A stretch of 64,000 nucleotides of DNA from Flavobacterium sp. Root420. Its GTDB lineage: Bacteria; Bacteroidota; Bacteroidia; Flavobacteriales; Flavobacteriaceae. Under the pieces are notes generated by a model that searched no databases, was not told the DNA's origin, and saw nothing but the letters and a program-made list of their open reading frames with translations. Of the stretch, positions 1 to 64,000 are shown one piece after another (position 1 is the stretch's first letter; every line of letters starts with the position of its first letter). The stretch lies in assembly GCF_001427905.1 (NCBI RefSeq), contig NZ_LMEF01000001.1, positions 372,394 through 436,393 of the forward strand, written 5' to 3'. A program made the position numbers and the translations under genes.

Positions 1-1
1 T

Positions 2-448
2 AATAAATCAGATTTTTTACCTGACACAGATTCTTTTTGGAAAAATTTTGATGGAAATATTTCTTCAATTATTTCTGAACTTGATAATATTATTCCAAAA
101 GCTGGTTGGGGCGATGAAACTTGTTTAAATTGGAAAGGAAATGAAAAAAAGGAAGAAGATAATGATGCTTGTATTTGCTTAAATGATGATAAAACTAAAA
201 TTGAAGAGTTTCATTTTAGAATTGATTTAAGAAAAGCCTCAAATATTACTAATGTCTTTCAATCGATTTTGAGCCTGTGCGAAAAAAATAACCTTCTATT
301 GATGGATTTAAAAGGAAATATTTTAAAACCAATAATAGAAACTCTTATTGAAAGTATAAAAGTTTCAAATGCATATACTTTCTTAAGCGATCCTGTAAAA
401 TATTTAGAAAACTTAAGTAAAAATAGTTCAGATGAAACAAGAACATAA
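2..448 (+). CDS. Unknown protein, C-terminal part only (5' end outside window)
   Basis: An open frame runs from the window edge to TAA at 446-448 and encodes at least 148 residues with no internal stop. No start codon is visible, so the gene begins upstream. The protein looks soluble and mixed-charge, with a WGDETCLNW stretch near the visible N-terminus, an acidic Cys-containing segment (DNDACICL) and an FHFRIDLR strand. I do not recognise the family. The last 17 bases overlap the next gene, so it probably belongs to an operon of three. Size and context would suit an immunity-type or other accessory protein, but that is inference. Confidence 0.7.
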   Translation, partial: NKSDFLPDTDSFWKNFDGNISSIISELDNIIPKAGWGDETCLNWKGNEKKEEDNDACICLNDDKTKIEEFHFRIDLRKASNITNVFQSILSLCEKNNLLLMDLKGNILKPIIETLIESIKVSNAYTFLSDPVKYLENLSKNSSDETRT

Positions 449-668
449 ACTCATACTTGAGTTATTAGAATCTTATCTAGAAAAGAATCCAAGTCAGAGA
501 TTTGGCCAGGCACTTTTCAATCTTAATATTAATGAATTTCAGAAAACTACCGATCCCAGAAATCCAAATTATAATATTAGAGATATTCATGGGGACAATG
601 ATCTAGACATTATTAAACGAATTAAGAATCGATTGGACTTAATGAATTCTTTAAAAACAAATAATTGA
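432..668 (+). CDS. Small conserved hypothetical protein
   Basis: A 78-residue soluble protein starting at an ATG inside the end of the preceding gene (17-base overlap), which suggests translational coupling. It has an amphipathic N-terminal helix (HKLILELLESYLE), then SQRFGQALFNLNINEF and a charged NIRDIHGDNDLDIIKRI segment. It has no signal peptide, membrane segment or cysteine. I have the impression of similar small proteins near polymorphic-toxin loci in Bacteroidota, but I cannot name a family. The following membrane protein starts 10 bases later. Confidence 0.65.
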   Translation: MKQEHKLILELLESYLEKNPSQRFGQALFNLNINEFQKTTDPRNPNYNIRDIHGDNDLDIIKRIKNRLDLMNSLKTNN

Positions 669-678
669 AAATAGAATT

Positions 679-972
679 ATGGAAAAGTCATTTCTAATAC
701 TATTGATTATTCAAATGCTATGTTATGGCTTAGTTGATCATTTTAAAATCAAATATGGTCGTTTCATAATTTTGTCAATTTTCCTATTCCTTTTTTTAAT
801 ATTGCTTCCGATTTATTTTCGTTTACCAGAAACTAAGTTTCAAAGCTGTTGTGAATGCTATAACCCTTTTGCCTATTTCAAAGAATATTGGAATATTGGA
901 ATTTCAATAGTTTTATTAACTCATTTTACCTATTACTTTTTATTAAATAAGAAATCAAAAAAACTTAAATAA
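679..972 (+). CDS. Small integral membrane protein, unknown
   Basis: A 97-residue protein with three likely membrane helices (about residues 4-19, 28-48 and 71-90) and a Lys-rich C-terminus. A short CCECYNPF motif lies between helices 2 and 3. It is the last gene of the three-gene run at the left edge, 10 bases after its neighbour. I recognise no family. Downstream comes repeat-bearing intergenic DNA. Confidence 0.6.
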   Translation: MEKSFLILLIIQMLCYGLVDHFKIKYGRFIILSIFLFLFLILLPIYFRLPETKFQSCCECYNPFAYFKEYWNIGISIVLLTHFTYYFLLNKKSKKLK

Positions 973-978
973 CAAATT

Positions 979-1040
979 GGGCTAAAGCCATTCTTCAATA
1001 TTGTAATTTTGTTCTTCCAGCTAAAGCTGGAGGCAATTCA
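979..1040. repeat. Intergenic repeat with two small palindromes
   Basis: It contains GGCTAAAGCC (980-989) and CCAGCTAAAGCTGG (1017-1030), each a perfect short stem around an AA loop, followed by AGGCAATTC. The pairing is seen directly. I recall similar words in other Flavobacterium intergenic regions, but that is memory, not a search. It lies between the small membrane protein and the acetyltransferase. Confidence 0.5.
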
Positions 1041-1076
1041 AAAATTTAAAAAATTATTACCCGCATAAATAGTATC

Positions 1077-1583
1077 ATGATTACAAAAGCAACCTTACAA
1101 GATATTCCCGCATTAAACATTTTAATTAACTCTGCTTACAGAGGCGAAACTTCTAAAAAAGGCTGGACTACCGAAGCCAATTTATTAGAAGGAAAAAGAA
1201 CAAATGAAGAAGAATTAATGGAAACGATTCTGAATCCGAAGAATACGATTTTGAAATACACGGAGAACGATAAAATTATTGGTTCTGTTTTATTGGTCGA
1301 AAAAGAACATCAATTGTATTTGGGAATGTTAACCGTTTCGCCAGAATTACAAAACAGCGGAATCGGGAAAAAGCTATTGGCTGAAGCCGAAAATCACGCT
1401 AAATCTTTGGGTTTGTCGAGTATTATTATGACCGTTATTTCGGTACGTGAAGAGCTTATTGCGTGGTATAAACGCCACGGTTATGTTGATACAGGCGAAA
1501 GGGAAGCTTTTCCTGAGAGCGGAATTCATATCACGGTTTCTGAGGTGCCTTTGGAGTTTATTTATTTGGAGAAAAGGATTTAA
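1077..1583 (+). CDS. GNAT-family N-acetyltransferase
   Basis: A 168-residue single-domain GNAT protein, the usual family size. The acetyl-CoA pyrophosphate loop is QNSGIGKKL (residues 92-100), preceded by the beta strand LYLGMLTVSP. The C-terminal part has AWYKRHGYVDTGER, typical of GNAT motif B. Members transfer an acetyl group from acetyl-CoA to an amine, and the substrate cannot be read from sequence. The gene appears to stand alone, with repeats on both sides. Confidence 0.85.
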   Translation: MITKATLQDIPALNILINSAYRGETSKKGWTTEANLLEGKRTNEEELMETILNPKNTILKYTENDKIIGSVLLVEKEHQLYLGMLTVSPELQNSGIGKKLLAEAENHAKSLGLSSIIMTVISVREELIAWYKRHGYVDTGEREAFPESGIHITVSEVPLEFIYLEKRI

Positions 1584-1589
1584 GTTTCT

Positions 1590-1806
1590 CTTGCCACGAA
1601 GGCGCTAAGGCACGAAGTTTTTTTAATCTCGCAATCCTGATAGCTATCGGGAGCAGAGTCGCAAAGTTTTCTTTTTTCATATTTCTTTACTACTTCGTTC
1701 CCGATAGCTATCGGGATTGAGAGATTTTCAATTCTTACGTTAGACGCACTGCTGTGCGTCTCTACAAAAAAACCTATGCCTCTTTGTAACTTTGCAACTT
1801 TGAACC
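1590..1806. repeat. Composite intergenic repeat block
   Basis: This 241-base gap holds several stacked elements. They are GCCACGAAGGCGCTAAG (near 1593), TCGCAA and GTCGCAAAG words, a degenerate TGATAGCTATCGGG at 1638-1651, a perfect CCCGATAGCTATCGGG palindrome at 1700-1715, the stem GACGCAC/GTGCGTC at 1743-1760, and CTTTGCAACTTTGAACC before the next gene. The first element recurs almost unchanged after the HutD gene, and the GACGCAC stem recurs near 4660. Confidence 0.75.
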
Positions 1807-1824
1807 TTTTTTAAATAATAAAAA

Positions 1825-2373
1825 ATGAACATACATCTTTTACCTAAAGAAGATAATAAAGCCTCTATTTGGAGTGGTGGATTGACATATGAATATATGA
1901 TATATCCGGAAACAGCAAGCTATGCCGACAGAGATTTTGTATTCAGAATAAGCAGTGCTACAATAGAGCAAGAGCCTTCTGAATTTACCAAATTTAAGGG
2001 CTATTATCGGTATTTGGTTATGCTAAATAACGGCTTGCATATTGTGGTAAACAAAGAAAAAAAAGTATATGAGAAATATGAAATCATGGAATTTAATTCA
2101 AATGATGAGGTGACTTCTTATTCAAAAGGTATTGATTTTAACTGGATGGTTTCTGAAAAAATACGTCATCACAAACTGAAAATAACAAATAATAATCAGA
2201 ATTGTAATGCTCAAATAATGATTTTATTTTCTTTACATACAACAGTTATTAAAATTAATGAGAATCCATACCATCTCAAACCTTATGATGTATTAGTGAT
2301 TGAAAATATAAAAAAGGAAAATATAATGCTTCATTTTTCTAATGAATGCCTCTTTGGAGTATTGGATTTTTAA
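1825..2373 (+). CDS. HutD/Ves-family cupin-like protein
   Basis: A 182-residue protein with the N-terminal HutD/Ves signature: a WSGG motif near residue 17, then YPETASYADRDFVFRIS (about 28-44) and a FKGYYRYLVMLNNG strand. The family has a double beta-barrel cupin-like fold. Some members sit in histidine-utilisation operons and others respond to cold, and the biochemical role is unsettled. No hut genes are adjacent. Downstream is a very large hairpin shared with the convergent Crp/Fnr-like gene. Confidence 0.75.
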   Translation: MNIHLLPKEDNKASIWSGGLTYEYMIYPETASYADRDFVFRISSATIEQEPSEFTKFKGYYRYLVMLNNGLHIVVNKEKKVYEKYEIMEFNSNDEVTSYSKGIDFNWMVSEKIRHHKLKITNNNQNCNAQIMILFSLHTTVIKINENPYHLKPYDVLVIENIKKENIMLHFSNECLFGVLDF

Positions 2374-2381
2374 TCATATTT

Positions 2382-2535
2382 TGCCACGAAGGCGCTAAGA
2401 CACGAAGTTTTTTTAATCTCGCAAAGTCGCAGAGTCGCAAAGAAATATAAAAGAGAAAACTTTGCGGCTCTGCGACTTTGCGAGATTATTTTTTTTAAAC
2501 CTTTGACCCTTTGTTGCTTTGCCCCTTTGAACCTT
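2382..2535. repeat. Composite repeat with a 28-bp-stem hairpin
   Basis: It begins with the same GCCACGAAGGCGCTAAG unit seen near 1593. A long inverted repeat follows: 2415-2442 pairs with 2460-2487 over 28 bp with a single G-T mismatch, around a 17-base A-rich loop. CCTTTG-type words then run to about 2535. It lies between convergent genes (HutD and the Crp/Fnr-like gene), so transcripts from either side would fold it. A bidirectional terminator role is inference. Confidence 0.8.
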
Positions 2536-2557
2536 CTCTCATACGGAACAACAATCC

Positions 2558-3127
2558 TTAAACCCTTCTCTTAATCTTCGACAAAAATTCATGGGAAACG
2601 CCAAGATAGGAGGATAAGTTTTTATTGCTTATCACTTTAAACTTGTTCGGATATCGTTCTATAAATTCCAGATAACGTTGTTTGGAATTTTTGTTTAAAA
2701 CATCTAAAAGTCTTTGTTGAATGGCGATATTGGCTTTTTCAACCATTATAATATGAAACTGGATCAGTTTTGGAACCTGCTCAAATAAGAGCGTTTTATT
2801 GGCTTTGCTAATGACCAAAATTTCACTGTCTTCTAGTGCCTTGATGTTGTAAGTTGTTGGCTTTTGATGGTAAAAATTTTCCAGATCGCACATCCACTCG
2901 TTTTCGAAAGAGAAGAAAATAACAGTTTCATTTCCATTATCATTCAAAATATAGGTTTTAAAAGCTCCTTTTAAAATAAAGCATTCATAGGAACTGTTTG
3001 AATTTTGAATTTGAAGAAATTCATTCTTCTTAAGTTTAATAAATTCTGTTTTTTCAACTACAAAATTCCATTCATCATCTGTTAGGGAAATTTTGCGTTC
3101 AATGCTTAATCGTAGGTTTTTATACAT
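2558..3127 (-). CDS. Crp/Fnr-family transcriptional regulator
   Basis: A 189-residue protein with an N-terminal cyclic-nucleotide-binding-like beta barrel (to about residue 115), a dimerisation helix (QFHIIMVEKANIAIQQRLLDVL) and a C-terminal Crp-type helix-turn-helix (SNKNLSSYLGVSHEFLSKIKRR). The phosphate-binding cassette of true CRP is not conserved and there is no N-terminal Cys cluster, so cAMP or an iron-sulfur cluster is unlikely as ligand. Such short regulators are abundant in Bacteroidota and usually control a neighbouring gene. It is transcribed away from the pectate lyase gene, with a 215-base divergent region between them. Confidence 0.8.
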   Translation of the reverse strand: MYKNLRLSIERKISLTDDEWNFVVEKTEFIKLKKNEFLQIQNSNSSYECFILKGAFKTYILNDNGNETVIFFSFENEWMCDLENFYHQKPTTYNIKALEDSEILVISKANKTLLFEQVPKLIQFHIIMVEKANIAIQQRLLDVLNKNSKQRYLEFIERYPNKFKVISNKNLSSYLGVSHEFLSKIKRRV

Positions 3128-3184
3128 GTGACTTTATTTTTATTCTTACTCAGGGGCGTAAGTAGGTGAATGAATGAAAAATAA

Positions 3185-3198
3185 TGTAATCGATTACG
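3185..3198. promoter_or_regulatory. Palindrome resembling a LacI-family operator
   Basis: GTAATCGATTAC at 3186-3197 is a perfect 12-base palindrome with a central CG, in the context TG-T-AA-T-CG, which resembles operators of LacI-type sugar regulators. It sits in the divergent region between the Crp/Fnr-like gene and the pectate lyase gene, about 150 bases upstream of the latter. The symmetry is seen directly and the regulator class is inferred. Confidence 0.4.
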
Positions 3199-3342
3199 CA
3201 AAAATATACTTTTTTGTAATGTAATTGCTGTTAAAGTATAATTAATAGTAATTTATTTTCAAAACATTGAACTTGTTCAACTTTTTTCATACAAATAATA
3301 AGCAGATTTGCAGTCTTAACTATTTAACCAAACTTAATTATT

Positions 3343-4455
3343 ATGAAATTTAAATCAACATTTTCAGTGTTTCTTTTAACACTGGTTTTCGGTTTTACAG
3401 CGTGTAATACTGAAGAAATTACTTCTCCTCAAGGTGACGAGAATGCTGCTATTGAAACAACCACAACGAAAGCAAGTAATTTAACTGCAAAGGTTGGAAA
3501 CTGCGCTCAGGTCCCGGGATGGGCATCACAAAACGGAGGAACAACCGGTGGAGGATCTGCCGCAGAAACAGTTGTTACGACTTACGCACAGCTGAAATCA
3601 GCTCTTGAAAACACTGCTGTTAAAGTAGTAAAGGTTACGGGTACAATTACCATTACGACAAGACTGTCATTTCAGGATCAAACCGGTAAAACCATTTATG
3701 GAGCAAGTGGTGCAAAATTGGTTTCGACGAATCAAACTAAAGATGGGTCTGGAATTATCAACATTAAAAGATGTAAGAATTTAATCATTAGAAACTTAAT
3801 TTTTGAAGGGCCTGGTGCTTACGATACTGATGGTTGGGACAATGCTATTTTAGACGACTGCCAAAATGTATGGGTGGATCACTGCGAGTTTAGAGACGGT
3901 GTTGACGGAAACTTTGATATCAAAAACAAATCAGATTATATTTCGGTTACTTATTCTAAATTCCATTATCTAAAACCACCAAAAGCAGGAGGTTCCGGAG
4001 GATCAGACGATCACAGATATTCAAACTTAATTGGTTCAAGCGATGGTGCAACTGCTGATCGTGGAAAACTAAGAATTACATTTGCTCGTTGCTGGTGGGC
4101 TCCTGGATGTAAAGAAAGAATGCCGAGAGTTCGTTTTGGAAAGGTACATATCGTAAATAGTTTCTTTAACAGCACTGTGAGCAATAAATGTATCGCTGCT
4201 GGTTTTGAAGCTGATATTCGCGTAGAAACAAACGTTTTTGAAGGAGTAAAAACACCTATCGATTTAATGACTGGTTTTACAGCTGTTACTGCAGTTGACA
4301 ACGTTTTTACGAATACCTCAGGAAACCAGGCAGGAAGCAATACTGCCTTTACGCCTCCGTACACCATTGTAAAACTTGATAAAACTGCCGTTAAAGCTGA
4401 TGTTTCTGCTAATGCAGGTCCAACTTTAGGCGGAAATATCTGTGGATCATTTTAA
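3343..4455 (+). CDS. Pectate lyase, polysaccharide lyase family 1 (lipoprotein)
   Basis: A 370-residue secreted enzyme expected to cleave polygalacturonate by beta-elimination. The N-terminus is a lipoprotein signal with a lipobox ending FTAC near residue 21. The right-handed beta-helix carries the PL1 hallmark WVDHCEFRDG and DGNFDIKNKSDYISV (calcium-binding acidic residues), and the catalytic Arg motif RMPRVR at 259-264 (RxPxxR). No SusC/SusD pair or other carbohydrate gene is adjacent, so it is an orphan lyase rather than part of a visible utilisation locus. A LacI-operator-like palindrome lies upstream and a strong terminator follows. Confidence 0.9.
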   Translation: MKFKSTFSVFLLTLVFGFTACNTEEITSPQGDENAAIETTTTKASNLTAKVGNCAQVPGWASQNGGTTGGGSAAETVVTTYAQLKSALENTAVKVVKVTGTITITTRLSFQDQTGKTIYGASGAKLVSTNQTKDGSGIINIKRCKNLIIRNLIFEGPGAYDTDGWDNAILDDCQNVWVDHCEFRDGVDGNFDIKNKSDYISVTYSKFHYLKPPKAGGSGGSDDHRYSNLIGSSDGATADRGKLRITFARCWWAPGCKERMPRVRFGKVHIVNSFFNSTVSNKCIAAGFEADIRVETNVFEGVKTPIDLMTGFTAVTAVDNVFTNTSGNQAGSNTAFTPPYTIVKLDKTAVKADVSANAGPTLGGNICGSF

Positions 4456-4542
4456 TTAAACCTCTTTTTTAGAATTCCATAGTTTCGAATTCATTGTTTG
4501 AAACTATGGTTTTAAAAATCTGAGTTAGTTAGTTTTAGTTTT

Positions 4543-4585
4543 GTCAACCCCTGCAAGTGTAAATCCTTACAGGGGTTGACTTTTT
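4543..4585 (+). terminator. Rho-independent terminator after pectate lyase gene
   Basis: GTCAACCCCTG (4543-4553) pairs perfectly with CAGGGGTTGAC (4570-4580) and is followed directly by five T. A second inverted repeat, CCATAGTTTC/GAAACTATGG, lies just upstream (about 4477-4509). Confidence 0.85.
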
Positions 4586-4599
4586 ATTTTGTATTAATT

Positions 4600-4728
4600 A
4601 CCACAGAAATTCACAGAGGTTTTGCACAGAGATCCGCTAAGGTTATTTAAATCAGATGTTAGACGCACTACTGTGCGCCTCTACAGAAAAACCTTTGAAC
4701 CTTTGTTTCTTTGCCCCTTTAAACCTTT
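4600..4728. repeat. Intergenic repeat block
   Basis: It contains a CCACAGAAATTCACAGAG word, the near-stem GACGCAC/GTGCGCC (about 4661-4678) also present at 1743-1760, and CCTTTGAACCTTTG words running into the end of the DUF3037 gene. No coding sequence is supported here. Confidence 0.6.
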
Positions 4729-5112
4729 TTAAAGCACAAGTTCTTCAAATAATCTCTGAATTGTTTTCTCCAAATCTTCACATAGTCCCGAATGTGGTCT
4801 TGACGTTTGAATGGCTGAGCTTCGGATTGCGGTTAGCCATCGAAAACGCTCGGGAATATCCATTTGTCCAATTGGGCCTCCATCTTTATCTCCGGCTGCT
4901 ATTTTTTTAAGGGCGGTTATATTACAATGCAATTGCTCTATATCAAAATCATTGGACAGTGCTTCAATTTTGGCATCATTAATATGGGATAATACTTTTA
5001 TAAATTTGGCTTTTTTGCAAAACAAAATGATTCCGATATTCAGGAATTCTTCGCGCTCCACTCTGGGTACCACGCGAATTACGGCATACTCATATAAGTG
5101 ACTATCTTGCAT
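4729..5112 (-). CDS. DUF3037-family protein
   Basis: A 127-residue protein with the DUF3037 opening: YEYAVIRVVPRVEREEFLN followed by IGIILFCKKAKF. The rest is soluble, with an RFRWLTAIRSSAIQTS helix near the C-terminus. Its start overlaps the end of the HipA-like kinase gene by 11 bases, so the two are translationally coupled. DUF3037 genes commonly accompany this kinase family. Function is unknown, and a regulator, substrate or antitoxin-like partner of the kinase are all possible. Confidence 0.8.
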   Translation of the reverse strand: MQDSHLYEYAVIRVVPRVEREEFLNIGIILFCKKAKFIKVLSHINDAKIEALSNDFDIEQLHCNITALKKIAAGDKDGGPIGQMDIPERFRWLTAIRSSAIQTSRPHSGLCEDLEKTIQRLFEELVL

Positions 5113-5884
5113 TTTGAGCTTGATTTACAAAGATTTCGGAATTATTTAATCGGGTTTGCAAAAACTGTAAGTATACATTTCGCAACGCTTCCGGGGTTTC
5201 ATCGGTATCCTCCCAAATCAGCCATTCTTCTGGAATTGTATTGACAATTTCTTCTAATTTTTCGTTTGTTAAAAGCGTTTTGAACTCGGCATCAACTTCT
5301 TTCAAAAGTGAAGCCTGTGGCAGTAAAACGTGATCTTTGATCAAAGCAAACGGACTTGTGGCATGCTGTTCCCAATTGTTCCAGGAATGATGAAAATACA
5401 AACAGGCACCGTGGTCGATCAGCCATAATTCTTTATGCCAAATCAACATATTGGTATTTCTAAACGTTCTGTCTACATTAGTGATATATGCGTCCAGCCA
5501 AACAATTTGTGAAGCTAATTTATCATCTACAGTCGTTACAACAGGATCAAAAGTGATCGAACCTGACAAAAAATGAAGTGCTAAATTCAATCCCTGACTT
5601 CCTTGTAGTAAATCCTGAATTTCTTCGTCGCCTTCGGATCTTCCAAATGCTTCATCGAGATTGGCAAAAACCAATTCCGGAAGCTGCATTTTTAAGGCTT
5701 TTGCAATTTGTCCGCCAAGTAACTCGGCAATCAAAGCTTTTACACCGTGACCGGCTCCTTTGAATTTTAGGACGTATTTAAAATCGTCATCGGCTTCTGC
5801 CAAAGCGGGTAAAGAACCGCCTTCGCGCAAAGGCGTGATGTAACGAGTGACATTTACCGTTCTGAGATCGAAATTGTTTTTCAT
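5102..5884 (-). CDS. HipA-like kinase-fold protein
   Basis: A 260-residue protein resembling the short HipA-like family (HipA_2). Kinase-like positions appear conserved: YVLKFKG (Lys40/Lys42, ATP-binding strand), Glu54 in the following helix, a catalytic loop with D131, N136, D138, R139, N143 and N145 (NVDRTFRNTN), and a metal-binding Asp157 in LIDHGA. It lacks the N-terminal subdomain of full-length HipA (about 440 residues). First gene of a two-gene operon with DUF3037. A -7 element (TAAGTTTG, 5897-5890) ends only five bases before the ATG. The substrate is unknown. Confidence 0.75.
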   Translation of the reverse strand: MKNNFDLRTVNVTRYITPLREGGSLPALAEADDDFKYVLKFKGAGHGVKALIAELLGGQIAKALKMQLPELVFANLDEAFGRSEGDEEIQDLLQGSQGLNLALHFLSGSITFDPVVTTVDDKLASQIVWLDAYITNVDRTFRNTNMLIWHKELWLIDHGACLYFHHSWNNWEQHATSPFALIKDHVLLPQASLLKEVDAEFKTLLTNEKLEEIVNTIPEEWLIWEDTDETPEALRNVYLQFLQTRLNNSEIFVNQAQNAR

Positions 5885-5889
5885 ATATA

Positions 5890-5897
5890 CAAACTTA
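5890..5897 (-). promoter_or_regulatory. -7 promoter element for HipA-like operon
   Basis: On the minus strand TAAGTTTG matches TANNTTTG and ends five bases before the ATG. The transcript would therefore be leaderless or nearly so. No good TTG is present at the expected -33 spacing. Confidence 0.4.
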
Positions 5898-6022
5898 CTA
5901 ATTTAGATTGTTAGATCTTTAGACTTCTTAGATTTTTAGATTTTAGAAAAAAGAAGCTAGAATAAAGAAAAAAGACTTCTCGTGATCATGAAAATTATCT
6001 AATTATCTAATTGGCACATTTT

Positions 6023-6871
6023 CTAATTATCTAATTCCAAAAAAGCTCGCCCAAGATTTTCAATAATATCAGAGGCTATAAAAGATTGATAAGCCGTTTC
6101 TGGTAAAGCAATATCAGCAGTTAGGCCATGAAGGAAGACGCCAAGTTTTGCGGCATGTTTGGGTTCGTAGCCTTGCGCCAGAAAACTTGTGATGATTCCG
6201 GTTAGGGTATCGCCACTTCCTGCGGTGGCGAGGGCGGCGTTTCCGGTTGTGTTTTCGTAGATTTCTTGTTTGTTGATGATGTACGTTGGTGCGCCTTTCA
6301 TTACGATAATCACTTTATGCTTTTCTGAGAAAGCGATTGTTTTTTGAAATTTTTCTGATTCCGAATTCCACTTGCCAATCAAACGTTCTAATTCTTTTGG
6401 ATGAGGTGTCAGGATGGTATTTTCTGGAACTAGTTCCAGCCAGGATTGGTTTTCTGCCAAAATATTTAGAGCATCTGCATCTAAAACTAAAGGAACTTTA
6501 TTGCTTCTTAAAAACTCAAATAATGCTTTTTGAGTTGCCAGCTCCTGCCCGATTCCCGGGCCAATTCCGATTGCTTGTGGAATTAATGGAAGATGAATAT
6601 TGGTGATAAAATTCGAATTTTCATCAGTGACAACCATAACTTCAGGAATGGAGATTTGCAGAATTGGATAACCGCATTTTGGTGTAAAAGTCGTTACGAG
6701 TCCGCAACCTGATTTTAGGCAGGATTTTGAGGCTAAAACTGCTGCTCCTATTTTGCCATAACTTCCGGCAATAATCACAGCGTGGCCTTGAAGTCCTTTA
6801 TGGGTATGAGGATTTACAGGTTTATAGCATTTTAGAATTTCTTCTTTTGTGATTAAAAATGGCGTTTTCAT
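6023..6871 (-). CDS. nnrD: ADP/ATP-dependent NAD(P)H-hydrate dehydratase
   Basis: A 282-residue ribokinase-fold enzyme that repairs damaged NADHX/NADPHX. Family features in order: [20 protein letters not shown] near the N-terminus, [30 protein letters not shown] and the C-terminal active-site region [17 protein letters not shown]. It lacks the N-terminal epimerase domain (NnrE) found in fused YjeF proteins, so an epimerase should be encoded elsewhere. It begins [13 protein letters not shown], normal for the family. The 138-base gap to the HipA-like gene contains an AT-rich TTAGATTTTTAG repeat and no gene. Confidence 0.88.
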
Positions 6872-7064
6872 GTGACAGTCTTAGTTAGGGTAATTATTTT
6901 TAAACACATAGAATCATAGCTTTACTTTTCGCAGAAAGGCATTTCACTTTTTTTAAAACACATTAGCTGCCTGTGAAAATAAAGAATCGTATACTATCAA
7001 ATTGTTTCCCTTTATTATTTAAAGTTACATAAAATTTTGAAGAACAAAGTCCTTTCTTATTACC

Positions 7065-7240
7065 TGAGTCCCCTAGCCCAGATTATAGTGAAAAGCCCAG
7101 AGTAAAAAAAGCAAAAGTTTCTTGTTTTAAAAAAGCGACTCCCGAAGCTTCGGGAGAAGCTCTTTTTAGAACATTAGAAACTTTGCTTTTTTTATGTCCC
7201 GATAGCTATCGGGATGTTAATGGAAAGCTGGAATAGCTCC
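7065..7240 (+). ncRNA. Candidate structured RNA (Flavo-1-like) upstream of gcvT
   Basis: Conserved-looking ends (CCCCTAGCCCAG near 7070 and GGAAAGCTGGAATAGCTCC near 7222) can pair: CCAG 7078-7081 with CTGG 7228-7231, and GAG 7065-7067 with CTC 7237-7239. Between them, 7104-7122 (AAAAAAAGC...) pairs with 7176-7193 with one bulge. Two perfect palindromes are nested inside: CCCGAAGCTTCGGG at 7141-7154 and CCCGATAGCTATCGGG at 7198-7213. The end sequences resemble the Flavo-1 RNA motif as I remember it, and a covariance search with that model would decide. The rest of the 454-base gap (6872-7064) is AT-rich with no gene seen. Confidence 0.5.
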
Positions 7241-7292
7241 TAAATATTGCGAAATTTATAATTTAGACTATTAATTTCCGATATTTTTTGAA

Positions 7293-7300
7293 TAAATTTG
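7293..7300 (+). promoter_or_regulatory. -7 promoter element for gcvT
   Basis: TAAATTTG matches TANNTTTG, 25 bases before the gcvT ATG. The -33 position reads TTA rather than TTG. It lies just downstream of the candidate structured RNA, so gcvT probably has its own promoter. Confidence 0.45.
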
Positions 7301-7325
7301 CGACTCACTTTTATAAAACTACACA

Positions 7326-8408
7326 ATGAAAAATACTGCGCTTACGCACATACATGAGAGTTTGGGAGCGAAAATGCTGCCTTTTGCCGGTTATAATATG
7401 CCTATTACTTATGAAGGTATAAATGCTGAACACGAAACAGTTCGTAACAGCGTGGGCGTTTTTGACGTTTCGCATATGGGAGAATTTTTACTGACAGGAC
7501 CAAATGCTTTGGCTTTAATTCAGAAAGTGACTTCGAATGATGCTTCGACTTTGACTATTGGAAGAGCGCAATATTCGTGTTTGCCAAACAATGACGGCGG
7601 AATCGTTGATGATTTGATTGTGTATAAAATGAAAGAAGAGCAATATTTGCTTGTTGTAAATGCCTCGAATATTGAAAAAGACTGGAACTGGATTTCATCG
7701 CACAATGATTTGGGTGTTGAAATGAAAAACCTTTCTGATGATTATTCTTTACTGGCGATTCAGGGACCAAAAGCGGTTGAAGCCATGCAATCTCTATCTT
7801 CAATAGATTTATCAGCAATTGCTTATTATCATTTTGAAGTAGCTGATTTTGCAGGAATTGAACATGTAATTATTTCAGCTACAGGATATACTGGTTCTGG
7901 GGGATTTGAAATATATTGTAAAAACAGTGAAGTTGAGCAAATTTGGAACAAAGTTTTTGAAGCTGGTGCAGCATTTGGAATTAAGCCAATTGGACTTGCA
8001 GCTCGTGATACTTTACGTTTAGAAATGGGGTTCTGTTTGTATGGAAATGATATTAATGATACGACTTCACCTCTTGAAGCTGGTTTAGGATGGATTACAA
8101 AATTCAATAAAGATTTCACGAATTCTGAAAATCTGAAAAAACAAAAAGAAGAAGGTGTTACTAAAAAATTAGTTGCTTTTGAAATGCAGGAACGTGCAGT
8201 ACCAAGACATGACTATGAAATTGTTGATGCTTCTGGCGCTGTAATTGGTGTTGTAACGTCTGGAACCATGTCTCCTTCTATGAATAAAGGTATTGGTTTA
8301 GGATATGTTACGGTAAGCAATAGCGCTGTTGATAGTGCTATTTTTATAAGAATCAGAAAAAATGATGTTCCTGCGAAAGTGGTAAAATTGCCTTTTTACA
8401 AGAAATAG
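7326..8408 (+). CDS. gcvT: Glycine cleavage system aminomethyltransferase (T protein)
   Basis: A 360-residue tetrahydrofolate-dependent T protein, which releases ammonia and passes the methylene carbon from the H-protein-bound intermediate to THF. Signatures in order: [58 protein letters not shown] (folate site) and the C-terminal barrel ending GLGYV. Length is normal. gcvH and gcvP are not nearby, as is common in Bacteroidota. A -7 element lies upstream and a strong terminator with a GAAA loop follows. Confidence 0.95.
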
Positions 8409-8430
8409 TTTTAAAGACCTAATAATTAAG

Positions 8431-8464
8431 AAAATGCATTACTGAAAAGTGATGCATTTTTTGT
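8431..8464 (+). terminator. Rho-independent terminator after gcvT
   Basis: 8431-8443 pairs with 8448-8460 (13 bp including one G-T) around a GAAA tetraloop, followed by a T-rich run. This is a very stable hairpin. Confidence 0.85.
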
Positions 8465-8585
8465 TACAATTCATTGTGCATTTCATCGAAAACAAATCGT
8501 TTAAATGTAAGAGATTTTAGAAAAAATATAACTTTTAATCAAAATAATAAGCGTAATTTTAAACTAAAACGAAGATCTTCGATTT

Positions 8586-10616
8586 ATGAAAAAAATACTA
8601 TTATTTTTTTTGATGACTACAAACGCACTATTTAGTCAAAATAGCGCAAACACATGCGAAATTCTAAGCAAAATAAATCGACTTATTCAAACTGAACATA
8701 TTAGACCAAAACCAGTTGATGACAGCTTATCTATTTTTGTATTTGATAATCTGATTAATGAACTTGATCCTTCAAGAAATATTTTTTTTAAGACGGAATA
8801 CGATGAATTATCCAAAAAATATCGTGTGAGTTTAGATGATATGATTATGGAAGGTGATTGTAATTTTACAGATGATATTTCTAATAAATACAAAGACGGA
8901 CTACGCAGAACTAAAGCCGTTTTAGAAAAAATTCAGGCCGAAACTATTGATTATACAAAAAAAGATACAATCCGGTTTTATAAAAAATCATTTCCTTTTT
9001 ATCTTAAAAAAGAAGATTTGGAAAAAGTCTGGCTTAAGAAATTACGCTATCAGATTTTAGATGATATGGCTGAAAGGAGTGATAATTTGGATTCTATTAA
9101 AGCTAATTTCAAATCGATTGAACTGGCTTCCAGAACCACTATTTTAAGCAATGAAATTTGTCGGTTCAATACTCTTTTAGAGACGAATACAAATCTGGAG
9201 GAGAAAGTATACAACTTATTTTGCACCTATTTTGACCCGCATACGGCCTATTTTAGCAATGATTCTAAATCGAGCTTCGTAGCTTCATTATCAAAGGAAC
9301 ATTTATCACTTGGAATGACGGTTAATTTGAACGAGAAAAACGAAATTATAATTGATGAAATAGATCCGAACGGGCCGGCTTTTAAAACAGGACAAATAAA
9401 AAAAGGCGATCAGATTGTTTCGATCTCCAACCATAAAGATACATTACAAGTCTCTTGCTCCTCTTTAGAATCTATTTCGACCATGATTTTATCGGAATCA
9501 AATAAGAGTATTACCCTTACGCTAAAAAGGAATTCGGGCAAAAGTTTCGATGTTTATATTGAAAAACAAGTCATGAAAGATGAAGAAAACTCTGTTTTTA
9601 GTTTTATTGTTGGCAAGGAGAGCAAAATTGGCTATATCAAAATTCCGAGTTTTTATGCGGATCTGGATGGCAACAGCCGAAAAGGTTGTGCCGATGATGT
9701 TGCACGAGAAGTGATAAAACTAGATCGCGACAATATAAAAGGTCTTGTAATTGATTTAATTGATAATGGCGGCGGATCTATGGAAGAAGCCATTAAATTG
9801 GCCGGAATGTTTGTTGATTATGGGCCACTTTCGATTGTGGTCGACAATAAACAAGGTACATCTGTCATTAATGATCCTTACAGAGGAATGATTTATAAGG
9901 GACCAATCGTAGTGCTGGTGAATAGTAATACAGCTTCGGCAAGCGAGTTTTTTTCTTCAATATTACAAGATTATAATCGCGCTTTAATATTGGGCAGTAC
10001 TACGCTTGGTAAAGCCACAATGCAAACTATTCTTTCGCTTGACGAAGAAAAAAATACTGATTTCCTGAAAATCACCATTAATAAATTTTATCGGGTAACG
10101 GGAAAAAGTCATCAATACGTGGGAGTTATTCCAGATGTTATAGTACCTGAATTTTATGAGGGTGTTTACCAAAAAGAAAGTGATTTTCCGACTGCTATTA
10201 AAAACGACAGTATCCAGCCTTTTTTAAAATACAAACCTTTTGTAAAACGTCCTTTAATTGATAAACTTGCTGAAAATAGTACGGCTCGTTTGGCTGATAA
10301 CTATTTTTTTAACGACGTAAAAAAAATAAATCTAAAAATTGATCAATTGGTAAACACTCCAAAATCAGAAATTCCGATGACAATCGATGCCGTTTTTAAT
10401 CAGAAAAAAATAGTGAATTCGCTTTGGAAGGAGATTAACACCTTTAATGATGAAAACAATCCACTGGACGTTTATAATTCTACTGTAAATCAATTTTTAC
10501 TAGGCGTTTACCCCACTGAAAAAACAATAAATCAGTACCAGATCAATAATCTTAAAACAAATCCATACCTGAATGAAGCCGTGAATATTATTACGGAGTT
10601 TAATGCTTCTAAATAG
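8586..10616 (+). CDS. S41-family C-terminal processing protease (Prc/Tsp-like)
   Basis: A 676-residue periplasmic protease with a signal peptide ending near LFSQ (residue 18). The N-terminal region has the Tsp-type IFVFDNLINELDPSRNIFF segment. A PDZ domain follows (about 235-320, with LSLGM and IKKGDQIVSI), then the S41 core with DNGGGSMEEAIKLAG. The Ser-Lys dyad appears to be Ser451 (TASASEFF) and Lys476 (LGKATMQ), 25 residues apart as in E. coli Prc. The C-terminal DUF3340-like extension is present. The stop codon TAG is the first unit of a heptanucleotide array. Confidence 0.88.
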   Translation: MKKILLFFLMTTNALFSQNSANTCEILSKINRLIQTEHIRPKPVDDSLSIFVFDNLINELDPSRNIFFKTEYDELSKKYRVSLDDMIMEGDCNFTDDISNKYKDGLRRTKAVLEKIQAETIDYTKKDTIRFYKKSFPFYLKKEDLEKVWLKKLRYQILDDMAERSDNLDSIKANFKSIELASRTTILSNEICRFNTLLETNTNLEEKVYNLFCTYFDPHTAYFSNDSKSSFVASLSKEHLSLGMTVNLNEKNEIIIDEIDPNGPAFKTGQIKKGDQIVSISNHKDTLQVSCSSLESISTMILSESNKSITLTLKRNSGKSFDVYIEKQVMKDEENSVFSFIVGKESKIGYIKIPSFYADLDGNSRKGCADDVAREVIKLDRDNIKGLVIDLIDNGGGSMEEAIKLAGMFVDYGPLSIVVDNKQGTSVINDPYRGMIYKGPIVVLVNSNTASASEFFSSILQDYNRALILGSTTLGKATMQTILSLDEEKNTDFLKITINKFYRVTGKSHQYVGVIPDVIVPEFYEGVYQKESDFPTAIKNDSIQPFLKYKPFVKRPLIDKLAENSTARLADNYFFNDVKKINLKIDQLVNTPKSEIPMTIDAVFNQKKIVNSLWKEINTFNDENNPLDVYNSTVNQFLLGVYPTEKTINQYQINNLKTNPYLNEAVNIITEFNASK

Positions 10617-10712
10617 ATTTTAGATTTTAGATTTTAGATTTTAGATTTTAGATTTTAGATTTTAGATTTTAGATTTTAGATTTTAGATTTTAGATTTTAG
10701 ATTTTAGATTTT
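10615..10712. repeat. Perfect 7-bp tandem repeat, 14 copies of AGATTTT
   Basis: Fourteen uninterrupted AGATTTT units run from 10615 to 10712. The array starts within the TAG stop codon of the S41 protease gene. Since 7 is not a multiple of 3, TAG recurs in all three forward frames. Short runs of the same word occur at about 5930-5950, 54510-54535 and 61800-61825. Confidence 0.95.
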
Positions 10713-10898
10713 ATACTTTTTCAAAGTTTTCAACTTTAAAAAAGTATATTGTGAGCTCCACAATTAATTATCAAGTCAGACCTTTGCGGACTTTGCGTAA
10801 AAACCTTGCGAACCTTGCGGTTAAATTCAGCCTGATGTCTTTAAAATTCACAGTTAAATTTTCATAAGAACATAATTTAAAAAAGAATACGATTGATT
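10713..10898. other. Intergenic region with CTTTGCGG words
   Basis: Between the heptamer array and the yebC promoter there is only AT-rich sequence with CCTTTGCGGACTTTGCG and CCTTGCGAACCTTGCGG words at about 10781-10826, an intergenic repeat family. No gene is supported. Confidence 0.5.
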
Positions 10899-10928
10899 TT
10901 GGAAAAATAAGGAATAACCGTATTTTTG
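10899..10928 (+). promoter_or_regulatory. Promoter of yebC-like gene, exact consensus
   Basis: TTG at 10899-10901, 19 bases of spacer, then TATTTTTG at 10921-10928. This fits TTG-N19-TANNTTTG exactly. The ATG lies 24 bases downstream. Confidence 0.75.
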
Positions 10929-10951
10929 CATCACAAAACTAAAAATTAGAA

Positions 10952-11665
10952 ATGGGAAGAGCGTTCGAATTTAGAAAAGGAAGAAAAATGAAACGTTGGT
11001 CAGCAATGGCCAAAACATTTACCAGAATTGGTAAAGACATCGTTATGGCTGTTAAAGAAGGCGGACCTAACCCAGATGCCAATTCTAGATTAAGAGCTGT
11101 AATACAAAATGCAAAAGCCGCCAACATGCCAAAGGACAATGTGGAGCGCGCGATAAAAAATGCAAGTAATAAAGATACTGCCAACTATAAGGAAATTTTG
11201 TTTGAAGGATATGCTCCTCACGGAATTGCGATTTTGATTGAAACAGCATCTGACAATAATAACAGAACAGTAGCAAATATCCGTAGTTATTTCAACAAAT
11301 GCAACGGAACAATGGGAACTCAGGGTTCTGTTGAATTTATGTTTGACCATACCTGTAACTTCAGAATTGCAAAAGGTAATCTTGATCCGGAAGAATTAGA
11401 ATTAGAACTTATTGATTTTGGTGCTGAAGAAGTTTTCGAAGACGAAGACGGAATCTTAATCTACGCTCCTTTTGGAAGCTTTGGAGCTTTACAAAAAGAA
11501 CTAGAAAACAGAGGTTTAGAAATTTTATCTTCTGGTTTTGAGCGTATTCCACAAATCACCAAAGAATTAACAGAAGCTCAAATCGCTGACGTTGAAAAAT
11601 TAATCGAGAAAATTGAAGAAGATGATGACGTTATGAACGTTTATCATACGATGAAAGAAGAGTAA
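10952..11665 (+). CDS. YebC/PmpR-family protein (transcriptional regulator or translational activator)
   Basis: A 237-residue protein of normal family length. It opens MGRAFEFRKGRKMKRW and continues with GGPNPDANSRLRAVIQNAKAANMPKDNVERAI, the family signature. The middle has EGYAPHGIAILIE, and the acidic C-terminus ends at EDDDVMNVYHTM. YebC proteins were described as DNA-binding regulators, and some members help ribosomes through difficult stretches. Which applies here cannot be told. It is a single gene with an exact-consensus promoter and a strong terminator. Confidence 0.92.
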   Translation: MGRAFEFRKGRKMKRWSAMAKTFTRIGKDIVMAVKEGGPNPDANSRLRAVIQNAKAANMPKDNVERAIKNASNKDTANYKEILFEGYAPHGIAILIETASDNNNRTVANIRSYFNKCNGTMGTQGSVEFMFDHTCNFRIAKGNLDPEELELELIDFGAEEVFEDEDGILIYAPFGSFGALQKELENRGLEILSSGFERIPQITKELTEAQIADVEKLIEKIEEDDDVMNVYHTMKEE

Positions 11666-11682
11666 TATTTTTTTTAATATCT

Positions 11683-11710
11683 AAAGCCCTGGAATTTCAG
11701 GGCTTTTTTT
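11683..11710 (+). terminator. Rho-independent terminator after yebC-like gene
   Basis: AAAGCCCTG (11683-11691) pairs with CAGGGCTTT (11698-11706) around a six-base loop and runs into a T tract. The convergent neighbour ends at 11718, so it may serve both strands. Confidence 0.85.
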
Positions 11711-11717
11711 GTTTTTA

Positions 11718-12473
11718 TCAAATTTCTTTAATGCCTTTTCTATCGATATAATTAATTCCTAATCCGCCTAACATATAAACTTTAGTGCCCTGCTCTGTAT
11801 CAACACTTATATCTTGCAAAAAAACATTTTCTCTCACTAATTTCACATCGAAAGGGATTGTTTTGGATAAATAATAATCATTGCTTTTAATAGCAATAAT
11901 TAGAGATTTGGTGCTTTTCAAAACAAATATTGGAACAGAAAATTTACCTGTTTTTGCATTTACTTTAAATAGAGTTGCAGAATCATTAATAGTTAACATT
12001 AAGTTGGGATATGTTTTATTATTTAAAGGTCTATTTGTTTTTGAATCTAATATTTTCCCTTTTACCGTAATCGAAATTTTTTCTTCAGGCTCTGCATTAA
12101 AGGCAATCTTACCAACAATATGATTGGCAAGTTTTGGCACACTAATTTCAGTTTCAACTGGCGTTTTTTCCTGTCCTATCACAGTGGAGGTTAATAAAAC
12201 CGACGCAGCAATTGCAGCATATTTAAAGTTATTGATTTTAGAAGATTCATTGTATTCGAATTCTTCTTCCAACTGTGTTGTTTTTAGACGTGCACAGATA
12301 TTTTTTCCTTTGCTTTCTAGTATGATTCTTGCTATTTCTGAATTCGTTTTATTACTAAAATCTATTACATTTTTAGCACAAGAATCACAAAACGAGCCTT
12401 TAGCATTAGGAATCATTTCATCAAAATTTTCAGTACAAGGATTAGCTATTTCTAAGGTGAATTTCTTTTTCAT
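11718..12473 (-). CDS. Cys-rich N-terminal domain plus regulatory-like membrane protein
   Basis: 251 residues from the ATG at 12473. A start ten codons upstream is possible, but MKKKFTLEIANPC is the typical family beginning. The N-terminus has four cysteines (C13, C29, C32, C60) in NPC...FCDSCAKNVIDF, a layout that could bind a metal and that I recall from many Bacteroidota proteins. One membrane helix follows (about 75-92, FKYAAIAASVLL). After it comes a likely periplasmic beta-sandwich resembling a carboxypeptidase regulatory-like domain (VKGKILDSKTNRPL). Function is unknown. Convergent with the yebC-like gene. Confidence 0.7.
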   Translation of the reverse strand: MKKKFTLEIANPCTENFDEMIPNAKGSFCDSCAKNVIDFSNKTNSEIARIILESKGKNICARLKTTQLEEEFEYNESSKINNFKYAAIAASVLLTSTVIGQEKTPVETEISVPKLANHIVGKIAFNAEPEEKISITVKGKILDSKTNRPLNNKTYPNLMLTINDSATLFKVNAKTGKFSVPIFVLKSTKSLIIAIKSNDYYLSKTIPFDVKLVRENVFLQDISVDTEQGTKVYMLGGLGINYIDRKGIKEI

Positions 12474-12621
12474 ACTATATCTTTTTAAGTTAAAATCATT
12501 CAAAATGATTACTACTTATATAGAGTATGTTTTGCTTAGAAAGGTTGGGAACAACTTAGATTTATTTCTAAACTTTTTTAATCCATCGGTTTTCAACAGA
12601 AATTCTTATCCAAATTTGAAA

Positions 12622-13527
12622 CTATTTCTTATTTGTTACTTTAATCAAATAAGTTCCTTCTGGCAAATCGCCAATATTAGAAGCGTTACTTCCCATTATT
12701 TGTCTCCCTTGCGAGAAAACCTCAACAGTTTTAATAACATGTGTATTATTTGTTGGTACAGTTGCAGAAGTAGAAGTTTTTGCCGTAACTGCACCCTTTG
12801 TAATTGGTGTCGCAGATACTTTTTTTACTGCCCCAGAAGCCTGAGCAGTTTCAGTTACAGCTACACCGGTTGGTTTCGAACTGTTGTAAGATTCCATAAC
12901 CTGCTCGCCCGTCATGGCAACGTTATATATCTTTAGATCGTCAATGTCAGCATTGATGCCAATTGCATTATTTAATTGTCCCAGTCGCAGGATATAGCCT
13001 TTAGTGGCGCGTGGAATTCCGTCAGCTGATTTTAATAATTCACCATTACGGTATATTTTTGAACCAGTACCGTCATAAGTAATACTATACTGATACCAAA
13101 CTTCTTTTTGAAGAGGAGCTGAAACTACAACATTATTAGCATCTCCCCAACCCAGTAAACTTACGTCGGAATTTCCTGCAGCTGCAGCTTGCTGTAATAA
13201 GCCAAAATACTGCGTATTAACCGTACTGCCATAGCCTAAAATATAATTTATCGAACCAGTAGTATTAAATTTTATCCAGACAGATATTGATCTTGGTTTA
13301 TTATCTTGTGGAAGATCTCCTATTACTCCTTGCAAAACTTTGTTCGTAAGTCTTTGAGCTCCTTTAACAATTCCCATTCTGTCATGTACAAAGTTCGGTG
13401 TACCTAATAGGGAAATCGTATTAGCGGTATTACTCAAAGTCCCATTGAAATTGAATTCCTGAACCGGATTTTGGGCATTTGTATTTAAAAAACTTACAAA
13501 CATTAAAGCGAGTAATAATCTCTTCAT
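12622..13527 (-). CDS. Secreted LamG-like protein with T9SS-like C-terminus (paralogue 1)
   Basis: A 301-residue exported protein. The signal peptide ends near NTNAQ (residue 19). A concanavalin/LamG-like domain covers about residues 22-210 (SISVWIKFN, WYQYSITYDGTGSKIYRNG, NADIDDLKIYNVAMTGEQV), as in proteins that bind or decorate surface glycans. A Ser/Thr/Ala-rich linker follows. The end, VEVFSQGRQIMG...IGDLPEGTYLIKVTNKK, resembles the second half of a type IX sorting domain. Its close paralogue lies at 14241-15149, with a tiny divergent lipoprotein gene between them. Confidence 0.75.
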   Translation of the reverse strand: MKRLLLALMFVSFLNTNAQNPVQEFNFNGTLSNTANTISLLGTPNFVHDRMGIVKGAQRLTNKVLQGVIGDLPQDNKPRSISVWIKFNTTGSINYILGYGSTVNTQYFGLLQQAAAAGNSDVSLLGWGDANNVVVSAPLQKEVWYQYSITYDGTGSKIYRNGELLKSADGIPRATKGYILRLGQLNNAIGINADIDDLKIYNVAMTGEQVMESYNSSKPTGVAVTETAQASGAVKKVSATPITKGAVTAKTSTSATVPTNNTHVIKTVEVFSQGRQIMGSNASNIGDLPEGTYLIKVTNKK

Positions 13528-13901
13528 ATTTTATGGATTTTTGAGGCGTTTAAAAAAAGAATAAATAACATTCGATTATATCAAATTTTAAATAATCAAA
13601 ATTGATGACTTAAAACCTTCCATTAGATTTATTTATACTTTTATAAATTTTGTTAAAACTATAAATTTAATTCAATTTGACAAACAATTACAATACTTTA
13701 TTACAGCATTCCTATTCAAATAATAATATTAACACTTTTATAATATCCGTGTCTATACATTTGTAAAAGCATTTTTACAAAAAAAACAATTGTTTGATTA
13801 ATTTAACTCCACAAGGTAAATCCTAAAAAAATACTTGTAACACACTTTGTTTGTAATGATTTTAAACTAATAGAAAGCTTCTTAAAACTCATATTTCCTA
13901 T
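13528..13901. other. Divergent AT-rich intergenic region
   Basis: This 370-base stretch separates the minus-strand LamG paralogue 1 from the plus-strand small lipoprotein. It is very AT-rich with several A and T runs. I see no gene, no strong palindrome and no clear promoter for the LamG gene. Confidence 0.4.
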
Positions 13902-13909
13902 TATATTTG
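13902..13909 (+). promoter_or_regulatory. -7 promoter element for small lipoprotein gene
   Basis: TATATTTG (13902-13909) matches TANNTTTG and lies 27 bases before the ATG at 13937. A TTG inside this element is in frame with the gene, but as part of the promoter it is unlikely to be the start codon. Confidence 0.5.
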
Positions 13910-13936
13910 CAGCACCTCAAAAAAAATAAAAAAAAC

Positions 13937-14128
13937 ATGAAAACATCAAAATACACAAAAGTTGCAGTAATAATTATGGTTATTCTGTTTGTAGTAATTA
14001 GTGTAGTAAGCTGCAGTGTTCATACACATAGCAGTGGACCGGGCAAAGTTCCACCGGGACAAGCAAAAAAAATGTCAGGAAGTAAAAGTGCTAAAGCCTA
14101 CGCACCTGGACAACAGAAAAAACACTAG
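13937..14128 (+). CDS. Small lipoprotein with PGQ-rich tail
   Basis: 63 residues from the ATG at 13937, which follows an A-rich leader. An N-terminal hydrophobic helix (VAVIIMVILFVVISVVSC) ends in a lipobox-like cysteine. The tail is short and polar, Gly/Pro/Lys/His-rich, with two related motifs (PPGQAKK and APGQQKKH). I recall similar small Bacteroidota proteins being labelled quinol oxidase subunit 4, but nothing in the sequence supports that function. It is divergent from LamG paralogue 1 and convergent with paralogue 2. Confidence 0.7.
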   Translation: MKTSKYTKVAVIIMVILFVVISVVSCSVHTHSSGPGKVPPGQAKKMSGSKSAKAYAPGQQKKH

Positions 14129-14139
14129 TAAAAACAAAA

Positions 14140-14171
14140 AAAGCCTTTTAAATCTAACGTTAAAAGGCTTT
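14140..14171. terminator. Terminator between small lipoprotein and LamG paralogue 2
   Basis: AAAGCCTTTTAA (14140-14151) pairs perfectly with TTAAAAGGCTTT (14160-14171). A-rich DNA on the left and T-rich DNA on the right allow use from both strands. Confidence 0.75.
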
Positions 14172-14240
14172 CTTCACTAATTCAAAATTAATTCTACTAA
14201 TACAAAAAACTAACTATTTTTATCTACCGAATTCTTGTTT

Positions 14241-15149
14241 CTATTTTGAAGTAATTTTATTTGAAGGCTTATTTGTTATTTTCAATAAATAAGTCCCTTC
14301 CGGCAGATCACCAATACTCGTTGCATTGCCTCCCACTACCTTTTGTCCTTGAGAATATACCTCAACATTTTTAGTCACTCCATTTATATCACTTGCTGCA
14401 ATAATTGTATTAGCTGGTGTTTTTAAAGCAACTTTTATCTTTTCTGTACTTTTTTCAGGTTTTGAGGCTACTGATTCTGCAGTAAGAATTGCCGTCTTAG
14501 AACTGTTGTAATCTTCTAAAATTTGCTCCTCAGTCATAGCAATATTATAGATCTTTAAATCGTCGATATCAGCATTAATCCCTACTGTTGTATTAATTTC
14601 ACCCAATCTAAAAATAGTCCCTTTTGTAGAACGATTAATTCCACTCACTGATTTTAATAATTGTCCATCCCGGTAAATTTTAGAAACTGTACCATCAAAA
14701 GTAATACTATATTGATACCATGTATTTTTCAATAAAGAGGTAGAAACAATAACATCATTAGAAGCACCCCAGCCTGCTAAACTTAAATCAGAATCAGAAG
14801 AGGCAGTACCTTGCTGTAATAAACCACAATATTGAGCATTAAAAGCTGTTCCGTAGCCCCAAATGTAGTTTGCTTTTGCAATATCATTCAGTTTTACCCA
14901 GATTGTAACAGTTCTGGCTTTATTATCCTGAGGAAGGTCTGGTAGAACCGCTTCCATACCTTTATTAACTAATCGCTGCGCACTATTTGCAACTCCGTTT
15001 CTATCTGCAACAAAATTATTTGCTCCCAAGAATGAAGTTGTATTCATTGTATTAATTAAAGTTCCGTTAAAAGTAAATTCCTGAATGGGATTTTGAGCAT
15101 TAATATTCAAAAAACTTACAAACAGCATTGCGAGTAATACCTTTTTCAT
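14241..15149 (-). CDS. Secreted LamG-like protein with T9SS-like C-terminus (paralogue 2)
   Basis: A 302-residue paralogue of the protein at 12622-13527, with the same architecture: signal peptide ending near NINAQ, LamG-like domain (VTIWVKLN, WYQYSITFDGTVSKIYRDG, NADIDDLKIYNIAMTEEQI), variable linker, and a C-terminal VEVYSQGQKVVGG...IGDLPEGTYLLKITNK module. The linker sequences differ strongly while both flanking domains are well conserved. This suggests a local duplication followed by linker divergence. The ligand is unknown. Confidence 0.75.
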   Translation of the reverse strand: MKKVLLAMLFVSFLNINAQNPIQEFTFNGTLINTMNTTSFLGANNFVADRNGVANSAQRLVNKGMEAVLPDLPQDNKARTVTIWVKLNDIAKANYIWGYGTAFNAQYCGLLQQGTASSDSDLSLAGWGASNDVIVSTSLLKNTWYQYSITFDGTVSKIYRDGQLLKSVSGINRSTKGTIFRLGEINTTVGINADIDDLKIYNIAMTEEQILEDYNSSKTAILTAESVASKPEKSTEKIKVALKTPANTIIAASDINGVTKNVEVYSQGQKVVGGNATSIGDLPEGTYLLKITNKPSNKITSK

Positions 15150-15431
15150 AATAGTAGATTTAGGATTAAAAAAACATGCGTCCTTTTAATACTGCTAATC
15201 TATATTATAATGAATTTGAGCAGAAATTTTTCCGACAACGAACCTAAAAAACCGTTGAAATAACCAAAACTACTAATTCAAACTCTTAATAATATTTATT
15301 TTACTCTCAGACATACTATTAAAATAATAGATTTACTGCAATAAAAATAAAAATTTCTTACGTATAAATACGGTATTTTCAAAATACCCCCTTTGTAAAT
15401 ATCAGACATTTCCCTAATTCTTATATCAAAA
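15150..15431. other. AT-rich intergenic region upstream of LamG paralogue 2
   Basis: No gene or strong repeat is seen in these 280 bases. The region must contain the LamG paralogue 2 promoter, but no clear TANNTTTG was found on the minus strand. Confidence 0.4.
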
Positions 15432-15463
15432 AAAACTCCGGATAATTGAATATCCGGAGTTTT
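15432..15463 (-). terminator. Terminator of the cystathionine-synthase-like gene
   Basis: 15432-15444 pairs with 15451-15463 (13 bp, core ACTCCGGATA) around a six-base loop. Read on the minus strand it is followed by a run of T, so it terminates the gene ending at 15486. Confidence 0.85.
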
Positions 15464-15485
15464 ATATTTATAAGAATAATTCTTT

Positions 15486-16526
15486 TTATTTTACAAATTC
15501 AATTTTTTGAACTTCTTCTTCATTAATACTATCAAAGAATCCTTGTTCATTCATCCAGTCATCGCTAAACACTTTACTCATATAACGAGATCCATGGTCA
15601 GGAAAAATAGCAACTATATTACTATCCTTCGTAAACTCACCTTCTTCAGCATATTGTTTAATAGCCTGCATTACTGCTCCTGAAGTATATCCCACAAATA
15701 AACCTTCTTTACGAGTGATTTCTCTAGCAGAATGTGCACTCTCTTCGTCGGTTACTTTCATGAATTTATCAATAATATCAAAATCCGTAGCAGATGGAAT
15801 TAAGTTTTTCCCTAAACCTTCAATACGATAAGGATAAATCTCTTTGTTGTCAAATTCTCTTGTTTCATGGTATTTTTTTAATACGGATCCAAAAGCATCA
15901 ACACCTAAAATTCTAATATTTGGATTTTGTTCTTTTAAGAATTTGGCAGTTCCTGAGATAGTTCCCCCTGTTCCGCTGCATGCTATAAGATGTGTAATTT
16001 GTCCTTTTGTCTGTTCCCAAATTTCAGGACCTGTAGAGTTATAATGTGCATCAATATTCAACTGATTAAAATATTGATTGATATAAACAGAACCTTTAGT
16101 TTCTTCGTGTAAACGTTTCGCTACATTGTAATAAGACCTCTCATCATCAGCAGAAACGTGAGCCGGGCAAACATAAACTTTTGCACCTAAACTTCTCAAC
16201 ATGTCAATTTTGTCTTTTGATGATTTAGAGCTTACTGCCAAAATACAGTTGTAGCCCTTAATAATGCTTACCATTGCCAAACTAAAACCAGTATTACCAG
16301 ATGTAGTTTCGATGATGGTGTCTCCTGGAGAAAGAATTCCTTTTTTCTCGGCTTCTTCAATAATATATAACGCTATTCTATCTTTTGAGGAATGTCCCGG
16401 ATTAAAAGCTTCTACCTTTGCGTAGAAATTTCCTTCTAACTCTTCGGTGATTTTATTTAGCTTAATAAGTGGGGTGTTACCTATTAATTCTAAAACATTA
16501 TTATAAGCATTTATTTCTTCTTTCAT
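15486..16526 (-). CDS. PLP-dependent cysteine synthase / cystathionine beta-synthase-like enzyme
   Basis: 346 residues from the ATG at 16526, where [23 protein letters not shown] matches the family N-terminus. PLP fold-type II features: Lys in [20 protein letters not shown], and [15 protein letters not shown] (phosphate loop). The C-terminal half ([36 protein letters not shown]) resembles the catalytic core of cystathionine beta-synthase more than CysK/CysM. There is no tandem CBS domain, so no S-adenosylmethionine control is expected. It may make cystathionine or cysteine. A TAAATTTG element (16582-16575) overlaps the region just after the oligopeptidase gene. Confidence 0.82.
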
Positions 16527-16574
16527 AAAAAAATAGTTAATCAAAGGCATTTCAAAATAACCCCTGATAGGTTG

Positions 16575-16582
16575 CAAATTTA
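16575..16582 (-). promoter_or_regulatory. -7 promoter element for the cystathionine-synthase-like gene
   Basis: TAAATTTG on the minus strand matches TANNTTTG. Its -33 region would fall inside the end of the oligopeptidase gene, where no TTG is at the right spacing. The gene could be read from its own promoter or from upstream. Confidence 0.4.
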
Positions 16583-16597
16583 ACAAAAAATTTCTAA

Positions 16598-18658
16598 TTA
16601 GCTTTTAATTTTCTCTAAATCTAATAAAAAACTAAATTCTTTTGCTAAGTCTTTTAAAGCTTCAAATCTTCCTGAAGCACCACCATGTCCAGCATCCATA
16701 TTGGTATCTAAAAACAAAAGGTTGTCATTTGTTTTCATATTTCTCAACTTGGCAACCCATTTTGCAGGTTCCCAATACTGTACTTGTGAATCATGTAATC
16801 CGGTGGAAACATACATGTTAGGATATTTTTGTGCTTTTACATTATCATATGGTGAATATGATAACATGTAATCATAATATTTCTTATTGTTTGGGTTTCC
16901 CCATTCATCATATTCTCCGGTTGTCAACGGAATACTATCGTCAAGCATTGTTGTTATTACATCTACAAAAGGTACCTGAGCGATCACTCCGTTATACAAT
17001 TGAGGGGCTTCATTTATGATAACTCCCATCAAAAGTCCTCCTGCAGAACCTCCTTCTGCATATAAATGTTCAGAAGAAGTAAATTTTTCGTTAATTACAA
17101 ATTTAGAGCAATCGATGAAATCTGTAAAGGTATTTTTCTTTTTTAACAGTTTTCCGTCTTCATACCATTGTCTTCCTAAGTCTTCTCCTCCTCTAATATG
17201 CGCGATGGCGTAAACAAATCCGCGGTCTAACAACGAAAGTCTTGTCGACGAAAAATAAGTATCCATTGTGATTCCGTACGAACCATATGCATAAAGCAAC
17301 AACGGATTCTTTCCATTTTTCTCTAATCCTTTTCTATAAATCATCGAAATTGGCACCTTAACTCCATCTCTTGCGGTTGCCCAAACACGTTCTTCAACGT
17401 AATTTTCTTTATCAAATTTTCCTCCTAAAACCTGTTGTTCTTTTAAAATTTCCTTGGTTTTAGTTTTCATATTAAAATCAATAACAGATGAAGGCGTTGC
17501 AAGCGATTGGTAGCTGTAACGCAAAACATCAGTGTCAAAATCAATATTAGTTGTGGTATAAGCGTTGTAAGTTTCGCTCCCGAAAGGTAAATAATAATCA
17601 GGTTCGCCATTCCAGGGCATGATTCGAATATGATTCAATCCGTTGGAACGCTCCTCTACAACTAAATAATTTTTAAAGATTTCGATATCTTCCAGCAAAA
17701 CATCTTCACGATGCGGAATAAGATCTGTCCAATATTTTTTTGCAGTTTTGTTTTCAGGCGTTTTCATCAACTTAAAATTGGTTGCCTTATCTTTATTCGT
17801 TAAAATATAAAACGAATCTTCAAAATGAGAGATACTGTATTCTAAACCACGTACACGCTTCTGGAATACTTCGAATTCTCCATCCGGGTTATCTGAATTC
17901 AAAATTCTGTATTCGGTTGTTAAAGTGCTTCCTGAACCAATTACAATATATTTTCTTGATTTTTCTTTACTGATAGAAACATTAAAAGTATCGTCGGTTT
18001 CATCAAAAACCAAAACATCAGTTGCAGAATCGCTATTTATTTTATGTCTGAAAACTTTATCAGATCGCAGAGTAACTTCATCTTGTCTGACATAAAAAAT
18101 AGTTTTATTGTCATTTGCCCAAACAGATCCTCCGGTTGCATTTTCAATTTTATCGGACAGAATTTCGTTTGTTTCTAAATTTTTAATCTGAATGGTATAA
18201 ATTCTTCTCCCAACAAGATCAAGTCCAAAACTTGCAAATTTGTTGTCCGGACTAATACTTAAACCTCCTAATTTAAAGTAAGCATGTCCTTCTGCCATTT
18301 CATTGCAGTTGAACATAATTTCCTCATCAGTAGAAAGGCTTCCTTTTTTTCTTGAAAAAATCGGATAATCCTGTCCAGTTTCAAATCGGGTAATATAATA
18401 GTAGCCATTATAAAAATAAGGCACAGATGAATCATCTTCTTTGATTCTGCCCTTCATTTCTTCGTACAAAGATGCCTGTAGCTCTTTTGTATGCGAAGTC
18501 ATGTTTTCATAATAAGCATTCTCCTGATTTAGATAATCAATAACTTCGGGGTTTTCTCTGTCGTTGAGCCAAAAATAATTATCGATTCGGGTTTCTTTAT
18601 GTTTTTTTAAGGATTTTGGAATTACTTTGGCCTGTGGAGCCGTTATATCGTTTTGCAT
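16598..18658 (-). CDS. S9-family oligopeptidase B
   Basis: A 686-residue serine peptidase with an N-terminal seven-bladed propeller and a C-terminal alpha/beta hydrolase domain. It cleaves short peptides, classically after Arg or Lys. Catalytic features: [10 protein letters not shown] (nucleophile Ser), [13 protein letters not shown] (around the Asp) and AGHGGASGR (His). The segments [17 protein letters not shown] and EYDEWGNP are characteristic of oligopeptidase B. No signal peptide is evident, so it is probably cytoplasmic. A TATTTTTG element lies 32 bases upstream. Confidence 0.92.
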
Positions 18659-18690
18659 TGATTAAGCATTAATTTTTATATAAGACGAGG

Positions 18691-18698
18691 CAAAAATA
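18691..18698 (-). promoter_or_regulatory. -7 promoter element for oligopeptidase B gene
   Basis: TATTTTTG on the minus strand matches TANNTTTG. The -33 position is TTC. It is divergent from the exact-consensus ybaB promoter at 18745-18774. Confidence 0.5.
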
Positions 18699-18744
18699 CT
18701 ATAAACACAACAGAACAGAATTAATATTTTCATAAAATATTATA

Positions 18745-18774
18745 TTGATTTAATACAGCAATATACTAATTTTG
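18745..18774 (+). promoter_or_regulatory. Promoter of ybaB-like gene, exact consensus
   Basis: TTG at 18745-18747, 19-base spacer, TAATTTTG at 18767-18774. The ATG follows after 26 bases. Confidence 0.75.
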
Positions 18775-18800
18775 TCTGAAATAATTTAAAAATCAACAAA

Positions 18801-19121
18801 ATGGATTTAATGGGAATGATGGGTAAACTTAAAGAAACCCAACAAAAAATTGAAGATACAAAAAAGCGTTTAGATACTGTTTTAATCGATGAACAAAGCG
18901 CTGACGGATTATTGAAAGTGACATTAACTGCTAATAGAAAAGTTACATCAATCTCTATTGATGATTCTTTATTAGAAGACAAAGAACAACTGGAAGACTA
19001 CTTAATTGTAACCTTAAATAAAGCTATTGAAAAAGCAACAAACGTAAACGAAAGAGAACTGGATGCCGTTGCCAAAATGGATATGCCTATGATTCCGGGA
19101 ATGGATAATCTTTTTAAGTAA
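18801..19121 (+). CDS. YbaB/EbfC-family nucleoid-associated protein
   Basis: A 106-residue protein of normal family size. The N-terminus is a coiled helix ([21 protein letters not shown]), followed by a beta sheet with [20 protein letters not shown], then [14 protein letters not shown] and a Met/Pro-rich tail ([12 protein letters not shown]). Members bind DNA as pincer-shaped dimers and are usually encoded beside dnaX or recR. Neither is adjacent here. Confidence 0.88.
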
Positions 19122-19216
19122 GGTTCAAAGGTTTAAAAAAAGGCTCAAAGGGACAAAGGTTTTTCTAATGCGAATAAAAATCTTTCTCCCTTTGAACCTT
19201 TGCTTCTTTGCACCTC
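19122..19216. repeat. CTTTGAACC-type inverted repeat between convergent genes
   Basis: GGTTCAAAGG, CTCAAAGGG and ACAAAGG words on the left are mirrored by CCCTTTGAACCTTTG and CTTTGCACC words on the right. The result is an imperfect hairpin between the ybaB-like gene and the threonine aldolase gene. No other terminator is present here. Confidence 0.6.
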
Positions 19217-19218
19217 TT

Positions 19219-20238
19219 CTAAAACTTTTGAAGCGTTTCTATCACATACGTATGCATTACTTCTTTGTAATCTAAATGCGTTACAATTCGAAGTTTGTTG
19301 TGTCCAAGTGCGCTAATTAAAATATTTTTCTGTTTTAATTTTTCGATTAAAAGTTGGTCGCTGTAACCTTCGGCTAATGAAAAAATCAAAATATTAGTTT
19401 CTACAGGCTCAATTGCTGCGATCCATGGTTTTGTACTTAAAACTACTGCAATTTCTTTAGCCCTTCTGTGGTCCTCGGCTAACCTTTCAATATTATGTGC
19501 TAAAGCATACAATCCTGCTGCCGCCAAATAACCAACCTGACGCATTCCTCCTCCCAATATCTTCCTGATTCTCAACGCTCTGTGAATATCAGCTTTGCTC
19601 CCCAATAAAATAGAACCAATTGGAGCGCCCAATCCTTTTGATAAGCAAACGGAAATGGTATCGAAAATAGCTCCAAATTCCTTCGGATTTTGTCTTTTAG
19701 CCACTAAGGCATTCCAAATTCTGGCACCATCCAAATGGAATTTCAAATTATGAGTGTCACAAATTTTTTTTATTTCTCTTAAATCTTCTAATTCATAACA
19801 GGCGCCACCACCTTTATTAGTTGTGTTTTCTACACAAACCAAACTTGTAAGCGGACTATGATAAAATTCAGGATCATTAATTGCTGCAGCGACCTGAGCC
19901 GCATTTATCATTCCTCTGTCTCCATCCAACAAACAACAAGATACGCCGCTATTAAAAGAAACGCCTCCTCCTTCATAATGATAAACATGTGCATATTTAT
20001 CAGCAATCAATTGCTCTCCAGGCTGTGTATGTAATTTAATTGCGGTTTGGTTTGCCATAGTTCCAGATGGAAAAAAAAGTCCGGCTTCCATACCAAAAAA
20101 TTCAGCTACTCTAGTCTCCAACTCAATAACTGTCGGATCTTGCTTGTATACGTCATCTCCAACCTGAGCATTAAACATATACTGCAACATTTCGTGTGTT
20201 GGCTTGGTAATGGTATCGCTAATTAAATTTATTTCCAT
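19219..20238 (-). CDS. Low-specificity threonine aldolase (beta-eliminating lyase family)
   Basis: A 339-residue PLP fold-type I enzyme that splits threonine or allo-threonine into glycine and acetaldehyde. Signatures: SDTITKPTHEML and VGDDVYKQDPTV at the N-terminus, FFPSGTMANQTAI, the PLP-binding HLDGARIWNA, and the Schiff-base lysine in SVCLSKGLGAPIGS, followed by the RKILGGGMRQVG loop. Length is normal. It is divergent from prfB. Confidence 0.9.
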   Translation of the reverse strand: MEINLISDTITKPTHEMLQYMFNAQVGDDVYKQDPTVIELETRVAEFFGMEAGLFFPSGTMANQTAIKLHTQPGEQLIADKYAHVYHYEGGGVSFNSGVSCCLLDGDRGMINAAQVAAAINDPEFYHSPLTSLVCVENTTNKGGGACYELEDLREIKKICDTHNLKFHLDGARIWNALVAKRQNPKEFGAIFDTISVCLSKGLGAPIGSILLGSKADIHRALRIRKILGGGMRQVGYLAAAGLYALAHNIERLAEDHRRAKEIAVVLSTKPWIAAIEPVETNILIFSLAEGYSDQLLIEKLKQKNILISALGHNKLRIVTHLDYKEVMHTYVIETLQKF

Positions 20239-20389
20239 ATTCTAAAAACTATATCTTATTTTTGTGCAACAAAATTACGTATTACTGTTTGTTATTCTCG
20301 GCAAGTTTTAGTAAATTTTAACTAGCAAATTATCATACAACCAAATTAACGTAATATTTATAAAAAACATATAAAACTACTATTAATTT

Positions 20390-21488
20390 ATGACAACTAC
20401 CGAACAAATAAAAGGTATTGTGGAGCGCCTTGGTGCGTTGAGGAGGTATCTTTGACGTTGATGCCAAACTAATCGAAATTGCCAACGAAGAAGAAAAAAC
20501 CTTCGCACCCGACTTTTGGAACAATGCAAAAGAAGCCGAAGTCATTGTAAAAAATCTTAGAAACAAGAAAAAATGGATCGAAGATTACAACAAAGCCATC
20601 GAACTTACTGATGAACTACAGCTTGCTTATGACTTTTATAAAGAAGGAGAGCTTTCTGCAGAAGAATTAGACATGCATTACAAAACAACTCAGGAGCATA
20701 TTGAAAACATCGAGTTCAAAAACATGCTTTCTGATGAAGGAGACAGTTTAAGTGCCGTTGTTCAAATTACTGCCGGAGCAGGTGGAACTGAAAGTTGCGA
20801 CTGGGCCGGAATGCTAATGCGCATGTACATGATGTGGGGCGAAAGCTATGGCTATAAAATAAAAGAACTGAACTTTCAGGAAGGTGAGGTTGCCGGTATT
20901 AAAACCGTAACGTTAGAGTTTGAAGGAGATTATTCTTTTGGTTATTTAAAAGGAGAAAATGGCGTACATCGTTTAGTCCGAATTTCGCCTTTTGACAGTA
21001 ATGCAAAACGTCATACTTCGTTTGTATCAGTTTATGTGTATCCGCTTGTTGATGACAGTATTGAAATTGACATTAATCCTGCCGATATCGAAATTACAAC
21101 TTCCCGCTCTAGTGGTGCCGGAGGACAAAACGTAAATAAAGTGGAGACCAAAGTACAACTGGTACACAAACCAACCGGAATTCAGATTCAGTGTTCCGAA
21201 ACAAGATCTCAACAGGACAACAGACAACGTGCCATGCAAATGTTACGTTCTCAATTGTATGAAATTGAATTGAAGAAACAACAAGCACAACGTGCCGATA
21301 TCGAAGCCGGAAAAATGAAAATCGAATGGGGATCGCAAATACGTAATTATGTAATGCAGCCTTATAAATTGGTTAAAGATGTTCGTACCGGTTACGAAAC
21401 CAGCGATGTTGATGGCGTAATGAACGGAAATATTGATCCATTCTTAAAAGCATTTTTAATGATGATGGGACAGAAGGAAGAAGAATAA
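20390..21488 (+). CDS. prfB: Peptide chain release factor 2, with programmed +1 frameshift
   Basis: Translation starts at ATG 20390, runs 21 codons and reaches an in-frame TGA at 20453-20455. It resumes in the +1 frame at GAC 20454. The classic autoregulatory site is present: an internal Shine-Dalgarno-like AGGAGG (20441-20446), then TAT CTT TGA C. The joined protein is 365 residues, normal for RF2. Functional motifs are the stop-recognition tripeptide SPF (199-201) and GAGGQ with the catalytic GGQ (244-246). When RF2 is scarce, slow termination at TGA favours the shift and makes more RF2. An annotation starting downstream would lose the N-terminal domain. Confidence 0.95.
20441..20456 (+). 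promoter_or_regulatory. Programmed +1 frameshift site of prfB
   Basis: AGGAGG, a three-base TAT spacer, the slippery CTT, then TGA and C. All elements of the canonical RF2 recoding site are present. AGGAGG is notable in a lineage where start codons rarely carry such a motif. Confidence 0.93.
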
Positions 21489-21500
21489 TTTTTTTAGTCG

Positions 21501-21560
21501 CAGTTTTCAGTCGCAGTCTCAGTTTTATAGAGACTGAAAACTGAGACTGCGACTGAAAAC
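21501..21560. repeat. Perfect 25-bp inverted repeat between prfB and msrB
   Basis: 21501-21525 (CAGTCGCAGTCTCAG core) pairs perfectly with 21536-21560, with a 10-base loop. There is no T tract afterwards. It occupies most of the 86-base gap between two genes on the same strand and could fold in a joint transcript. Confidence 0.9.
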
Positions 21561-21574
21561 TAAATAAAGAAGTT

Positions 21575-22021
21575 ATGATAAAATGGGCAGATATTATTCG
21601 ATATACAAATAAAGGAAATCCAACTCCAGAAAAAAAAGTGGAGAAAACGGAAGAAGAATGGAAACAGATCTTAACTCCGGAAGAATATCAGGTAACACGT
21701 TTAAAAGGTACTGAAAGATCTTTTAGTTCTGAGTTATGTAGTTTATTTGATCCGGGAATTTACGAATGTAAATGCTGTGGCACATTGCTTTTTGATGCTT
21801 CTGAAAAATTTGAATCAGGAACTGGCTGGCCTTCTTTTACGCAACCAATCAAAGAAAATGCAATTGCTTATAATGCTGACAAATCATACGGAATGATTCG
21901 TGTTGAAGTAGTTTGTAATACCTGTGATGCGCATCTCGGGCATGTCTTCCCTGATGGCCCGGAGCCAAGTGGTTTGCGATATTGTATTAATGCTATTTCA
22001 TTATCTAAAATAAAAGAATAA
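21575..22021 (+). CDS. msrB: Peptide-methionine (R)-S-oxide reductase
   Basis: A 148-residue MsrB that reduces the R form of methionine sulfoxide in proteins. Zinc-binding Cys pairs are visible in CKCCG and CNTCDAHLGHVF, the substrate segment is SGTGWPSF, and the catalytic cysteine is in SGLRYCINAIS. Length is typical of the cytoplasmic single-domain form. It follows prfB on the same strand, separated by the large hairpin. Confidence 0.93.
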   Translation: MIKWADIIRYTNKGNPTPEKKVEKTEEEWKQILTPEEYQVTRLKGTERSFSSELCSLFDPGIYECKCCGTLLFDASEKFESGTGWPSFTQPIKENAIAYNADKSYGMIRVEVVCNTCDAHLGHVFPDGPEPSGLRYCINAISLSKIKE

Positions 22022-22039
22022 ATTAATTTTATTTATTTT

Positions 22040-22084
22040 AAAAAAGCGATTCCTTTTAATTAAAAGCGAATCGCTTTTTTACTT
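22040..22084 (+). terminator. Terminator after msrB
   Basis: AAAAAAGCGATTC (22040-22052) pairs with GAATCGCTTTTTT (22068-22080). The loop contains TTTTAATTAAAA, which can extend the structure. Confidence 0.8.
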
Positions 22085-22626
22085 AATTCATTAATTTAAA
22101 GCAAATTAACTGATTATTTTCAGAGCTGAATATTTCTAATTTTAAATATTATCTTACTAATACTATCCAATTTCAAAATTAGCCTGATAATTTCACACAA
22201 AACTACCTGATTGCCAATATATAAAAATTTCAATCTGCAAAATTTCACAATTATGTAGCATCATTTTTCCAACACGTTCGAGTTGTTTTTTTAAGATATC
22301 CATAGTTATAATTTCGATTTCAGACCTTTATATTCGTTTCCTTAGAATAAAAAGTGCTATTTCCATATTTAATAGACGCTATTTTTAGAATATTTATTTC
22401 CTGAAAATCAGAATCTTATGGCTTTAAATTCGTTGTTATTAAAAAAAGAACAATCCATTGTAAATTCAAAAACTGTTAAATTTTTAATAGATTTAATGTT
22501 AAAATTGTAATATTTAAACTATTATTTTAAACAGTACATAAAAAACTTCAAAATAAGATTAGGTAATTCAAATGTAATTGATTTTATTTGGCAAAAATAA
22601 ACCCCCAAGTCAATTAAATTTATTCA
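22085..22626. other. 540-base AT-rich region without a convincing gene
   Basis: Only two very short open frames with ATG starts stand out: 22193-22303 on the minus strand (36 codons, with MDILKKQLERVGKMM) and 22418-22510 on the plus strand (30 codons, with MALNSLLLKKEQ). Neither has a recognisable ribosome site or family. The region must hold the lpxD promoter. It may contain decayed coding sequence. Confidence 0.4.
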
Positions 22627-23625
22627 ATGAAATCCTATTCAATTCACGAAATCAATGAAGTTATAAATGGCGTAATTTACGGCACTACTTCGCAAAGCGT
22701 AACCGCAACAGAGCAACTAGAAAAAGCCACTACTTCAGAAATTTCATTTATAGGGAACAAAAAATATGAAAAATATTGGTCGACTTCAAATGCATCTATT
22801 GCAGTTGTTAACGAAGATATTTCTATAGAGCCTGGAGAAAATCGCGCCTTTATTAAAGTAAAAAATGCCGATTTAGCGATGTCTCAAATTTTAGCGCTTT
22901 TTGCCCCGCCTACTCCAATCTTTCATACAAATATTCATAGAACTGCCACAATCGATGAAACCGCAATAATTGGTGAAGGAGCCAGAATTGGTGCAGGTTG
23001 TTATATTGGTCCAAATGTTGAAATTGGTGCCAATACTACATTATATCCAAATGTGACTATTTTAGATGAATGCACTATCGGAAAAAATACAATTATCTGG
23101 TCAGGAACAGTTGTTCGTGAGCGTTGTCATATTGGTAGTGATTGTATTATTCATCCAAATGCAACAATTGGAGCAGATGGTTTTGGATTTCGTCCTTGCA
23201 AAGAAAAAGGACTAGTAAAAATTCCACAAATCGGAAACGTAATTATTGGAAACGGAGTTGAAATTGGAGCAAATACTTGTGTTGACCGTGGAAAATTCAG
23301 CTCAACTATTCTTGGAGATGGGTGCAAAATTGATAATTTAGTTCAAATTGGACATAATAGTAAATTAGGTAAATTTTGTATTATGGCCGGAAATAGTGGT
23401 TTGGCTGGTTCTGTAACTTTAGGAAATGGCGTAATCATTGGCGGAAGTGCTTCTATAAAAGATCATACCTCTATTGGAGATGGTGCTGTTATTGGAGCTG
23501 GTTCAGGTGTAACAGGAGATGTTCCTGCCGGGAAAACAATGTTAGGTTATCCTGCAGTTGAAGCACGAGATGCTTTAAAACAATGGGCCATTTTAAAACG
23601 AATGGTTTGTGATTCTAAAAAATAA
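22627..23625 (+). CDS. lpxD: UDP-3-O-(3-hydroxyacyl)glucosamine N-acyltransferase
   Basis: A 332-residue LpxD, which adds the second 3-hydroxyacyl chain in lipid A synthesis. The N-terminal uridine-binding domain (about 1-100) is followed by a long left-handed beta-helix of hexapeptide repeats (IGEGARIGAGCYIGPNVEIG, and others). The proposed catalytic base is His243 in QIGHNS, in the same place as E. coli His239. A C-terminal helix (ALKQWAILKRMV) completes it. No other lpx genes flank it, so it may be a second LpxD copy away from a main lipid A operon. Confidence 0.88.
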   Translation: MKSYSIHEINEVINGVIYGTTSQSVTATEQLEKATTSEISFIGNKKYEKYWSTSNASIAVVNEDISIEPGENRAFIKVKNADLAMSQILALFAPPTPIFHTNIHRTATIDETAIIGEGARIGAGCYIGPNVEIGANTTLYPNVTILDECTIGKNTIIWSGTVVRERCHIGSDCIIHPNATIGADGFGFRPCKEKGLVKIPQIGNVIIGNGVEIGANTCVDRGKFSSTILGDGCKIDNLVQIGHNSKLGKFCIMAGNSGLAGSVTLGNGVIIGGSASIKDHTSIGDGAVIGAGSGVTGDVPAGKTMLGYPAVEARDALKQWAILKRMVCDSKK

Positions 23626-23642
23626 TCGAAAAACATATTTAT

Positions 23643-23674
23643 AAAAAAACCAGAAGTTAACTTCTGGTTTTTTT
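23643..23674. terminator. Perfect palindromic terminator between lpxD and the 23705 gene
   Basis: A 32-base perfect palindrome (core CCAGAAGTTAACTTCTGG) has seven A before it and seven T after it. It therefore works in both directions between convergent genes. Confidence 0.88.
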
Positions 23675-23704
23675 ATGCTCATCTCCCAACAATTACAAAG
23701 GCTA

Positions 23705-23911
23705 TTATAAAGCTTCACATTTAAAGCCTAACACTTTCATCAGAAGAAGGATTTCCTTCATAACATCATTATCAGATTCAAAACGTAAAATACGATCACA
23801 ATCTTCAAGATCAAAATTCCACTTTGCTTTCGGAAATAAACTGTTCAATTTTGGAGTAATTCGCTTTACTTTTGAAAGAGAATCCACATTTGTTTTAAAC
23901 ACTAAAACCAT
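23705..23911 (-). CDS. Small HMA-like fold protein without metal cysteines
   Basis: A 68-residue protein opening MVLVFKTNVDSLSKVKRITPKLNSLF, then WNFDLEDCDRILRFES and a C-terminal helix. The beta-alpha-beta pattern recalls heavy-metal-associated ferredoxin-like proteins, but no CxxC is present. I recall similar small proteins widely in Bacteroidota. Third gene downstream of the TetR-type operator (36 bases after the DUF3817 gene), so probably co-transcribed. Function is unknown. Confidence 0.65.
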   Translation of the reverse strand: MVLVFKTNVDSLSKVKRITPKLNSLFPKAKWNFDLEDCDRILRFESDNDVMKEILLLMKVLGFKCEAL

Positions 23912-23947
23912 TTTTGATTTCTTTTTGAATTGATTTAATATTTGAGA

Positions 23948-24256
23948 CTATGCCTTTATTTTACTTAAAATTCTGGTATCAATATAAAAGGTTCCGAAAG
24001 GAATTACACATGCTAAAAGCACTTTCCATGTCGTGTCTTTAAATTTCCAGTTTTGCTCTACTCCTACACTTAAAGTATTAAAAATAAAAAGTAAAAATAA
24101 AGCGCCATGAAGTGTTCCTACTGGTCTTGTTAAAAATGGCATTCCAAAAATATATTTTAATGGCATGGCAATAAATAACAATACTAATAAAGAGGTTCCT
24201 TCTAAAAATCCTATGATTCGTAATCTTCCGGTATTCGTTTGTAGTAAGTTTTTCAT
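23948..24256 (-). CDS. DUF3817-family membrane protein
   Basis: A 102-residue membrane protein with three helices (about 13-34, 42-63 and 77-97). The family hallmark GRLRIIGFLEGTSLLVLLFIAMPLKY is present but split by no insertion, then GxxHGALFLLF and the C-terminal VIPFGTFYIDTRIL. The start lies seven bases after the end of the upstream membrane gene. The family has no known activity. It belongs to the TetR-controlled operon. Confidence 0.82.
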   Translation of the reverse strand: MKNLLQTNTGRLRIIGFLEGTSLLVLLFIAMPLKYIFGMPFLTRPVGTLHGALFLLFIFNTLSVGVEQNWKFKDTTWKVLLACVIPFGTFYIDTRILSKIKA

Positions 24257-24263
24257 AAGAATA

Positions 24264-24722
24264 TTATCTAAAATAAGGTCTGTTTGCTAAAGGTGAAAAA
24301 GGCCACGGAATGGCAATAAAAATGATAATTAAGGCAAGAGAAAACCATAATAACATCGTTTTAAATTTATCGCTGTCATTAAGTTTTCTTTTGGCTAAAG
24401 CCGAGCCAATAGTGATTAAAACAATGGCAATCAACATTAAGAGAATATGGAGTATTCCGAAAAAGGCAATTTCCGGATTTTCAATTCCTGCTTTAAAATT
24501 TTTCCAAAAGTATTTCACTATCGGACTTTGTACATAAATAAGAATTCCAAAAATGAGCTGAATATGTGCAATTGTTGCTGTCCAATGCCGAACAGCATTG
24601 TCTGTTTTGGTAAAAGGAAGTTTTGATGAATATCCTTTGTAAGCTTTATACAAGGAGTAAAATAAGCTTGCTAACACAAACCACCGCAAAATAGAATGGC
24701 TGAATAAAAGTGATTGATACAT
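24264..24722 (-). CDS. Four-helix membrane protein with conserved-looking histidines (cytochrome b-like?)
   Basis: 152 residues from the ATG at 24722. An upstream TTG would add eight residues but falls in the promoter. It has four membrane helices, with His9 (SHSILRW), His46 and His53 (RHWTATIAHIQ) and His92 (GILHILLM) in or near them, a pattern that could bind haem. I recall related proteins labelled cytochrome B, but haem binding is inference. First gene of the operon. Its promoter (TATATTTG, 24751-24744) abuts a 28-base perfect palindrome that matches the one in front of the divergently controlled tetR gene. Confidence 0.65.
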   Translation of the reverse strand: MYQSLLFSHSILRWFVLASLFYSLYKAYKGYSSKLPFTKTDNAVRHWTATIAHIQLIFGILIYVQSPIVKYFWKNFKAGIENPEIAFFGILHILLMLIAIVLITIGSALAKRKLNDSDKFKTMLLWFSLALIIIFIAIPWPFSPLANRPYFR

Positions 24723-24743
24723 TGTTTTTTGATTAAGACAATG

Positions 24744-24781
24744 CAAATATATTCAAAAACATACTAATTAGTATGTTTTTG
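24744..24781 (-). promoter_or_regulatory. Promoter with TetR-type operator (operator 1)
   Basis: The -7 element TATATTTG (24751-24744) lies 21 bases before the ATG. Immediately upstream is a perfect 28-base palindrome, 24754-24781, with core ATACTAATTAGTAT (24761-24774). A repressor bound there would cover the -33 region and spacer. The same 14-base core recurs at 25388-25401. Confidence 0.75.
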
Positions 24782-24791
24782 AAATACGAAT

Positions 24792-25382
24792 TTATCTCAA
24801 ACTGTTTAAGTAGTTTTTAAACTCTTTTAAATAAGCAACATAACAGGATTTATCATTCTGAAGTTTTCCGAAATTTCGTATTCCCCAATATCCAGACATA
24901 ATAAAAAAACCAACTTGTTTGCCGTTTATATCTTTTCTGATTAGGCCAGAAGTCTGACCGTTTAAAATTGCCTTTTCAATTGTGGTCATCCATTGATCCA
25001 CAAGTTGAGATAAAGCCTGACTGAACTGATTGTTCCAAGGCGTCATTTCCTGAGTCAAATTCCCAACAGGGCAACCATATTTTACGTGTAAAAAAGGATC
25101 TTCAAGCAATAAATAAGAAATCATATTGTATAAATCGGTAACTGGATTTTGTGAATTTTCAATTGGTTTTATAAAGCTTTCCAACATTGTGGGTTTCAAA
25201 ATCTCCTCAATAATAGCAACTCCCATTTCATCTTTAGTTTTAAAATGATAATAAAAAGCACCTTTCGTAACTTGAGTTGTCGCAATAATATCATCAATAC
25301 TTGTGGTTTGATATCCTTTTGTATAAATCAACTCAAATGCTTTTTGAAGAATTGTGAGCCTTGTATTTGCTGCTTTTGACAT
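24792..25382 (-). CDS. TetR/AcrR-family transcriptional regulator
   Basis: A 196-residue repressor-type protein. The N-terminal helix-turn-helix is clear (residues 9-50: LQKAFELIYTKGYQTTSIDDI then VTKGAFYYHFKTKDEM). The C-terminal ligand domain has CPVGNLTQEM, as in the TetR_C_6/YxaF-like group. It lies directly upstream of the operon at 24722-23705 on the same strand. Identical palindromes in front of its own gene and in front of that operon argue that it controls both. The inducer is unknown. Confidence 0.9.
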   Translation of the reverse strand: MSKAANTRLTILQKAFELIYTKGYQTTSIDDIIATTQVTKGAFYYHFKTKDEMGVAIIEEILKPTMLESFIKPIENSQNPVTDLYNMISYLLLEDPFLHVKYGCPVGNLTQEMTPWNNQFSQALSQLVDQWMTTIEKAILNGQTSGLIRKDINGKQVGFFIMSGYWGIRNFGKLQNDKSCYVAYLKEFKNYLNSLR

Positions 25383-25387
25383 AAAAA

Positions 25388-25416
25388 ATACTAATTAGTA
25401 TGAAACTACAAATTAA
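25388..25416 (-). promoter_or_regulatory. tetR promoter region with operator 2
   Basis: ATACTAATTAGTAT at 25388-25401 is identical to the core of operator 1 and lies six bases before the tetR ATG. A near-consensus -7 element TTAATTTG is at 25416-25409. The operator would cover the transcription start, consistent with autorepression. Confidence 0.7.
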
Positions 25417-25569
25417 GATAAAAAAAATGACTTATAGCAATTTCGATTTTTTAGATTGCTCCTATTACAATCATGCGAAAAGTTTTAATTTATAAAATAA
25501 CGAATCATGTTTATTTTCAATTGATTTTGTAAATTAGCCAACAGTATTTTGTAAAAACATCAATATCTT

Positions 25570-27198
25570 ATGGATTTAAACTTCAATAAAAACGAAGATC
25601 ACAATAAACTCTTACTTTCAGAATTAAAACAAAAATTTGCCAAAGTAAAACTAGGCGGTGGCGAAAAACGCATTGAAAAACTACATGCTGAAGGCAAAAT
25701 GACGGCGCGTGAACGTATTGCTTATTTATTAGATGAAAATTCTAAAAGCATAGAAATTGGTGGTTTTGTTGGTGAAGGAATGTATGCCGAGCACGGTGGA
25801 TGTCCTTCCGGAGGAGTTGTGATAAAAATAGGATATATAAGAGGTAAACAATGTATTGTTGTTGCTAATGATGCTACTGTTAAAGCAGGTGCATGGTTTC
25901 CTATTACTGGAAAGAAAAACCTTCGCGCACAAGAAATTGCCATGGAAAACAGACTTCCTATTATCTATTTGGTAGACAGTGCCGGTGTTTATTTACCACT
26001 TCAGGATGAAATTTTTCCGGACAAGGAACATTTTGGCAGAATCTTCAGAAACAATGCGCAAATGAGCAGCATGGGAATTACTCAAATTGCTGCTGTTATG
26101 GGAAGTTGTGTTGCAGGAGGAGCTTATTTACCAATAATGAGCGACGAAGCTTTGATTGTAGATAAAACCGGAAGTATTTTCCTTGCGGGAAGTTATTTGG
26201 TCAAAGCTGCAATTGGAGAAACTATAGATAATGAAACTTTAGGTGGAGCCACAACACATTGCGAAATTTCAGGCGTGACCGATTATAAAGCAAAAGATGA
26301 CAAAGATGCTTTAGATAAAATAAAAAACATAGTCGACAAAATAGGCGAATATGATAAAGCTGGCTATAGCAGAATCAAAGCTGAAAAACCAGCTTTAGAA
26401 CCAAAAGATATTTACGGAATCTTGCCAAAAGCCAGAAACGAACAATACGACATGATGGAAATCATCAATCGGTTGGTTGATAATTCTGAATTTGAAGCTT
26501 ATAAAGATGGTTATGGTCAAACCATAATTACGGGATATGCCAGAATTGATGGCTGGGCAGTTGGAATCGTGGCCAATCAAAGAAAAGTAGTAAAAACAAA
26601 GAAAGGCGAAATGCAATTCGGAGGCGTTATTTACTCAGATAGTGCCGATAAAGCAACACGTTTTATTGCAAATTGCAATCAAAAAAAAATTCCTTTAGTC
26701 TTTTTGCAAGATGTTACCGGTTTTATGGTGGGGTCAAAATCTGAACATGGCGGAATCATAAAAGATGGGGCTAAAATGGTAAATGCGGTTAGTAATTCAG
26801 TTGTACCAAAATTTACTGTTATAGTTGGTAACTCATATGGCGCAGGAAATTATGCGATGTGCGGAAAAGCCTATGACCCAAGATTGATTTTTGCATGGCC
26901 GAGTGCGGAACTTGCCGTTATGGGCGGAACACAGGCTGCAAAAGTATTGGCACAAATTGAAGCGTCGTCACTTAAAGCAAAAGGAGAAATCATAGATGAA
27001 GCAAAGGAAACGGAGCTATTCAACAAGATAAAAGCTCGTTACGACGAACAGACGTCACCTTACTACGCTGCTTCAAGATTATGGACAGATGCAATTATTG
27101 ATCCTTTAGATACCCGTACCTGGATTTCTATGGGAATTGAAGCTGCTAACCATGCTCCAATCCAAAAAACATTTAATTTAGGTGTTATACAGGTTTAA
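25570..27198 (+). CDS. Acyl-CoA carboxylase, carboxyltransferase (beta) subunit
   Basis: A 542-residue biotin-dependent carboxyltransferase with the two crotonase-like halves. N-terminal half: GGFVGEGMYAEHGGCPSGG, DSAGVYLPLQDE and MGSCVAGGAYLP. C-terminal half: QDVTGFMVGSKSEHGGIIKDGAKM, GNSYGAGNYAMCGKAYDPR and MGGTQAAKVLA. The segment FMVGSKSEHGGIIKDGAKMV is closest in style to methylcrotonyl-CoA carboxylase, but propionyl- or geranyl-CoA cannot be excluded. The biotin-carrying alpha subunit is not in the window. Divergent from tetR. Confidence 0.88.
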   Translation: MDLNFNKNEDHNKLLLSELKQKFAKVKLGGGEKRIEKLHAEGKMTARERIAYLLDENSKSIEIGGFVGEGMYAEHGGCPSGGVVIKIGYIRGKQCIVVANDATVKAGAWFPITGKKNLRAQEIAMENRLPIIYLVDSAGVYLPLQDEIFPDKEHFGRIFRNNAQMSSMGITQIAAVMGSCVAGGAYLPIMSDEALIVDKTGSIFLAGSYLVKAAIGETIDNETLGGATTHCEISGVTDYKAKDDKDALDKIKNIVDKIGEYDKAGYSRIKAEKPALEPKDIYGILPKARNEQYDMMEIINRLVDNSEFEAYKDGYGQTIITGYARIDGWAVGIVANQRKVVKTKKGEMQFGGVIYSDSADKATRFIANCNQKKIPLVFLQDVTGFMVGSKSEHGGIIKDGAKMVNAVSNSVVPKFTVIVGNSYGAGNYAMCGKAYDPRLIFAWPSAELAVMGGTQAAKVLAQIEASSLKAKGEIIDEAKETELFNKIKARYDEQTSPYYAASRLWTDAIIDPLDTRTWISMGIEAANHAPIQKTFNLGVIQV

Positions 27199-27321
27199 TT
27201 CATTTATAGAATTCTTAGAATACGTTAAATAAAAAGTAAAAAACTTATTTCCAGCTACTTAAAAATAAATATATCATTAAAAATTAGTAACTTAGTATAT
27301 TATTTTTAATCACGTAATATC

Positions 27322-27744
27322 ATGGAAAATGTAAAAAGTTTGAATAAATGGGCAAATTCGCACACTTATTTACCAGTAGATTTAGTACGTATTGTATTGG
27401 GTGTTTTTTTATTTATGAAAGGAGTTTCATTTGTAACTAATGCTCAATATTTGCATGATTTAATTTCTCCCATTGATCAATATGGTGGCGGAATGTTTCT
27501 TTTACATTATATCGCTCCAGCCCACATGATTGGAGGAATTATGATTGTTTTTGGGCTACTCACCCGCTGGGCAATTGCAGCCCAATTACCTATTCTTTTT
27601 GGTGCTATACTTGTAAATTTTATGGGACACATGCATTCTGAAAGTTTAATTTTAGCTATAATTGTATTGTTACTTTGTATCTTCTTTTTATTTTATGGAG
27701 GAGGCAAACACTCCGCTGATTATTACTTCAAAATGCAGCAATAA
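27322..27744 (+). CDS. DoxX-family membrane protein
   Basis: A 140-residue protein with four membrane helices. VRIVLGVFLFMKGVSFVTNA is the DoxX opening, followed by YIAPAHMIGGIMIVFGLLTRWAIAAQLPILFGAILV. Family members are small inner-membrane proteins, some linked to quinone or thiosulfate metabolism, most without assigned function. It is a single gene. A hairpin (27756-27765 with 27777-27786) follows without a clear T tract. Confidence 0.82.
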   Translation: MENVKSLNKWANSHTYLPVDLVRIVLGVFLFMKGVSFVTNAQYLHDLISPIDQYGGGMFLLHYIAPAHMIGGIMIVFGLLTRWAIAAQLPILFGAILVNFMGHMHSESLILAIIVLLLCIFFLFYGGGKHSADYYFKMQQ

Positions 27745-27865
27745 TATATATTTTCATCCTCAACTAACTCACTAAAAGTTGAGGATAAAATAATAAAACC
27801 ACTTTTAAGAAGTAATTAGCATTCTAAATTTCTTTAATTGTTTTTTATGAATTAAATTCGCAACC

Positions 27866-28213
27866 ATGAATTGGATTCGTAAAACCGTTATTTTTGTATC
27901 ACTTTTGATCCTTGCCTTTTTTGCATCTCAAGAAAGTGATGTTGCTATGCAAAAAAATGAAAGCCAAAAGACGGAAACCAATTTCTCTAAAGATTATACA
28001 GATTCCCTGGCTTTTATACAGCCTCAGGCAAGTTATCAATTTGCTGCAAACATCAAAACAAATCATCCTGGCATAATTAAATGGTTTGATTCTTTGTTAA
28101 TTGTTATTCCGCAACATCAGGTTGCTAAAGCAACCTCAAACTTTGCAAATCAATTCTCGACTCAGAGCAAGAAAATCTTACTAATGCTCTATCCTTTCCA
28201 TTTTTTTTGGTAG
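27866..28213 (+). CDS. Small exported hypothetical protein
   Basis: A 115-residue protein starting MNWIRKTVIFVSLLILAFFASQ, which looks like a signal peptide or membrane anchor. The remainder is polar, with no cysteine and no recognisable domain, ending in an aromatic FHFFW. It stands alone between DoxX and the next hypothetical gene. I do not recognise it. Confidence 0.55.
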   Translation: MNWIRKTVIFVSLLILAFFASQESDVAMQKNESQKTETNFSKDYTDSLAFIQPQASYQFAANIKTNHPGIIKWFDSLLIVIPQHQVAKATSNFANQFSTQSKKILLMLYPFHFFW

Positions 28214-28264
28214 TTAAATAAATGAAATTTTAGTCCGAAGAATTTATTTCTTCATAAACAATTG

Positions 28265-28290
28265 AACCGTTTTCTTTCTGAAAAACGGTT
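28265..28290. terminator. Hairpin between two small genes
   Basis: AACCGTTTT (28265-28273) pairs with AAAACGGTT (28282-28290). It is followed by TATAATTTC rather than a good T run, so termination is uncertain. Confidence 0.4.
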
Positions 28291-28324
28291 TATAATTTCA
28301 TAATTATTTATCAAATTCAAAAAC

Positions 28325-28795
28325 ATGGAAACAAGTGTAACCATTATTGGCATTGTGATTGCAATCATAGTAGCCATTCCAATATATTTTTCTGCACGAA
28401 CGAGCGCTGCAAACAAATCAAAAATTCTAAACATTAAAAAGAAATTCAATCCAACTCATCCGGAAGATTTTGATTTAACTGAATCTCAAAACAATAAAAC
28501 GTTTACCATTGACCAAAAATATAGAAAATTCATTTTGATGAATTTCAATCCAAATCAACAAGAAGCAGCATTTGTCGATTTAAAAACCGTTTCATCCTGT
28601 AAATTAATTTTGACCACTGATGGAAATTCAGACACCATTCTAAAAATTGATTTTGAATTCCAGGATAGAGCAACTTCTAAAAAAAATAGAATTCCATTCT
28701 ATGATTTTGATGATGACCGCATCAAACAAATTAGTGCTTACCAAGATCATATGTTTGCAAAAAAATGGCTTAAAATCATTCAGGATTCTATTTAG
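28325..28795 (+). CDS. Membrane-anchored hypothetical protein
   Basis: A 156-residue protein with one N-terminal membrane helix (residues 5-23, VTIIGIVIAIIVAIPIYFSA), then a soluble domain with NFNPNQQEAAFVDLKTVSSCKLI and LKIDFEFQDRA strands and a C-terminal helix ending WLKIIQDSI. This resembles a small beta-rich domain facing the cytoplasm. Family unknown. The gene ends about 60 bases before the FNR-like site of hemN. Confidence 0.6.
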   Translation: METSVTIIGIVIAIIVAIPIYFSARTSAANKSKILNIKKKFNPTHPEDFDLTESQNNKTFTIDQKYRKFILMNFNPNQQEAAFVDLKTVSSCKLILTTDGNSDTILKIDFEFQDRATSKKNRIPFYDFDDDRIKQISAYQDHMFAKKWLKIIQDSI

Positions 28796-28855
28796 TGTTA
28801 GTTATTTAATTCAGGGAAGAGGCTCATAATGAGTCTCTTTTTTTATGTTTTAAGC

Positions 28856-28899
28856 ATGACATTTATCATTTTATGCCTTAGTATGAAGAAGTACTTTTG
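28856..28899 (+). promoter_or_regulatory. hemN promoter with FNR-like site
   Basis: ATGACATTTATCAT (28856-28869) is an imperfect FNR-type palindrome. The -7 element TACTTTTG lies at 28892-28899. The site centre (28862.5) is 36.5 bases upstream of the last base of the element, which puts it near -41.5 from the expected start. The same geometry is found at ccoS. Confidence 0.72.
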
Positions 28900-28920
28900 A
28901 TAAATCCAAAATACTTTTTT

Positions 28921-30285
28921 ATGAAAATCTCATTGATTCAGAAATACAATGTTCCAGGTCCAAGGTATACCAGTTACCCAACAGTTCCATACTGGAATGA
29001 AGCTGGATTTTCACAAGAAGAATGGGTCGAATCATTTCAAAAAGCCTTCTCAGAAAGTAATTCTCAAAACGGAATTAGTTTATATATTCATCTGCCATTT
29101 TGCGAAAGTATGTGCACTTTTTGTGGTTGTAATAAACGAATAACAAAAAATCATTCAGTTGAAGAAATTTATATAAAAGCACTCCTAAAAGAATGGAGTT
29201 TGTATTGTAGATTATTACCTGAAAAACCTTTTATCAAAGAAATTCATTTAGGTGGCGGGACTCCAACATTTTTCTCAAAAAATAACTTAGAACATCTTAT
29301 CAATGGTATTTTTACTTTTGCCAATAAAGCTGATAAATATGAATTTAGTTTTGAAGGACATCCAAATAATACAACTTACGAACAACTTCAAAAGTTATAT
29401 GGTTTAGGCTTTCGCCGAGTAAGTTTTGGCGTTCAGGATTACGCCGAAAAAGTGCAAAAAGCGATTCACAGAATTCAACCATTTCATAATGTGGCAAAAG
29501 TAACTTTTTGGGCTAAAGAAATTGGATATACCTCTATTGGTCATGATATCATTTTTGGTTTACCTTTTCAAACAATTGATGATGTAATAGACACAGTTGA
29601 AAAAACAAATTCATTAAAACCAGACCGGTTAGCCTTTTACAGCTATGCGCACGTGCCCTGGATAAAAGGAAATGGACAACGTGGATTCAATGAAGAGAAT
29701 CTCCCAAAAGATGCTGAAAAACGAAAATTATACGAAACCGGAAAACAATTACTTTCTAAAAATGGTTACCACGAAATTGGAATGGATCATTTTGCTTTAC
29801 AATCAGATAGTTTATATAAAGCAACAGAAAACAAAGAATTACATAGAAATTTCATGGGATATAGTGCTTCAAAAACACAGCTTATGATTGGTTTAGGTGT
29901 ATCGTCTATAAGTGATAGCTGGTACAGTTTTGCTCAAAACACAAAAAACCTGGAGGATTATTACCAACTGTTAGAATGGGACAAATTACCTATTGTAAAA
30001 GGTCATATTTTAACTGATGAAGATTTAATCATAAGAAAACATATTTTGAATTTAACCTGTGAATTTGAAACATCGTGGGATAATGAAATGCTCTATTTTG
30101 AAGAACTTCCTAGTGTCTTAAAAGATTTAAAGGAAATCGAAAAAGATCAATTAATTGTAATCGAAGAAAATAAAATTAGAATTACAGAAGCCGGAAGACC
30201 ATTTGTTCGAAATATTTGTATGGCTTTTGATTTACATCTAAAAAGAAAATCACCGGAAACGAATTTGTTCTCGATGACTGTTTAA
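28921..30285 (+). CDS. hemN: Oxygen-independent coproporphyrinogen III oxidase
   Basis: 454 residues from the ATG at 28921. The in-frame TTG eight codons upstream lies in the promoter. It is a radical-SAM enzyme converting coproporphyrinogen III to protoporphyrinogen IX without oxygen. The iron-sulfur motif is C61-x3-C65-x2-C68-x-C70 (FCESMCTFCGC). Other marks are YNVPGPRYTSYPTVPYW at the N-terminus, HLGGGTPTF, SFGVQD and a C-terminal HemN domain. An FNR-like site upstream ties it to low-oxygen growth, alongside the adjacent cbb3 oxidase genes. Its stop overlaps the stop of the convergent SafE-like gene by four bases. Confidence 0.94.
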   Translation: MKISLIQKYNVPGPRYTSYPTVPYWNEAGFSQEEWVESFQKAFSESNSQNGISLYIHLPFCESMCTFCGCNKRITKNHSVEEIYIKALLKEWSLYCRLLPEKPFIKEIHLGGGTPTFFSKNNLEHLINGIFTFANKADKYEFSFEGHPNNTTYEQLQKLYGLGFRRVSFGVQDYAEKVQKAIHRIQPFHNVAKVTFWAKEIGYTSIGHDIIFGLPFQTIDDVIDTVEKTNSLKPDRLAFYSYAHVPWIKGNGQRGFNEENLPKDAEKRKLYETGKQLLSKNGYHEIGMDHFALQSDSLYKATENKELHRNFMGYSASKTQLMIGLGVSSISDSWYSFAQNTKNLEDYYQLLEWDKLPIVKGHILTDEDLIIRKHILNLTCEFETSWDNEMLYFEELPSVLKDLKEIEKDQLIVIEENKIRITEAGRPFVRNICMAFDLHLKRKSPETNLFSMTV

Positions 30286-30989
30286 CGGCAATTAGGAGTT
30301 CCCTGCACAAACAAACTCATATTAGAAGGAGAAACATAAGGAATTCCTAAACCAAGGCCTCTAAGAATAAACAGAACTCCAATAATGATGGCAACGTAAG
30401 GGATAGCTTTTTGAATTCTATTTCGAAAGGGTAGCTTTATTAAAGAGTGAATATAAACAACGATCGTCATTAATGGCATATTCCCCAATCCGAACAATAA
30501 CATATACAAAACACCAAAACCAGCGCTCTGCGTCGCGATTGCCCCAAATAAAGCAACATAAACCATTCCGCATGGCAAAAATCCGTTTAATAATCCAATT
30601 GTAAAAAGGGATTTATAACTTCTATTTTTAAATTGGCTACCTAAACGTGATTTAGTTTTTGAAATGATTTTGTAAACAGGTTTTGAAAAATTGTATTTCG
30701 CAAACATTTTCTCCGGGATCAAAACTGTTATTATCATAGCTACACCAATAAAAATTGACATTTTTTGTTGTAGTCCAGCGAGGAAAAAACCTCTTCCTAA
30801 TAATCCAAAAATTAATCCTATTGTGGCATAAGCTGTTAATCGCCCTATGTGATAAGTAATAATTTGAGTAACCTTTTTAGCCTCATTCTGATGATCTACC
30901 GGCAACATCATAGCAATTGGACCGCACATTCCGATGCAATGCAAACTACTTATAAGACCTAATATAAAAGCAGAATACAACATATGCAA
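30282..30989 (-). CDS. SafE/TauE-like membrane protein linked to cbb3 oxidase
   Basis: A 235-residue membrane protein with about six helices. It contains LHCIGMCGPIAMMLP near the N-terminus and GLLNGFLPCGMVY in the middle. These paired Cys/Pro helix motifs are typical of the SafE/DsbD-like group found at the end of cco operons, where a role in metal delivery or maturation is suspected. Its ATG follows fixH with no gap. It shares a four-base TTAA with the stop of hemN. Confidence 0.82.
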   Translation of the reverse strand: MHMLYSAFILGLISSLHCIGMCGPIAMMLPVDHQNEAKKVTQIITYHIGRLTAYATIGLIFGLLGRGFFLAGLQQKMSIFIGVAMIITVLIPEKMFAKYNFSKPVYKIISKTKSRLGSQFKNRSYKSLFTIGLLNGFLPCGMVYVALFGAIATQSAGFGVLYMLLFGLGNMPLMTIVVYIHSLIKLPFRNRIQKAIPYVAIIIGVLFILRGLGLGIPYVSPSNMSLFVQGTPNCR

Positions 30990-31439
30990 TTAATTTACGT
31001 AAATAACCTCTTTAGTTAAATACTTTGTTCCGTTATATTGCCATTCTATATTAACATCCCAACGACCTTTAACCAATTTGTCTTTAGGAATTACTAAAAC
31101 TGAGTTGGTCAATGCTATTGGAGTATTAAAATCAAACTTCTTGTTAGAAGGACGATACAATAAAATATTTCCTTTTATTTTATTACTTTCGAACGTAGTA
31201 GGAAAGACAACTTTTACACCATCTTTGTTATATGTAATAGAAGGTTTATGCTGTAAATCGTGCGCATTTTGAATCCTGGCCATTTCTTCCTGAAAATGTG
31301 AGTCATGTTTGTAATATTCCTCAACAACCAAATCATTATCATATTTGCTGTTCGATTGTACCTCAAATACAAAGTACAATATAAATGACATGAATAGTGC
31401 AAAAGCAATGACTATTCCGGTTCCCCAATTTATTTTCAT
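30990..31439 (-). CDS. FixH-family protein
   Basis: A 149-residue protein with one N-terminal membrane helix (INWGTGIVIAFALFMSFILYFVFEV) and a periplasmic domain with LVVEEYYKHDSHFQEEMAR and GRWDVNIEW, both FixH/CcoH features. It supports cbb3 oxidase assembly or stability. It lies between ccoG and the SafE-like gene in the cco operon. Confidence 0.85.
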   Translation of the reverse strand: MKINWGTGIVIAFALFMSFILYFVFEVQSNSKYDNDLVVEEYYKHDSHFQEEMARIQNAHDLQHKPSITYNKDGVKVVFPTTFESNKIKGNILLYRPSNKKFDFNTPIALTNSVLVIPKDKLVKGRWDVNIEWQYNGTKYLTKEVIYVN

Positions 31440-31453
31440 AATGTGGTATTATT

Positions 31454-32872
31454 TTAATTAAAACTTCGCGGACCTAAAAAGTTTGTTGTAGTACTTTCCA
31501 ACAATTCATTGCCATTGTAAATACCAATTTTAACTTTTGTTTTATCACTTTCTAAGAGAACTCCATTAATTTCTATAAATAAAGTTCCCTGAGAAATTCC
31601 TTCTTTTTGTATTTTAAAATGTTCCTTACCAACATTTCTAATTTCACCTTTCTGATTAATCAATTCAAAATGAATATCATTGTAATCTTTCATTGTTTTG
31701 TTTACAATTTTATAGGTGTAAACATTACTTATCTTATCTCCCTTATGTTGAAATAATTGACCTGGCAAACGCAGAATAATAGCTTCAACATTGGTTCGTA
31801 AAAATAACATTCCAACAAAAACACTTAACAAAATGAATAAAACAGCTGTATAACCTTTCATTCTGGCTGTGAATTTAAAAGGTTCCTTCTTAGCTATTTC
31901 ATCTTCAGAAGCATAACGAATAAGTCCTTTAGGCAAACCCACTGTTTCCATTATAGTATCACACTCATCGATACAAGCGGTACAATTGGTACATTCTAAT
32001 TGTGTTCCGTTTCTAATATCAATTCCCATTGGGCACACATGTACACATTGATGGCAATCGATACAATCTCCTTTTCCTGTTATTGTTCTATCTTCCTTTT
32101 TATTAAATTTAGCACGTCCTGTTTCTTTTTCTCCACGGACAAAATCATAAGCTACATTAATAGATTTATTATCTAAAAGTACACCTTGTAATCTACCGTA
32201 GGGGCATGCGATTATACAAACTTGCTCCCTAAACCAAACGAAAACAAAATAGAAAACACTAGTAAAAATCAGAAGTGCTATAAAATTGCTTGATTGTTTA
32301 ATTGGTCCTTCTTCAATCATTAAAAATAATGCATCGCTACCAACTAAATAGGCTAGAAAAATATTAGCAATACCAAAAGAAATTAGAAAAAAAACAGTCC
32401 ATTTGACAAGTCTTTTTCGGATTTTCTCTGCATTCCATTCCTGACGTGCTAAACGTGACTGTGCACCACGGTCGCCATCAATCCAATATTCAATTCGACG
32501 GAAAACCATTTCCAGAAAAATAGTCTGCGGGCAGATCCATCCACAAAATATTCTGCCAAAAACAACTGTAAACAAAATGATAAAGACAATACCTACCAAC
32601 ATGGATATTACAAAAAGATAGAAATCCTGAGGCCAAAACGGGAAACCAAAAATATTAAAACGACGCTCCATAACATTGAACATCATAAATTGGTTCCCAT
32701 TTATTTTTATAAACGGATTTGCAATTAAAATTGCCAATAAAATATAACTGACAATTTTGCGATACTCATAAAACTTACCAGATGGTTTTTTAGGGAAAAT
32801 AAATTTTCGATTACCACCTTCATCAATAGTTCCAATGGTATCTCTAAAAGCCTCGTCTGGTAAATTTGACAT
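31454..32872 (-). CDS. ccoG: Cytochrome c oxidase accessory protein CcoG
   Basis: A 472-residue polyferredoxin-like membrane protein, proposed to reduce copper for cbb3 assembly. Helices occur around 38-58, 85-110, 160-180, 195-215 and 340-360. Cysteine motifs are FCGWICPQTIF, CIIACPYGRLQG and, in the ferredoxin domain, GDCIDCHQCVHVCPMG plus CTNCTACIDECD. A C-terminal IG-like domain follows. Length is normal. Position in the operon is between ccoP and fixH. Confidence 0.93.
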   Translation of the reverse strand: MSNLPDEAFRDTIGTIDEGGNRKFIFPKKPSGKFYEYRKIVSYILLAILIANPFIKINGNQFMMFNVMERRFNIFGFPFWPQDFYLFVISMLVGIVFIILFTVVFGRIFCGWICPQTIFLEMVFRRIEYWIDGDRGAQSRLARQEWNAEKIRKRLVKWTVFFLISFGIANIFLAYLVGSDALFLMIEEGPIKQSSNFIALLIFTSVFYFVFVWFREQVCIIACPYGRLQGVLLDNKSINVAYDFVRGEKETGRAKFNKKEDRTITGKGDCIDCHQCVHVCPMGIDIRNGTQLECTNCTACIDECDTIMETVGLPKGLIRYASEDEIAKKEPFKFTARMKGYTAVLFILLSVFVGMLFLRTNVEAIILRLPGQLFQHKGDKISNVYTYKIVNKTMKDYNDIHFELINQKGEIRNVGKEHFKIQKEGISQGTLFIEINGVLLESDKTKVKIGIYNGNELLESTTTNFLGPRSFN

Positions 32873-32877
32873 GATTC

Positions 32878-33816
32878 TTATTTTTTAACTGCTGTACTAT
32901 CTGCTATTTTAACTGTGGTCTCTTTTTTAGTAACACTTTCATCGACCCAAATTTCTCCTTCGGGTTCTTTTGGATCTTTAGGTCCGCTTCCCTGTAAAGA
33001 CAAAATATAACTGGCTACTTTTTGAATGTCTTTTGGTTTCATACCGTTTGTTTTCCAGGAAACCATTCCTTTACCATCACGTCCTCCGTTGGTTATAGTA
33101 TGGAAAATATTTTTGATTCCTCCACCCAAAATCCAATGATCATCTGTTAAGTTTGGGCCAATTTGTCCACCGCCATCTGCTCTGTGACAAGCTGCACAAT
33201 TAGTAGTGAAAATTTCTTTACCAGCTTCTAAACTTTCTTTATCAGTAAGCAAAACAACTGTTTTTTCATCCATTAAATCCGGAGCGGTTTTTAAGTACTC
33301 ATCCACATCTATTTTGGCCTGGGCCATTTCTTTTTTGAGTTCCATTTCCTGATTATCGGCTCCAAGAATTTCAAAACGAACTAAATAAATGACGCTAAAG
33401 ATTATAGAAATGTAAAATAAATAAACCCACCATGGCGGCAAATTATTATCTAACTCTTTAATTCCGTCATAATCGTGATGCAGCAACAGATCACCTTCTT
33501 TCTCTATTGGCTGTGTTTTAGTAAGTTTCTGCATGAGCTCCTTAAACCAGGTGCTCTCTTGTAAACTTAGACTATTTTCATAATCTAATTTTGCTCTCTC
33601 TTCAGCTGTCATTAATTGATACATCAGTCGATTAACGGCATTCAATGTGATTTCGATCGCAATAAGGATAAACAGAAATACAAACAAAAAAACAGAAACC
33701 ATCGGATACTTTATAAAAGCCGGCTTATCACCGGAATCTATACAATATTCCATCAAAGCAAAACCAATAAAAAAAATCAATGGTACTCGTACATATGCTG
33801 GGAAAAATTTTTTCAT
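32878..33816 (-). CDS. ccoP: cbb3-type cytochrome c oxidase subunit III (mono-haem type)
   Basis: A 312-residue membrane-anchored cytochrome c. Helices lie at about 11-27 and 38-60, followed by the CcoP signature DGIKELDNNLPPWWVYLF leading into another helix. There is one haem c motif, CAACH, with the likely axial Met in GKGMVSWK. Proteobacterial CcoP has two haem motifs, so electron transfer here uses one. The C-terminus is charged. It starts directly after the ccoQ stop. Confidence 0.92.
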   Translation of the reverse strand: MKKFFPAYVRVPLIFFIGFALMEYCIDSGDKPAFIKYPMVSVFLFVFLFILIAIEITLNAVNRLMYQLMTAEERAKLDYENSLSLQESTWFKELMQKLTKTQPIEKEGDLLLHHDYDGIKELDNNLPPWWVYLFYISIIFSVIYLVRFEILGADNQEMELKKEMAQAKIDVDEYLKTAPDLMDEKTVVLLTDKESLEAGKEIFTTNCAACHRADGGGQIGPNLTDDHWILGGGIKNIFHTITNGGRDGKGMVSWKTNGMKPKDIQKVASYILSLQGSGPKDPKEPEGEIWVDESVTKKETTVKIADSTAVKK

Positions 33817-34011
33817 TTATTTGTCTTTTGAAATTACACCAAGTCCTTCATTTAAAGGAATTTCACTCATTTCCTGAATTTTATCTTTTTTATAGGAGAA
33901 TACCCAAAAGCCTAATCCCACAAAAAAGAAAAAGAAAATCAGGAGAGAAAGAATCGGGTAAATTTCTATACCCGATATGTTCTCCATATTATGTTTTATC
34001 TGTTCAAACAT
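33817..34011 (-). CDS. ccoQ: CcoQ/FixQ-type small cbb3 oxidase subunit
   Basis: A 64-residue protein with a single membrane helix (IYPILSLLIFFFFFVGLGFWVF) followed by YKKDKIQEMSEIPL, the usual CcoQ layout. It is encoded between ccoNO and ccoP with gaps of four and zero bases. The role is stabilisation of the oxidase complex. Confidence 0.82.
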   Translation of the reverse strand: MFEQIKHNMENISGIEIYPILSLLIFFFFFVGLGFWVFSYKKDKIQEMSEIPLNEGLGVISKDK

Positions 34012-34015
34012 AGCT

Positions 34016-36205
34016 TTATTTTTTAGCAGTTTCTTTTACTTTAATATCAGTTCCAAGTCTTTGTATATAAGCAATCAGAGCAACAATTTCTCTTTCATTC
34101 ATTGGAACAAACTTCTCACCTTTTGCAGCTGCCTTGTTTTTACTATCTTGGTAGCTTTTTACAAAATCAGGATCATTTTCTAAACTCTTCTCTATTGATA
34201 AAGCCTGCGTTCTCAATGTTTTTTGAGCGTTTGCAATTTCATCAGCTGTATACGGAACACCCAGTGAAACCATGGCCTGCATTTTCTTTTGGGTCAATGA
34301 TACATCCATTGCTTCGTTATCAAATAACCATTTATAACCCGGCATGATCGAACCTGCTGAGATACTTTGAGGATTCCAAAAGTGATTAAAATGCCAATTA
34401 TCATTGTATTTTCCTCCAACTCTTAGTAAATCCGGACCAGTACGTTTTGATCCCCATAAAAATGGATGATCGTATACAAATTCGCCAGCCTTGGCTTGTG
34501 GCCCGTAACGTTCAACCTCACTTCTAAATGGACGAACTGATTGTGAGTGACAACCTACACAACCCTCTCTGATATATAAATCACGTCCTTCCAATTCTAA
34601 AGGTGTATATGGTTTTACACTTGAAATAGTTGGAATATTAGATTTTACTATTATTGTAGGCACTATTTGAATAACGCCTCCAATTAAAATAGCAACTGTT
34701 GCCAGAATGGTTAACTGAATTGGTTTTCTTTCTAACCATGTATGGAATTTTTCACCATTAAGTCTGTTACTGCTTATTCTTTGTAACGCTGGAGCCTGAG
34801 CCAGTTCATCTTCAATAGTTTCACCTGCTCTTACCGTCATTATAATGTTATAAACCAATGTCAGCATCCCAATCAGATATAAGGTACCTCCAATAGCTCT
34901 CATCCAGTATAAAGGCATAATTGCCGTAACTGTTTCAAGGAAGTTTCCATAAGTTAAAGTCCCATCCGGATTAAATTGTTTCCACATAGAAGCTTGTTGA
35001 AAACCTGCTACGTACATTGGCACCGCATATAAAATGATTCCTAAAGTTCCAATCCAGAAGTGGAAATTGGCTAATTTCTTTGAGAACAAAGTACTTTTTG
35101 TCATTCGGGGAATCAACCAGTAAATAATACCAAAAGACATGAATCCATTCCACGCTAAAGCTCCAACGTGTACGTGCGCAATAATCCAGTCTGTATAATG
35201 TGCGATAGCATTTACATTTTTTAAAGAAAGCATTGGTCCTTCAAAAGTTGCCATTCCGTACCCTGTAATTGCCACTACAAAGAATTTTAAAACCGGTTCT
35301 TCACGAACTTTATCCCAAGCACCTCTCAAGGTTAAAAGTCCGTTAATCATACCTCCCCAAGATGGCGCAATAAGCATAATTGAAAATACAACACCTAAAT
35401 TCTGAGCCCAATTTGGTAAAGCGGAATATAATAAATGGTGAGGACCAGCCCAGATGTAAATAAATATTAAAGACCAAAAGTGGATAATAGATAATCTGTA
35501 AGAATATATAGGTCGATTTGCTACCTTAGGAATAAAATAATACATTAACCCTAAAAACGGAGTTGTCAGGAAAAATGCAACAGCATTGTGACCATACCAC
35601 CATTGCACCAAAGCATCCTGAACACCTGCGTAAACTGAATAACTTTTTAAAGCCGAAACTGGCAATTCAATATTATTGAAAATATGTAAAACTGCAACCG
35701 TTACGAAAGTGGCTAAATAAAACCAAATTGCCACATACAAATGTCGTTCTCTTCTTCGCAACATTGTACCAATCATATTGATTCCCATTACTACCCAGAT
35801 TAATGCAATCGCAATATCAATAGGCCATTCTAACTCTGCATATTCTTTTGAAGAAGTATACCCTAATGGTAATGTTATTGCTGCGGCAACTATAATGAGC
35901 TGCCAACCCCAAAAATGCAGGTTACTCAGAAAATCACTATACATTCTGGCCTTCAGCAATCGTTGAAGCGAGTAGTACAAACCTGCAAAAAAGGCATTAC
36001 CTACAAAGGCAAAAATAACAGCATTTGTATGTAACGGTCGTAAACGTCCATAACTCAGCCATGAAATCCCATCCGTTATGTTGGGAAAAAGGTACATAAC
36101 CGCCAGGGTTAGCCCCACTAACATACCTACTACTCCAAAAAGGATAGTGGCATAAATGAATTTTTTTACAATTTTGTTGTCGTAATAAAACTGTTCCATT
36201 TCCAT
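34016..36205 (-). CDS. ccoNO: cbb3-type cytochrome c oxidase, fused subunits I and II
   Basis: A 729-residue fusion. The CcoN part (to about residue 480) is a 12-helix haem-copper oxidase with RPLHTNAVIFAF, WWYGHNAVAFFLT, the HH pair in AGPHHLLYSA and HVHVGALAWNG among its metal ligands. A linker and membrane anchor near 500-520 lead to the CcoO cytochrome c part with C549-V-G-C552-H553, the region GSKRTGPDLLRVGGKY and the Met-containing SIMPGYKWL. Fusion of CcoN and CcoO is usual in Bacteroidota. This is the oxygen-reducing core, made for low oxygen. Confidence 0.95.
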   Translation of the reverse strand: MEMEQFYYDNKIVKKFIYATILFGVVGMLVGLTLAVMYLFPNITDGISWLSYGRLRPLHTNAVIFAFVGNAFFAGLYYSLQRLLKARMYSDFLSNLHFWGWQLIIVAAAITLPLGYTSSKEYAELEWPIDIAIALIWVVMGINMIGTMLRRRERHLYVAIWFYLATFVTVAVLHIFNNIELPVSALKSYSVYAGVQDALVQWWYGHNAVAFFLTTPFLGLMYYFIPKVANRPIYSYRLSIIHFWSLIFIYIWAGPHHLLYSALPNWAQNLGVVFSIMLIAPSWGGMINGLLTLRGAWDKVREEPVLKFFVVAITGYGMATFEGPMLSLKNVNAIAHYTDWIIAHVHVGALAWNGFMSFGIIYWLIPRMTKSTLFSKKLANFHFWIGTLGIILYAVPMYVAGFQQASMWKQFNPDGTLTYGNFLETVTAIMPLYWMRAIGGTLYLIGMLTLVYNIIMTVRAGETIEDELAQAPALQRISSNRLNGEKFHTWLERKPIQLTILATVAILIGGVIQIVPTIIVKSNIPTISSVKPYTPLELEGRDLYIREGCVGCHSQSVRPFRSEVERYGPQAKAGEFVYDHPFLWGSKRTGPDLLRVGGKYNDNWHFNHFWNPQSISAGSIMPGYKWLFDNEAMDVSLTQKKMQAMVSLGVPYTADEIANAQKTLRTQALSIEKSLENDPDFVKSYQDSKNKAAAKGEKFVPMNEREIVALIAYIQRLGTDIKVKETAKK

Positions 36206-36207
36206 AA

Positions 36208-36399
36208 TTATACTTGTTTTTCTTCGGTTGGTGAATTATTATTCTGAGAAGTAATTTTGGTTTCATCGTCAAAAAGCATTCTGACTGAAGGCGTATAATC
36301 ATCATCGTACTGTCCGGATTTGACAGCGATGATAAAGGCAATAAAGAAGCCGATTGCTACGAAAATACTAACTGAAATTAATAGATAAATTACACTCAT
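36208..36399 (-). CDS. ccoS: cbb3-type oxidase assembly protein CcoS
   Basis: A 63-residue protein with one N-terminal helix (VIYLLISVSIFVAIGFFIAFIIA) and the CcoS motif SGQYDDDYTPSVRMLFDDE. It is required in other bacteria for cofactor insertion into the oxidase. First gene of the structural operon, two bases before ccoNO, behind an FNR-like promoter. Confidence 0.88.
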   Translation of the reverse strand: MSVIYLLISVSIFVAIGFFIAFIIAVKSGQYDDDYTPSVRMLFDDETKITSQNNNSPTEEKQV

Positions 36400-36417
36400 A
36401 CCTTAAATTTATGTTAA

Positions 36418-36462
36418 CAAAATTACTTGGTTACAGGCATTTAAAATATGATAATTATCATA
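36418..36462 (-). promoter_or_regulatory. ccoS-ccoNOQP promoter with FNR-like site
   Basis: ATGATAATTATCAT (36448-36461, extended to a 16-base palindrome at 36447-36462) resembles the FNR box TTGAT-N4-ATCAA. The -7 element TAATTTTG reads 36425-36418 on the minus strand. The centre-to-element distance is 36.5 bases, the same as at hemN. Confidence 0.8.
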
Positions 36463-36514
36463 GTGAAGGAGTTATGCTAAATTTAGTAAAAAAAGGTTTA
36501 CAAATTACCTATAT

Positions 36515-38902
36515 TCATTTTAAATTACTATTACTGAAATAGTTAGACATCAACGTAACAAAACTCACAATAGTTATTGTACTTAAAGGCATAATAATCG
36601 CTGCCACCAAAGGAAGCAGATTGCCAGTAACTGCAAAAGAAAGTCCAACTACATTATAAAGCAATGATAAAACAAAACTCATTTTGATAATAAAAATTGA
36701 TTTTTGAGACAATTTTAAAAAATAATTAAGTCTGGAAAATTCACTCGCATCAAGAATTGCGTCACAAGCGGGAGAAAAAACATTCACATTTTCAGAAATA
36801 GATATTCCAACATTACTTTGTGCCAACGCACCGGCATCATTTAAACCATCGCCCACCATCATTACATTCTGACCATTTTGCTGTAAGTTTTTAATAAACT
36901 CCAGTTTCTGTTCCGGCTTCTGATTAAAAATAAATTCAGTGCCTTTTGGTAAAATTGCTTCAAGGTTAGCTCTTTCTCCATCGTTATCTCCTGAAAGCAC
37001 CTTTAAATTATAATTTTTATTAAGCGATAAAAATAACGTTGCAAGGCCATCTCTATATTGATTTTGAAAATTGAATCTTCCATAATACTCCTCGTCAATT
37101 TTAATATGCAATGCCGTTTTCTCTATTTCAGAAGAATCTAAATCTGGACTTCCAACAAATACCGCTGAACCAATTTGGATTGATTTATTTTCGATTGAAG
37201 CTAAAATCCCTTTTCCTGTTATCTCTTCGAAATCATCAATTTTAATTCGTTTTGAATTCGGTAAAAAATCATACAACATGCGGCTTAAGGGATGGTTTGA
37301 GGCGCGTAATACATTTTTTATGAGTACATAATTTTCATCAGAAATGATTTTTCCTTCATAAACGATATTTGACTTTTTATTTGTTGTTATGGTTCCTGTC
37401 TTATCAAAAACTATGGTATCCACTTTTGCGAATTGTTCGATGACCAATGCATTTTTAAGATACATTTTCTGCTTGCCCATAATTCTCAGAATATTTCCGA
37501 AAGTAAAAGGAGCGGTAAGTGCCAAAGCACACGGACAAGCAACGATTAATACAGCTGTAAAAACATTAAAAGCAGTATTAGCGTTAATAAAAACCCAGTA
37601 CCCAAATCCTGCAAAAGCAATTAATAATAATATAGGTGTAAAATAACGACTAATTTTGTCTGTAATCGTTTTGTGTTTTTGAATAACATTTTTTTGAAAA
37701 ATTTCATTACTCCATAACTGTGTCAGATAACTTTGCGAAACAGAATGCACTACTTCCATTTCAATCACTTTCCCGATTTGTTTTCCACCAGCAAATACCT
37801 TGTCCCCTGATTTTTTAGTTATTGGTATTGCTTCTCCGGTAACGAAACTATAATCAATTTCAGCTTTTTCACTAATTAAAATACCATCAACCGGAATTAA
37901 TTCCTGATTTCTAATCAATAATCTATCACCTTTTATAACATCATAAATTGGCAAACTTTCTTCGGAGGTATCGGTGTTAATTTTAGTAACAGCAATCGGA
38001 AAATAAGATTTAAAATCTCTTTCGAAACTTAAAAAACTATATGTTTTTATTTGGAACATTTTTCCGAGCAGCATAAAGAAAACCAAACCTGTTAAACTGT
38101 CAAAAAAACCAGGACCATAATTCATCACAATATCAAAAGTACTTCGGACAAACATTACAATAATCCCTAAAGCAATTGGAATATCAATATTCAACATTCG
38201 TGATTTGATACTTTTATATGCGGAAATATAATAACCACTGGCAGAATACAAAAAGCTTGGCAGCGCTAATAAAAATATTAAAATTCTAAAAAACGGTTTG
38301 TAATTGTCCAGCCAAAATTCCTTTATTTCGAAGTACTCCGGAAACGATAACAGCATAATATTTCCAAAACAAAAGAAAGCCACTCCAAGTTTGTAAGTCA
38401 AACTTCTGTCTACATTATTTTTACCTGTTTCGTAGTTTTCTAAACTAATATAAGGTTCATAACCAATGGAACTTAAAAGATAAACAATAGATTTGAGTGA
38501 GACAAGATCAGAATTATAAGTAATTCGGACTTTTTTTTCAGGAAAATTAACTTGTGAAGTACTAATTCCGGTTTGAATTCTGTTTAGATTTTCGAGAATC
38601 CAAATACAAGAACTACAGTGAATGTGAGGAACATTTAAAGAAACAATAGCTGTATTTCCTTCTTGAAATTCTAATATTTTTGAGAGAATGACTTCGTTCT
38701 CTAAAAAATCATATTTACCCTGAATGTCTTGCGGAGTAGCACCTGGAGATTTTTCAAAATCATAATAACAAGTCAAATCATGAAGACTGAAAATTTCATA
38801 AACTGTTTTACATCCATTACAGCAAAAATTTTTCCCATCAAAATTGATTTCTTCATTTTTAGCAATGGTCAGGCCACAATGAAAACAACCTTGCTCATTC
38901 AT
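36515..38902 (-). CDS. ccoI: Copper-transporting P1B-type ATPase for cbb3 oxidase
   Basis: 795 residues from the ATG at 38902. An upstream in-frame TTG lies within the promoter. Domains in order: a Cys-rich N-terminal segment (CFHCGLTI and CCNGCKTVY), a metal-binding domain with HCSSCIWIL, eight membrane helices with the CPC motif (ACPCALALTAPF), the phosphorylation site FDKTGTIT and the hinge GDGLNDAGAL. It delivers copper for assembly of the oxidase. It is transcribed ahead of ccoS but with its own FNR-like promoter. A 115-base gap containing the ccoS promoter separates them. Confidence 0.93.
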   Translation of the reverse strand: MNEQGCFHCGLTIAKNEEINFDGKNFCCNGCKTVYEIFSLHDLTCYYDFEKSPGATPQDIQGKYDFLENEVILSKILEFQEGNTAIVSLNVPHIHCSSCIWILENLNRIQTGISTSQVNFPEKKVRITYNSDLVSLKSIVYLLSSIGYEPYISLENYETGKNNVDRSLTYKLGVAFFCFGNIMLLSFPEYFEIKEFWLDNYKPFFRILIFLLALPSFLYSASGYYISAYKSIKSRMLNIDIPIALGIIVMFVRSTFDIVMNYGPGFFDSLTGLVFFMLLGKMFQIKTYSFLSFERDFKSYFPIAVTKINTDTSEESLPIYDVIKGDRLLIRNQELIPVDGILISEKAEIDYSFVTGEAIPITKKSGDKVFAGGKQIGKVIEMEVVHSVSQSYLTQLWSNEIFQKNVIQKHKTITDKISRYFTPILLLIAFAGFGYWVFINANTAFNVFTAVLIVACPCALALTAPFTFGNILRIMGKQKMYLKNALVIEQFAKVDTIVFDKTGTITTNKKSNIVYEGKIISDENYVLIKNVLRASNHPLSRMLYDFLPNSKRIKIDDFEEITGKGILASIENKSIQIGSAVFVGSPDLDSSEIEKTALHIKIDEEYYGRFNFQNQYRDGLATLFLSLNKNYNLKVLSGDNDGERANLEAILPKGTEFIFNQKPEQKLEFIKNLQQNGQNVMMVGDGLNDAGALAQSNVGISISENVNVFSPACDAILDASEFSRLNYFLKLSQKSIFIIKMSFVLSLLYNVVGLSFAVTGNLLPLVAAIIMPLSTITIVSFVTLMSNYFSNSNLK

Positions 38903-38923
38903 AATTTGTTTTTTTAACTTTTG

Positions 38924-38968
38924 CAAAGTTTATAAATTGCAAAGGACTATAAATATGATATTTATCAC
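38924..38968 (-). promoter_or_regulatory. ccoI promoter with FNR-like site
   Basis: ATGATATTTATCAC (38955-38968) differs from the ccoS site at two positions. A -7-like element TAAACTTTG (38932-38924, one base longer than consensus) follows. Its last base is 37.5 bases from the site centre. The site lies in the divergent region shared with the FNR-like regulator gene. Confidence 0.68.
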
Positions 38969-39079
38969 GTTTTAATAAATTATGATTCTAATTTAGGAAA
39001 TAAAAAAAGGCAAATTACAGTCGTATATTATTTCTTATCTTTTTATGTAATTATTATGCTTTAAGACATGAATAATGGT

Positions 39080-39087
39080 TAATTTTG
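39080..39087 (+). promoter_or_regulatory. -7 promoter element of FNR-like regulator gene
   Basis: TAATTTTG matches TANNTTTG and lies 15 bases before the ATG. The position where an FNR site would be expected (about 39044-39057) holds only a weak, asymmetric TATGTAATTATTAT. Confidence 0.45.
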
Positions 39088-39102
39088 TATAAAATTTTTG
39101 TA

Positions 39103-39789
39103 ATGAATAAATGTGACCAGTGCATCGTGCGACAACTAACTTCTTTACAAACCTTAAATAAAGAAGAAGTAATAAAATTAGCCAATAGCAAAACCACTTA
39201 TAAAATAAAAAAAGGTGAAGCTATTTTTGAAGAAGGCGAAGTAACAAATGGTGTTTTTTGCATAAAAGACGGTGTTGGTAAACTTTCTAAACTAAGTGCT
39301 AACGGAAAGGACCAAATTGTAAAATTAGTCAAATCAGGAGAGCTTTTAGGACAGCGTTCAATGATTAGCAATGAGCCTGCCAACTTAACTGCAAAAGCAG
39401 TAGCTGACATGGAAGTTTGCTTTATTCCGAAATCTGAAATTATTGGTTTTTTCAATAACAACAACCAATTTTCTATGAAATTGATGCAGACCGTTTGTGA
39501 AGATTTGAAAGAATCTGAAAATGATAAAATTGCATTAGTTCAAAAAACGGTAAAACAACGATTAGCCGAAACTTTACTTTACCTGCATGATTTCTTTGGA
39601 GAAAACCAGGACCAAACATTAAAAGTACAGCTAACCAGAGAAGAATTAGGCGGAATGATTGGAACTGCTACGGAAAGCTGCATCCGTTTATTATCTGATT
39701 TTAATAAATTGGGGTTAATAGAATTGGTTGGCAAAAAAATCATCCTTAAAGATGTAAAAGCCTTAAAAAAAATTGCTGATCAATTATAG
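39103..39789 (+). CDS. FNR-like Crp-family regulator of microaerobic genes
   Basis: 228 residues from the ATG at 39103. A TTG six codons earlier is less likely. The N-terminus reads MNKCDQCIVRQLTSL: Cys4 and Cys7 align with FNR Cys20 and Cys23, but the place of Cys29 is Thr13. Cys106 in MEVCFIPKSE aligns with FNR Cys122. A cNMP-like barrel, a dimerisation helix and a C-terminal Crp helix-turn-helix (LTREELGGMIGTATESCIRLL) follow. It sits next to ccoI and near three FNR-like sites, so it is the likely activator of ccoI, ccoS and hemN. Its stop overlaps mazG by six bases. Confidence 0.85.
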   Translation: MNKCDQCIVRQLTSLQTLNKEEVIKLANSKTTYKIKKGEAIFEEGEVTNGVFCIKDGVGKLSKLSANGKDQIVKLVKSGELLGQRSMISNEPANLTAKAVADMEVCFIPKSEIIGFFNNNNQFSMKLMQTVCEDLKESENDKIALVQKTVKQRLAETLLYLHDFFGENQDQTLKVQLTREELGGMIGTATESCIRLLSDFNKLGLIELVGKKIILKDVKALKKIADQL

Positions 39790-40554
39790 CTTTTTAGCCT
39801 CATTCCAAAACACATCCATTTCTGCTAATGTCATATCCATTAAGGGTTTTCCTAATTCGCCTGCTTTACTTTCTAAATACTGAAAACGCTTAATGAATTT
39901 TTTATTGGTTCGTTCTAAGGCATCTTCTGGGTTTACATTTAAAAATCGGGCATAATTAATCATGGAAAACAAAACATCTCCAAATTCTGCTTCAATTTTA
40001 TCCTGATCGCCAGATTTTACTTCTTCTTGTAATTCTTCCAGTTCTTCCTGAACTTTATCCCAAACCTGATGCGGTTCTTCCCAATCAAAACCAACACCTT
40101 TTACTTTGTCCTGAATTCGGCTGGCTTTTACCAATGCGGGCAAACTTCTTGGAACTCCTTCTAAAACTGATTTTTTGCCTTCTTTCAGTTTTAATTTTTC
40201 CCAGTTTTGTTTTACTTCTTCTTCATCTTTAACAACGGTATCACTGTAAATATGTGGATGACGATGAATTAGTTTATCACAGATTTCATTACAAACATCG
40301 GCCATATCAAAATCATTTGTTTCAGAGCCTATTTTAGCATAAAAGACAATGTGTAAAAGCAAATCTCCTAATTCTTTTTTTACTTCGTTTAGATCATTAT
40401 CCAAGATAGCATCTCCTAATTCGTAAGTTTCTTCAATCGTTAGATGTCTAAGTGTTTGCAAAGTTTGTTTTTTATCCCAGGGACATTGCTCACGAAGTTC
40501 ATCCATGATAATTAACAATCTTTCGAAAGCTTTTAATTGAAGTTCTTTGCTCAT
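39784..40554 (-). CDS. mazG: Nucleoside triphosphate pyrophosphohydrolase
   Basis: A 256-residue MazG with two homologous all-alpha halves. The first contains CPWDKKQTLQTLRHLTIEETYELGDAI and ELGDLLLHIVFYAKI (metal-binding Glu/Asp). The second contains VQEELEELQEEV and EFGDVLFSMINYARF. It hydrolyses NTPs to NMPs and pyrophosphate, cleaning the pool or tempering the stringent response. Normal length. Convergent with the FNR-like gene, sharing TTATAG. Confidence 0.93.
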   Translation of the reverse strand: MSKELQLKAFERLLIIMDELREQCPWDKKQTLQTLRHLTIEETYELGDAILDNDLNEVKKELGDLLLHIVFYAKIGSETNDFDMADVCNEICDKLIHRHPHIYSDTVVKDEEEVKQNWEKLKLKEGKKSVLEGVPRSLPALVKASRIQDKVKGVGFDWEEPHQVWDKVQEELEELQEEVKSGDQDKIEAEFGDVLFSMINYARFLNVNPEDALERTNKKFIKRFQYLESKAGELGKPLMDMTLAEMDVFWNEAKKL

Positions 40555-40594
40555 TATTGAAGTTTTTTTTGTTGAAACCGAATGATGTAAAAGT

Positions 40595-40627
40595 AAAAAA
40601 TCCTGTCAAGAAAACATCTTAACAGGA
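40595..40627 (-). terminator. Terminator of DUF5606 gene
   Basis: On the minus strand TCCTGTTAAG pairs with CTTGACAGGA (ten pairs, one G-T) around a seven-base loop and is followed by six T. Confidence 0.8.
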
Positions 40628-40652
40628 CTATTATATTTGAATGTAAAAACTA

Positions 40653-41141
40653 CTATTCTTCTTTTTTAGCTTTTGCTTTTTTAGCAGCAGGAGCTTTTTT
40701 TGATTTTTCTTCAGCTACTACTGGAACTTCTTCAGCAGTTTCTGCCGGAGCCGGAGCTAAATCAGTAACCAAACCTTTAGCCTCAAGCGTATTGTACCAG
40801 TTTAATACTTTTTTAATATCTGAAGGATAAACTCTCTCTTCATCATATTCAGGTAAAATTTCTTTGAAGTAGGCTATCAGTTTTGCATTATCTTCTTTAT
40901 GAGAAATAGCCTGACCTTTGTTTTCTTTAACAGCAATACGTTGCATTACTTCTGTTAAAGGTTTTTCGCCTTCATATGTATAAATTGAAATCTCTGATAA
41001 TAAACTTACGTTACTTTTTAAGTTTACAGTGATTTTTTTTCCGTCTGTTAATGATTCTGCCACAAAACCTGTACGAGTTTGCACTTTCAATACATATAAA
41101 CCTGGTTTCCCAGAAATGGCTAAAATTTTATCTAAATTCAT
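40653..41141 (-). CDS. DUF5606 domain protein
   Basis: A 162-residue protein opening MNLDKILAISGKPGLYVLKVQTRTGFVAESL, the DUF5606 beginning, followed by small beta and alpha segments to about residue 125. The tail is low-complexity, rich in Ala, Glu, Pro and Lys (KKAPAAKKAKAKKEE), and is likely disordered and possibly nucleic-acid binding. The family is largely confined to Bacteroidota and has no known function. It often accompanies def, as here (67 bases downstream of def, same strand). Confidence 0.82.
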   Translation of the reverse strand: MNLDKILAISGKPGLYVLKVQTRTGFVAESLTDGKKITVNLKSNVSLLSEISIYTYEGEKPLTEVMQRIAVKENKGQAISHKEDNAKLIAYFKEILPEYDEERVYPSDIKKVLNWYNTLEAKGLVTDLAPAPAETAEEVPVVAEEKSKKAPAAKKAKAKKEE

Positions 41142-41208
41142 GTTTATTAAAATTAGTATTAAGAATTTCTTTTTATATTTTATTATGTTCTAATTTTCGT
41201 AAGAACAA

Positions 41209-41799
41209 TTATCTTCCTTTTTTAGCGGCAGCAAATTTCATTCTGTACTCTTGAAAAGTTTTACCTTCAGTAATATTTTTCAATTTCTTTTGAATCAAAC
41301 GTTTTTTCAAAGAAGATATTTTATCGGTAAACAAAACACCTTCAATATGGTCATATTCATGTTGAATAACTCTTGCTATCAAACCATCAAAAACCTCTGT
41401 TTTCATTACAAAATCTTCTTCGCAATATTCAATTGTAACCGTTGGTTTTCTGTAAACATCTTCACGAACATCAGGAATACTTAAGCATCCTTCGTTAAAA
41501 CTCCACTCCTCACCTTCTTCTTTAACAATTTTAGCATTGATAAAAGTTTTTTTGAAACCTTTTAAATCTTTTTGTTCTTCAGACGGCAAATCTTCATCAT
41601 CACTAAAAGGAGTCGTATCAATAACAAACAAACGAATTGCTATACCTACCTGCGGTGCAGCAAGTCCAACACCGTAAGCGTTGTACATGGTTTCATACAT
41701 GTTTGCTATTGTTTCTTTTAAGTTTGGATACTCTGGCGTAATTGCCTCACCCACTTTTCTTAAAACAGGATCACCATATCCTACAATTGGTAAAATCAT
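41209..41799 (-). CDS. def: Peptide deformylase
   Basis: A 196-residue metalloenzyme that removes the formyl group from new proteins. Three motifs are intact: GVGLAAPQVG, EGCLSIPDV (metal-binding Cys) and QHEYDHIEG (two metal-binding His and the catalytic Glu). It is slightly longer than E. coli Def, as usual in this phylum. A TATTTTTG element lies at 41868-41861. Confidence 0.95.
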   Translation of the reverse strand: MILPIVGYGDPVLRKVGEAITPEYPNLKETIANMYETMYNAYGVGLAAPQVGIAIRLFVIDTTPFSDDEDLPSEEQKDLKGFKKTFINAKIVKEEGEEWSFNEGCLSIPDVREDVYRKPTVTIEYCEEDFVMKTEVFDGLIARVIQHEYDHIEGVLFTDKISSLKKRLIQKKLKNITEGKTFQEYRMKFAAAKKGR

Positions 41800-41860
41800 T
41801 TGTATTAATTTATGTATTATCTACTGAAAACCCTGAATTTAATTCCCATAATTCAGCTGG

Positions 41861-41868
41861 CAAAAATA
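41861..41868 (-). promoter_or_regulatory. -7 promoter element for def
   Basis: TATTTTTG on the minus strand, 61 bases before the def ATG. The -33 position reads TTA. Confidence 0.4.
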
Positions 41869-41974
41869 GTAAAAAATAGTCAATGAATAATTCTAAACAA
41901 CATATTAAATCGTATTTTTTGCCTGTCTGTTAAAATCTCAGCTATAATTATGCCAAATTAATTCGTACAATTCT

Positions 41975-41982
41975 TACCTTTG
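41975..41982 (+). promoter_or_regulatory. -7 promoter element for FUSC-family gene
   Basis: TACCTTTG matches TANNTTTG, 17 bases before the ATG at 42000. No TTG is at the consensus distance. Confidence 0.4.
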
Positions 41983-41999
41983 TTAGTAAACCTCACTAT

Positions 42000-44222
42000 A
42001 TGTTTGATCGCATCTCGAAATTCACGAACAGTACTTCTTTTTTAAACGCCTCTAAAGTAACCATTGCTTCTGTTGTACCTGTGCTGATTTTAAACTTTTT
42101 AGGTCATTTTGAAATAGGTTTTACTATTGCCCTTGGTGCTTTTTATACCTACCCCAGTGATATTCCGAGTTCGTTAAGTCATAAAATAAAAGGATTAATT
42201 GTTGCTTCCTTTATAGTTTCAGGTGTCAATTTATTAGTTAATCTTGCTTACCCATATCCCTTTTTGTTTTATCCTTTCCTAGGATTTTTATTGTTTTTAT
42301 GTTCTATGATTTCGGTTTACGGACAACGTGCAACATTGGTATCGTTTTCTGCCTTATTATCAATTTCCTTATCATTTGGCCATTTACATACAGGTTGGGA
42401 AGCTTTTGAATATTCCAGTTTTATTTTTATTGGAGGGATTTTATATTTGATTGTATCACTTGTATTCCATTTTATACAACCTTATAAGTATATTGAATTA
42501 CAAATCGCTGAAGGCATAAAATTAACTGCAAAATACCTAAAATTAAGAGGTGACTTATGGAACCCTGAAGCAAACCGACAAACCATTATTGAAAAACAGT
42601 TAGCTGTTCAGGTTGAATTGAATTTGATTCATGAAGATTTAAGAAAAATGCTAATTGGCAACCAAAATACTTCTGCAGCTAGTGCGCAAAATCGAAAAAT
42701 GTTATTGGTTTTCATTACTTTAGTGGAGATTCAGGAACTTGCTTTGTATACATCATTTGATCACAGCAAACTTCATGAAAAATTTGCCAAACATCCTGAA
42801 GTGCTTCGTACCTACCAAAACGTGGCTTATAAACTGGCTTCAACTTTAAAGAAACTCTCTAAAAACGTTCATCATATTGCGGTTTATGTAGATAAAAATG
42901 ATTTGAAAAATGAATTGGATGCCTTAGAATTTGCCATTTTTGACTATGAAAAAAAACTAGGAAAAGAAGAAGCTTCAGAAGGCGTTTTGATGTTGACCAA
43001 TATGTTGAAATATGCCAAAAATCAAGTTGGAAAAATCAAAATTATTCAACGTGCTTTTTCACTTGCCATGCAGTCTTATAAACTAAAAGACAAAGATAAA
43101 GAGCTGGAAAAATTCCTGACACCTCAGTATTATCCTTTGCGTACTTTGACAGAAAACTTAAGTTTTTCATCTTCCATATTTAGACATTCCTTACGATTAA
43201 CGATTACTATTTTAATTGGTTTTTTGATCGGAAAAATTCTTCCGTTTCAAAACGTTTATTGGATTTTACTGACTATTGTTGTAATTATGCGACCTGGCTA
43301 TGGGCTTACAAAAGAACGATCTTATAATAGAATTTTCGGAACTATTTTAGGAGGATTATTAGCTTTCGGAATTGTATCAGTTGTTCAAAATCACGTTGCA
43401 TTGAGCATTTTTTCTATTGTTTGCATGCTTCTTGGAATCTCATTTACACAAATCAATTACAAAATCAGTGCGACTTTTGTAACAATGTATGTTGTTTTCA
43501 TTTATGGAATTTTGACTCCGAATGTGGTTGAGGTAATTCAGTTTCGAATTTTAGATTCATTAGCAGGTGCCATTTTAGCATTTTTAGCCAATCAGTTTTT
43601 ATGGCCGGCCTGGGAATTTATAAATACACCAATCCATATAGAAAACGCTATTAGGGCCAACAGAAATTACTTAAAAGAAATTGCTGATTATTATAATAAA
43701 AAAGGAGAAGTTCCAACTTCGTACAGGCTCGCCCGAAAAAATGCTTTTGTAGAAATTGGTAATTTAATGACTTCATTCCAGCGTATGATGCAGGAACCAA
43801 AATCGAAGCAAAAAACATTGCCATTAGTCAATAAATTGGTAGTTCTAAATCATTCGATATTGTCTGCTTTAGCTTCTTTATCAACTTATATTCAATCGCA
43901 TCAAACAACATCAGCATCAGAATCATTTAATTACATCATAAAGACCATTTTATCTAATTTAGATCAGTCGATTTCGATCTTAAAGAATGAGACTATTATA
44001 AAAGATACTTTTTTTGATAAAGAAGATGTGACACTGCAATTTGAAGAACTTAAACGTAAAAATTTCACCAAATTGTCTACAGATGAAGACTTGGATAAAG
44101 AAACACGTCAGGCTAAAATGCAGGAAGCTCAAATGGTAATTGAGCAATTAATTTGGATGAGTAATCTCGCCGAAAAGATTTTAAAAATTACGAAAGAACT
44201 AAAAGCAACAAATCCAGATTAA
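42000..44222 (+). CDS. FUSC-family (YccS/YhfK-like) membrane protein
   Basis: A 740-residue protein with two clusters of membrane helices (about 20-155 and 395-525), each followed by a soluble region of 200 residues or more. The second cluster carries the FUSC signature VYWILLTIVVIMRPGYGLTKERSYNRIFGTILGG, here split only by family-typical spacing. Related proteins export aromatic acids or have unknown transport roles. Its last six codons and stop form the left half of a terminator hairpin. Confidence 0.85.
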   Translation: MFDRISKFTNSTSFLNASKVTIASVVPVLILNFLGHFEIGFTIALGAFYTYPSDIPSSLSHKIKGLIVASFIVSGVNLLVNLAYPYPFLFYPFLGFLLFLCSMISVYGQRATLVSFSALLSISLSFGHLHTGWEAFEYSSFIFIGGILYLIVSLVFHFIQPYKYIELQIAEGIKLTAKYLKLRGDLWNPEANRQTIIEKQLAVQVELNLIHEDLRKMLIGNQNTSAASAQNRKMLLVFITLVEIQELALYTSFDHSKLHEKFAKHPEVLRTYQNVAYKLASTLKKLSKNVHHIAVYVDKNDLKNELDALEFAIFDYEKKLGKEEASEGVLMLTNMLKYAKNQVGKIKIIQRAFSLAMQSYKLKDKDKELEKFLTPQYYPLRTLTENLSFSSSIFRHSLRLTITILIGFLIGKILPFQNVYWILLTIVVIMRPGYGLTKERSYNRIFGTILGGLLAFGIVSVVQNHVALSIFSIVCMLLGISFTQINYKISATFVTMYVVFIYGILTPNVVEVIQFRILDSLAGAILAFLANQFLWPAWEFINTPIHIENAIRANRNYLKEIADYYNKKGEVPTSYRLARKNAFVEIGNLMTSFQRMMQEPKSKQKTLPLVNKLVVLNHSILSALASLSTYIQSHQTTSASESFNYIIKTILSNLDQSISILKNETIIKDTFFDKEDVTLQFEELKRKNFTKLSTDEDLDKETRQAKMQEAQMVIEQLIWMSNLAEKILKITKELKATNPD

Positions 44223-44246
44223 TTCATCTGGATTTGTTGCTTTTAT
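44201..44246. terminator. Terminator encoded within the end of the FUSC-family gene
   Basis: 44201-44219 (AAAAGCAACAAATCCAGAT) pairs perfectly with 44226-44244, with a six-base loop that contains the TAA stop codon. A-rich and T-rich flanks allow bidirectional use with the convergent mqo gene. Confidence 0.85.
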
Positions 44247-44263
44247 AATAAAAAAAATTAAGC

Positions 44264-45763
44264 TTAATTATTTTTTAATTTCAAAACTTCAGAAGTATGT
44301 TTTCTCATTTCTGCTAAAAGTTCTGGCTTATCGTTTAAAGTCTGACCGTAAGAAGGAATCATATTTTTCATTTTTGCTTCCCATTCCGGTGTTTTAATCT
44401 GATTTGTAAAACATCTGCCAATTAAATCAATCATAATTGAAACAGCAGTTGATGCTCCTGGAGAAGCTCCTAGTAAAACCGCTAAAGTTCCGTCATGTGT
44501 ATTAATTACTTCTGTTCCAAACTCTAAAACCCCACCTTCTTTTTCATCTTTTTTGATCACCTGAACACGTTGTCCTGCTTTCTCTAATTTCCAATCTTTT
44601 GAACGCGCTGACGGCAAATATTCGCGTAAAGCAGCCATTCTGTCTTTTGGTTTTTGACGAACCTGCTCAATTAAATATTTAGTTAATGGAATATTATGAA
44701 ATCCCGCTGATAACATCGGAATCAAATTATTCGCTTTTATCGATAATGGTAAATCTAGATAAGAACCATTTTTTAAGAAACGAGTTGAAAACCCTGCGAA
44801 TGGTCCAAAAAGCAATGCTTTTTCACCATCAATTACACGGGTATCAATGTGCGGAACAGACATTGGAGGTGCTCCAACACTAGCTTTTCCGTACACTTTT
44901 GCTGCATGTTTAGCTATAACTTCCGGATTTGTACATTTTAACCACTGTCCGCTTACCGGAAAACCGCCGTAACCATTTCCTTCAGGTACATTTGCTTTTT
45001 CTAATAATGGCAATGAACCACCACCGGCCCCAATAAATACAAACTTGGTATAAGCTTTTCTAACTTTACCAGTATCTAAATCTGTGATTTTAATACGCCA
45101 TGATTTGTCCTCGCGTTGTTTTAATTTCTTTACCTCGTGATTAAAATATAACGATACACCATCCAATTTTTCTAAATAATTGAACATACTTCTGGTTAAA
45201 GCCCCGAAATTTACATCGGTACCAATTTCCATATGAGTTGCAGCTAATTTATCGCCGGCTTCTCTTCCTTCCATTACAAGTGGCATCCATTTTTTTAGTT
45301 GCTCAAAATCTGTACTGAATTCCATTTGAGAAAAAATAGGATTGCTTTGCAAAGCTTCAAAACGTTTTTTAAGATATTTAACGTTTTTATCTCCCCAGAC
45401 AAAACTCATATGAGGAACACTTTTAATAAAATTATCAGGAGACGGTACTTTATTCTGTTGTACTAAATAGGACCAAAATTGACGAGAAACCTCGAATGAT
45501 TCTGCAATACTTATCGCTTTTTTAGGATCAATACTTCCGTCTGCCTTCTCTGGGGTGTAATTTAATTCACAAAAAGCAGAGTGTCCTGTGCCGGCATTAT
45601 TCCAGGCATCTGAGCTTTCCGCTGCAGCAACATCAAGTCTTTCGTAAATTTCAATTTTAATATCAGGTTGCAATTCTTTCAAAATTACTCCAAGAGTGGC
45701 ACTCATAATTCCAGCTCCAATGAGTACTACTTCACTATTTGAACGTATTGTTTCGTCAGGCAT
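44264..45763 (-). CDS. mqo: Malate:quinone oxidoreductase
   Basis: 499 residues from the ATG at 45763. A TTG eight codons upstream falls in the promoter zone. It is a membrane-associated FAD enzyme oxidising malate to oxaloacetate with quinone as acceptor. Features: the FAD motif VVLIGAGIMSATLG, IYERLDVAAAESSDAWNNAGTGHSA, VFIGAGGGSLPLLEKA and, near the C-terminus, LLGASPGASTAVSIM. Length is normal. A -7 element TACCTTTG lies 21 bases upstream. Confidence 0.94.
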   Translation of the reverse strand: MPDETIRSNSEVVLIGAGIMSATLGVILKELQPDIKIEIYERLDVAAAESSDAWNNAGTGHSAFCELNYTPEKADGSIDPKKAISIAESFEVSRQFWSYLVQQNKVPSPDNFIKSVPHMSFVWGDKNVKYLKKRFEALQSNPIFSQMEFSTDFEQLKKWMPLVMEGREAGDKLAATHMEIGTDVNFGALTRSMFNYLEKLDGVSLYFNHEVKKLKQREDKSWRIKITDLDTGKVRKAYTKFVFIGAGGGSLPLLEKANVPEGNGYGGFPVSGQWLKCTNPEVIAKHAAKVYGKASVGAPPMSVPHIDTRVIDGEKALLFGPFAGFSTRFLKNGSYLDLPLSIKANNLIPMLSAGFHNIPLTKYLIEQVRQKPKDRMAALREYLPSARSKDWKLEKAGQRVQVIKKDEKEGGVLEFGTEVINTHDGTLAVLLGASPGASTAVSIMIDLIGRCFTNQIKTPEWEAKMKNMIPSYGQTLNDKPELLAEMRKHTSEVLKLKNN

Positions 45764-45784
45764 AACAGTATTTAATTTAAAATG

Positions 45785-45792
45785 CAAAGGTA
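45785..45792 (-). promoter_or_regulatory. -7 promoter element for mqo
   Basis: TACCTTTG on the minus strand, 21 bases before the ATG. The -33 spot is T-rich without an exact TTG. Confidence 0.45.
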
Positions 45793-45883
45793 CTTTTTAT
45801 AATTGCAAAAAAAAACTAATTTTCTATGATAAAAGTTATGTTTTTCTAAAAAAGAAAATGAAATGCAAGTAATAAAAGTGCTT

Positions 45884-46300
45884 TTAAAATCTTTTAGAAG
45901 ATAAATAATCCTGAAGCATAATTGTGGCCGAAATTTCGTCAATCAATCCTTTATTTTGACGCTGTTTTTTACTCAAACCACTATCAATCATGGTTTGAAA
46001 TGCCATTTTTGAAGTAAAACGTTCATCTACGCGAACGACTTTCATGTCTGGGAAAATATTCGAAAAATGCGTCACAAAACCTTTCACGATAGAAGCACTT
46101 TCAGAAGGCTGGCCGTTCATTTGTTTGGGTTCGCCAATTAACACCGCTTCTACTTTTTCTTTGGCAAAATAATCTTTAAGAAAATCAATCAACGTGTTTG
46201 TGGGAATTGTTGTTAAACCAGAAGCAATAATTTGCATTTCATCGGTAACAGCAATTCCGGTACGTTTTTGTCCGTAGTCTATAGAGAGAATTCTTGGCAT
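45884..46300 (-). CDS. ruvX: Holliday junction resolvase-like YqgF/RuvX
   Basis: A 138-residue RNase H-fold protein opening ILSIDYGQKRTGIAVTD (first catalytic Asp), then AVLIGEPKQMNG, VVRVDERFTSKMA (Glu) and a C-terminal DEISATIMLQDYL (Asp). All catalytic acids are present. The family acts in 16S rRNA 5' maturation and possibly recombination. A TATCTTTG element lies at 46322-46315. Confidence 0.9.
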   Translation of the reverse strand: MPRILSIDYGQKRTGIAVTDEMQIIASGLTTIPTNTLIDFLKDYFAKEKVEAVLIGEPKQMNGQPSESASIVKGFVTHFSNIFPDMKVVRVDERFTSKMAFQTMIDSGLSKKQRQNKGLIDEISATIMLQDYLSSKRF

Positions 46301-46314
46301 TTCTTAATTTTTGA

Positions 46315-46322
46315 CAAAGATA
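46315..46322 (-). promoter_or_regulatory. -7 promoter element for ruvX
   Basis: TATCTTTG on the minus strand matches TANNTTTG, 14 bases before the ATG. Confidence 0.4.
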
Positions 46323-46517
46323 ACTATTTTAATTTTCCAATTTTAAGCAACAACAGAAACGTAACTTTTGAAAAAATGAATTCCGCATTATTCCCTGAAT
46401 AAATATTTTAAACATTAATCCATAAGACATAAAAAAATATCTATCAAATTAAAAACAAAAAGTTACATATATAACATTTTCAAAAGGTTTTACTTTTCTG
46501 CTTTTCCACAAATAAGT

Positions 46518-46525
46518 TATCTTTG
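46518..46525 (+). promoter_or_regulatory. -7 promoter element for dapD
   Basis: TATCTTTG, 16 bases before the dapD ATG. The -33 position reads TTC. Confidence 0.45.
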
Positions 46526-46541
46526 CCAAAAATTAAAACTT

Positions 46542-47357
46542 ATGAATTCTTTACAGACTATAATTGAACAAGCTTGGGAAAACAGAGCTTTATTACAAGA
46601 AACTACTACAACTGATGCCATTAGAGAAGTTATCGAATTGGTCGATGCAGGAAAATTACGTTGTGCCGAACCAGTTGGAGACAAGTGGCAGGTAAACGAA
46701 TGGGTTAAGAAAGCCGTTGTAATGTATTTCCCAATTCAAAAAATGGAAACATGGGAGTCAGGTATTTTTGAATATCACGATAAAATGTTGCTAAAAAGAA
46801 ATTATGCTGAAAAAGGAATTCGTGTAGTACCAAACGCTGTTGCACGTTACGGAGCTTATATTTCAAGCGGTGTTATTTTGATGCCAAGTTATGTAAATAT
46901 TGGTGCTTATGTTGACGAAGGTACTATGGTAGACACTTGGGCAACTGTTGGTAGTTGTGCTCAAATTGGTAAAAATGTTCACTTAAGCGGTGGAGTTGGA
47001 ATTGGTGGAGTTTTAGAGCCATTACAAGCCGCTCCGGTTATCATTGAAGATGGCGCTTTTATTGGTTCTCGTTGTATTGTTGTAGAGGGTGTTCACGTTG
47101 GTAAAGAGGCTGTTCTTGGTGCTAACGTTTGTTTAACTGCTTCAACAAAAATTATCGATGTTACTGGCGATGAACCTGTTGAAATGAAAGGTTTTGTTCC
47201 TGCACGTTCTGTTGTAATTCCGGGAAGTTATACTAAAAAATTCGCTGCTGGTGAATTCCAGGTTCCATGTGCCTTGATTATTGGTACTCGTAAACCATCC
47301 ACAGATTTAAAAACGTCATTAAACAATGCGCTTCGTGAATACGATGTTGCAGTATAA
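46542..47357 (+). CDS. dapD: Tetrahydrodipicolinate N-succinyltransferase
   Basis: A 271-residue DapD for the succinylase branch of lysine and diaminopimelate synthesis. A helical N-terminal domain with the VGDKWQVNEWVKKAVVMYF segment leads to FEYHDKM and VVPNAVARYGAYI, then a hexapeptide beta-helix (PSYVNIGAYVDEGTMVDTW, then VGSCAQIGKNVHLSGGVGIG). The end, VPCALIIGTRK, is typical. Length is normal. Single gene with its own promoter and terminator. Confidence 0.95.
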   Translation: MNSLQTIIEQAWENRALLQETTTTDAIREVIELVDAGKLRCAEPVGDKWQVNEWVKKAVVMYFPIQKMETWESGIFEYHDKMLLKRNYAEKGIRVVPNAVARYGAYISSGVILMPSYVNIGAYVDEGTMVDTWATVGSCAQIGKNVHLSGGVGIGGVLEPLQAAPVIIEDGAFIGSRCIVVEGVHVGKEAVLGANVCLTASTKIIDVTGDEPVEMKGFVPARSVVIPGSYTKKFAAGEFQVPCALIIGTRKPSTDLKTSLNNALREYDVAV

Positions 47358-47378
47358 ATTTTAAATTCCAATTATCTT

Positions 47379-47424
47379 AAAATCCAAATTCCAATCATTA
47401 TCAATTGGAATTTGGATTTTTTTT
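47379..47424. terminator. Terminator between dapD and GT2 gene
   Basis: 47379-47395 pairs perfectly with 47404-47420 (17 bp, core ATCCAAATTCCAAT) around an eight-base loop, with T-rich sequence after it. Confidence 0.85.
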
Positions 47425-47442
47425 ATTTGAAATTTCTTTTTC

Positions 47443-48195
47443 CTATTTGGAGATTTTCTTTTGAAGTTTTAAAAGCTTAGCATATTTCATATAAGAGAAA
47501 AAACTTTGAATCATAGCGATTGATAGGCCATCGATACCATTAAAGATTCCTTTCTTAAAAAAGTAACAGCGAATGAAAGCTACCGTTCCGTTTAAAACTG
47601 GTTTAAAAGCATTTATTCTTTTTCCCTGATCGTATAATTGTTGGGCATGCCAGCCGGAATATTGATTCTTCTTTGCAATTATCTGATCCAAAGATTCCCA
47701 ACCGTAGTGTAATATATGTACAGCTACTTTTTTTTCATTTTGAGTAATTATCTTTTGATGTACAATTGAATCTGAAGGTCTTGCAGTTTGTTTATTAAAA
47801 AAACGAACTTTATGATCCGGGTACCATCCTGAGAAATCAATAAGTTTATCAGTCAGAAAGTTTTTTACCCTAAAACTAAAAGCGTCATGATTCCCTTCAA
47901 GATATTTTTTGTTCAGTATAAATTGTTCTGCATCTGCATCCAGAAACTCATCAGCATCCAGATTCAAAATCCAGTTATTCTTGCAATATGGTAATCCATG
48001 TGTGCGCTGGGGTCCATCTCCAAGAAAAGCTTGTTCAATAACAATGGCTCCTTTTTCTTTTGCAATTTCAACTGTACGGTCCTTGCTGAATGAATCTACA
48101 ATAATTACTTCATCACAAACTTTTAATAAAGCATCAATGCATTTTCCTATATTTTTTTCTTCATTGAAAGTAATAACCAGACCACTAATTTCCAT
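47443..48195 (-). CDS. GT2-family glycosyltransferase (WaaE/KdtX-like), copy 1
   Basis: A 250-residue enzyme with the GT2 start LVITFNEEKNIGKCIDALL, then VDSFSKDRTVEIA, and the metal-binding NLDADEFLD (DxD). The second half has FSGWYPDHKVRFFNK and HYGWESLDQIIAKKNQYSGWHAQQ, seen in the WaaE-like group that adds glucose to lipopolysaccharide inner core. It is related to the protein at 49407-50180. First gene of the glycan cluster, facing left; the other glycan genes begin 127 bases to the right. Confidence 0.85.
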   Translation of the reverse strand: MEISGLVITFNEEKNIGKCIDALLKVCDEVIIVDSFSKDRTVEIAKEKGAIVIEQAFLGDGPQRTHGLPYCKNNWILNLDADEFLDADAEQFILNKKYLEGNHDAFSFRVKNFLTDKLIDFSGWYPDHKVRFFNKQTARPSDSIVHQKIITQNEKKVAVHILHYGWESLDQIIAKKNQYSGWHAQQLYDQGKRINAFKPVLNGTVAFIRCYFFKKGIFNGIDGLSIAMIQSFFSYMKYAKLLKLQKKISK

Positions 48196-48322
48196 TGCAA
48201 ATTTTAATTTATTAGCTACAAAAATATAACTTTTTTAATTTAGTTTGCTCTTATTCTGCTTATACGATTGCGCACTTCATAAAATAGTTTGTAATTTAGC
48301 CCTCAAATTGAATTGTAAATAA

Positions 48323-49387
48323 ATGAGAATATTAGTCATTCAGCAAAAGAGAATTGGAGACGTATTAACCAGTACCATAATTTGTAATAACTTAAAAACA
48401 AAGTTTCCTGATTCAGTGATAGATTATATGTGCTATCCTAACTCTATTGATGTATTAAAAGAAAACCCAAATATTGATACTATAATTCCTTTAACCAATA
48501 AGGTACGAAAATCAATCCCTTCTTTATTTAAATTTATTTTTGAGATTCGAAGCAAAAAATACAATGCTGTTATTGACGTCTACTCGAAATTGGAGACTAA
48601 TCTGATCACCTTATTTTCAGGCGCAAAATATAAAGTTTCGTATCACAAATGGTATACTAAAATATTCTACAATTATACTTATGAGCGTTTTGATGCAATT
48701 GAATCAGAGCACGGTCTGGCGATTGAGAATAGATTATTACTTTTAAAACCATTCATTTCAGAAAAAATTACAGATGTAAAACCAAAAATATTCTTAAAAG
48801 AATCTGAAATTAATGAAGCCAAAAACCTTCTTAAAAGCTATAATATAGATAGTAAAAAACCATTAATTATGTTTGGAATTCTAGGTAGTGAAGTTTATAA
48901 AACATATCCACTAGAAGGAATGGCAAAAATTATTGATTTTACTGTAGCTAAAACTAATGCTACAATACTATTTAATTATATCCCTGACCAAAAAGAACAA
49001 GCTCTTGAAGTTTATAATTATTGTACCGAAGAAACAAAAAAACACATTGTTTTTGATTTGTACTGTACAGAATTAAGACCTTTTTTAGCGTTGCTTTCTC
49101 AATGTGAAATGTTGATTGGAAATGAAGGCGGGGCCGTAAATATGGCCAAAGCACTTGATATTCCGACTTTTTCAATATTTACACCTTCTGTTAGAAAAGA
49201 AACCTGGCAATTATTTGAAAACGAGGCCAAAAACGCTTCAATTCACTTAAAAGATTTAAAACCTGAAATATACGAACAACATACAGAGCAATACATAAAA
49301 GAACATACTTTTGAATACTACAATGAGTATCCTTTAGCTCTAATGCTCGAAAAATTAGAGACTTATTTTCAAGAATATAAAAATTGA
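48323..49387 (+). CDS. GT9-family glycosyltransferase (heptosyltransferase-like)
   Basis: A 354-residue GT-B enzyme. MRILVIQQKRIGDVLTSTII is the GT9 N-terminus with the GD nucleotide-sugar loop start. LIMFGILGSEVYKTYPLEGMAKII begins the second Rossmann domain, and CEMLIGNEGGAVNMAKALDIPTFSIFTP is the donor-binding motif. Family members add heptose to lipopolysaccharide core. It is followed after 19 bases by a GT2 gene on the same strand. Confidence 0.87.
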   Translation: MRILVIQQKRIGDVLTSTIICNNLKTKFPDSVIDYMCYPNSIDVLKENPNIDTIIPLTNKVRKSIPSLFKFIFEIRSKKYNAVIDVYSKLETNLITLFSGAKYKVSYHKWYTKIFYNYTYERFDAIESEHGLAIENRLLLLKPFISEKITDVKPKIFLKESEINEAKNLLKSYNIDSKKPLIMFGILGSEVYKTYPLEGMAKIIDFTVAKTNATILFNYIPDQKEQALEVYNYCTEETKKHIVFDLYCTELRPFLALLSQCEMLIGNEGGAVNMAKALDIPTFSIFTPSVRKETWQLFENEAKNASIHLKDLKPEIYEQHTEQYIKEHTFEYYNEYPLALMLEKLETYFQEYKN

Positions 49388-49406
49388 AAAAAGTAAAAAC
49401 CATACA

Positions 49407-50180
49407 ATGAGTGCCAGCGAAAAGCAAAAGTTATCCGTTTTAATTATTACGCTTAACGAGGAGCTTCATATCAAATCACTACTTAATGACATCGATTTTG
49501 CTGATGAGATAATTGTAATAGATTCTTATAGTACTGATCGGACGGTTAACATCATTGAATCATTTGAAAATATAAAAGTGATTCAAAACCATTTTGTTAA
49601 TTATACAGCACAGCGTAATTTTGCTATTGATCAGGCACAAAATTCATGGATTCTATTTATTGACGCTGATGAAAGATTATCGCCGAATCTAAAATCTGAA
49701 ATTGTATCTACGATAAATAAAAAAAATGCTGCCAGCGCTTATTTGATTTACAGAACTTTTATGTTTAAAAACAAAAAACTGCATTTTAGCGGATGGCAAA
49801 CAGATAAAATTTTCAGACTTTTTAATAAAACAAATTGTAGATACGATCAAAATAGAATGGTACACGAGAAGTTGGTAGTTAATGGATCTATTGCAACGTT
49901 AAAAAACAAAATCATTCACTTCTCGTACACTTCTTATGAGGATTACAAAGCAAAAATGTACCGTTATGGAGTTTTAAAAGCGGTTGAAAAACAAAAAAAA
50001 GGACAGAAATCATCTTATTTACTAATGATTTTCCATCCTGTTTATACTTTTTTATATCAATTTTTAATTCGGTTTGGCTTTTTAGACGGCTCAAAAGGAA
50101 TTACGATATGCTATCTAAATGCTTATAGTATCTTTATTCGATACAGAGAACTTAACCGTCTTACTTCTTCCAGAATTTAA
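49407..50180 (+). CDS. GT2-family glycosyltransferase (WaaE/KdtX-like), copy 2
   Basis: A 257-residue paralogue of the 47443-48195 enzyme: LIITLNEELHIKSLL, VIDSYSTDRTVNII and FIDADERLSPN (DxD), then FSGWQTDKIFRLFNK and HFSYTSYEDYKAKMYRYG. It probably adds a hexose to core oligosaccharide. It is in an operon with the GT9 gene. Its last 20 bases overlap the end of the convergent Kdo-kinase-like gene. Confidence 0.85.
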   Translation: MSASEKQKLSVLIITLNEELHIKSLLNDIDFADEIIVIDSYSTDRTVNIIESFENIKVIQNHFVNYTAQRNFAIDQAQNSWILFIDADERLSPNLKSEIVSTINKKNAASAYLIYRTFMFKNKKLHFSGWQTDKIFRLFNKTNCRYDQNRMVHEKLVVNGSIATLKNKIIHFSYTSYEDYKAKMYRYGVLKAVEKQKKGQKSSYLLMIFHPVYTFLYQFLIRFGFLDGSKGITICYLNAYSIFIRYRELNRLTSSRI

Positions 50181-50928
50181 GTTTCTTTTTTAAGCGCTTT
50201 TTTCTGTAAAATTGTTCCTGAAAATCAGCGGTATACTTCCATAATGTATCAAAAATTTTTTGCTCTGTTTCCGGATATAATTTTGCATATTCATTGCTCA
50301 TCACGGCAACCATTTCTTTTATTGGAGTTAAACGACGCAGATTTTTCATACGCTGCTCAAAAGTTAATGATGAATGAAATTCCATTCGGTTTAAATCAAC
50401 CAAAAAGAAATCATAACTTCCATCATTATTCTTTTTGATTAAAGTATTTCCAGGAGAATGATCTATAAATTCAATTCCTTTTTCGTGAAGTTCAAAACTA
50501 AATCTGGTAAATTGTCTCAGTATATTATCATGATCCGGATAATCCGGAATTTCTACAAGCTCTCTGTAAGTCAAATCAGTTACCAAGTGCTCACTTGCAT
50601 AATAACTATCTCTTAAACCAACAAAATTAAAGTTCTCTAAAAATGCAATTGGCTGAGGAGTTCCAATACCCTTTTCTAGTAAAATTGTAGCATATTCATA
50701 CGAACGTCTTGCCTTTGATTTTCTAAAATAACGATAAGCTATTTTATTAACCAGATTTGGAATTTTAAATGATTTAATATTTATTTTTTTCCCGTCCAGA
50801 TCAAACAATTTTATGATATTGCGATCTCCGTTTCCAAACAACTCGCCGGAAGTATTAAAATCTTTAATAAAAGCCAAAATATCTCTGGAGCTCTTTATTA
50901 CTGGTGAAAATTTAAATTTTGAGATCAT
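50161..50928 (-). CDS. Kdo kinase / InaA-family lipopolysaccharide kinase
   Basis: A 255-residue small kinase-fold protein. N-terminal LFDLDGKKINIKSFKIPN provides the ATP-binding Lys, EHLVTDLTYRELVEI follows, and the active site is IDHSPGNTLIKKN with the downstream Asp in FFLVDLNRMEF. This matches the WaaP/KdkA/InaA group that phosphorylates Kdo or heptose in inner core. Context (GT9 and WaaE-like genes) supports it. The C-terminus is very basic (KKRLKKKLKFWKK), suited to membrane contact. Confidence 0.82.
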   Translation of the reverse strand: MISKFKFSPVIKSSRDILAFIKDFNTSGELFGNGDRNIIKLFDLDGKKINIKSFKIPNLVNKIAYRYFRKSKARRSYEYATILLEKGIGTPQPIAFLENFNFVGLRDSYYASEHLVTDLTYRELVEIPDYPDHDNILRQFTRFSFELHEKGIEFIDHSPGNTLIKKNNDGSYDFFLVDLNRMEFHSSLTFEQRMKNLRRLTPIKEMVAVMSNEYAKLYPETEQKIFDTLWKYTADFQEQFYRKKRLKKKLKFWKK

Positions 50929-51037
50929 TAAATATACTATTATTTATCTTTGATATTATTTCATTATTCATTTTGAAAGGGCAACAACTTTAAGCTCCTG
51001 CCACGAAAACCAAACCTCATTTAGAGTTAAAAAAACT

Positions 51038-51916
51038 TTATGCTGTTTTTTTCTTTAGTAAGAATTTCAGCCACTGTCCGAAATTCTTAAAGTAAATCTT
51101 TAATTTAGAGACATTTAATCTTTTTTCATTTTCAATAACCTCTTTTATTTGAGATATATTTTTAGTTGAAAAAAATGCTAATTTCTTCCATCTTTTAGGT
51201 TGTAAATAATAAAAATCCTTATAGTCTTTATAATTATTTTCATTCACAACAAGCCATTTGTCCAAAAAACCTTTGTCTACATCTACATTGTGCCCCCAAT
51301 TCTCAAACTTAAAACGTAGATCTTCTTCTGTTCTCGACAACGATTCATGTAAAACAATGTTGTTTGTATAGATTTGACGTCCCTTAATTCTTCGTCCGTT
51401 TTTATAATTAGGGTAATTTGTAGCAAAAATTGCTTTTAAAGGTTTATCTACATATAAAATACCTTTTTCCGTATATTTATAAAGCATGACCCAAAATGCG
51501 CAAATCTGTATTGGATTTTTTTCCGGGTTAATAAGATAAGAATCGTATTTCCTTAGGTCTGAAACGAACTTTTTAAAATCAACAAAATATTCATCGCAGT
51601 CCACCTGAATAATCCAATTTCCTGTTCCCATTTTTTCAGCAAGCATTTTTCTCTCTCTAATTTCGCATTGCATTGTAGTTAAAGTCGGAACATAAAAATC
51701 ATCCTCATAAACAACTACTTTTTTATCGATATCAAAAATTCTAATCCACTCAAAAAAAGATTCGTCAATACTAAAAGCACCACCATTCCATGTGTTTCTA
51801 TTTTTATCAATGGCTATGAAAACTGCATCCGCATCATTATACACTGTTGGCAGTGAGGTTTTTAACAATTCATAATCATATGAAACGAGATAGCCAACCT
51901 GAATTTTTCCTATCAT
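51038..51916 (-). CDS. Glycosyltransferase-like protein with DxD motif
   Basis: A 292-residue protein beginning MIGKIQVGYLVSYDYELLKTSLP, with FIAIDKNRNTWNGG and NWIIQVDCDEYFVDF, the last providing a DxD-type metal site. ICAFWVMLYKYTEKG and FENWGHNVDVDKGFLDKW lie further on, and the C-terminus is Lys-rich. The fold appears GT-A, but I cannot place it in a defined family. It is divergent from glf, 54 bases apart. Confidence 0.72.
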   Translation of the reverse strand: MIGKIQVGYLVSYDYELLKTSLPTVYNDADAVFIAIDKNRNTWNGGAFSIDESFFEWIRIFDIDKKVVVYEDDFYVPTLTTMQCEIRERKMLAEKMGTGNWIIQVDCDEYFVDFKKFVSDLRKYDSYLINPEKNPIQICAFWVMLYKYTEKGILYVDKPLKAIFATNYPNYKNGRRIKGRQIYTNNIVLHESLSRTEEDLRFKFENWGHNVDVDKGFLDKWLVVNENNYKDYKDFYYLQPKRWKKLAFFSTKNISQIKEVIENEKRLNVSKLKIYFKNFGQWLKFLLKKKTA

Positions 51917-51970
51917 TGAAGCTTTTATAAAATTTGTTGCAATTTAGTAATTAATATCTATTTTTACCCC

Positions 51971-53083
51971 ATGAAAAAGCAATATGACTATTTAATTATC
52001 GGCTCAGGACTCTTTGGATGTGTCTTCGCACATGAGGCTACAAAGGCAGGAAAAAAATGTCTTGTAATTGATAAAAGAGAACATTCAGGAGGGAATATAT
52101 ATTGCGAAAATATTGAAGGAATAAACGTTCATAAATATGGAGCTCATATATTTCATACCAGCGATAAAGGACTTTGGGACTATGTAAATCAATTCGTTGA
52201 ATTTAATAATTTCACGAATTCCCCAATGGCACTGGCAAAAGGAAAATTATATAATCTCCCTTTTAATATGAATACTTTTTATCAGCTTTGGGGGACAAAA
52301 ACACCACAGGAAGCCAAAGCAAAAATTGATGAACAAGTAGCACTCTATGGTGTGGCAAAACCAAAAAATCTCGAAGAACAAGCTTTAAGCCTGGTTGGAA
52401 AAGATATTTATGATTATTTTATTAAAGAATATACCGAAAAACAATGGGGAAGAAAAGCTACAGAACTTCCTGCGTTTATTATAAAAAGACTTCCTGTTCG
52501 ATTCACATTTGATAATAATTATTTTAATGATACTTATCAGGGAATTCCTATTGGTGGATATAATAAACTAATCGATGGTTTATTAAAAGGAATTGAAGTG
52601 GTAACAAACACCGATTACTTTTCTGACAGAGCGCAATTTAATGACATTGCTGATAAAATAGTTTACACTGGAAAAATTGATGAATACTTTGATTATAAAC
52701 TAGGCGTTCTTGAATATCGATCGCTTCGTTTTGAAAATGAAATTTTAGATACAGACAATTTTCAGGGCAATGCTGTCGTTAATTATAATGATGCCACTTA
52801 TGATTTTACCAGAATAATCGAACACAAGCATTTTGAATTTGGCAAACAAGATAAAACGGTTATCACTAAAGAATACCCACAAGAATGGAATCCATCTAAT
52901 GAAGCATTTTATCCTATAAATGATGCGAAAAATCAAGGATTATACGAAGAATATAAAAAGTTATCTTTAAAGGAAGAAAATGTAATTTTTGGAGGACGAT
53001 TATCAGAATACAAGTATTATGACATGCATCAGGTAATTGCTATGGCCTTAACAAGATCTAAAAAAGAACTAAATAATGATTAA
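51971..53083 (+). CDS. glf: UDP-galactopyranose mutase
   Basis: A 370-residue flavoenzyme interconverting UDP-galactopyranose and UDP-galactofuranose. The FAD-binding N-terminus is YLIIGSGLFGCVFAHEA, with HKYGAHIFHTSD, YTEKQWGRKATELP, RFTFDNNYFNDTYQGIP and the C-terminal GRLSEYKYYDMHQVIAMAL. It implies galactofuranose in the surface glycan made by this cluster. Its end overlaps the start of the DUF4422 gene by eight bases. Confidence 0.95.
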   Translation: MKKQYDYLIIGSGLFGCVFAHEATKAGKKCLVIDKREHSGGNIYCENIEGINVHKYGAHIFHTSDKGLWDYVNQFVEFNNFTNSPMALAKGKLYNLPFNMNTFYQLWGTKTPQEAKAKIDEQVALYGVAKPKNLEEQALSLVGKDIYDYFIKEYTEKQWGRKATELPAFIIKRLPVRFTFDNNYFNDTYQGIPIGGYNKLIDGLLKGIEVVTNTDYFSDRAQFNDIADKIVYTGKIDEYFDYKLGVLEYRSLRFENEILDTDNFQGNAVVNYNDATYDFTRIIEHKHFEFGKQDKTVITKEYPQEWNPSNEAFYPINDAKNQGLYEEYKKLSLKEENVIFGGRLSEYKYYDMHQVIAMALTRSKKELNND

Positions 53084-53840
53084 AATTTTCGTAGTCACTC
53101 ATAAAGAAAATCCTTTGTTATCTAACGAAGTGCTTGTTCCTATTCAGGTGGGAACAAATGAATCGATTACGTCAACTATATTAAGAGATAATACACTAGA
53201 TAATATAGCTGTAAAAAATGGAAATTACTGTGAATTAACTGCTGCATACTGGATTTGGAAAAACGTAAAAGATGCTGATTATGTTGGCATTTGTCACTAT
53301 AGACGTTATTTAAATTTTTATAATAATTGGTACAATTTAAAACCATCAGCTCAGAAAAAAATTAAAACTGAAGATTTTAAAAACACCAAACTATATAATG
53401 TTTCTTCAGATAAATTAGAAAAAAAAATAAAATCAATCCTTTCAGAATATGATGTAATTCTTTGTAGACCATACAAATTCAAAACTTCTACTTTAACCAA
53501 AAATTATTGTGATGACCATCGATGTGAAGATTGGGATCTGACAAAGAAAATAATTTTAGAAAAATACCCTGAATATAAGGATAACATTGTGAAGTTTTTA
53601 GATGAAGGAACTACTTTTCATATTGGAAATATGATGATTACATCAAAAGAAAAATTTGATGCCTATTATAGTTGGTTATTTTCTATTCTTTTTGAACTTG
53701 AATCCCAAATTAAAATCCCTGAAGATGCATACCAGGCAAGAATTTTTGGCTTTATTTCAGAAAGGTTAATCAATTTGTATATGTATCATAACAAATTCAA
53801 AATCAAAGGAGTTCCATCATACAAAATAATAGATTTATAG
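53076..53840 (+). CDS. DUF4422 glycosyltransferase-like protein
   Basis: A 254-residue protein with the DUF4422 layout: IKIFVVTHK start, VPIQVG, then YCELTAAYWIWKNVKDADYVGICHYRRYLNF, and DEGTTFHIGNMMIT in the second half. DUF4422 proteins are thought to be glycosyltransferases in surface-polysaccharide loci. Overlap with glf suggests coupled expression and possibly a galactofuranosyl transfer step, which is inference. Confidence 0.85.
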   Translation: MIKIFVVTHKENPLLSNEVLVPIQVGTNESITSTILRDNTLDNIAVKNGNYCELTAAYWIWKNVKDADYVGICHYRRYLNFYNNWYNLKPSAQKKIKTEDFKNTKLYNVSSDKLEKKIKSILSEYDVILCRPYKFKTSTLTKNYCDDHRCEDWDLTKKIILEKYPEYKDNIVKFLDEGTTFHIGNMMITSKEKFDAYYSWLFSILFELESQIKIPEDAYQARIFGFISERLINLYMYHNKFKIKGVPSYKIIDL

Positions 53841-53893
53841 AAAATTGCAATATTGATATATAATTGGCTTTCAAAAATGAACTGGTTTTAGGT

Positions 53894-53922
53894 TTGTTTA
53901 CCAACCAGAAAGATTATTTTTG
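53894..53922 (+). promoter_or_regulatory. Promoter of sua5-like gene
   Basis: TTG at 53894-53896, 18-base spacer, TATTTTTG at 53915-53922, with the ATG 22 bases downstream. This placement argues for the start at 53945 rather than further upstream. Confidence 0.65.
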
Positions 53923-53944
53923 CACTAATTTATATTCTATTACA

Positions 53945-54505
53945 ATGAACGAAGAAATTTTAAAAGCATACGAAGTCATCAAGGAAGGTGGAATTATCCT
54001 TTATCCTACTGATACAGTTTGGGGAATTGGCTGTGATGCAACGAACCCAGACGCTGTTGCTAAAATCTACAAATTGAAACAACGCGCCGAAACACAAAGT
54101 ATGATTGTTTTGATGAACGGGGAAAAAATGATGTATAACGTTTTTAAAAACATCCCTGAAGTTGCGTGGCAAATTTTAGATCTATCTGAAAAGCCTACAA
54201 CCTTAATATTAGATGAACCACGAAATGTGGCGCCAAATATCATTGCAGCAGATAATTCTCTTGGAATTCGTTTAGTAAAAGAACCTTTTTGCTTTAAATT
54301 ATTAGAGCGAATGAAAAAGCCTTTAGTATCAACTTCAGCTAATATTTCAGGACAACCAACCCCTATTGCTTTCAAAGATATCAATCCGGAAATTATCAAA
54401 GGAGTAGATTATGTAGTGAATTTATATCATGATAAAGTCGCCGGAAAACCCTCAACAATTATCAAATTGACAAAAGATTCGCAGGTAAAAGTGATACGTA
54501 AATAA
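53945..54505 (+). CDS. L-threonylcarbamoyladenylate synthase (Sua5/YrdC family)
   Basis: 186 residues from the ATG at 53945. An open frame extends 27 codons upstream through the promoter, and I reject that longer form. It makes threonylcarbamoyl-AMP for t6A modification of tRNA. YrdC-fold motifs: GGIILYPTDTVWGIGCDATN, KIYKLKQRAETQSMIVL, KPTTLIL, SLGIRLVKEP and PLVSTSANISGQP. The size fits a single-domain YrdC protein. Convergent with the cysteine desulfurase gene. Confidence 0.92.
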   Translation: MNEEILKAYEVIKEGGIILYPTDTVWGIGCDATNPDAVAKIYKLKQRAETQSMIVLMNGEKMMYNVFKNIPEVAWQILDLSEKPTTLILDEPRNVAPNIIAADNSLGIRLVKEPFCFKLLERMKKPLVSTSANISGQPTPIAFKDINPEIIKGVDYVVNLYHDKVAGKPSTIIKLTKDSQVKVIRK

Positions 54506-54578
54506 TTTTAGATTGTAGAAGATAGATTTTAGATTAAAAACTCTGAACCTTTGTCGCTTTGAATCTTTGAACCTTGCT
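54506..54578. repeat. TTTTAGATT and CTTTGAACC repeats between convergent genes
   Basis: Short TAGATTTTAGATT words, as in the 10615 heptamer array, are followed by CCTTTGTCGCTTTGAATCTTTG words. Two repeat families are placed end to end. No ordinary terminator hairpin is seen. Confidence 0.5.
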
Positions 54579-55703
54579 CTAAATAGTCTTCAAACTCTCA
54601 ATCAACCAATCAATATCCTCTTTGGTATTATAATGACTAAATGAAATTCGGAGATTTGGTAATTTTAAATCACTCTCCGAAAGCATTTCTTTTAATACAT
54701 GAGAAGGTTTTATACTCCCGGATTGGCAAGCACTTCCTCTTGAAACTGCAATTCCCTTCATATCCAGACTAAACAATAACATCGATGTTTTATCTGAAGA
54801 AAAAGGCAAAATAATATTTATAATATTGTAAAAATCTTCTTTTTTTCCATTGATTCTAAAGTCTGGAAAATGAATTTCAAGTTGCTCAATCAGGTACATT
54901 TTTAAGTCGGAAATGAATTTTCTTTCTGAATTTAAATTCTCATATGAAACAGATAAAGCTTTCGCCATTCCGGCAATTTGATGTACCGCTTCGGTTCCGG
55001 CACGCAGGCCTTTTTCCTGTTCTCCACCAAAAAGCAAAGGTTGCAAACCTGAGTTTTTGCGTACAAAAGCAAAACCAATTCCTTTTGGTCCGTGAAATTT
55101 ATGTGCACTTGCCACTATAAAATCAACTGAAATTTTTTGCAAATCGATCTCTGTTTTACCCACAGACTGAACCGTATCTGAGTGAAATAAGACATTATAT
55201 TGTTTACAGATTACACCAACCCTATCCAAATCTAAAATGGTTCCGGTCTCATTATTGACATGCATCAAACTCACAATCGTCTTTTTTTCTTCAGACAATA
55301 AATTAGATAAATGTGTCAAATCGACCGATCCGTCTGGATTAATTTTTACATAATCAATCTGAATACCATAATCCGACTGTAAAGCCAAAGTGGTATACAA
55401 AACAGCATGATGCTCGATTTTAGAAGTAATAATACGCTCTACTTTCAAATCTTCAACGGCCGAACGAAGTATCCAATTGTCTGCTTCTGTACCACCCGAA
55501 GTAAAAATAATTTCCTGGGCAGAACAATTTAAATGTTTGGCGATACTTTTTCTGGAAAGTTCTAAAATAGTCTTACCATTGCGTCCAAAACTATGCGTAG
55601 AAGAGGGATTACCAAAATCTTCCATCATAACTTTGGTCATTTCCTGAATAACTTCAGGGCGTATAGCAGTTGTAGAGGCGTTATCGAGATATACTTTTTT
55701 CAT
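54579..55703 (-). CDS. Cysteine desulfurase-family protein (NifS/IscS-like)
   Basis: 374 residues from the ATG at 55703. MKKVYLDNASTTAIRPEV is the usual family start; a 15-codon upstream extension crosses the promoter and is rejected. PLP fold-type I features: IFTSGGTEADNWIL, MHVNNETGTILD, FHSDTVQSVGK, the Schiff-base Lys in ASAHKFHGPKG and the sulfur-accepting Cys in SRGSACQSGS. It supplies sulfur for cofactors or tRNA thiolation. No isc or suf genes are adjacent. A TAACTTTG element ends five bases before the ATG. Confidence 0.92.
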   Translation of the reverse strand: MKKVYLDNASTTAIRPEVIQEMTKVMMEDFGNPSSTHSFGRNGKTILELSRKSIAKHLNCSAQEIIFTSGGTEADNWILRSAVEDLKVERIITSKIEHHAVLYTTLALQSDYGIQIDYVKINPDGSVDLTHLSNLLSEEKKTIVSLMHVNNETGTILDLDRVGVICKQYNVLFHSDTVQSVGKTEIDLQKISVDFIVASAHKFHGPKGIGFAFVRKNSGLQPLLFGGEQEKGLRAGTEAVHQIAGMAKALSVSYENLNSERKFISDLKMYLIEQLEIHFPDFRINGKKEDFYNIINIILPFSSDKTSMLLFSLDMKGIAVSRGSACQSGSIKPSHVLKEMLSESDLKLPNLRISFSHYNTKEDIDWLIESLKTI

Positions 55704-55708
55704 TGCTG

Positions 55709-55716
55709 CAAAGTTA
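55709..55716 (-). promoter_or_regulatory. -7 promoter element for cysteine desulfurase gene
   Basis: TAACTTTG on the minus strand ends five bases before the ATG, so the mRNA may lack a leader. The spacing equals that at the HipA-like gene. Confidence 0.4.
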
Positions 55717-55764
55717 TGAAATATCAATTGTCTATTCTTAAATATCATTTGCCAAATTTTTCAC

Positions 55765-55772
55765 TATTTTTG
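55765..55772 (+). promoter_or_regulatory. -7 promoter element for the 55790 lipoprotein gene
   Basis: TATTTTTG matches TANNTTTG, 17 bases before the ATG. Confidence 0.4.
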
Positions 55773-55789
55773 ACCCAAATAAAATTACG

Positions 55790-56791
55790 ATGAAAAAATA
55801 TGTAAGCCTTTTATTATTTGCGCTTTTATTAAACGGTTGTGATGACGGTGATTTAACCGTTGAAACAATAGATTTTGATGAAGTTACTTCTACAAGCTGT
55901 GACCCTCTAACTAATACTTTAATTTACAAGTTAAAACCTCAGGAATCTTTGTTATTGAACATGCCTGCAAATGAAATTTTAAATGAGCCAACCGTAGTGG
56001 GTGGTGATACATTAACTTATATAATTGACAACAATAAGTATCGCGTTGTTTATAGAGCTTATGACGGTACAGTGGCGAATGAAAACATTTGTGGGGCTAT
56101 ACCCCCAAAAACACCAAATGTTACAGAAGAATGGTTTGCATCAGGAGGAACAATTCAAATTGTTACCAAACAAGTCGATAAAACTCCGGCACCGGCTGAT
56201 GGGCATACAGAAATTGTAGGCTATAACCATAGTATTGTTTTTAAAAATATCACGTTTGAAAAACCTTCAGGACCACAAGTTGAGAAAGAATATATTTTTG
56301 GAGATTATCTAACTTCAGTTGATCCTGTAGTAGTAAGTTTTCTAGAACCTGGCAATGCAAAATATTGCTCAGATTTCAAGAAAGTGTACAATAATAACAC
56401 TTCAAATTCTTTAGTGATTGAAAATTTTGATTCAGCTAATTTATTTAAAAATGAAGATACACTTCCTGGACAAGCAAGAACAGGTTTGATTAATTCGACT
56501 GCAACTACAAATAATCTGTATTATAGAACCTATACTACTAATCTCCCAACGCCAACGCAAGGTTACTATTGTCAGGAAAAAACACCAACATCTCCTATTG
56601 TAAAAGACACTTGGGTTGGTGTAGCAGGTGTTACAAATGTAAGTGGTATTATCGAAGTTACTACAACAAGTGTAAATAAGGTTTTTACACATAAGGTTGT
56701 CCTCAAAAACGTAACACTTCAAAAAGATAATAGCTCTTTTAAATTGGCAACAGAATTTCTTTTAGGAGATGTCACTGTAATTGCGCCTTAA
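55790..56791 (+). CDS. Lipoprotein with duplicated domain, unknown
   Basis: A 333-residue protein with a lipoprotein signal (LLFALLLNGC, lipid-carrying Cys near residue 17). The mature part appears to hold two related copies of about 150 residues. Copy 1 has YRVVYRAYDG, ICGAIPPKTPNVTEEWFASGGTIQIVT and HSIVFKNITFEK. Copy 2 has LYYRTYTTN, YYCQEKTPTSPIVKDTWVG, GIIEVTT and HKVVLKNVTLQK. Each ends with an EYIFGD or EFLLGD motif. Function is unknown, probably a cell-surface or periplasmic beta-rich protein. Confidence 0.7.
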   Translation: MKKYVSLLLFALLLNGCDDGDLTVETIDFDEVTSTSCDPLTNTLIYKLKPQESLLLNMPANEILNEPTVVGGDTLTYIIDNNKYRVVYRAYDGTVANENICGAIPPKTPNVTEEWFASGGTIQIVTKQVDKTPAPADGHTEIVGYNHSIVFKNITFEKPSGPQVEKEYIFGDYLTSVDPVVVSFLEPGNAKYCSDFKKVYNNNTSNSLVIENFDSANLFKNEDTLPGQARTGLINSTATTNNLYYRTYTTNLPTPTQGYYCQEKTPTSPIVKDTWVGVAGVTNVSGIIEVTTTSVNKVFTHKVVLKNVTLQKDNSSFKLATEFLLGDVTVIAP

Positions 56792-56834
56792 ACTAAAACT
56801 GTTTCAAATCTAAATTTAGCTTTTAAATTCTTAC

Positions 56835-56899
56835 AAAAAAAACATCCAATTTTCAAACTGATTACACTTTAAATCAGTCAGAAAATGGATGTTTTTTTT
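56835..56899. terminator. Two-tier terminator hairpin between convergent genes
   Basis: An A-rich arm with AACATCCA (56841-56848) pairs with TGGATGTT (about 56886-56893), and an inner stem CTGATT/AATCAG is also possible. Runs of A on the left and T on the right allow bidirectional use between the lipoprotein and Smr genes. Confidence 0.75.
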
Positions 56900-56938
56900 A
56901 TGCTCCAAAGCGAGTTGTTTTAAACTCAAAATACGAGA

Positions 56939-57490
56939 TTATTTATTGTTTTGCCTAAAATAAACTTCGGTTGCTCCTAAGCCATATTTTTGATAATTGG
57001 CATCCTGAAAGTCTATTCCGTCGTAACGGCCTAATAAAAAATCAAGTTCTGCTTTTAAAATTCCTTCGCCAACACCGTGAATAAAAACAATTTTTGGAAT
57101 GCGGTTTCTGATCGCAAACTCGATATGCCTTTTTGCTGTTTCGGTCTGCAAAGTCAGGATATCATAATTTGACATTCCGCGTTTATTTGGAACTAATTTT
57201 TCGATGTGCAAATCAAATTCCGGGGCTGAAATTTCGCGCTTATCCTTCTTTTCTTTCACAAAACTCCTTGCTTTTGGCTCCTCTTTCTCTTTTGAAACAG
57301 CTTCTAAATCTATTCTTTTAATAGAATTCATTAAATTACTGGAATCCTGAATCTTAATCAATTCATTGACAAAAAATGTCATCATAAACCCGTCCTCAGT
57401 TTCAATCAAAACCTCCTTGTATTTCACTGAAACCACTATTCCGTTTATGGCTTCATCTAACACTGAAACCTTATCTCCTTTAGTCAACAT
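56939..57490 (-). CDS. Smr-domain protein (MutS2 C-terminus-like)
   Basis: 183 residues from the ATG at 57490. An N-terminal beta-barrel-like region (MLTKGDKVSVLDEAINGIVVSV) and a charged linker precede a C-terminal Smr domain with FDLHIEKLV, KIVFIHGVGEGILKAELDFLL (the HGxG motif) and GLGATEVYF. Smr domains can have nicking or RNA-cleaving endonuclease activity. The protein lacks MutS ATPase domains. Its start overlaps the upstream small membrane protein gene by 11 bases. Confidence 0.83.
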   Translation of the reverse strand: MLTKGDKVSVLDEAINGIVVSVKYKEVLIETEDGFMMTFFVNELIKIQDSSNLMNSIKRIDLEAVSKEKEEPKARSFVKEKKDKREISAPEFDLHIEKLVPNKRGMSNYDILTLQTETAKRHIEFAIRNRIPKIVFIHGVGEGILKAELDFLLGRYDGIDFQDANYQKYGLGATEVYFRQNNK

Positions 57491-57665
57491 CGTTCTCCTC
57501 TTTATCTTGGTTTTTACTCGGTGTTTTTGCACTCAACTGCATCATTCCAAACATGAAAACTGCAATCGCAATTACCATGATATAAATATTTTTTTCTGCT
57601 GAAACCTGTTCGTATAACGCAACCGAAATCGCAAGAATCATTATTATAATTTTTAAAGCTTTCAT
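57480..57665 (-). CDS. Small two-helix membrane protein
   Basis: 61 residues from the ATG at 57665. The open frame extends 48 codons upstream through AT-rich DNA and over the divergent gene, which I reject. Two membrane helices (about 4-19 and 24-41) are followed by a charged, probably cytoplasmic tail. Its end overlaps the Smr gene start by 11 bases, so the pair is likely coupled. Family unknown. Confidence 0.65.
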   Translation of the reverse strand: MKALKIIIMILAISVALYEQVSAEKNIYIMVIAIAVFMFGMMQLSAKTPSKNQDKEENDVD

Positions 57666-57771
57666 AATTTTAAATCGTAAGACTCCAAAAGTATGAAACT
57701 TTAAAATAGTAGTTTCAAACTCCTGAATTGTTATTCCTATTTTTTTTGTAAAATTGTAAAAAATAATCGCT

Positions 57772-58056
57772 GTGAATTTAGAGAAATATATGTTGCCTTG
57801 CCTATTCAAAACACTCTTCGGAATTGAGTGTTTGGGGTGTGGTTTTCAGCGTGCCTTATTCTTACTTTTTAAAGGTGATTTTTTTGGTGCTTTTATGATG
57901 TATCCCGCGGTATATACTACCCTGTTATTTTTAGGAATCGGCACATTATATTTTTTTGATAAATCTAAAAATCATCAAAAACCATTTTTAATTTCTGCTT
58001 TCGTAAATGTCATTTTTATGCTTGGCGGATATTATTTCAAACATTTTTACCTTTAA
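57772..58056 (+). CDS. DUF2752-family membrane protein
   Basis: 94 residues using a GTG start at 57772, giving MNLEKYMLPCLFKTLFGIECLGCGFQRALFLL, the standard family opening; an ATG six codons on would truncate it. The LPC and CxGCGFQR motifs are the DUF2752 hallmark. Two or three membrane helices follow. The function is unknown. Divergent from the small membrane gene. Confidence 0.85.
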   Translation: MNLEKYMLPCLFKTLFGIECLGCGFQRALFLLFKGDFFGAFMMYPAVYTTLLFLGIGTLYFFDKSKNHQKPFLISAFVNVIFMLGGYYFKHFYL

Positions 58057-58068
58057 TTTTTGTAAGAA

Positions 58069-58770
58069 TTATTTTTTAATCTGATTCAAAATATCATTCA
58101 TCATTTCGATTTGAACTTTTTGAATTTCGATTAATTCTTGTTGCTGATGCATAATCAAATGGTCAATTTTATCATGAATCATTCTGATCTCTAATTCTGA
58201 TTTCAGGTTGATCATATAATCTTTTTTAGCACGGTTTCGGTCTTTTTCTTCCTGACGATTCTGACTCATCATAATTACCGGAGCTTGCAAAGCCGCGATA
58301 CAGGATAAAATTAAATTCAGCAAAATAAACGGATACGGATCAAACCCCTTATTTATCAAAATGTACACGTTCGAACTAATCCAAACGACTATAAAAGCTA
58401 AAAACGAAATGATAAAAGTCCAGCTTCCGCCAAAATCAGCAACCTGATCTGCTACTCTCTGACCAAAACTCCTAGTTTCTTCTTCATCTTCAACAAGGCT
58501 TACTATAGATTTATCTTCTTTCAAAGAAGTTATAACGCTTTTTTCAAGATCAGAAAGAGCTCCCATTTCTGCAGACAAATAATTCGAAATGTACTTTTGA
58601 CGGTAAACATTTAATTCCTGAACTCCAATACAATCAGTGTCACAGAAAGACGGATGCTCTTTTACAATGAGCCCCAGAATAGGGTTATGTATCGATTTTC
58701 CGTAAATTTTTTCGCTTTCCGGAAATTCAAGATCAGAAATAGCACTTTTAAAAGTCGAATTGTTTTTCAT
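58069..58770 (-). CDS. DUF1003-family membrane protein
   Basis: A 233-residue protein. An N-terminal soluble part has a CDTDCIG Cys pair, followed by the DUF1003 core FGQRVADQVADFGGSWTFIISFLAFIVVW with a second helix (FILLNLILSCIAALQAPVIMMSQNRQEEKDR). A long C-terminal amphipathic or coiled helix (HDKIDHLIMHQQQELIEIQKVQIEMM) follows. The family has no assigned activity. Convergent with DUF2752, with stops 12 bases apart. Confidence 0.88.
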   Translation of the reverse strand: MKNNSTFKSAISDLEFPESEKIYGKSIHNPILGLIVKEHPSFCDTDCIGVQELNVYRQKYISNYLSAEMGALSDLEKSVITSLKEDKSIVSLVEDEEETRSFGQRVADQVADFGGSWTFIISFLAFIVVWISSNVYILINKGFDPYPFILLNLILSCIAALQAPVIMMSQNRQEEKDRNRAKKDYMINLKSELEIRMIHDKIDHLIMHQQQELIEIQKVQIEMMNDILNQIKK

Positions 58771-58962
58771 TTTTATAAATTTTACTGGCTAATTTAAGCA
58801 TTTAACTTCTTAAGAATGATATAAATTATAGGTTTCCAAAATTCCTTTAATTATCACAAATCGAATTCTCAGAACAAAATTTCTTTAGGCATTTCGTGCT
58901 TTTATTTACAAAAAACACCTTACTTTTAGCGTTTCAAATTTATCCATTCAATTTTTACAATT

Positions 58963-59754
58963 GTGCCAAGAAATCTCATCATACAAAATATAAAAGCTTT
59001 AAAAAGCCATTCAAATATTAACTACGGAATCAAAACTAAAACAGAAGATTTTACCGAAAAGCTTTTCTATACCCTTTTTGATTCAAATGCACCTTTAGAT
59101 CAAAGTATTGACGAACTAGAAATACGATTTAAAGAAATTGCAGTTATGGCCTGCAAGAAACCAGAAAACTTATGCGAATCTATTTGGGATCGCTTTCTGG
59201 AAAAATTACCCGGAGTTTTGGAAAAATTAAATCAGGATGCCGAATATATTTTAGAAAATGATCCCGCATCAAACAGTATCGACGAAGTTTACTTAGGTTA
59301 TCCCGGTTTTTATGCCATTGCTATTTACAGATTAAGCCACGAATTATACCTTCTTGATTTGTTATTATTTTCCAGATTAATGAGCGAATATGCACATCGA
59401 ATTACCGGAACGGATATACACGCAGGCGCCAAAATTGCTTCTCCATTTTTTATCGATCATGCAACCGGAATTGTTATTGGCGAAACAACTGTTATCGAAA
59501 AAAACGTAAAAATTTATCAGGGTGTTACGCTTGGTGCTTTGAGTGTGAGTAAAGAAATGAAAAATGCAAAACGCCATCCAACCGTAGAAAAAAATGTTTG
59601 CATTTATGCCAATGCAACAATTTTGGGAGGAGAAACGACTATTGGTAAAAATAGTATCGTTGGAGGAAATGCCTGGATTACCAAATCTATTCCTTCAGAT
59701 TCAATCGTTTTAAATACCACTACAACTGAAGTTAAAATAAAAGAAAAAAAATAA
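58963..59754 (+). CDS. cysE: Serine O-acetyltransferase (EpsC type)
   Basis: 263 residues with a GTG start at 58963, the only plausible start, since the next in-frame Met is about 60 codons downstream. It acetylates serine to O-acetylserine. A helical N-terminal domain is followed by HRITGTDIHAGAKIASPFFIDHATGIVIGE (catalytic Asp/His region), the hexapeptide helix, KRHPTVEKNVCIYANATILGG and GGNAWIT. It lies one base before cysM, forming a two-gene cysteine biosynthesis operon. Confidence 0.92.
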   Translation: MPRNLIIQNIKALKSHSNINYGIKTKTEDFTEKLFYTLFDSNAPLDQSIDELEIRFKEIAVMACKKPENLCESIWDRFLEKLPGVLEKLNQDAEYILENDPASNSIDEVYLGYPGFYAIAIYRLSHELYLLDLLLFSRLMSEYAHRITGTDIHAGAKIASPFFIDHATGIVIGETTVIEKNVKIYQGVTLGALSVSKEMKNAKRHPTVEKNVCIYANATILGGETTIGKNSIVGGNAWITKSIPSDSIVLNTTTTEVKIKEKK

Positions 59755-59755
59755 A

Positions 59756-60643
59756 ATGGGTCCACAAAAATTGCTAAACCTAATTGGAAATACTCCATTA
59801 ATGGAAACTGTCAATTTGGTTAAAAATAAAAACGTAAAACTTTTACTAAAACTTGAAGGAAATAATCCCGGTGGAAGTGTAAAAGACAGAGCGGCATATA
59901 ACATGATTGCATCAGCCCTGGAAAGAGGCGATATTAAAAAAGGTGATAAATTAATTGAAGCTACAAGCGGTAATACCGGAATAGCCCTTGCCATGATTGC
60001 TCAATTGTTTCAAATAGAAATTGAATTGGTATTACCGGAAGATTCTACAAAAGAAAGAACTCAAACCATGCGTGCATATGGCGCTACAGTGATTTTAACG
60101 CCTGCTAGCGAAGGAATTATTGGTTCACGTGACTATGCTGACAAAAAAGTCGCAGAAGGCGGTTATTTGATGTTAAATCAGTTTGCGAATGATGACAACT
60201 GGAAAGCGCATTACAAAACTACTGGTCCCGAAATCTGGAATGATACTGAAGGAACCGTAACGCACTTTGTTTCGGCCATGGGAACAACCGGAACAATCAT
60301 TGGAACTTCGACTTATTTGAAAGAAAAAAATCCGGCAATTCAAATCATAGGTGCACAACCAAGCGATGGATCTCAAATTCCCGGAATCCGTAAATGGCCT
60401 GAGGAGTATTTACCAAAAATCTTTGACGCCTCAAAAGTGGATACCGTTGTAGACGTTAGCGAAGAAGAAGCCAGAGCAATGACCAAAAGATTAGCACTTG
60501 AAGAAGGCGTTTTTGCCGGAATGAGCAGCGGAGGTTCCGTTGCCGTAGCCTTAAAAATAGCCGAACAATTAGAATCAGGCGTTATTGTAGCGGTTATCTG
60601 CGATCGAGGCGACAGATATCTTTCTTCGGATTTGTTCGATTAA
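59756..60643 (+). CDS. cysM: O-acetylserine sulfhydrylase B (cysteine synthase)
   Basis: A 295-residue PLP enzyme making cysteine from the product of the preceding cysE. LLNLIGNTPLMETV, the Schiff-base Lys in NPGGSVKDRAA, EATSGNTGIALAMIA, the CysM-type PEDSTKERTQTMRAYGA, and the phosphate loop AMGTTGTIIGTSTYL are present. The C-terminal GMSSGGSVAVAL is typical. CysM rather than CysK is favoured by the substrate loop. It is the second cysteine-synthase-fold enzyme of the window. Confidence 0.92.
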   Translation: MGPQKLLNLIGNTPLMETVNLVKNKNVKLLLKLEGNNPGGSVKDRAAYNMIASALERGDIKKGDKLIEATSGNTGIALAMIAQLFQIEIELVLPEDSTKERTQTMRAYGATVILTPASEGIIGSRDYADKKVAEGGYLMLNQFANDDNWKAHYKTTGPEIWNDTEGTVTHFVSAMGTTGTIIGTSTYLKEKNPAIQIIGAQPSDGSQIPGIRKWPEEYLPKIFDASKVDTVVDVSEEEARAMTKRLALEEGVFAGMSSGGSVAVALKIAEQLESGVIVAVICDRGDRYLSSDLFD

Positions 60644-60651
60644 AAAAAGAC

Positions 60652-60780
60652 ACTAAGGTTCTGAGTTGCTAAGGTTCTAAGTTTTTACTTTGGAGAAATC
60701 TTAGAATCTTAAAACCTTAGCATTCAAAAAATAAAAAAAACTTAGCACCTCAGAACCTTAGCAACTTAGAACCTCAAAGA
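60652..60780. repeat. CTAAGGTTCT / AGAACCTTAG inverted repeats
   Basis: Several CTAAGGTTCTGAGTTG-type words on the left are mirrored by CTTAGCACCTCAGAACC and AACTTAGAACC words on the right, making an imperfect hairpin of about 130 bases between cysM and the aldo/keto reductase gene. The same words recur after the next two genes. Confidence 0.65.
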
Positions 60781-60782
60781 AA

Positions 60783-61769
60783 ATGAACTACAGAAAACTA
60801 GGAAAAACAAATTTTAATATATCAGAAATCTCACTTGGCACCTGGCAAGTGGGAGGAAAATGGGGATCTGCTTTTGATAATAAAACAGCAGACGAACTCT
60901 TGAATACTGCCATTGATAGTGGCGTAAACTTTATTGATACTGCCGATGTCTACGAAAACGGCTTAAGCGAAACTGCAGTTGGAAGAGTTGTTCGTTCCAG
61001 ATCAGAAAGAATTTATGTGGCTACAAAATGCGGGCGACATATTAACCCGCACGCTAGTGAAGGCTATCAACCAAAAGTACTTCAGAAATTTGTTGAAGAC
61101 AGTTTGAAAAGAATGAATTTAGAAACACTGGATTTGATTCAGCTGCACTGCCCTCCTACTGAAGTTTATTACCGACCTGAGATTTTTGAACTATTTGATC
61201 GCTTAAAAGATCAGGGGAAAATTTTAAATCTTGGTGTAAGTGTAGAAAAAGTTGAAGAGGCATTAAAAGCAATTGAATATTCGAATGTAACAACAGTACA
61301 GATTATTTTTAATTTGTTTCGCCAACGCCCTTCGCAATTGTTTTTCTCTGAAGCCAGAAAAAAAGATATTGGTATAATTGCCAGAGTTCCATTAGCAAGC
61401 GGACTTTTAACCGGTAAATTTGATTCAAAAACTATTTTCGAACCACAAGACCACCGTAACTTTAATCGTAATGGAGGTGCTTTTGATAAGGGTGAGACTT
61501 TTTCCGGAATTGATTACAATTTAGGATTAGAAGCTGTTGAAAAACTAAAAGCACTATTTCCTGAAGCAACCAATCTTGCTCCTATCGCCTTACAATGGAT
61601 TTTGAGTTTTGAAGATATTAGCTGTATTATTCCGGGTGCTTCAAATGCAAATCATGTAATGTCAAATCTATCGGTTTATGATTTACCTCAATTAACTCCC
61701 GAAAAAATTTCGGCAATGAATGACATTTACGAAGAATATATAAAACCTTCAGTACATCATTTATGGTAA
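60783..61769 (+). CDS. Aldo/keto reductase
   Basis: A 328-residue TIM-barrel oxidoreductase. LGTWQVGGKWG lies near the N-terminus. The tetrad can be read as Asp in NFIDTADVYENGLSE, Tyr in DVYENG, Lys in VATKCGRH and His in LIQLHCPP. The cofactor-binding end has IIPGASNANHVMSNL. It is of the YghZ/AKR-like group with broad carbonyl specificity. Substrate unknown. Intergenic repeats flank it. Confidence 0.9.
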   Translation: MNYRKLGKTNFNISEISLGTWQVGGKWGSAFDNKTADELLNTAIDSGVNFIDTADVYENGLSETAVGRVVRSRSERIYVATKCGRHINPHASEGYQPKVLQKFVEDSLKRMNLETLDLIQLHCPPTEVYYRPEIFELFDRLKDQGKILNLGVSVEKVEEALKAIEYSNVTTVQIIFNLFRQRPSQLFFSEARKKDIGIIARVPLASGLLTGKFDSKTIFEPQDHRNFNRNGGAFDKGETFSGIDYNLGLEAVEKLKALFPEATNLAPIALQWILSFEDISCIIPGASNANHVMSNLSVYDLPQLTPEKISAMNDIYEEYIKPSVHHLW

Positions 61770-61900
61770 TTTTTTAGAGTTGCTAAGGTTCTAAGGTTCT
61801 GAGTTACTAAGGTTAGATTTTAGATTCAAGGCTCAAGGTCAAAAAAAAAAAACTTAGCCCCGAAGCTTCGTGATAGCATCTCTTTTAACGCAACCATTTT
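61770..61900. repeat. CTAAGGTTCT words plus TAGATTTTAGATT
   Basis: GTTGCTAAGGTTCTAAGG and TTACTAAGGTTAGATTTTAG words are followed by an A run, AACTTAG and a degenerate CCCCGAAGCTTCG palindrome (near 61859). Three repeat families are juxtaposed. Confidence 0.55.
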
Positions 61901-61946
61901 TGAATTTTGGCATCTGATAATAAAACTAACTATAAATTCACTAACC

Positions 61947-62354
61947 ATGAAAAAACTATGTTTTATATTATTTGCCATTTGTCTGACCTTGGTTTCTTGC
62001 AGCAACGATGATGATTCCGCCAGAAATAAGGAGCAACAAAACTTAGATAAAATGTATCAGGAGATTGTTGCAGTTTCTTTAGTTAATTCTAAGCCTTGCA
62101 CAAATGCTACAGAATGGGATTTTACTGCTATTGGCTCTAAATCTTGCGGCGGGGCAATCGGATATATTGCCTTTTCTAAGACAATAGATAAAACCGTATT
62201 TCTTGCTAAAGTAAAAGCTTATACCGACGCACAGGCTGCATTTAATATTAAATGGAACATAATGTCAACTTGTGATATTGTATTACCTCCAAGTAGTGTA
62301 GATTGTGTTGACGGAAAACCAAAACTCATTTACCTCACCTTATTTAAGGAATAA
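61947..62354 (+). CDS. Small lipoprotein, unknown
   Basis: A 135-residue protein with lipoprotein signal (FAICLTLVSC, lipid Cys near residue 18) followed by SNDDD, the acidic run typical of surface-exported Bacteroidota lipoproteins. The mature domain has four cysteines (KPCTNATEWDF, KSCGGAIGY, STCDIV, DCVDGKP), which may form disulfides. I do not recognise the family. Confidence 0.7.
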   Translation: MKKLCFILFAICLTLVSCSNDDDSARNKEQQNLDKMYQEIVAVSLVNSKPCTNATEWDFTAIGSKSCGGAIGYIAFSKTIDKTVFLAKVKAYTDAQAAFNIKWNIMSTCDIVLPPSSVDCVDGKPKLIYLTLFKE

Positions 62355-62395
62355 TTCAAATACGGAAACCTGAATCATTTAAGGTATCAGAGACA

Positions 62396-62462
62396 GAAAT
62401 AACATATTATCAAAACGAAACTTAGTAACTTAGCTACTTAGAAACATAGTTACTAAAAAAGA
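62396..62462. repeat. CTTAG-word repeat
   Basis: CTTAGTAACTTAGCTACTTAG and AACATAGTTACTAA words form a third short member of the CTAAG family in successive intergenic gaps. Confidence 0.45.
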
Positions 62463-62463
62463 A

Positions 62464-62910
62464 ATGCTGAAAAAATCTAAATTTAAAGAATGGTTCGATC
62501 GTTATAAATATGCCGAATTAGCGAGTACAAGTGCCGCACTTACCGCTTCTCTTTTTAGTAAAATTTACAGCGGATTAACCACAGCATATATTATTACTCT
62601 TTCGGAATATTTGGCTTTTTATAGTGTAATTTTTATTTCTTCGTATAAAAAACTGGTTCAGCAAAATAAACTACTGAACAAAGTCACGACTTCTAAAGAA
62701 ATTCTTTTATTGCTGAAAAATTTAGTTTTAGAATTTGGCTATCCTGCTTTTCTGGACTTTTTGGTAATTCGCCCTTTTTGCATGTATTGGATGCCTATAC
62801 TGTTTGTGAATTATTTCTTCGGAATTATTTTTGGAAAAATCTCAGCCGATTTGTGCTTTTATTTCTTTACGATTGTTAATTATGAGATAATTAAAAAAAG
62901 AAAAAACTAG
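62464..62910 (+). CDS. Membrane protein of unknown function
   Basis: A 148-residue protein with about four hydrophobic segments (roughly 20-38, 42-58, 86-105 and 108-135) and charged ends (MLKKSKFKEWFDRYK, EIIKKRKN). A GYPAFLDFLVIRPFCMYWMPILF stretch, counted in two parts around Phe, is the most distinctive region. I recognise no family. Its stop shares CTAG with that of the convergent histidine kinase. Confidence 0.6.
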   Translation: MLKKSKFKEWFDRYKYAELASTSAALTASLFSKIYSGLTTAYIITLSEYLAFYSVIFISSYKKLVQQNKLLNKVTTSKEILLLLKNLVLEFGYPAFLDFLVIRPFCMYWMPILFVNYFFGIIFGKISADLCFYFFTIVNYEIIKKRKN

Positions 62911-63956
62911 ATATCAAACTCAATCTTAAATTCGGCACCCCTATTTTTGCCTTCACTGATAGCGCTTAAAGTTCCTTTATTTCTTTCGATTATTTTCTTG
63001 CATAAATACAAACCAATTCCTGTCGAAGATTCATTTGCAGTCCCCAATCGGCTCATTTTGGTAAATTTTTTAAACAACTCTTCAATTTGATTTTTATTGA
63101 AACCAATTCCGTGATCTACAACACTAATCATCAATTTTGAATCTTCATTGCAAATTCTGACTTTGATTTCACTGTCAAAATAAGAAAATTTAATCGCATT
63201 ACTTATTAAGTTTACGATAACCTGAATCAATAGACCTTCATCTATTTTAAGAGTAGCCGCCTCTGCTTCTAAACTCAGGCTTAATTTAATATTTTTATCA
63301 ATTAAACGTTGTTCAACCTGTTCATTAATAAAAGGTAAAATAGCAGGAAATATTATTTCTCGTGGCTCCTGATTAAATTTTACAACCTGATCTTGTTCAT
63401 TGAGTAGTTTTATAAAATTCTCGATATAACGAAATTGCAAATTGGTCGATTCACAAATTAAATCGGCCAAATGTTTTATGGATTCAGATGGATTTTCACT
63501 TAAAATCAATTTTGCCAAACCCTGAGGATTTCCGGCAAAATTTTTCAAATCGTGTGAAAGCATATAAATCAAATCCTGTTTTTCGTTTATAAAACTTTCC
63601 GCCTCATAGATCGACTCCTGAATATTACACATTAACAAACCTGCTTCATCTGTATATTCTGTCGGAAGGACAGAAAGCCGTCTGTTATTTCGGTATTCGT
63701 CTAATGCTTTTGATGCTTTTGAAATAGGTTTTATCAATTGATTTAATATCAAAAGTGTAATTGCAGTTGCTAATAAGGTCATTATCAGACAAAAAATCAA
63801 AATAGAAGTAGGTGAAATATTATGAGAGTAAAATAGCACAAAAAATAAAATTCCAATTAAAGGAATATGAATACCTACCAAAGCAACAAAGAGGAATTTT
63901 AACGCATAACTTTTTTTCAGAAAGCCAATTTGTGATAGATTGTGATACAAATTCAT
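62907..63956 (-). CDS. Sensor histidine kinase
   Basis: A 349-residue membrane kinase. Two adjacent helices (about 20-43 and 51-72) leave almost no periplasmic loop, so it probably senses membrane or cytoplasmic cues. A HAMP-like stretch (NQLIKPISKASKALDEY) leads to the H-box YMLSHDLKNFAG (phosphorylated His), then the N-box NLISNAIKFS, G1 DHGIGFN and G2 STGIGLYLCKKII. No response regulator gene is visible next to it; one may lie beyond the window edge. Confidence 0.88.
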   Translation of the reverse strand: MNLYHNLSQIGFLKKSYALKFLFVALVGIHIPLIGILFFVLFYSHNISPTSILIFCLIMTLLATAITLLILNQLIKPISKASKALDEYRNNRRLSVLPTEYTDEAGLLMCNIQESIYEAESFINEKQDLIYMLSHDLKNFAGNPQGLAKLILSENPSESIKHLADLICESTNLQFRYIENFIKLLNEQDQVVKFNQEPREIIFPAILPFINEQVEQRLIDKNIKLSLSLEAEAATLKIDEGLLIQVIVNLISNAIKFSYFDSEIKVRICNEDSKLMISVVDHGIGFNKNQIEELFKKFTKMSRLGTANESSTGIGLYLCKKIIERNKGTLSAISEGKNRGAEFKIEFDI

Positions 63957-63966
63957 AAAAACATAA

Positions 63967-63974
63967 CAAAACTA
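63967..63974 (-). promoter_or_regulatory. -7 promoter element for histidine kinase gene
   Basis: TAGTTTTG on the minus strand matches TANNTTTG, ten bases before the ATG. The -33 spot has no TTG. Confidence 0.35.
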
Positions 63975-64000
63975 TTGGTTAAAAAAGTAGGATCTGGGGA

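Follow-up and report, generated by a model that had tools for sequence, protein, structure and literature searches.

What controls respiration at low oxygen in Flavobacterium, and which protein reads the DNA elements upstream of its cbb3 oxidase genes? The window analyzed here, a stretch of 64,000 nucleotides from Flavobacterium sp. Root420, contains the oxidase genes, a haem biosynthesis gene and a candidate regulator within some 11 kb. Our main reading, to which we assign a probability of roughly 0.7, is that the window encodes a Flavobacterium low-oxygen respiration switch, in which an FNR-type regulator with a C4/C7/C53/C106 cluster would drive ccoI, the ccoSNOQPGH operon and hemN. As oxygen falls, the regulator (39103-39789) would occupy palindromes that approximate ATGAY-A-WWT-RTCAT, with their centres at -41.5, and from there stand in for the -33 contact that the Bacteroidota sigma factor lacks. 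The ensuing activation of ccoI, ccoSNOQPGH and hemN would raise the cbb3 oxidase in step with its metal loading and haem supply. The sensor would be an O2-labile [4Fe-4S] cluster on C4, C7, C53 and C106, the third FNR ligand now lying on a beta-strand instead of in the N-terminal loop.

Gene content and promoter geometry of the cbb3 locus

On the forward strand, hemN (28921..30285) encodes an oxygen-independent coproporphyrinogen III oxidase (TIGR00538, 418 bits, cut-off 325). The cco operon lies on the reverse strand, where it is opened by ccoS (36208..36399; TIGR00847 and PF03597 above cut-off) and continues with a fused ccoNO (34016..36205; NF011053, 1339 bits, cut-off 1080), ccoQ (33817..34011; PF05545, under the gathering score), ccoP (32878..33816; PF14715 and cytochrome c domains, with TIGR00782 under its cut-off), ccoG (31454..32872; TIGR02745 above cut-off), ccoH (FixH; 30990..31439; PF05751) and, as its last gene, a DsbD_2-type membrane protein (30282..30989; PF13386). 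Also on the reverse strand, ccoI (36515..38902; PF12156, PF00122 and PF00702 above cut-off) encodes a metal P-type ATPase for cbb3 assembly. Profile searches therefore recovered every component expected of a cbb3 oxidase operon (ccoN/O, ccoP, ccoG, ccoS and ccoI). The FNR-like regulator gene that the preliminary description had placed next to ccoI was confirmed at 39103..39789 on the forward strand, its product combining a cNMP-type beta-roll (PF00027) with a CRP helix-turn-helix (PF13545).

The three palindromes of that description are likewise present: ATGACATTTATCAT upstream of hemN (28856-28869, forward strand), ATGATAATTATCAT upstream of ccoS (36448-36461, reverse strand, as read for ccoS) and ATGATATTTATCAC upstream of ccoI (38955-38968, reverse strand, as read for ccoI), all of the FNR type. 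Downstream of them lie the -7 elements TACTTTTG of hemN (28892-28899, forward strand), in form and position as given in the portion of PMC9723704 available to us, and TAATTTTG of ccoS (36425-36418, reverse strand), and a -7-like element of ccoI, TAAACTTTG (38932-38924, reverse strand). The distances previously claimed from palindrome centre to last -7 base, 36.5 for hemN, 36.5 for ccoS and 37.5 for ccoI, were reproduced. In the ccoI element three bases separate TA from TTTG, that is, one base off, and the TA stands at the same distance from the palindrome as in hemN and ccoS. Since TAnnTTTG occupies -12 to -5 in the F. psychrophilum promoter map, as presented in the accessible part of PMC9723704, the palindromes, judged by sequence only, are centred at -41.5, where class II activators sit. 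The predicted leaders of hemN, ccoS and ccoI measure 14-17 nt. Within the 64-kb window, ATGAY-N4-ATCAY yielded seven matches in five places, versus 0.9 matches in shuffles, and the two places beyond the three named palindromes both fall within ORFs. Proteobacterial FNR-type regulators act from the same class II placement at -41.5 on targets that include the cbb3 oxidase and hemN, and the Flavobacterium arrangement is alike in both placement and predicted targets.

In the window's own genome, TGAY-N4-RTCA at the exact hemN/ccoS spacing to TTTG occurs in 21 places, 16 of them outside ORFs of at least 100 aa, versus two for the reversed control pattern; TGAY and RTCA being fixed by the search pattern, only the remaining site positions are informative. 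Lengthening the spacing by one and two bases as a control returned 23 places versus 11; the 23 include the ccoI site and neither the hemN nor the ccoS site. A regulon extending beyond cco and hemN is only suggestive, because paralogues may own those sites. Further site-bearing candidates in this genome comprise a CBS protein (L116), a flavoprotein reductase (L118), a USP (L121), an Hsp20 protein (L124), a NarK-like transporter (L127), a YceI protein (L129) and a globin (L131).

Conservation of the sites across genera

The preliminary description had made its proposal dependent on conservation of the palindromes at orthologous promoters, and such conservation was found for ccoI, ccoS and hemN. 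Flavobacterium and its close relatives contribute 80 loci, which are too closely related for their counts to be independent; 79 of them retain the ccoI palindrome and 78 the ccoS palindrome, and one of the two ccoS misses is a contig that stops short of the site. For other genera, represented by one locus each and with L163 and L252 omitted as duplicates of sequence or place (both are retained in the 89 family loci discussed below), the ccoI site is present in 78/80 loci, with TTTG exactly 30 nt past the 14-mer in 68, and the ccoS site in 50/51, where TTTA replaces TTTG at 18 of the 51 promoters. The hemN site occurs in all 30 loci for which DNA was read, out of 55 hemN-bearing genomes, the window's own included, and TTTG lies 30 nt downstream in every one. 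Half-sites are mostly ATGAY or CTGAY, and their first base is T in only two of 79 ccoI sites.

ATGAT repeats form easily in an AT-rich genome, so the palindromes might be thought chance occurrences or elements of a non-regulatory kind, such as terminators or RNA hairpins. The spacing, however, is fixed across genera although the spacer sequence varies; among 243 control windows, each 300 bp long and taken from within ccoI, only one contains the same 12-mer pattern, and TTTG appears at earlier spacer positions in only 31/2580 cases. With this degree of conservation, a chance, terminator or RNA role is ruled out for practical purposes and retains a negligible probability.

An FNR-type regulator with a proposed relocated cluster ligand

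In 80 of 89 family loci the regulator gene is divergent from ccoI and within 500 bp of it. In a phylogenetic tree, which was midpoint-rooted, with few outgroups, some long branches and a bootstrap that had not settled, the Bacteroidota regulators adjoin and group with proteobacterial FNR/FnrL, sharing a node with E. coli, Burkholderia and Sphingobium FNR/FnrL (support 100/87). The AF2 model of the regulator (pLDDT 87.9) matches A. fischeri FNR (5e44) with a TM of 0.80, other CRP-family structures scoring better, and the NCBIfam model of the E. coli Fnr subfamily, NF008365, returns 85 bits versus a curated cut-off of 228. The regulator shares with E. coli FNR and proteobacterial Anr/FnrL/FnrN the CRP fold, the N-terminal CxxC, the equivalent of C122 and the residues E209 and R213.

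E. coli FNR recognizes TTGAT half-sites through E209, S212 and R213. The regulator presents E191, I194 and R195 at these positions, and E, I and R are invariant in 94/94 aligned regulators. The isoleucine in place of S212 is in keeping with half-sites that seldom begin with T, and the regulator thus differs from E. coli FNR both in this residue and in its ATGAY/CTGAY half-sites, which are used in Flavobacterium with the Bacteroidota TAnnTTTG promoter. We infer that the regulator binds and activates the hemN, ccoS and ccoI promoters, although two other CRP/FNR proteins encoded in the same genome (L003 and L006) also have E..IR helices, and L003 has an N-terminal CxxC-x4-C as well. Its own gene has a likely -7 element, TAATTTTG, at 39080..39087 on the forward strand; class II autoregulation was considered for the window and ruled out, the ccoI palindrome being too distant (~125 bases from that element). 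In genera where the gap is ~100 bp, the regulator could be repressed through the ccoI palindrome.

The cysteines, on which the preliminary description is silent, set the regulator further apart. C4, C7 and C106 occupy the positions of E. coli C20, C23 and C122, three of the four FNR ligands; the C29 ligand is absent, and C53 (codon 39259..39261, forward strand), at the position of E. coli A70, is invariant instead. All four cysteines are conserved in 94/94 homologues, in 89/89 family loci and in 81/81 Flavobacterium-group sequences, the window included, and a cysteine at the C29 position was never found in sets of 110 and 89 sequences. The alignment built alongside the 89 family loci omits L226, L171, L252 and L163. 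C53 lies in model strand 50-56 and C106 in model strand 103-109, which we take to be neighbouring strands from the jelly-roll topology. Most likely, these residues hold an O2-sensing [4Fe-4S] cluster with one relocated ligand. The distribution of the cysteines favours this reading: an N-loop cysteine and C53 occur together in 13 of the 35 other Bacteroidota loci, whereas E. coli FNR, one Burkholderia FNR and one Sphingobium FnrL have the N-loop cysteine without C53. In the sister family f2, for which DNA was read in 50 of 97 genomes, C4 and C7 are gone from all 50 loci, each of which retains at most one of the four cysteines. A thiol/disulfide switch or a zinc site is an alternative role for the four cysteines, and the AF2 model includes no cofactor; three of the four, however, align with E. 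coli FNR ligands (as listed in the part of PMC6659574 seen) and the regulator groups with FNR in the tree, which makes a thiol or zinc role improbable.

Slightly less improbable, and still unlikely, is a structural C53, with the cluster held by three cysteines and a Ser, Asn or Thr at the C29 position. Of the 89 family regulators, 82 have N and seven have S there, three sequences (L320 and one protein each from Bacteroides and Tunicatimonas) combine C53 and C106 in the absence of CxxC, and C53 alone remains in 7/50 f2 loci. Asn and Thr, however, are poor cluster ligands, and among Bacteroidota proteins with CxxC and C106 and no cysteine in the next 13 residues, C53 is present in 184/185, the exception being L321. 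One protein, from Paraclostridium, speaks against a relocated ligand, as it combines CxxC and C106 with neither third cysteine. A close parallel is Acidithiobacillus ferrooxidans FNR, which, according to the consulted portion of PMC6659574, keeps C20, C23 and C122, lacks C29 and yet is reported to form a more air-stable Fe-S cluster; unlike here, Ser29 is suggested as its ligand, a point that favours a structural C53, Cys40 is disfavoured, and that portion makes no mention of a cysteine at 70. Bacillus FNR, as described in the available part of PMC12937710, similarly bears its cluster at another location under the FNR name, and differs in placing it in the C-terminal domain on three cysteines.

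A second candidate reader of the same element

The preliminary description had assigned the three promoters to one oxygen-responsive activator. Site, spacing and gene content are strongly backed by conservation, but exclusive control is not, since the sites persist in the family in genomes with cbb3 genes and no orthologue of the regulator: the ccoS site is kept in 13/14 such genomes and the ccoI site in all 11 readable promoters. The site is either shared with this one regulator or older than it. The palindrome could even belong in the first place to a different CRP-family protein, most notably a response-regulator-CRP (RR-CRP) fusion linked to a PAS kinase, leaving the neighbouring FNR as a partner or autoregulator. 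Thirteen of the 14 orthologue-less cbb3 genomes carry such a fusion with the same E..IR recognition residues, and in the 30 loci read, drawn from the 66 genomes that matched RR-CRP, the helix is GIATESLIR or near it and always E..IR, with a kinase in 30/30 and a USP in 29/30. In one locus (L197) the module separates ccoI from FNR, and in four others (L170, L172, L179 and L185) RR-CRP and the USP adjoin FNR. Across 24 FNR-less genomes, a close RR-CRP is found in 13/14 with a close ccoNO versus 1/10 without (p 7e-5, uncorrected for kinship); these 24 comprise four genomes with paralogue-level matches only and 20 of the 54 genomes, in a sample of 149, without an FNR match at E <= 1e-30, namely the 20 checked for cco, the other 34 being outside the count.

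Against a primary role of the fusion, however, the only RR-CRP of the window's own genome is diverged (39% identity, helix PETVSR). A close RR-CRP (61 genomes, E <= 1e-100) is, moreover, missing from 60 of the 91 FNR-bearing genomes (E <= 1e-40), and the sites are kept in FNR genomes without it, in 51/53 ccoI and 32/33 ccoS promoters read. We hence regard a palindrome belonging primarily to RR-CRP as unlikely, and retain the FNR-type regulator as the reader proposed for the window; in other genera, RR-CRP probably also reads the cis-element, replacing FNR or beside it.

In rhizobia, hFixL/FxkR/FixK plus FnrN reportedly act as low-oxygen sensors for fixNOQP, and the convergence of multiple such sensors on cbb3 genes would be shared with the Flavobacteriaceae; unlike in rhizobia, the response regulator and CRP output form one protein here, which by its distribution can apparently replace FNR. 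On a broader scale we propose, tentatively and at slightly below even odds, that the Bacteroidota possess a third FNR-type O2-sensor architecture (CxxC, a Cys on the beta-strand spanning residues 50-56 and the equivalent of C122), which may have evolved via five-cysteine intermediates as one ligand replaced another, and may have been dismantled in one family, and that in the Flavobacteriaceae one frozen class II cis-element is shared or swapped with a PAS-kinase/RR-CRP fusion reading the same DNA.

Oxygen control of Bacteroidota respiration seems poorly described. According to the parts of the respective reports available, cbb3 and haem genes rise in oxygen-limited F. psychrophilum (PMC9723704), and Flavobacteriales CRP/FNR homologues are predicted to sense carbon (PMC8510549). 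The present analysis yields a candidate regulon, a consensus site and, for a phylum that uses a -7 element of its own, a promoter geometry. For a classic Fe-S sensor it also proposes a set of ligands that is new and open to testing. Regulator exchange under a fixed site would amount to a natural experiment on sensor change in regulatory networks.

Palindrome geometry and its conservation

The window, from a 5.6 Mb genome, combines hemN, a cbb3 oxidase operon (ccoS, fused ccoNO, ccoQ, ccoP, ccoG, ccoH and a DsbD_2-type membrane protein), ccoI and a CRP/FNR-type regulator gene (39103-39789, plus strand) that diverges from ccoI. The palindromes that the preliminary description had placed upstream of hemN (28856), ccoS (36448) and ccoI (38955) lie exactly there, with centres 36.5, 36.5 and 37.5 bases, respectively, from the end of the -7 box, as it had reported; the ccoI box carries one additional base separating TA from TTTG. 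Since TAnnTTTG spans -12 to -5 in F. psychrophilum (PMC9723704), the palindrome centres fall at -41.5, which bears out the position proposed earlier. The predicted leaders of the three genes, with start codons checked, measure 14-17 nt. In ccoI promoters, a T-rich stretch lies 3' of the palindrome at approximately -34 to -30, which we take to be the place of the -33 box in an activator-independent promoter.

A scan of related genomes for palindromes at fixed spacing from the -7 element, which had been suggested as a check, revealed conserved sites. Among 80 loci of Flavobacterium and close kin, the palindrome was present at ccoI in 79 and at ccoS in 78; one locus (L076) has neither, and in the other ccoS miss (L073) the contig stops short of ccoS. 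Other genera of the family were sampled with one genome per genus, seeking TGAY-N4-RTCA within ~300 bp upstream, and here the palindrome was found in 78 of 80 loci having ccoI and in 50 of 51 ccoS loci. For the 78 ccoI sites, TTTG starts exactly 30 nt past the 14-mer in 68, with TTTA there in 1, TTTG one base off in 7 and elsewhere in 2; for the 50 ccoS sites, the 30-nt position holds TTTG in 28 and TTTA in 18, with 2 one base off and 2 elsewhere. The hemN palindrome was present in all 30 loci read, the window's own included, each with TTTG at 30 nt. As controls, one of 243 windows of 300 bp taken inside ccoI contained the palindrome pattern, and TTTG started earlier in the spacer at 31 of 2580 positions. 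The exact palindrome-TTTG geometry occurs 21 times in the genome harboring the window, versus 2 for the reversed pattern, and spacings one and two bases longer occur 23 versus 11 times. Elsewhere in this genome (L115, C2:200039), a palindrome at -41.5, accompanied by a TAACATTTG box, precedes the gene of a protein that has 492 aa or more and no Pfam or NCBIfam match.

TGAY and RTCA were set by the search pattern, and information resides in the free positions alone. The 76 ccoI sites analyzed, under a filter that excludes first-base T and last-base A or G, begin with A in 49 cases, with C in 23 and with G in 4; all 76 end in T, and 69 carry A at position 6. Without the filter, first-base T appears in 2 of 79 sites.

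Cysteine sets of the regulator and its relatives

The window regulator is FNR-like and shares 86-95% identity with the regulators of 80 loci, all but three named Flavobacterium. Its best NCBIfam match (NF008365, 85 bits) falls far under the cut-off, and its AF2 model (pLDDT 87.9) matches CRP-family structures, with a P. gingivalis structure at the top and A. fischeri FNR ranking lower. Residues invariant among 94 aligned regulators include C4, C7, C53 and C106, together with E191, I194 and R195 of the recognition helix (E..IR). C4, C7 and C106 correspond to E. coli C20, C23 and C122. The position of C29, the canonical E. coli ligand, holds N or S in 89/89 family loci and S, N or T in 110/110 sequences of a second set, and C53, aligned to E. 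coli A70, is cysteine throughout both sets. The alternation of hydrophobic residues suggests that C53 and C106 both face outward from the beta-roll. C53 is probably a relocated fourth ligand of a putative [4Fe-4S] cluster.

An N-loop cysteine was defined as any cysteine within the 13 residues following CxxC. CxxC, C53 and C106 without an N-loop cysteine were found in 81/81 members of the Flavobacterium group and in 88/89 of the family, the remaining one adding an N-loop cysteine. Among 35 other Bacteroidota, 15 share this set, 13 have all cysteines, 3 have an N-loop cysteine without C53, 1 has neither, 1 has C53 and C106 without CxxC, and 2 have none. The outgroup comprised 10 plasmid-borne proteins and E. 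coli FNR: E. coli, Burkholderia and Sphingobium have the N-loop cysteine and lack C53, Bernardetia has all cysteines, Microbacterium has C106 alone, and three alphaproteobacterial proteins have none. The Paraclostridium protein has CxxC and C106 with neither N-loop cysteine nor C53, and those of Bacteroides and Tunicatimonas have C53 and C106 without CxxC; C53 is therefore not strictly tied to CxxC. The classical set, a five-cysteine set and the CxxC, C53 and C106 set all exist. A second FNR-like type coexists with the window's in the same genome (L003, C30:176590) and recurs in L432 and L433; it has CxxC-x4-C and helix EEQVIR, and a cysteine at the position of C106 but none at that of C53.

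In the sister family, the homologue keeps E..IR, and 49 of the 50 loci read also carry ccoI on the same short segment. C4 and C7 are lost in all 50; C53 alone is left in 7, C106 alone in 3, and none in 40. In a midpoint-rooted tree whose bootstrap was not fully settled, the 25 sister-family entries used form one clade beside the Flavobacterium family, and the Bacteroidota group including both adjoins proteobacterial FNR/FnrL. In L304 and, judging by sequence, in many other sister-family loci, the palindrome next to ccoI directly adjoins the -7 element of the regulator gene itself, and in five loci the ccoS palindrome lies 18 nt from TTTG rather than 30 (placements noted in L302, L304, L305, L306, L369 and others); both placements appear repressor-like. 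Other loci, L352, L357 and L361 among them, hold the 30-31 spacing and still others lack the palindrome; a change of role, if any, is not uniform. Where the ccoI-regulator gap is ~100 bp (L182, L183, L188, L206), the ccoI palindrome is closely followed by a TATTTTTAC element on the regulator's strand, an arrangement that could allow autorepression.

One site, two candidate regulators

The preliminary description had assigned the sites to one activator. Of 24 genomes of the Flavobacterium family that lack the orthologue and were tested for ccoNO, 14 have close ccoNO; the ccoS palindrome is retained in 13 of these, and the ccoI palindrome in 11 of 11 genomes whose ccoI promoter was readable. The site is therefore independent of this regulator's presence, and a single activator does not hold family-wide. 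A response-regulator-CRP fusion (RR-CRP; ~350 aa, receiver fused to a CRP domain, E..IR) is encoded in 13 of the 14 genomes, the exception (G108) being 82% complete, and in 1 of the 10 without close ccoNO. Beside RR-CRP there is a PAS histidine kinase in 30/30 loci read and a universal stress protein gene in 29/30. This module adjoins the FNR gene in L197 (2241-6175; order ccoI, kinase, RR-CRP, universal stress protein, FNR) and L252 (2179-6175).

Across 149 genomes, 31 have both FNR and close RR-CRP, 60 FNR only, 30 close RR-CRP only and 28 neither. The ccoI site is present in 27/27 genomes with both and 51/53 with FNR only, and the ccoS site in 18/18 and 32/33, respectively; the site occurs with either regulator. 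One genome with an FNR orthologue (G084, L173) gave no ccoNO match at E <= 1e-60. For the window, FNR is still the strongest candidate, since the only RR-CRP of the window's own genome is diverged, with S replacing I in the recognition helix; E..IR is also found in the paralogues L003 and L006. The palindromes and geometry of the original observation are confirmed, and its regulon interpretation is partly supported.

Proposed response to low oxygen

Control of cbb3 and hemN by FNR is a known theme in Proteobacteria. As oxygen falls, the regulator would assemble its cluster, dimerize and bind at -41.5, where it would touch RNA polymerase, substituting for the absent -33 contact; the outcome would be joint production of cbb3 oxidase, metal pump and haem supply. 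The mechanism has independent support in the increased expression of cbb3 and haem genes in F. psychrophilum under oxygen limitation, reported in PMC9723704. Among other sources, a structural review from 2026 distinguishes two types of FNR that bind a cluster, with an N-terminal cluster in Gram-negatives and a C-terminal one in Gram-positives (PMC12937710); A. ferrooxidans FNR has no C29, its authors suggesting Ser29 instead (PMC6659574); and Flavobacteriales CRP/FNR homologues have been predicted to sense carbon (PMC8510549). No description of the CxxC, C53 and C106 set or of the shared site was found in the open-licence papers searched, which is weak evidence of absence. The ligand set of the regulator, and the exchange of regulators beneath one fixed site, are worth testing.
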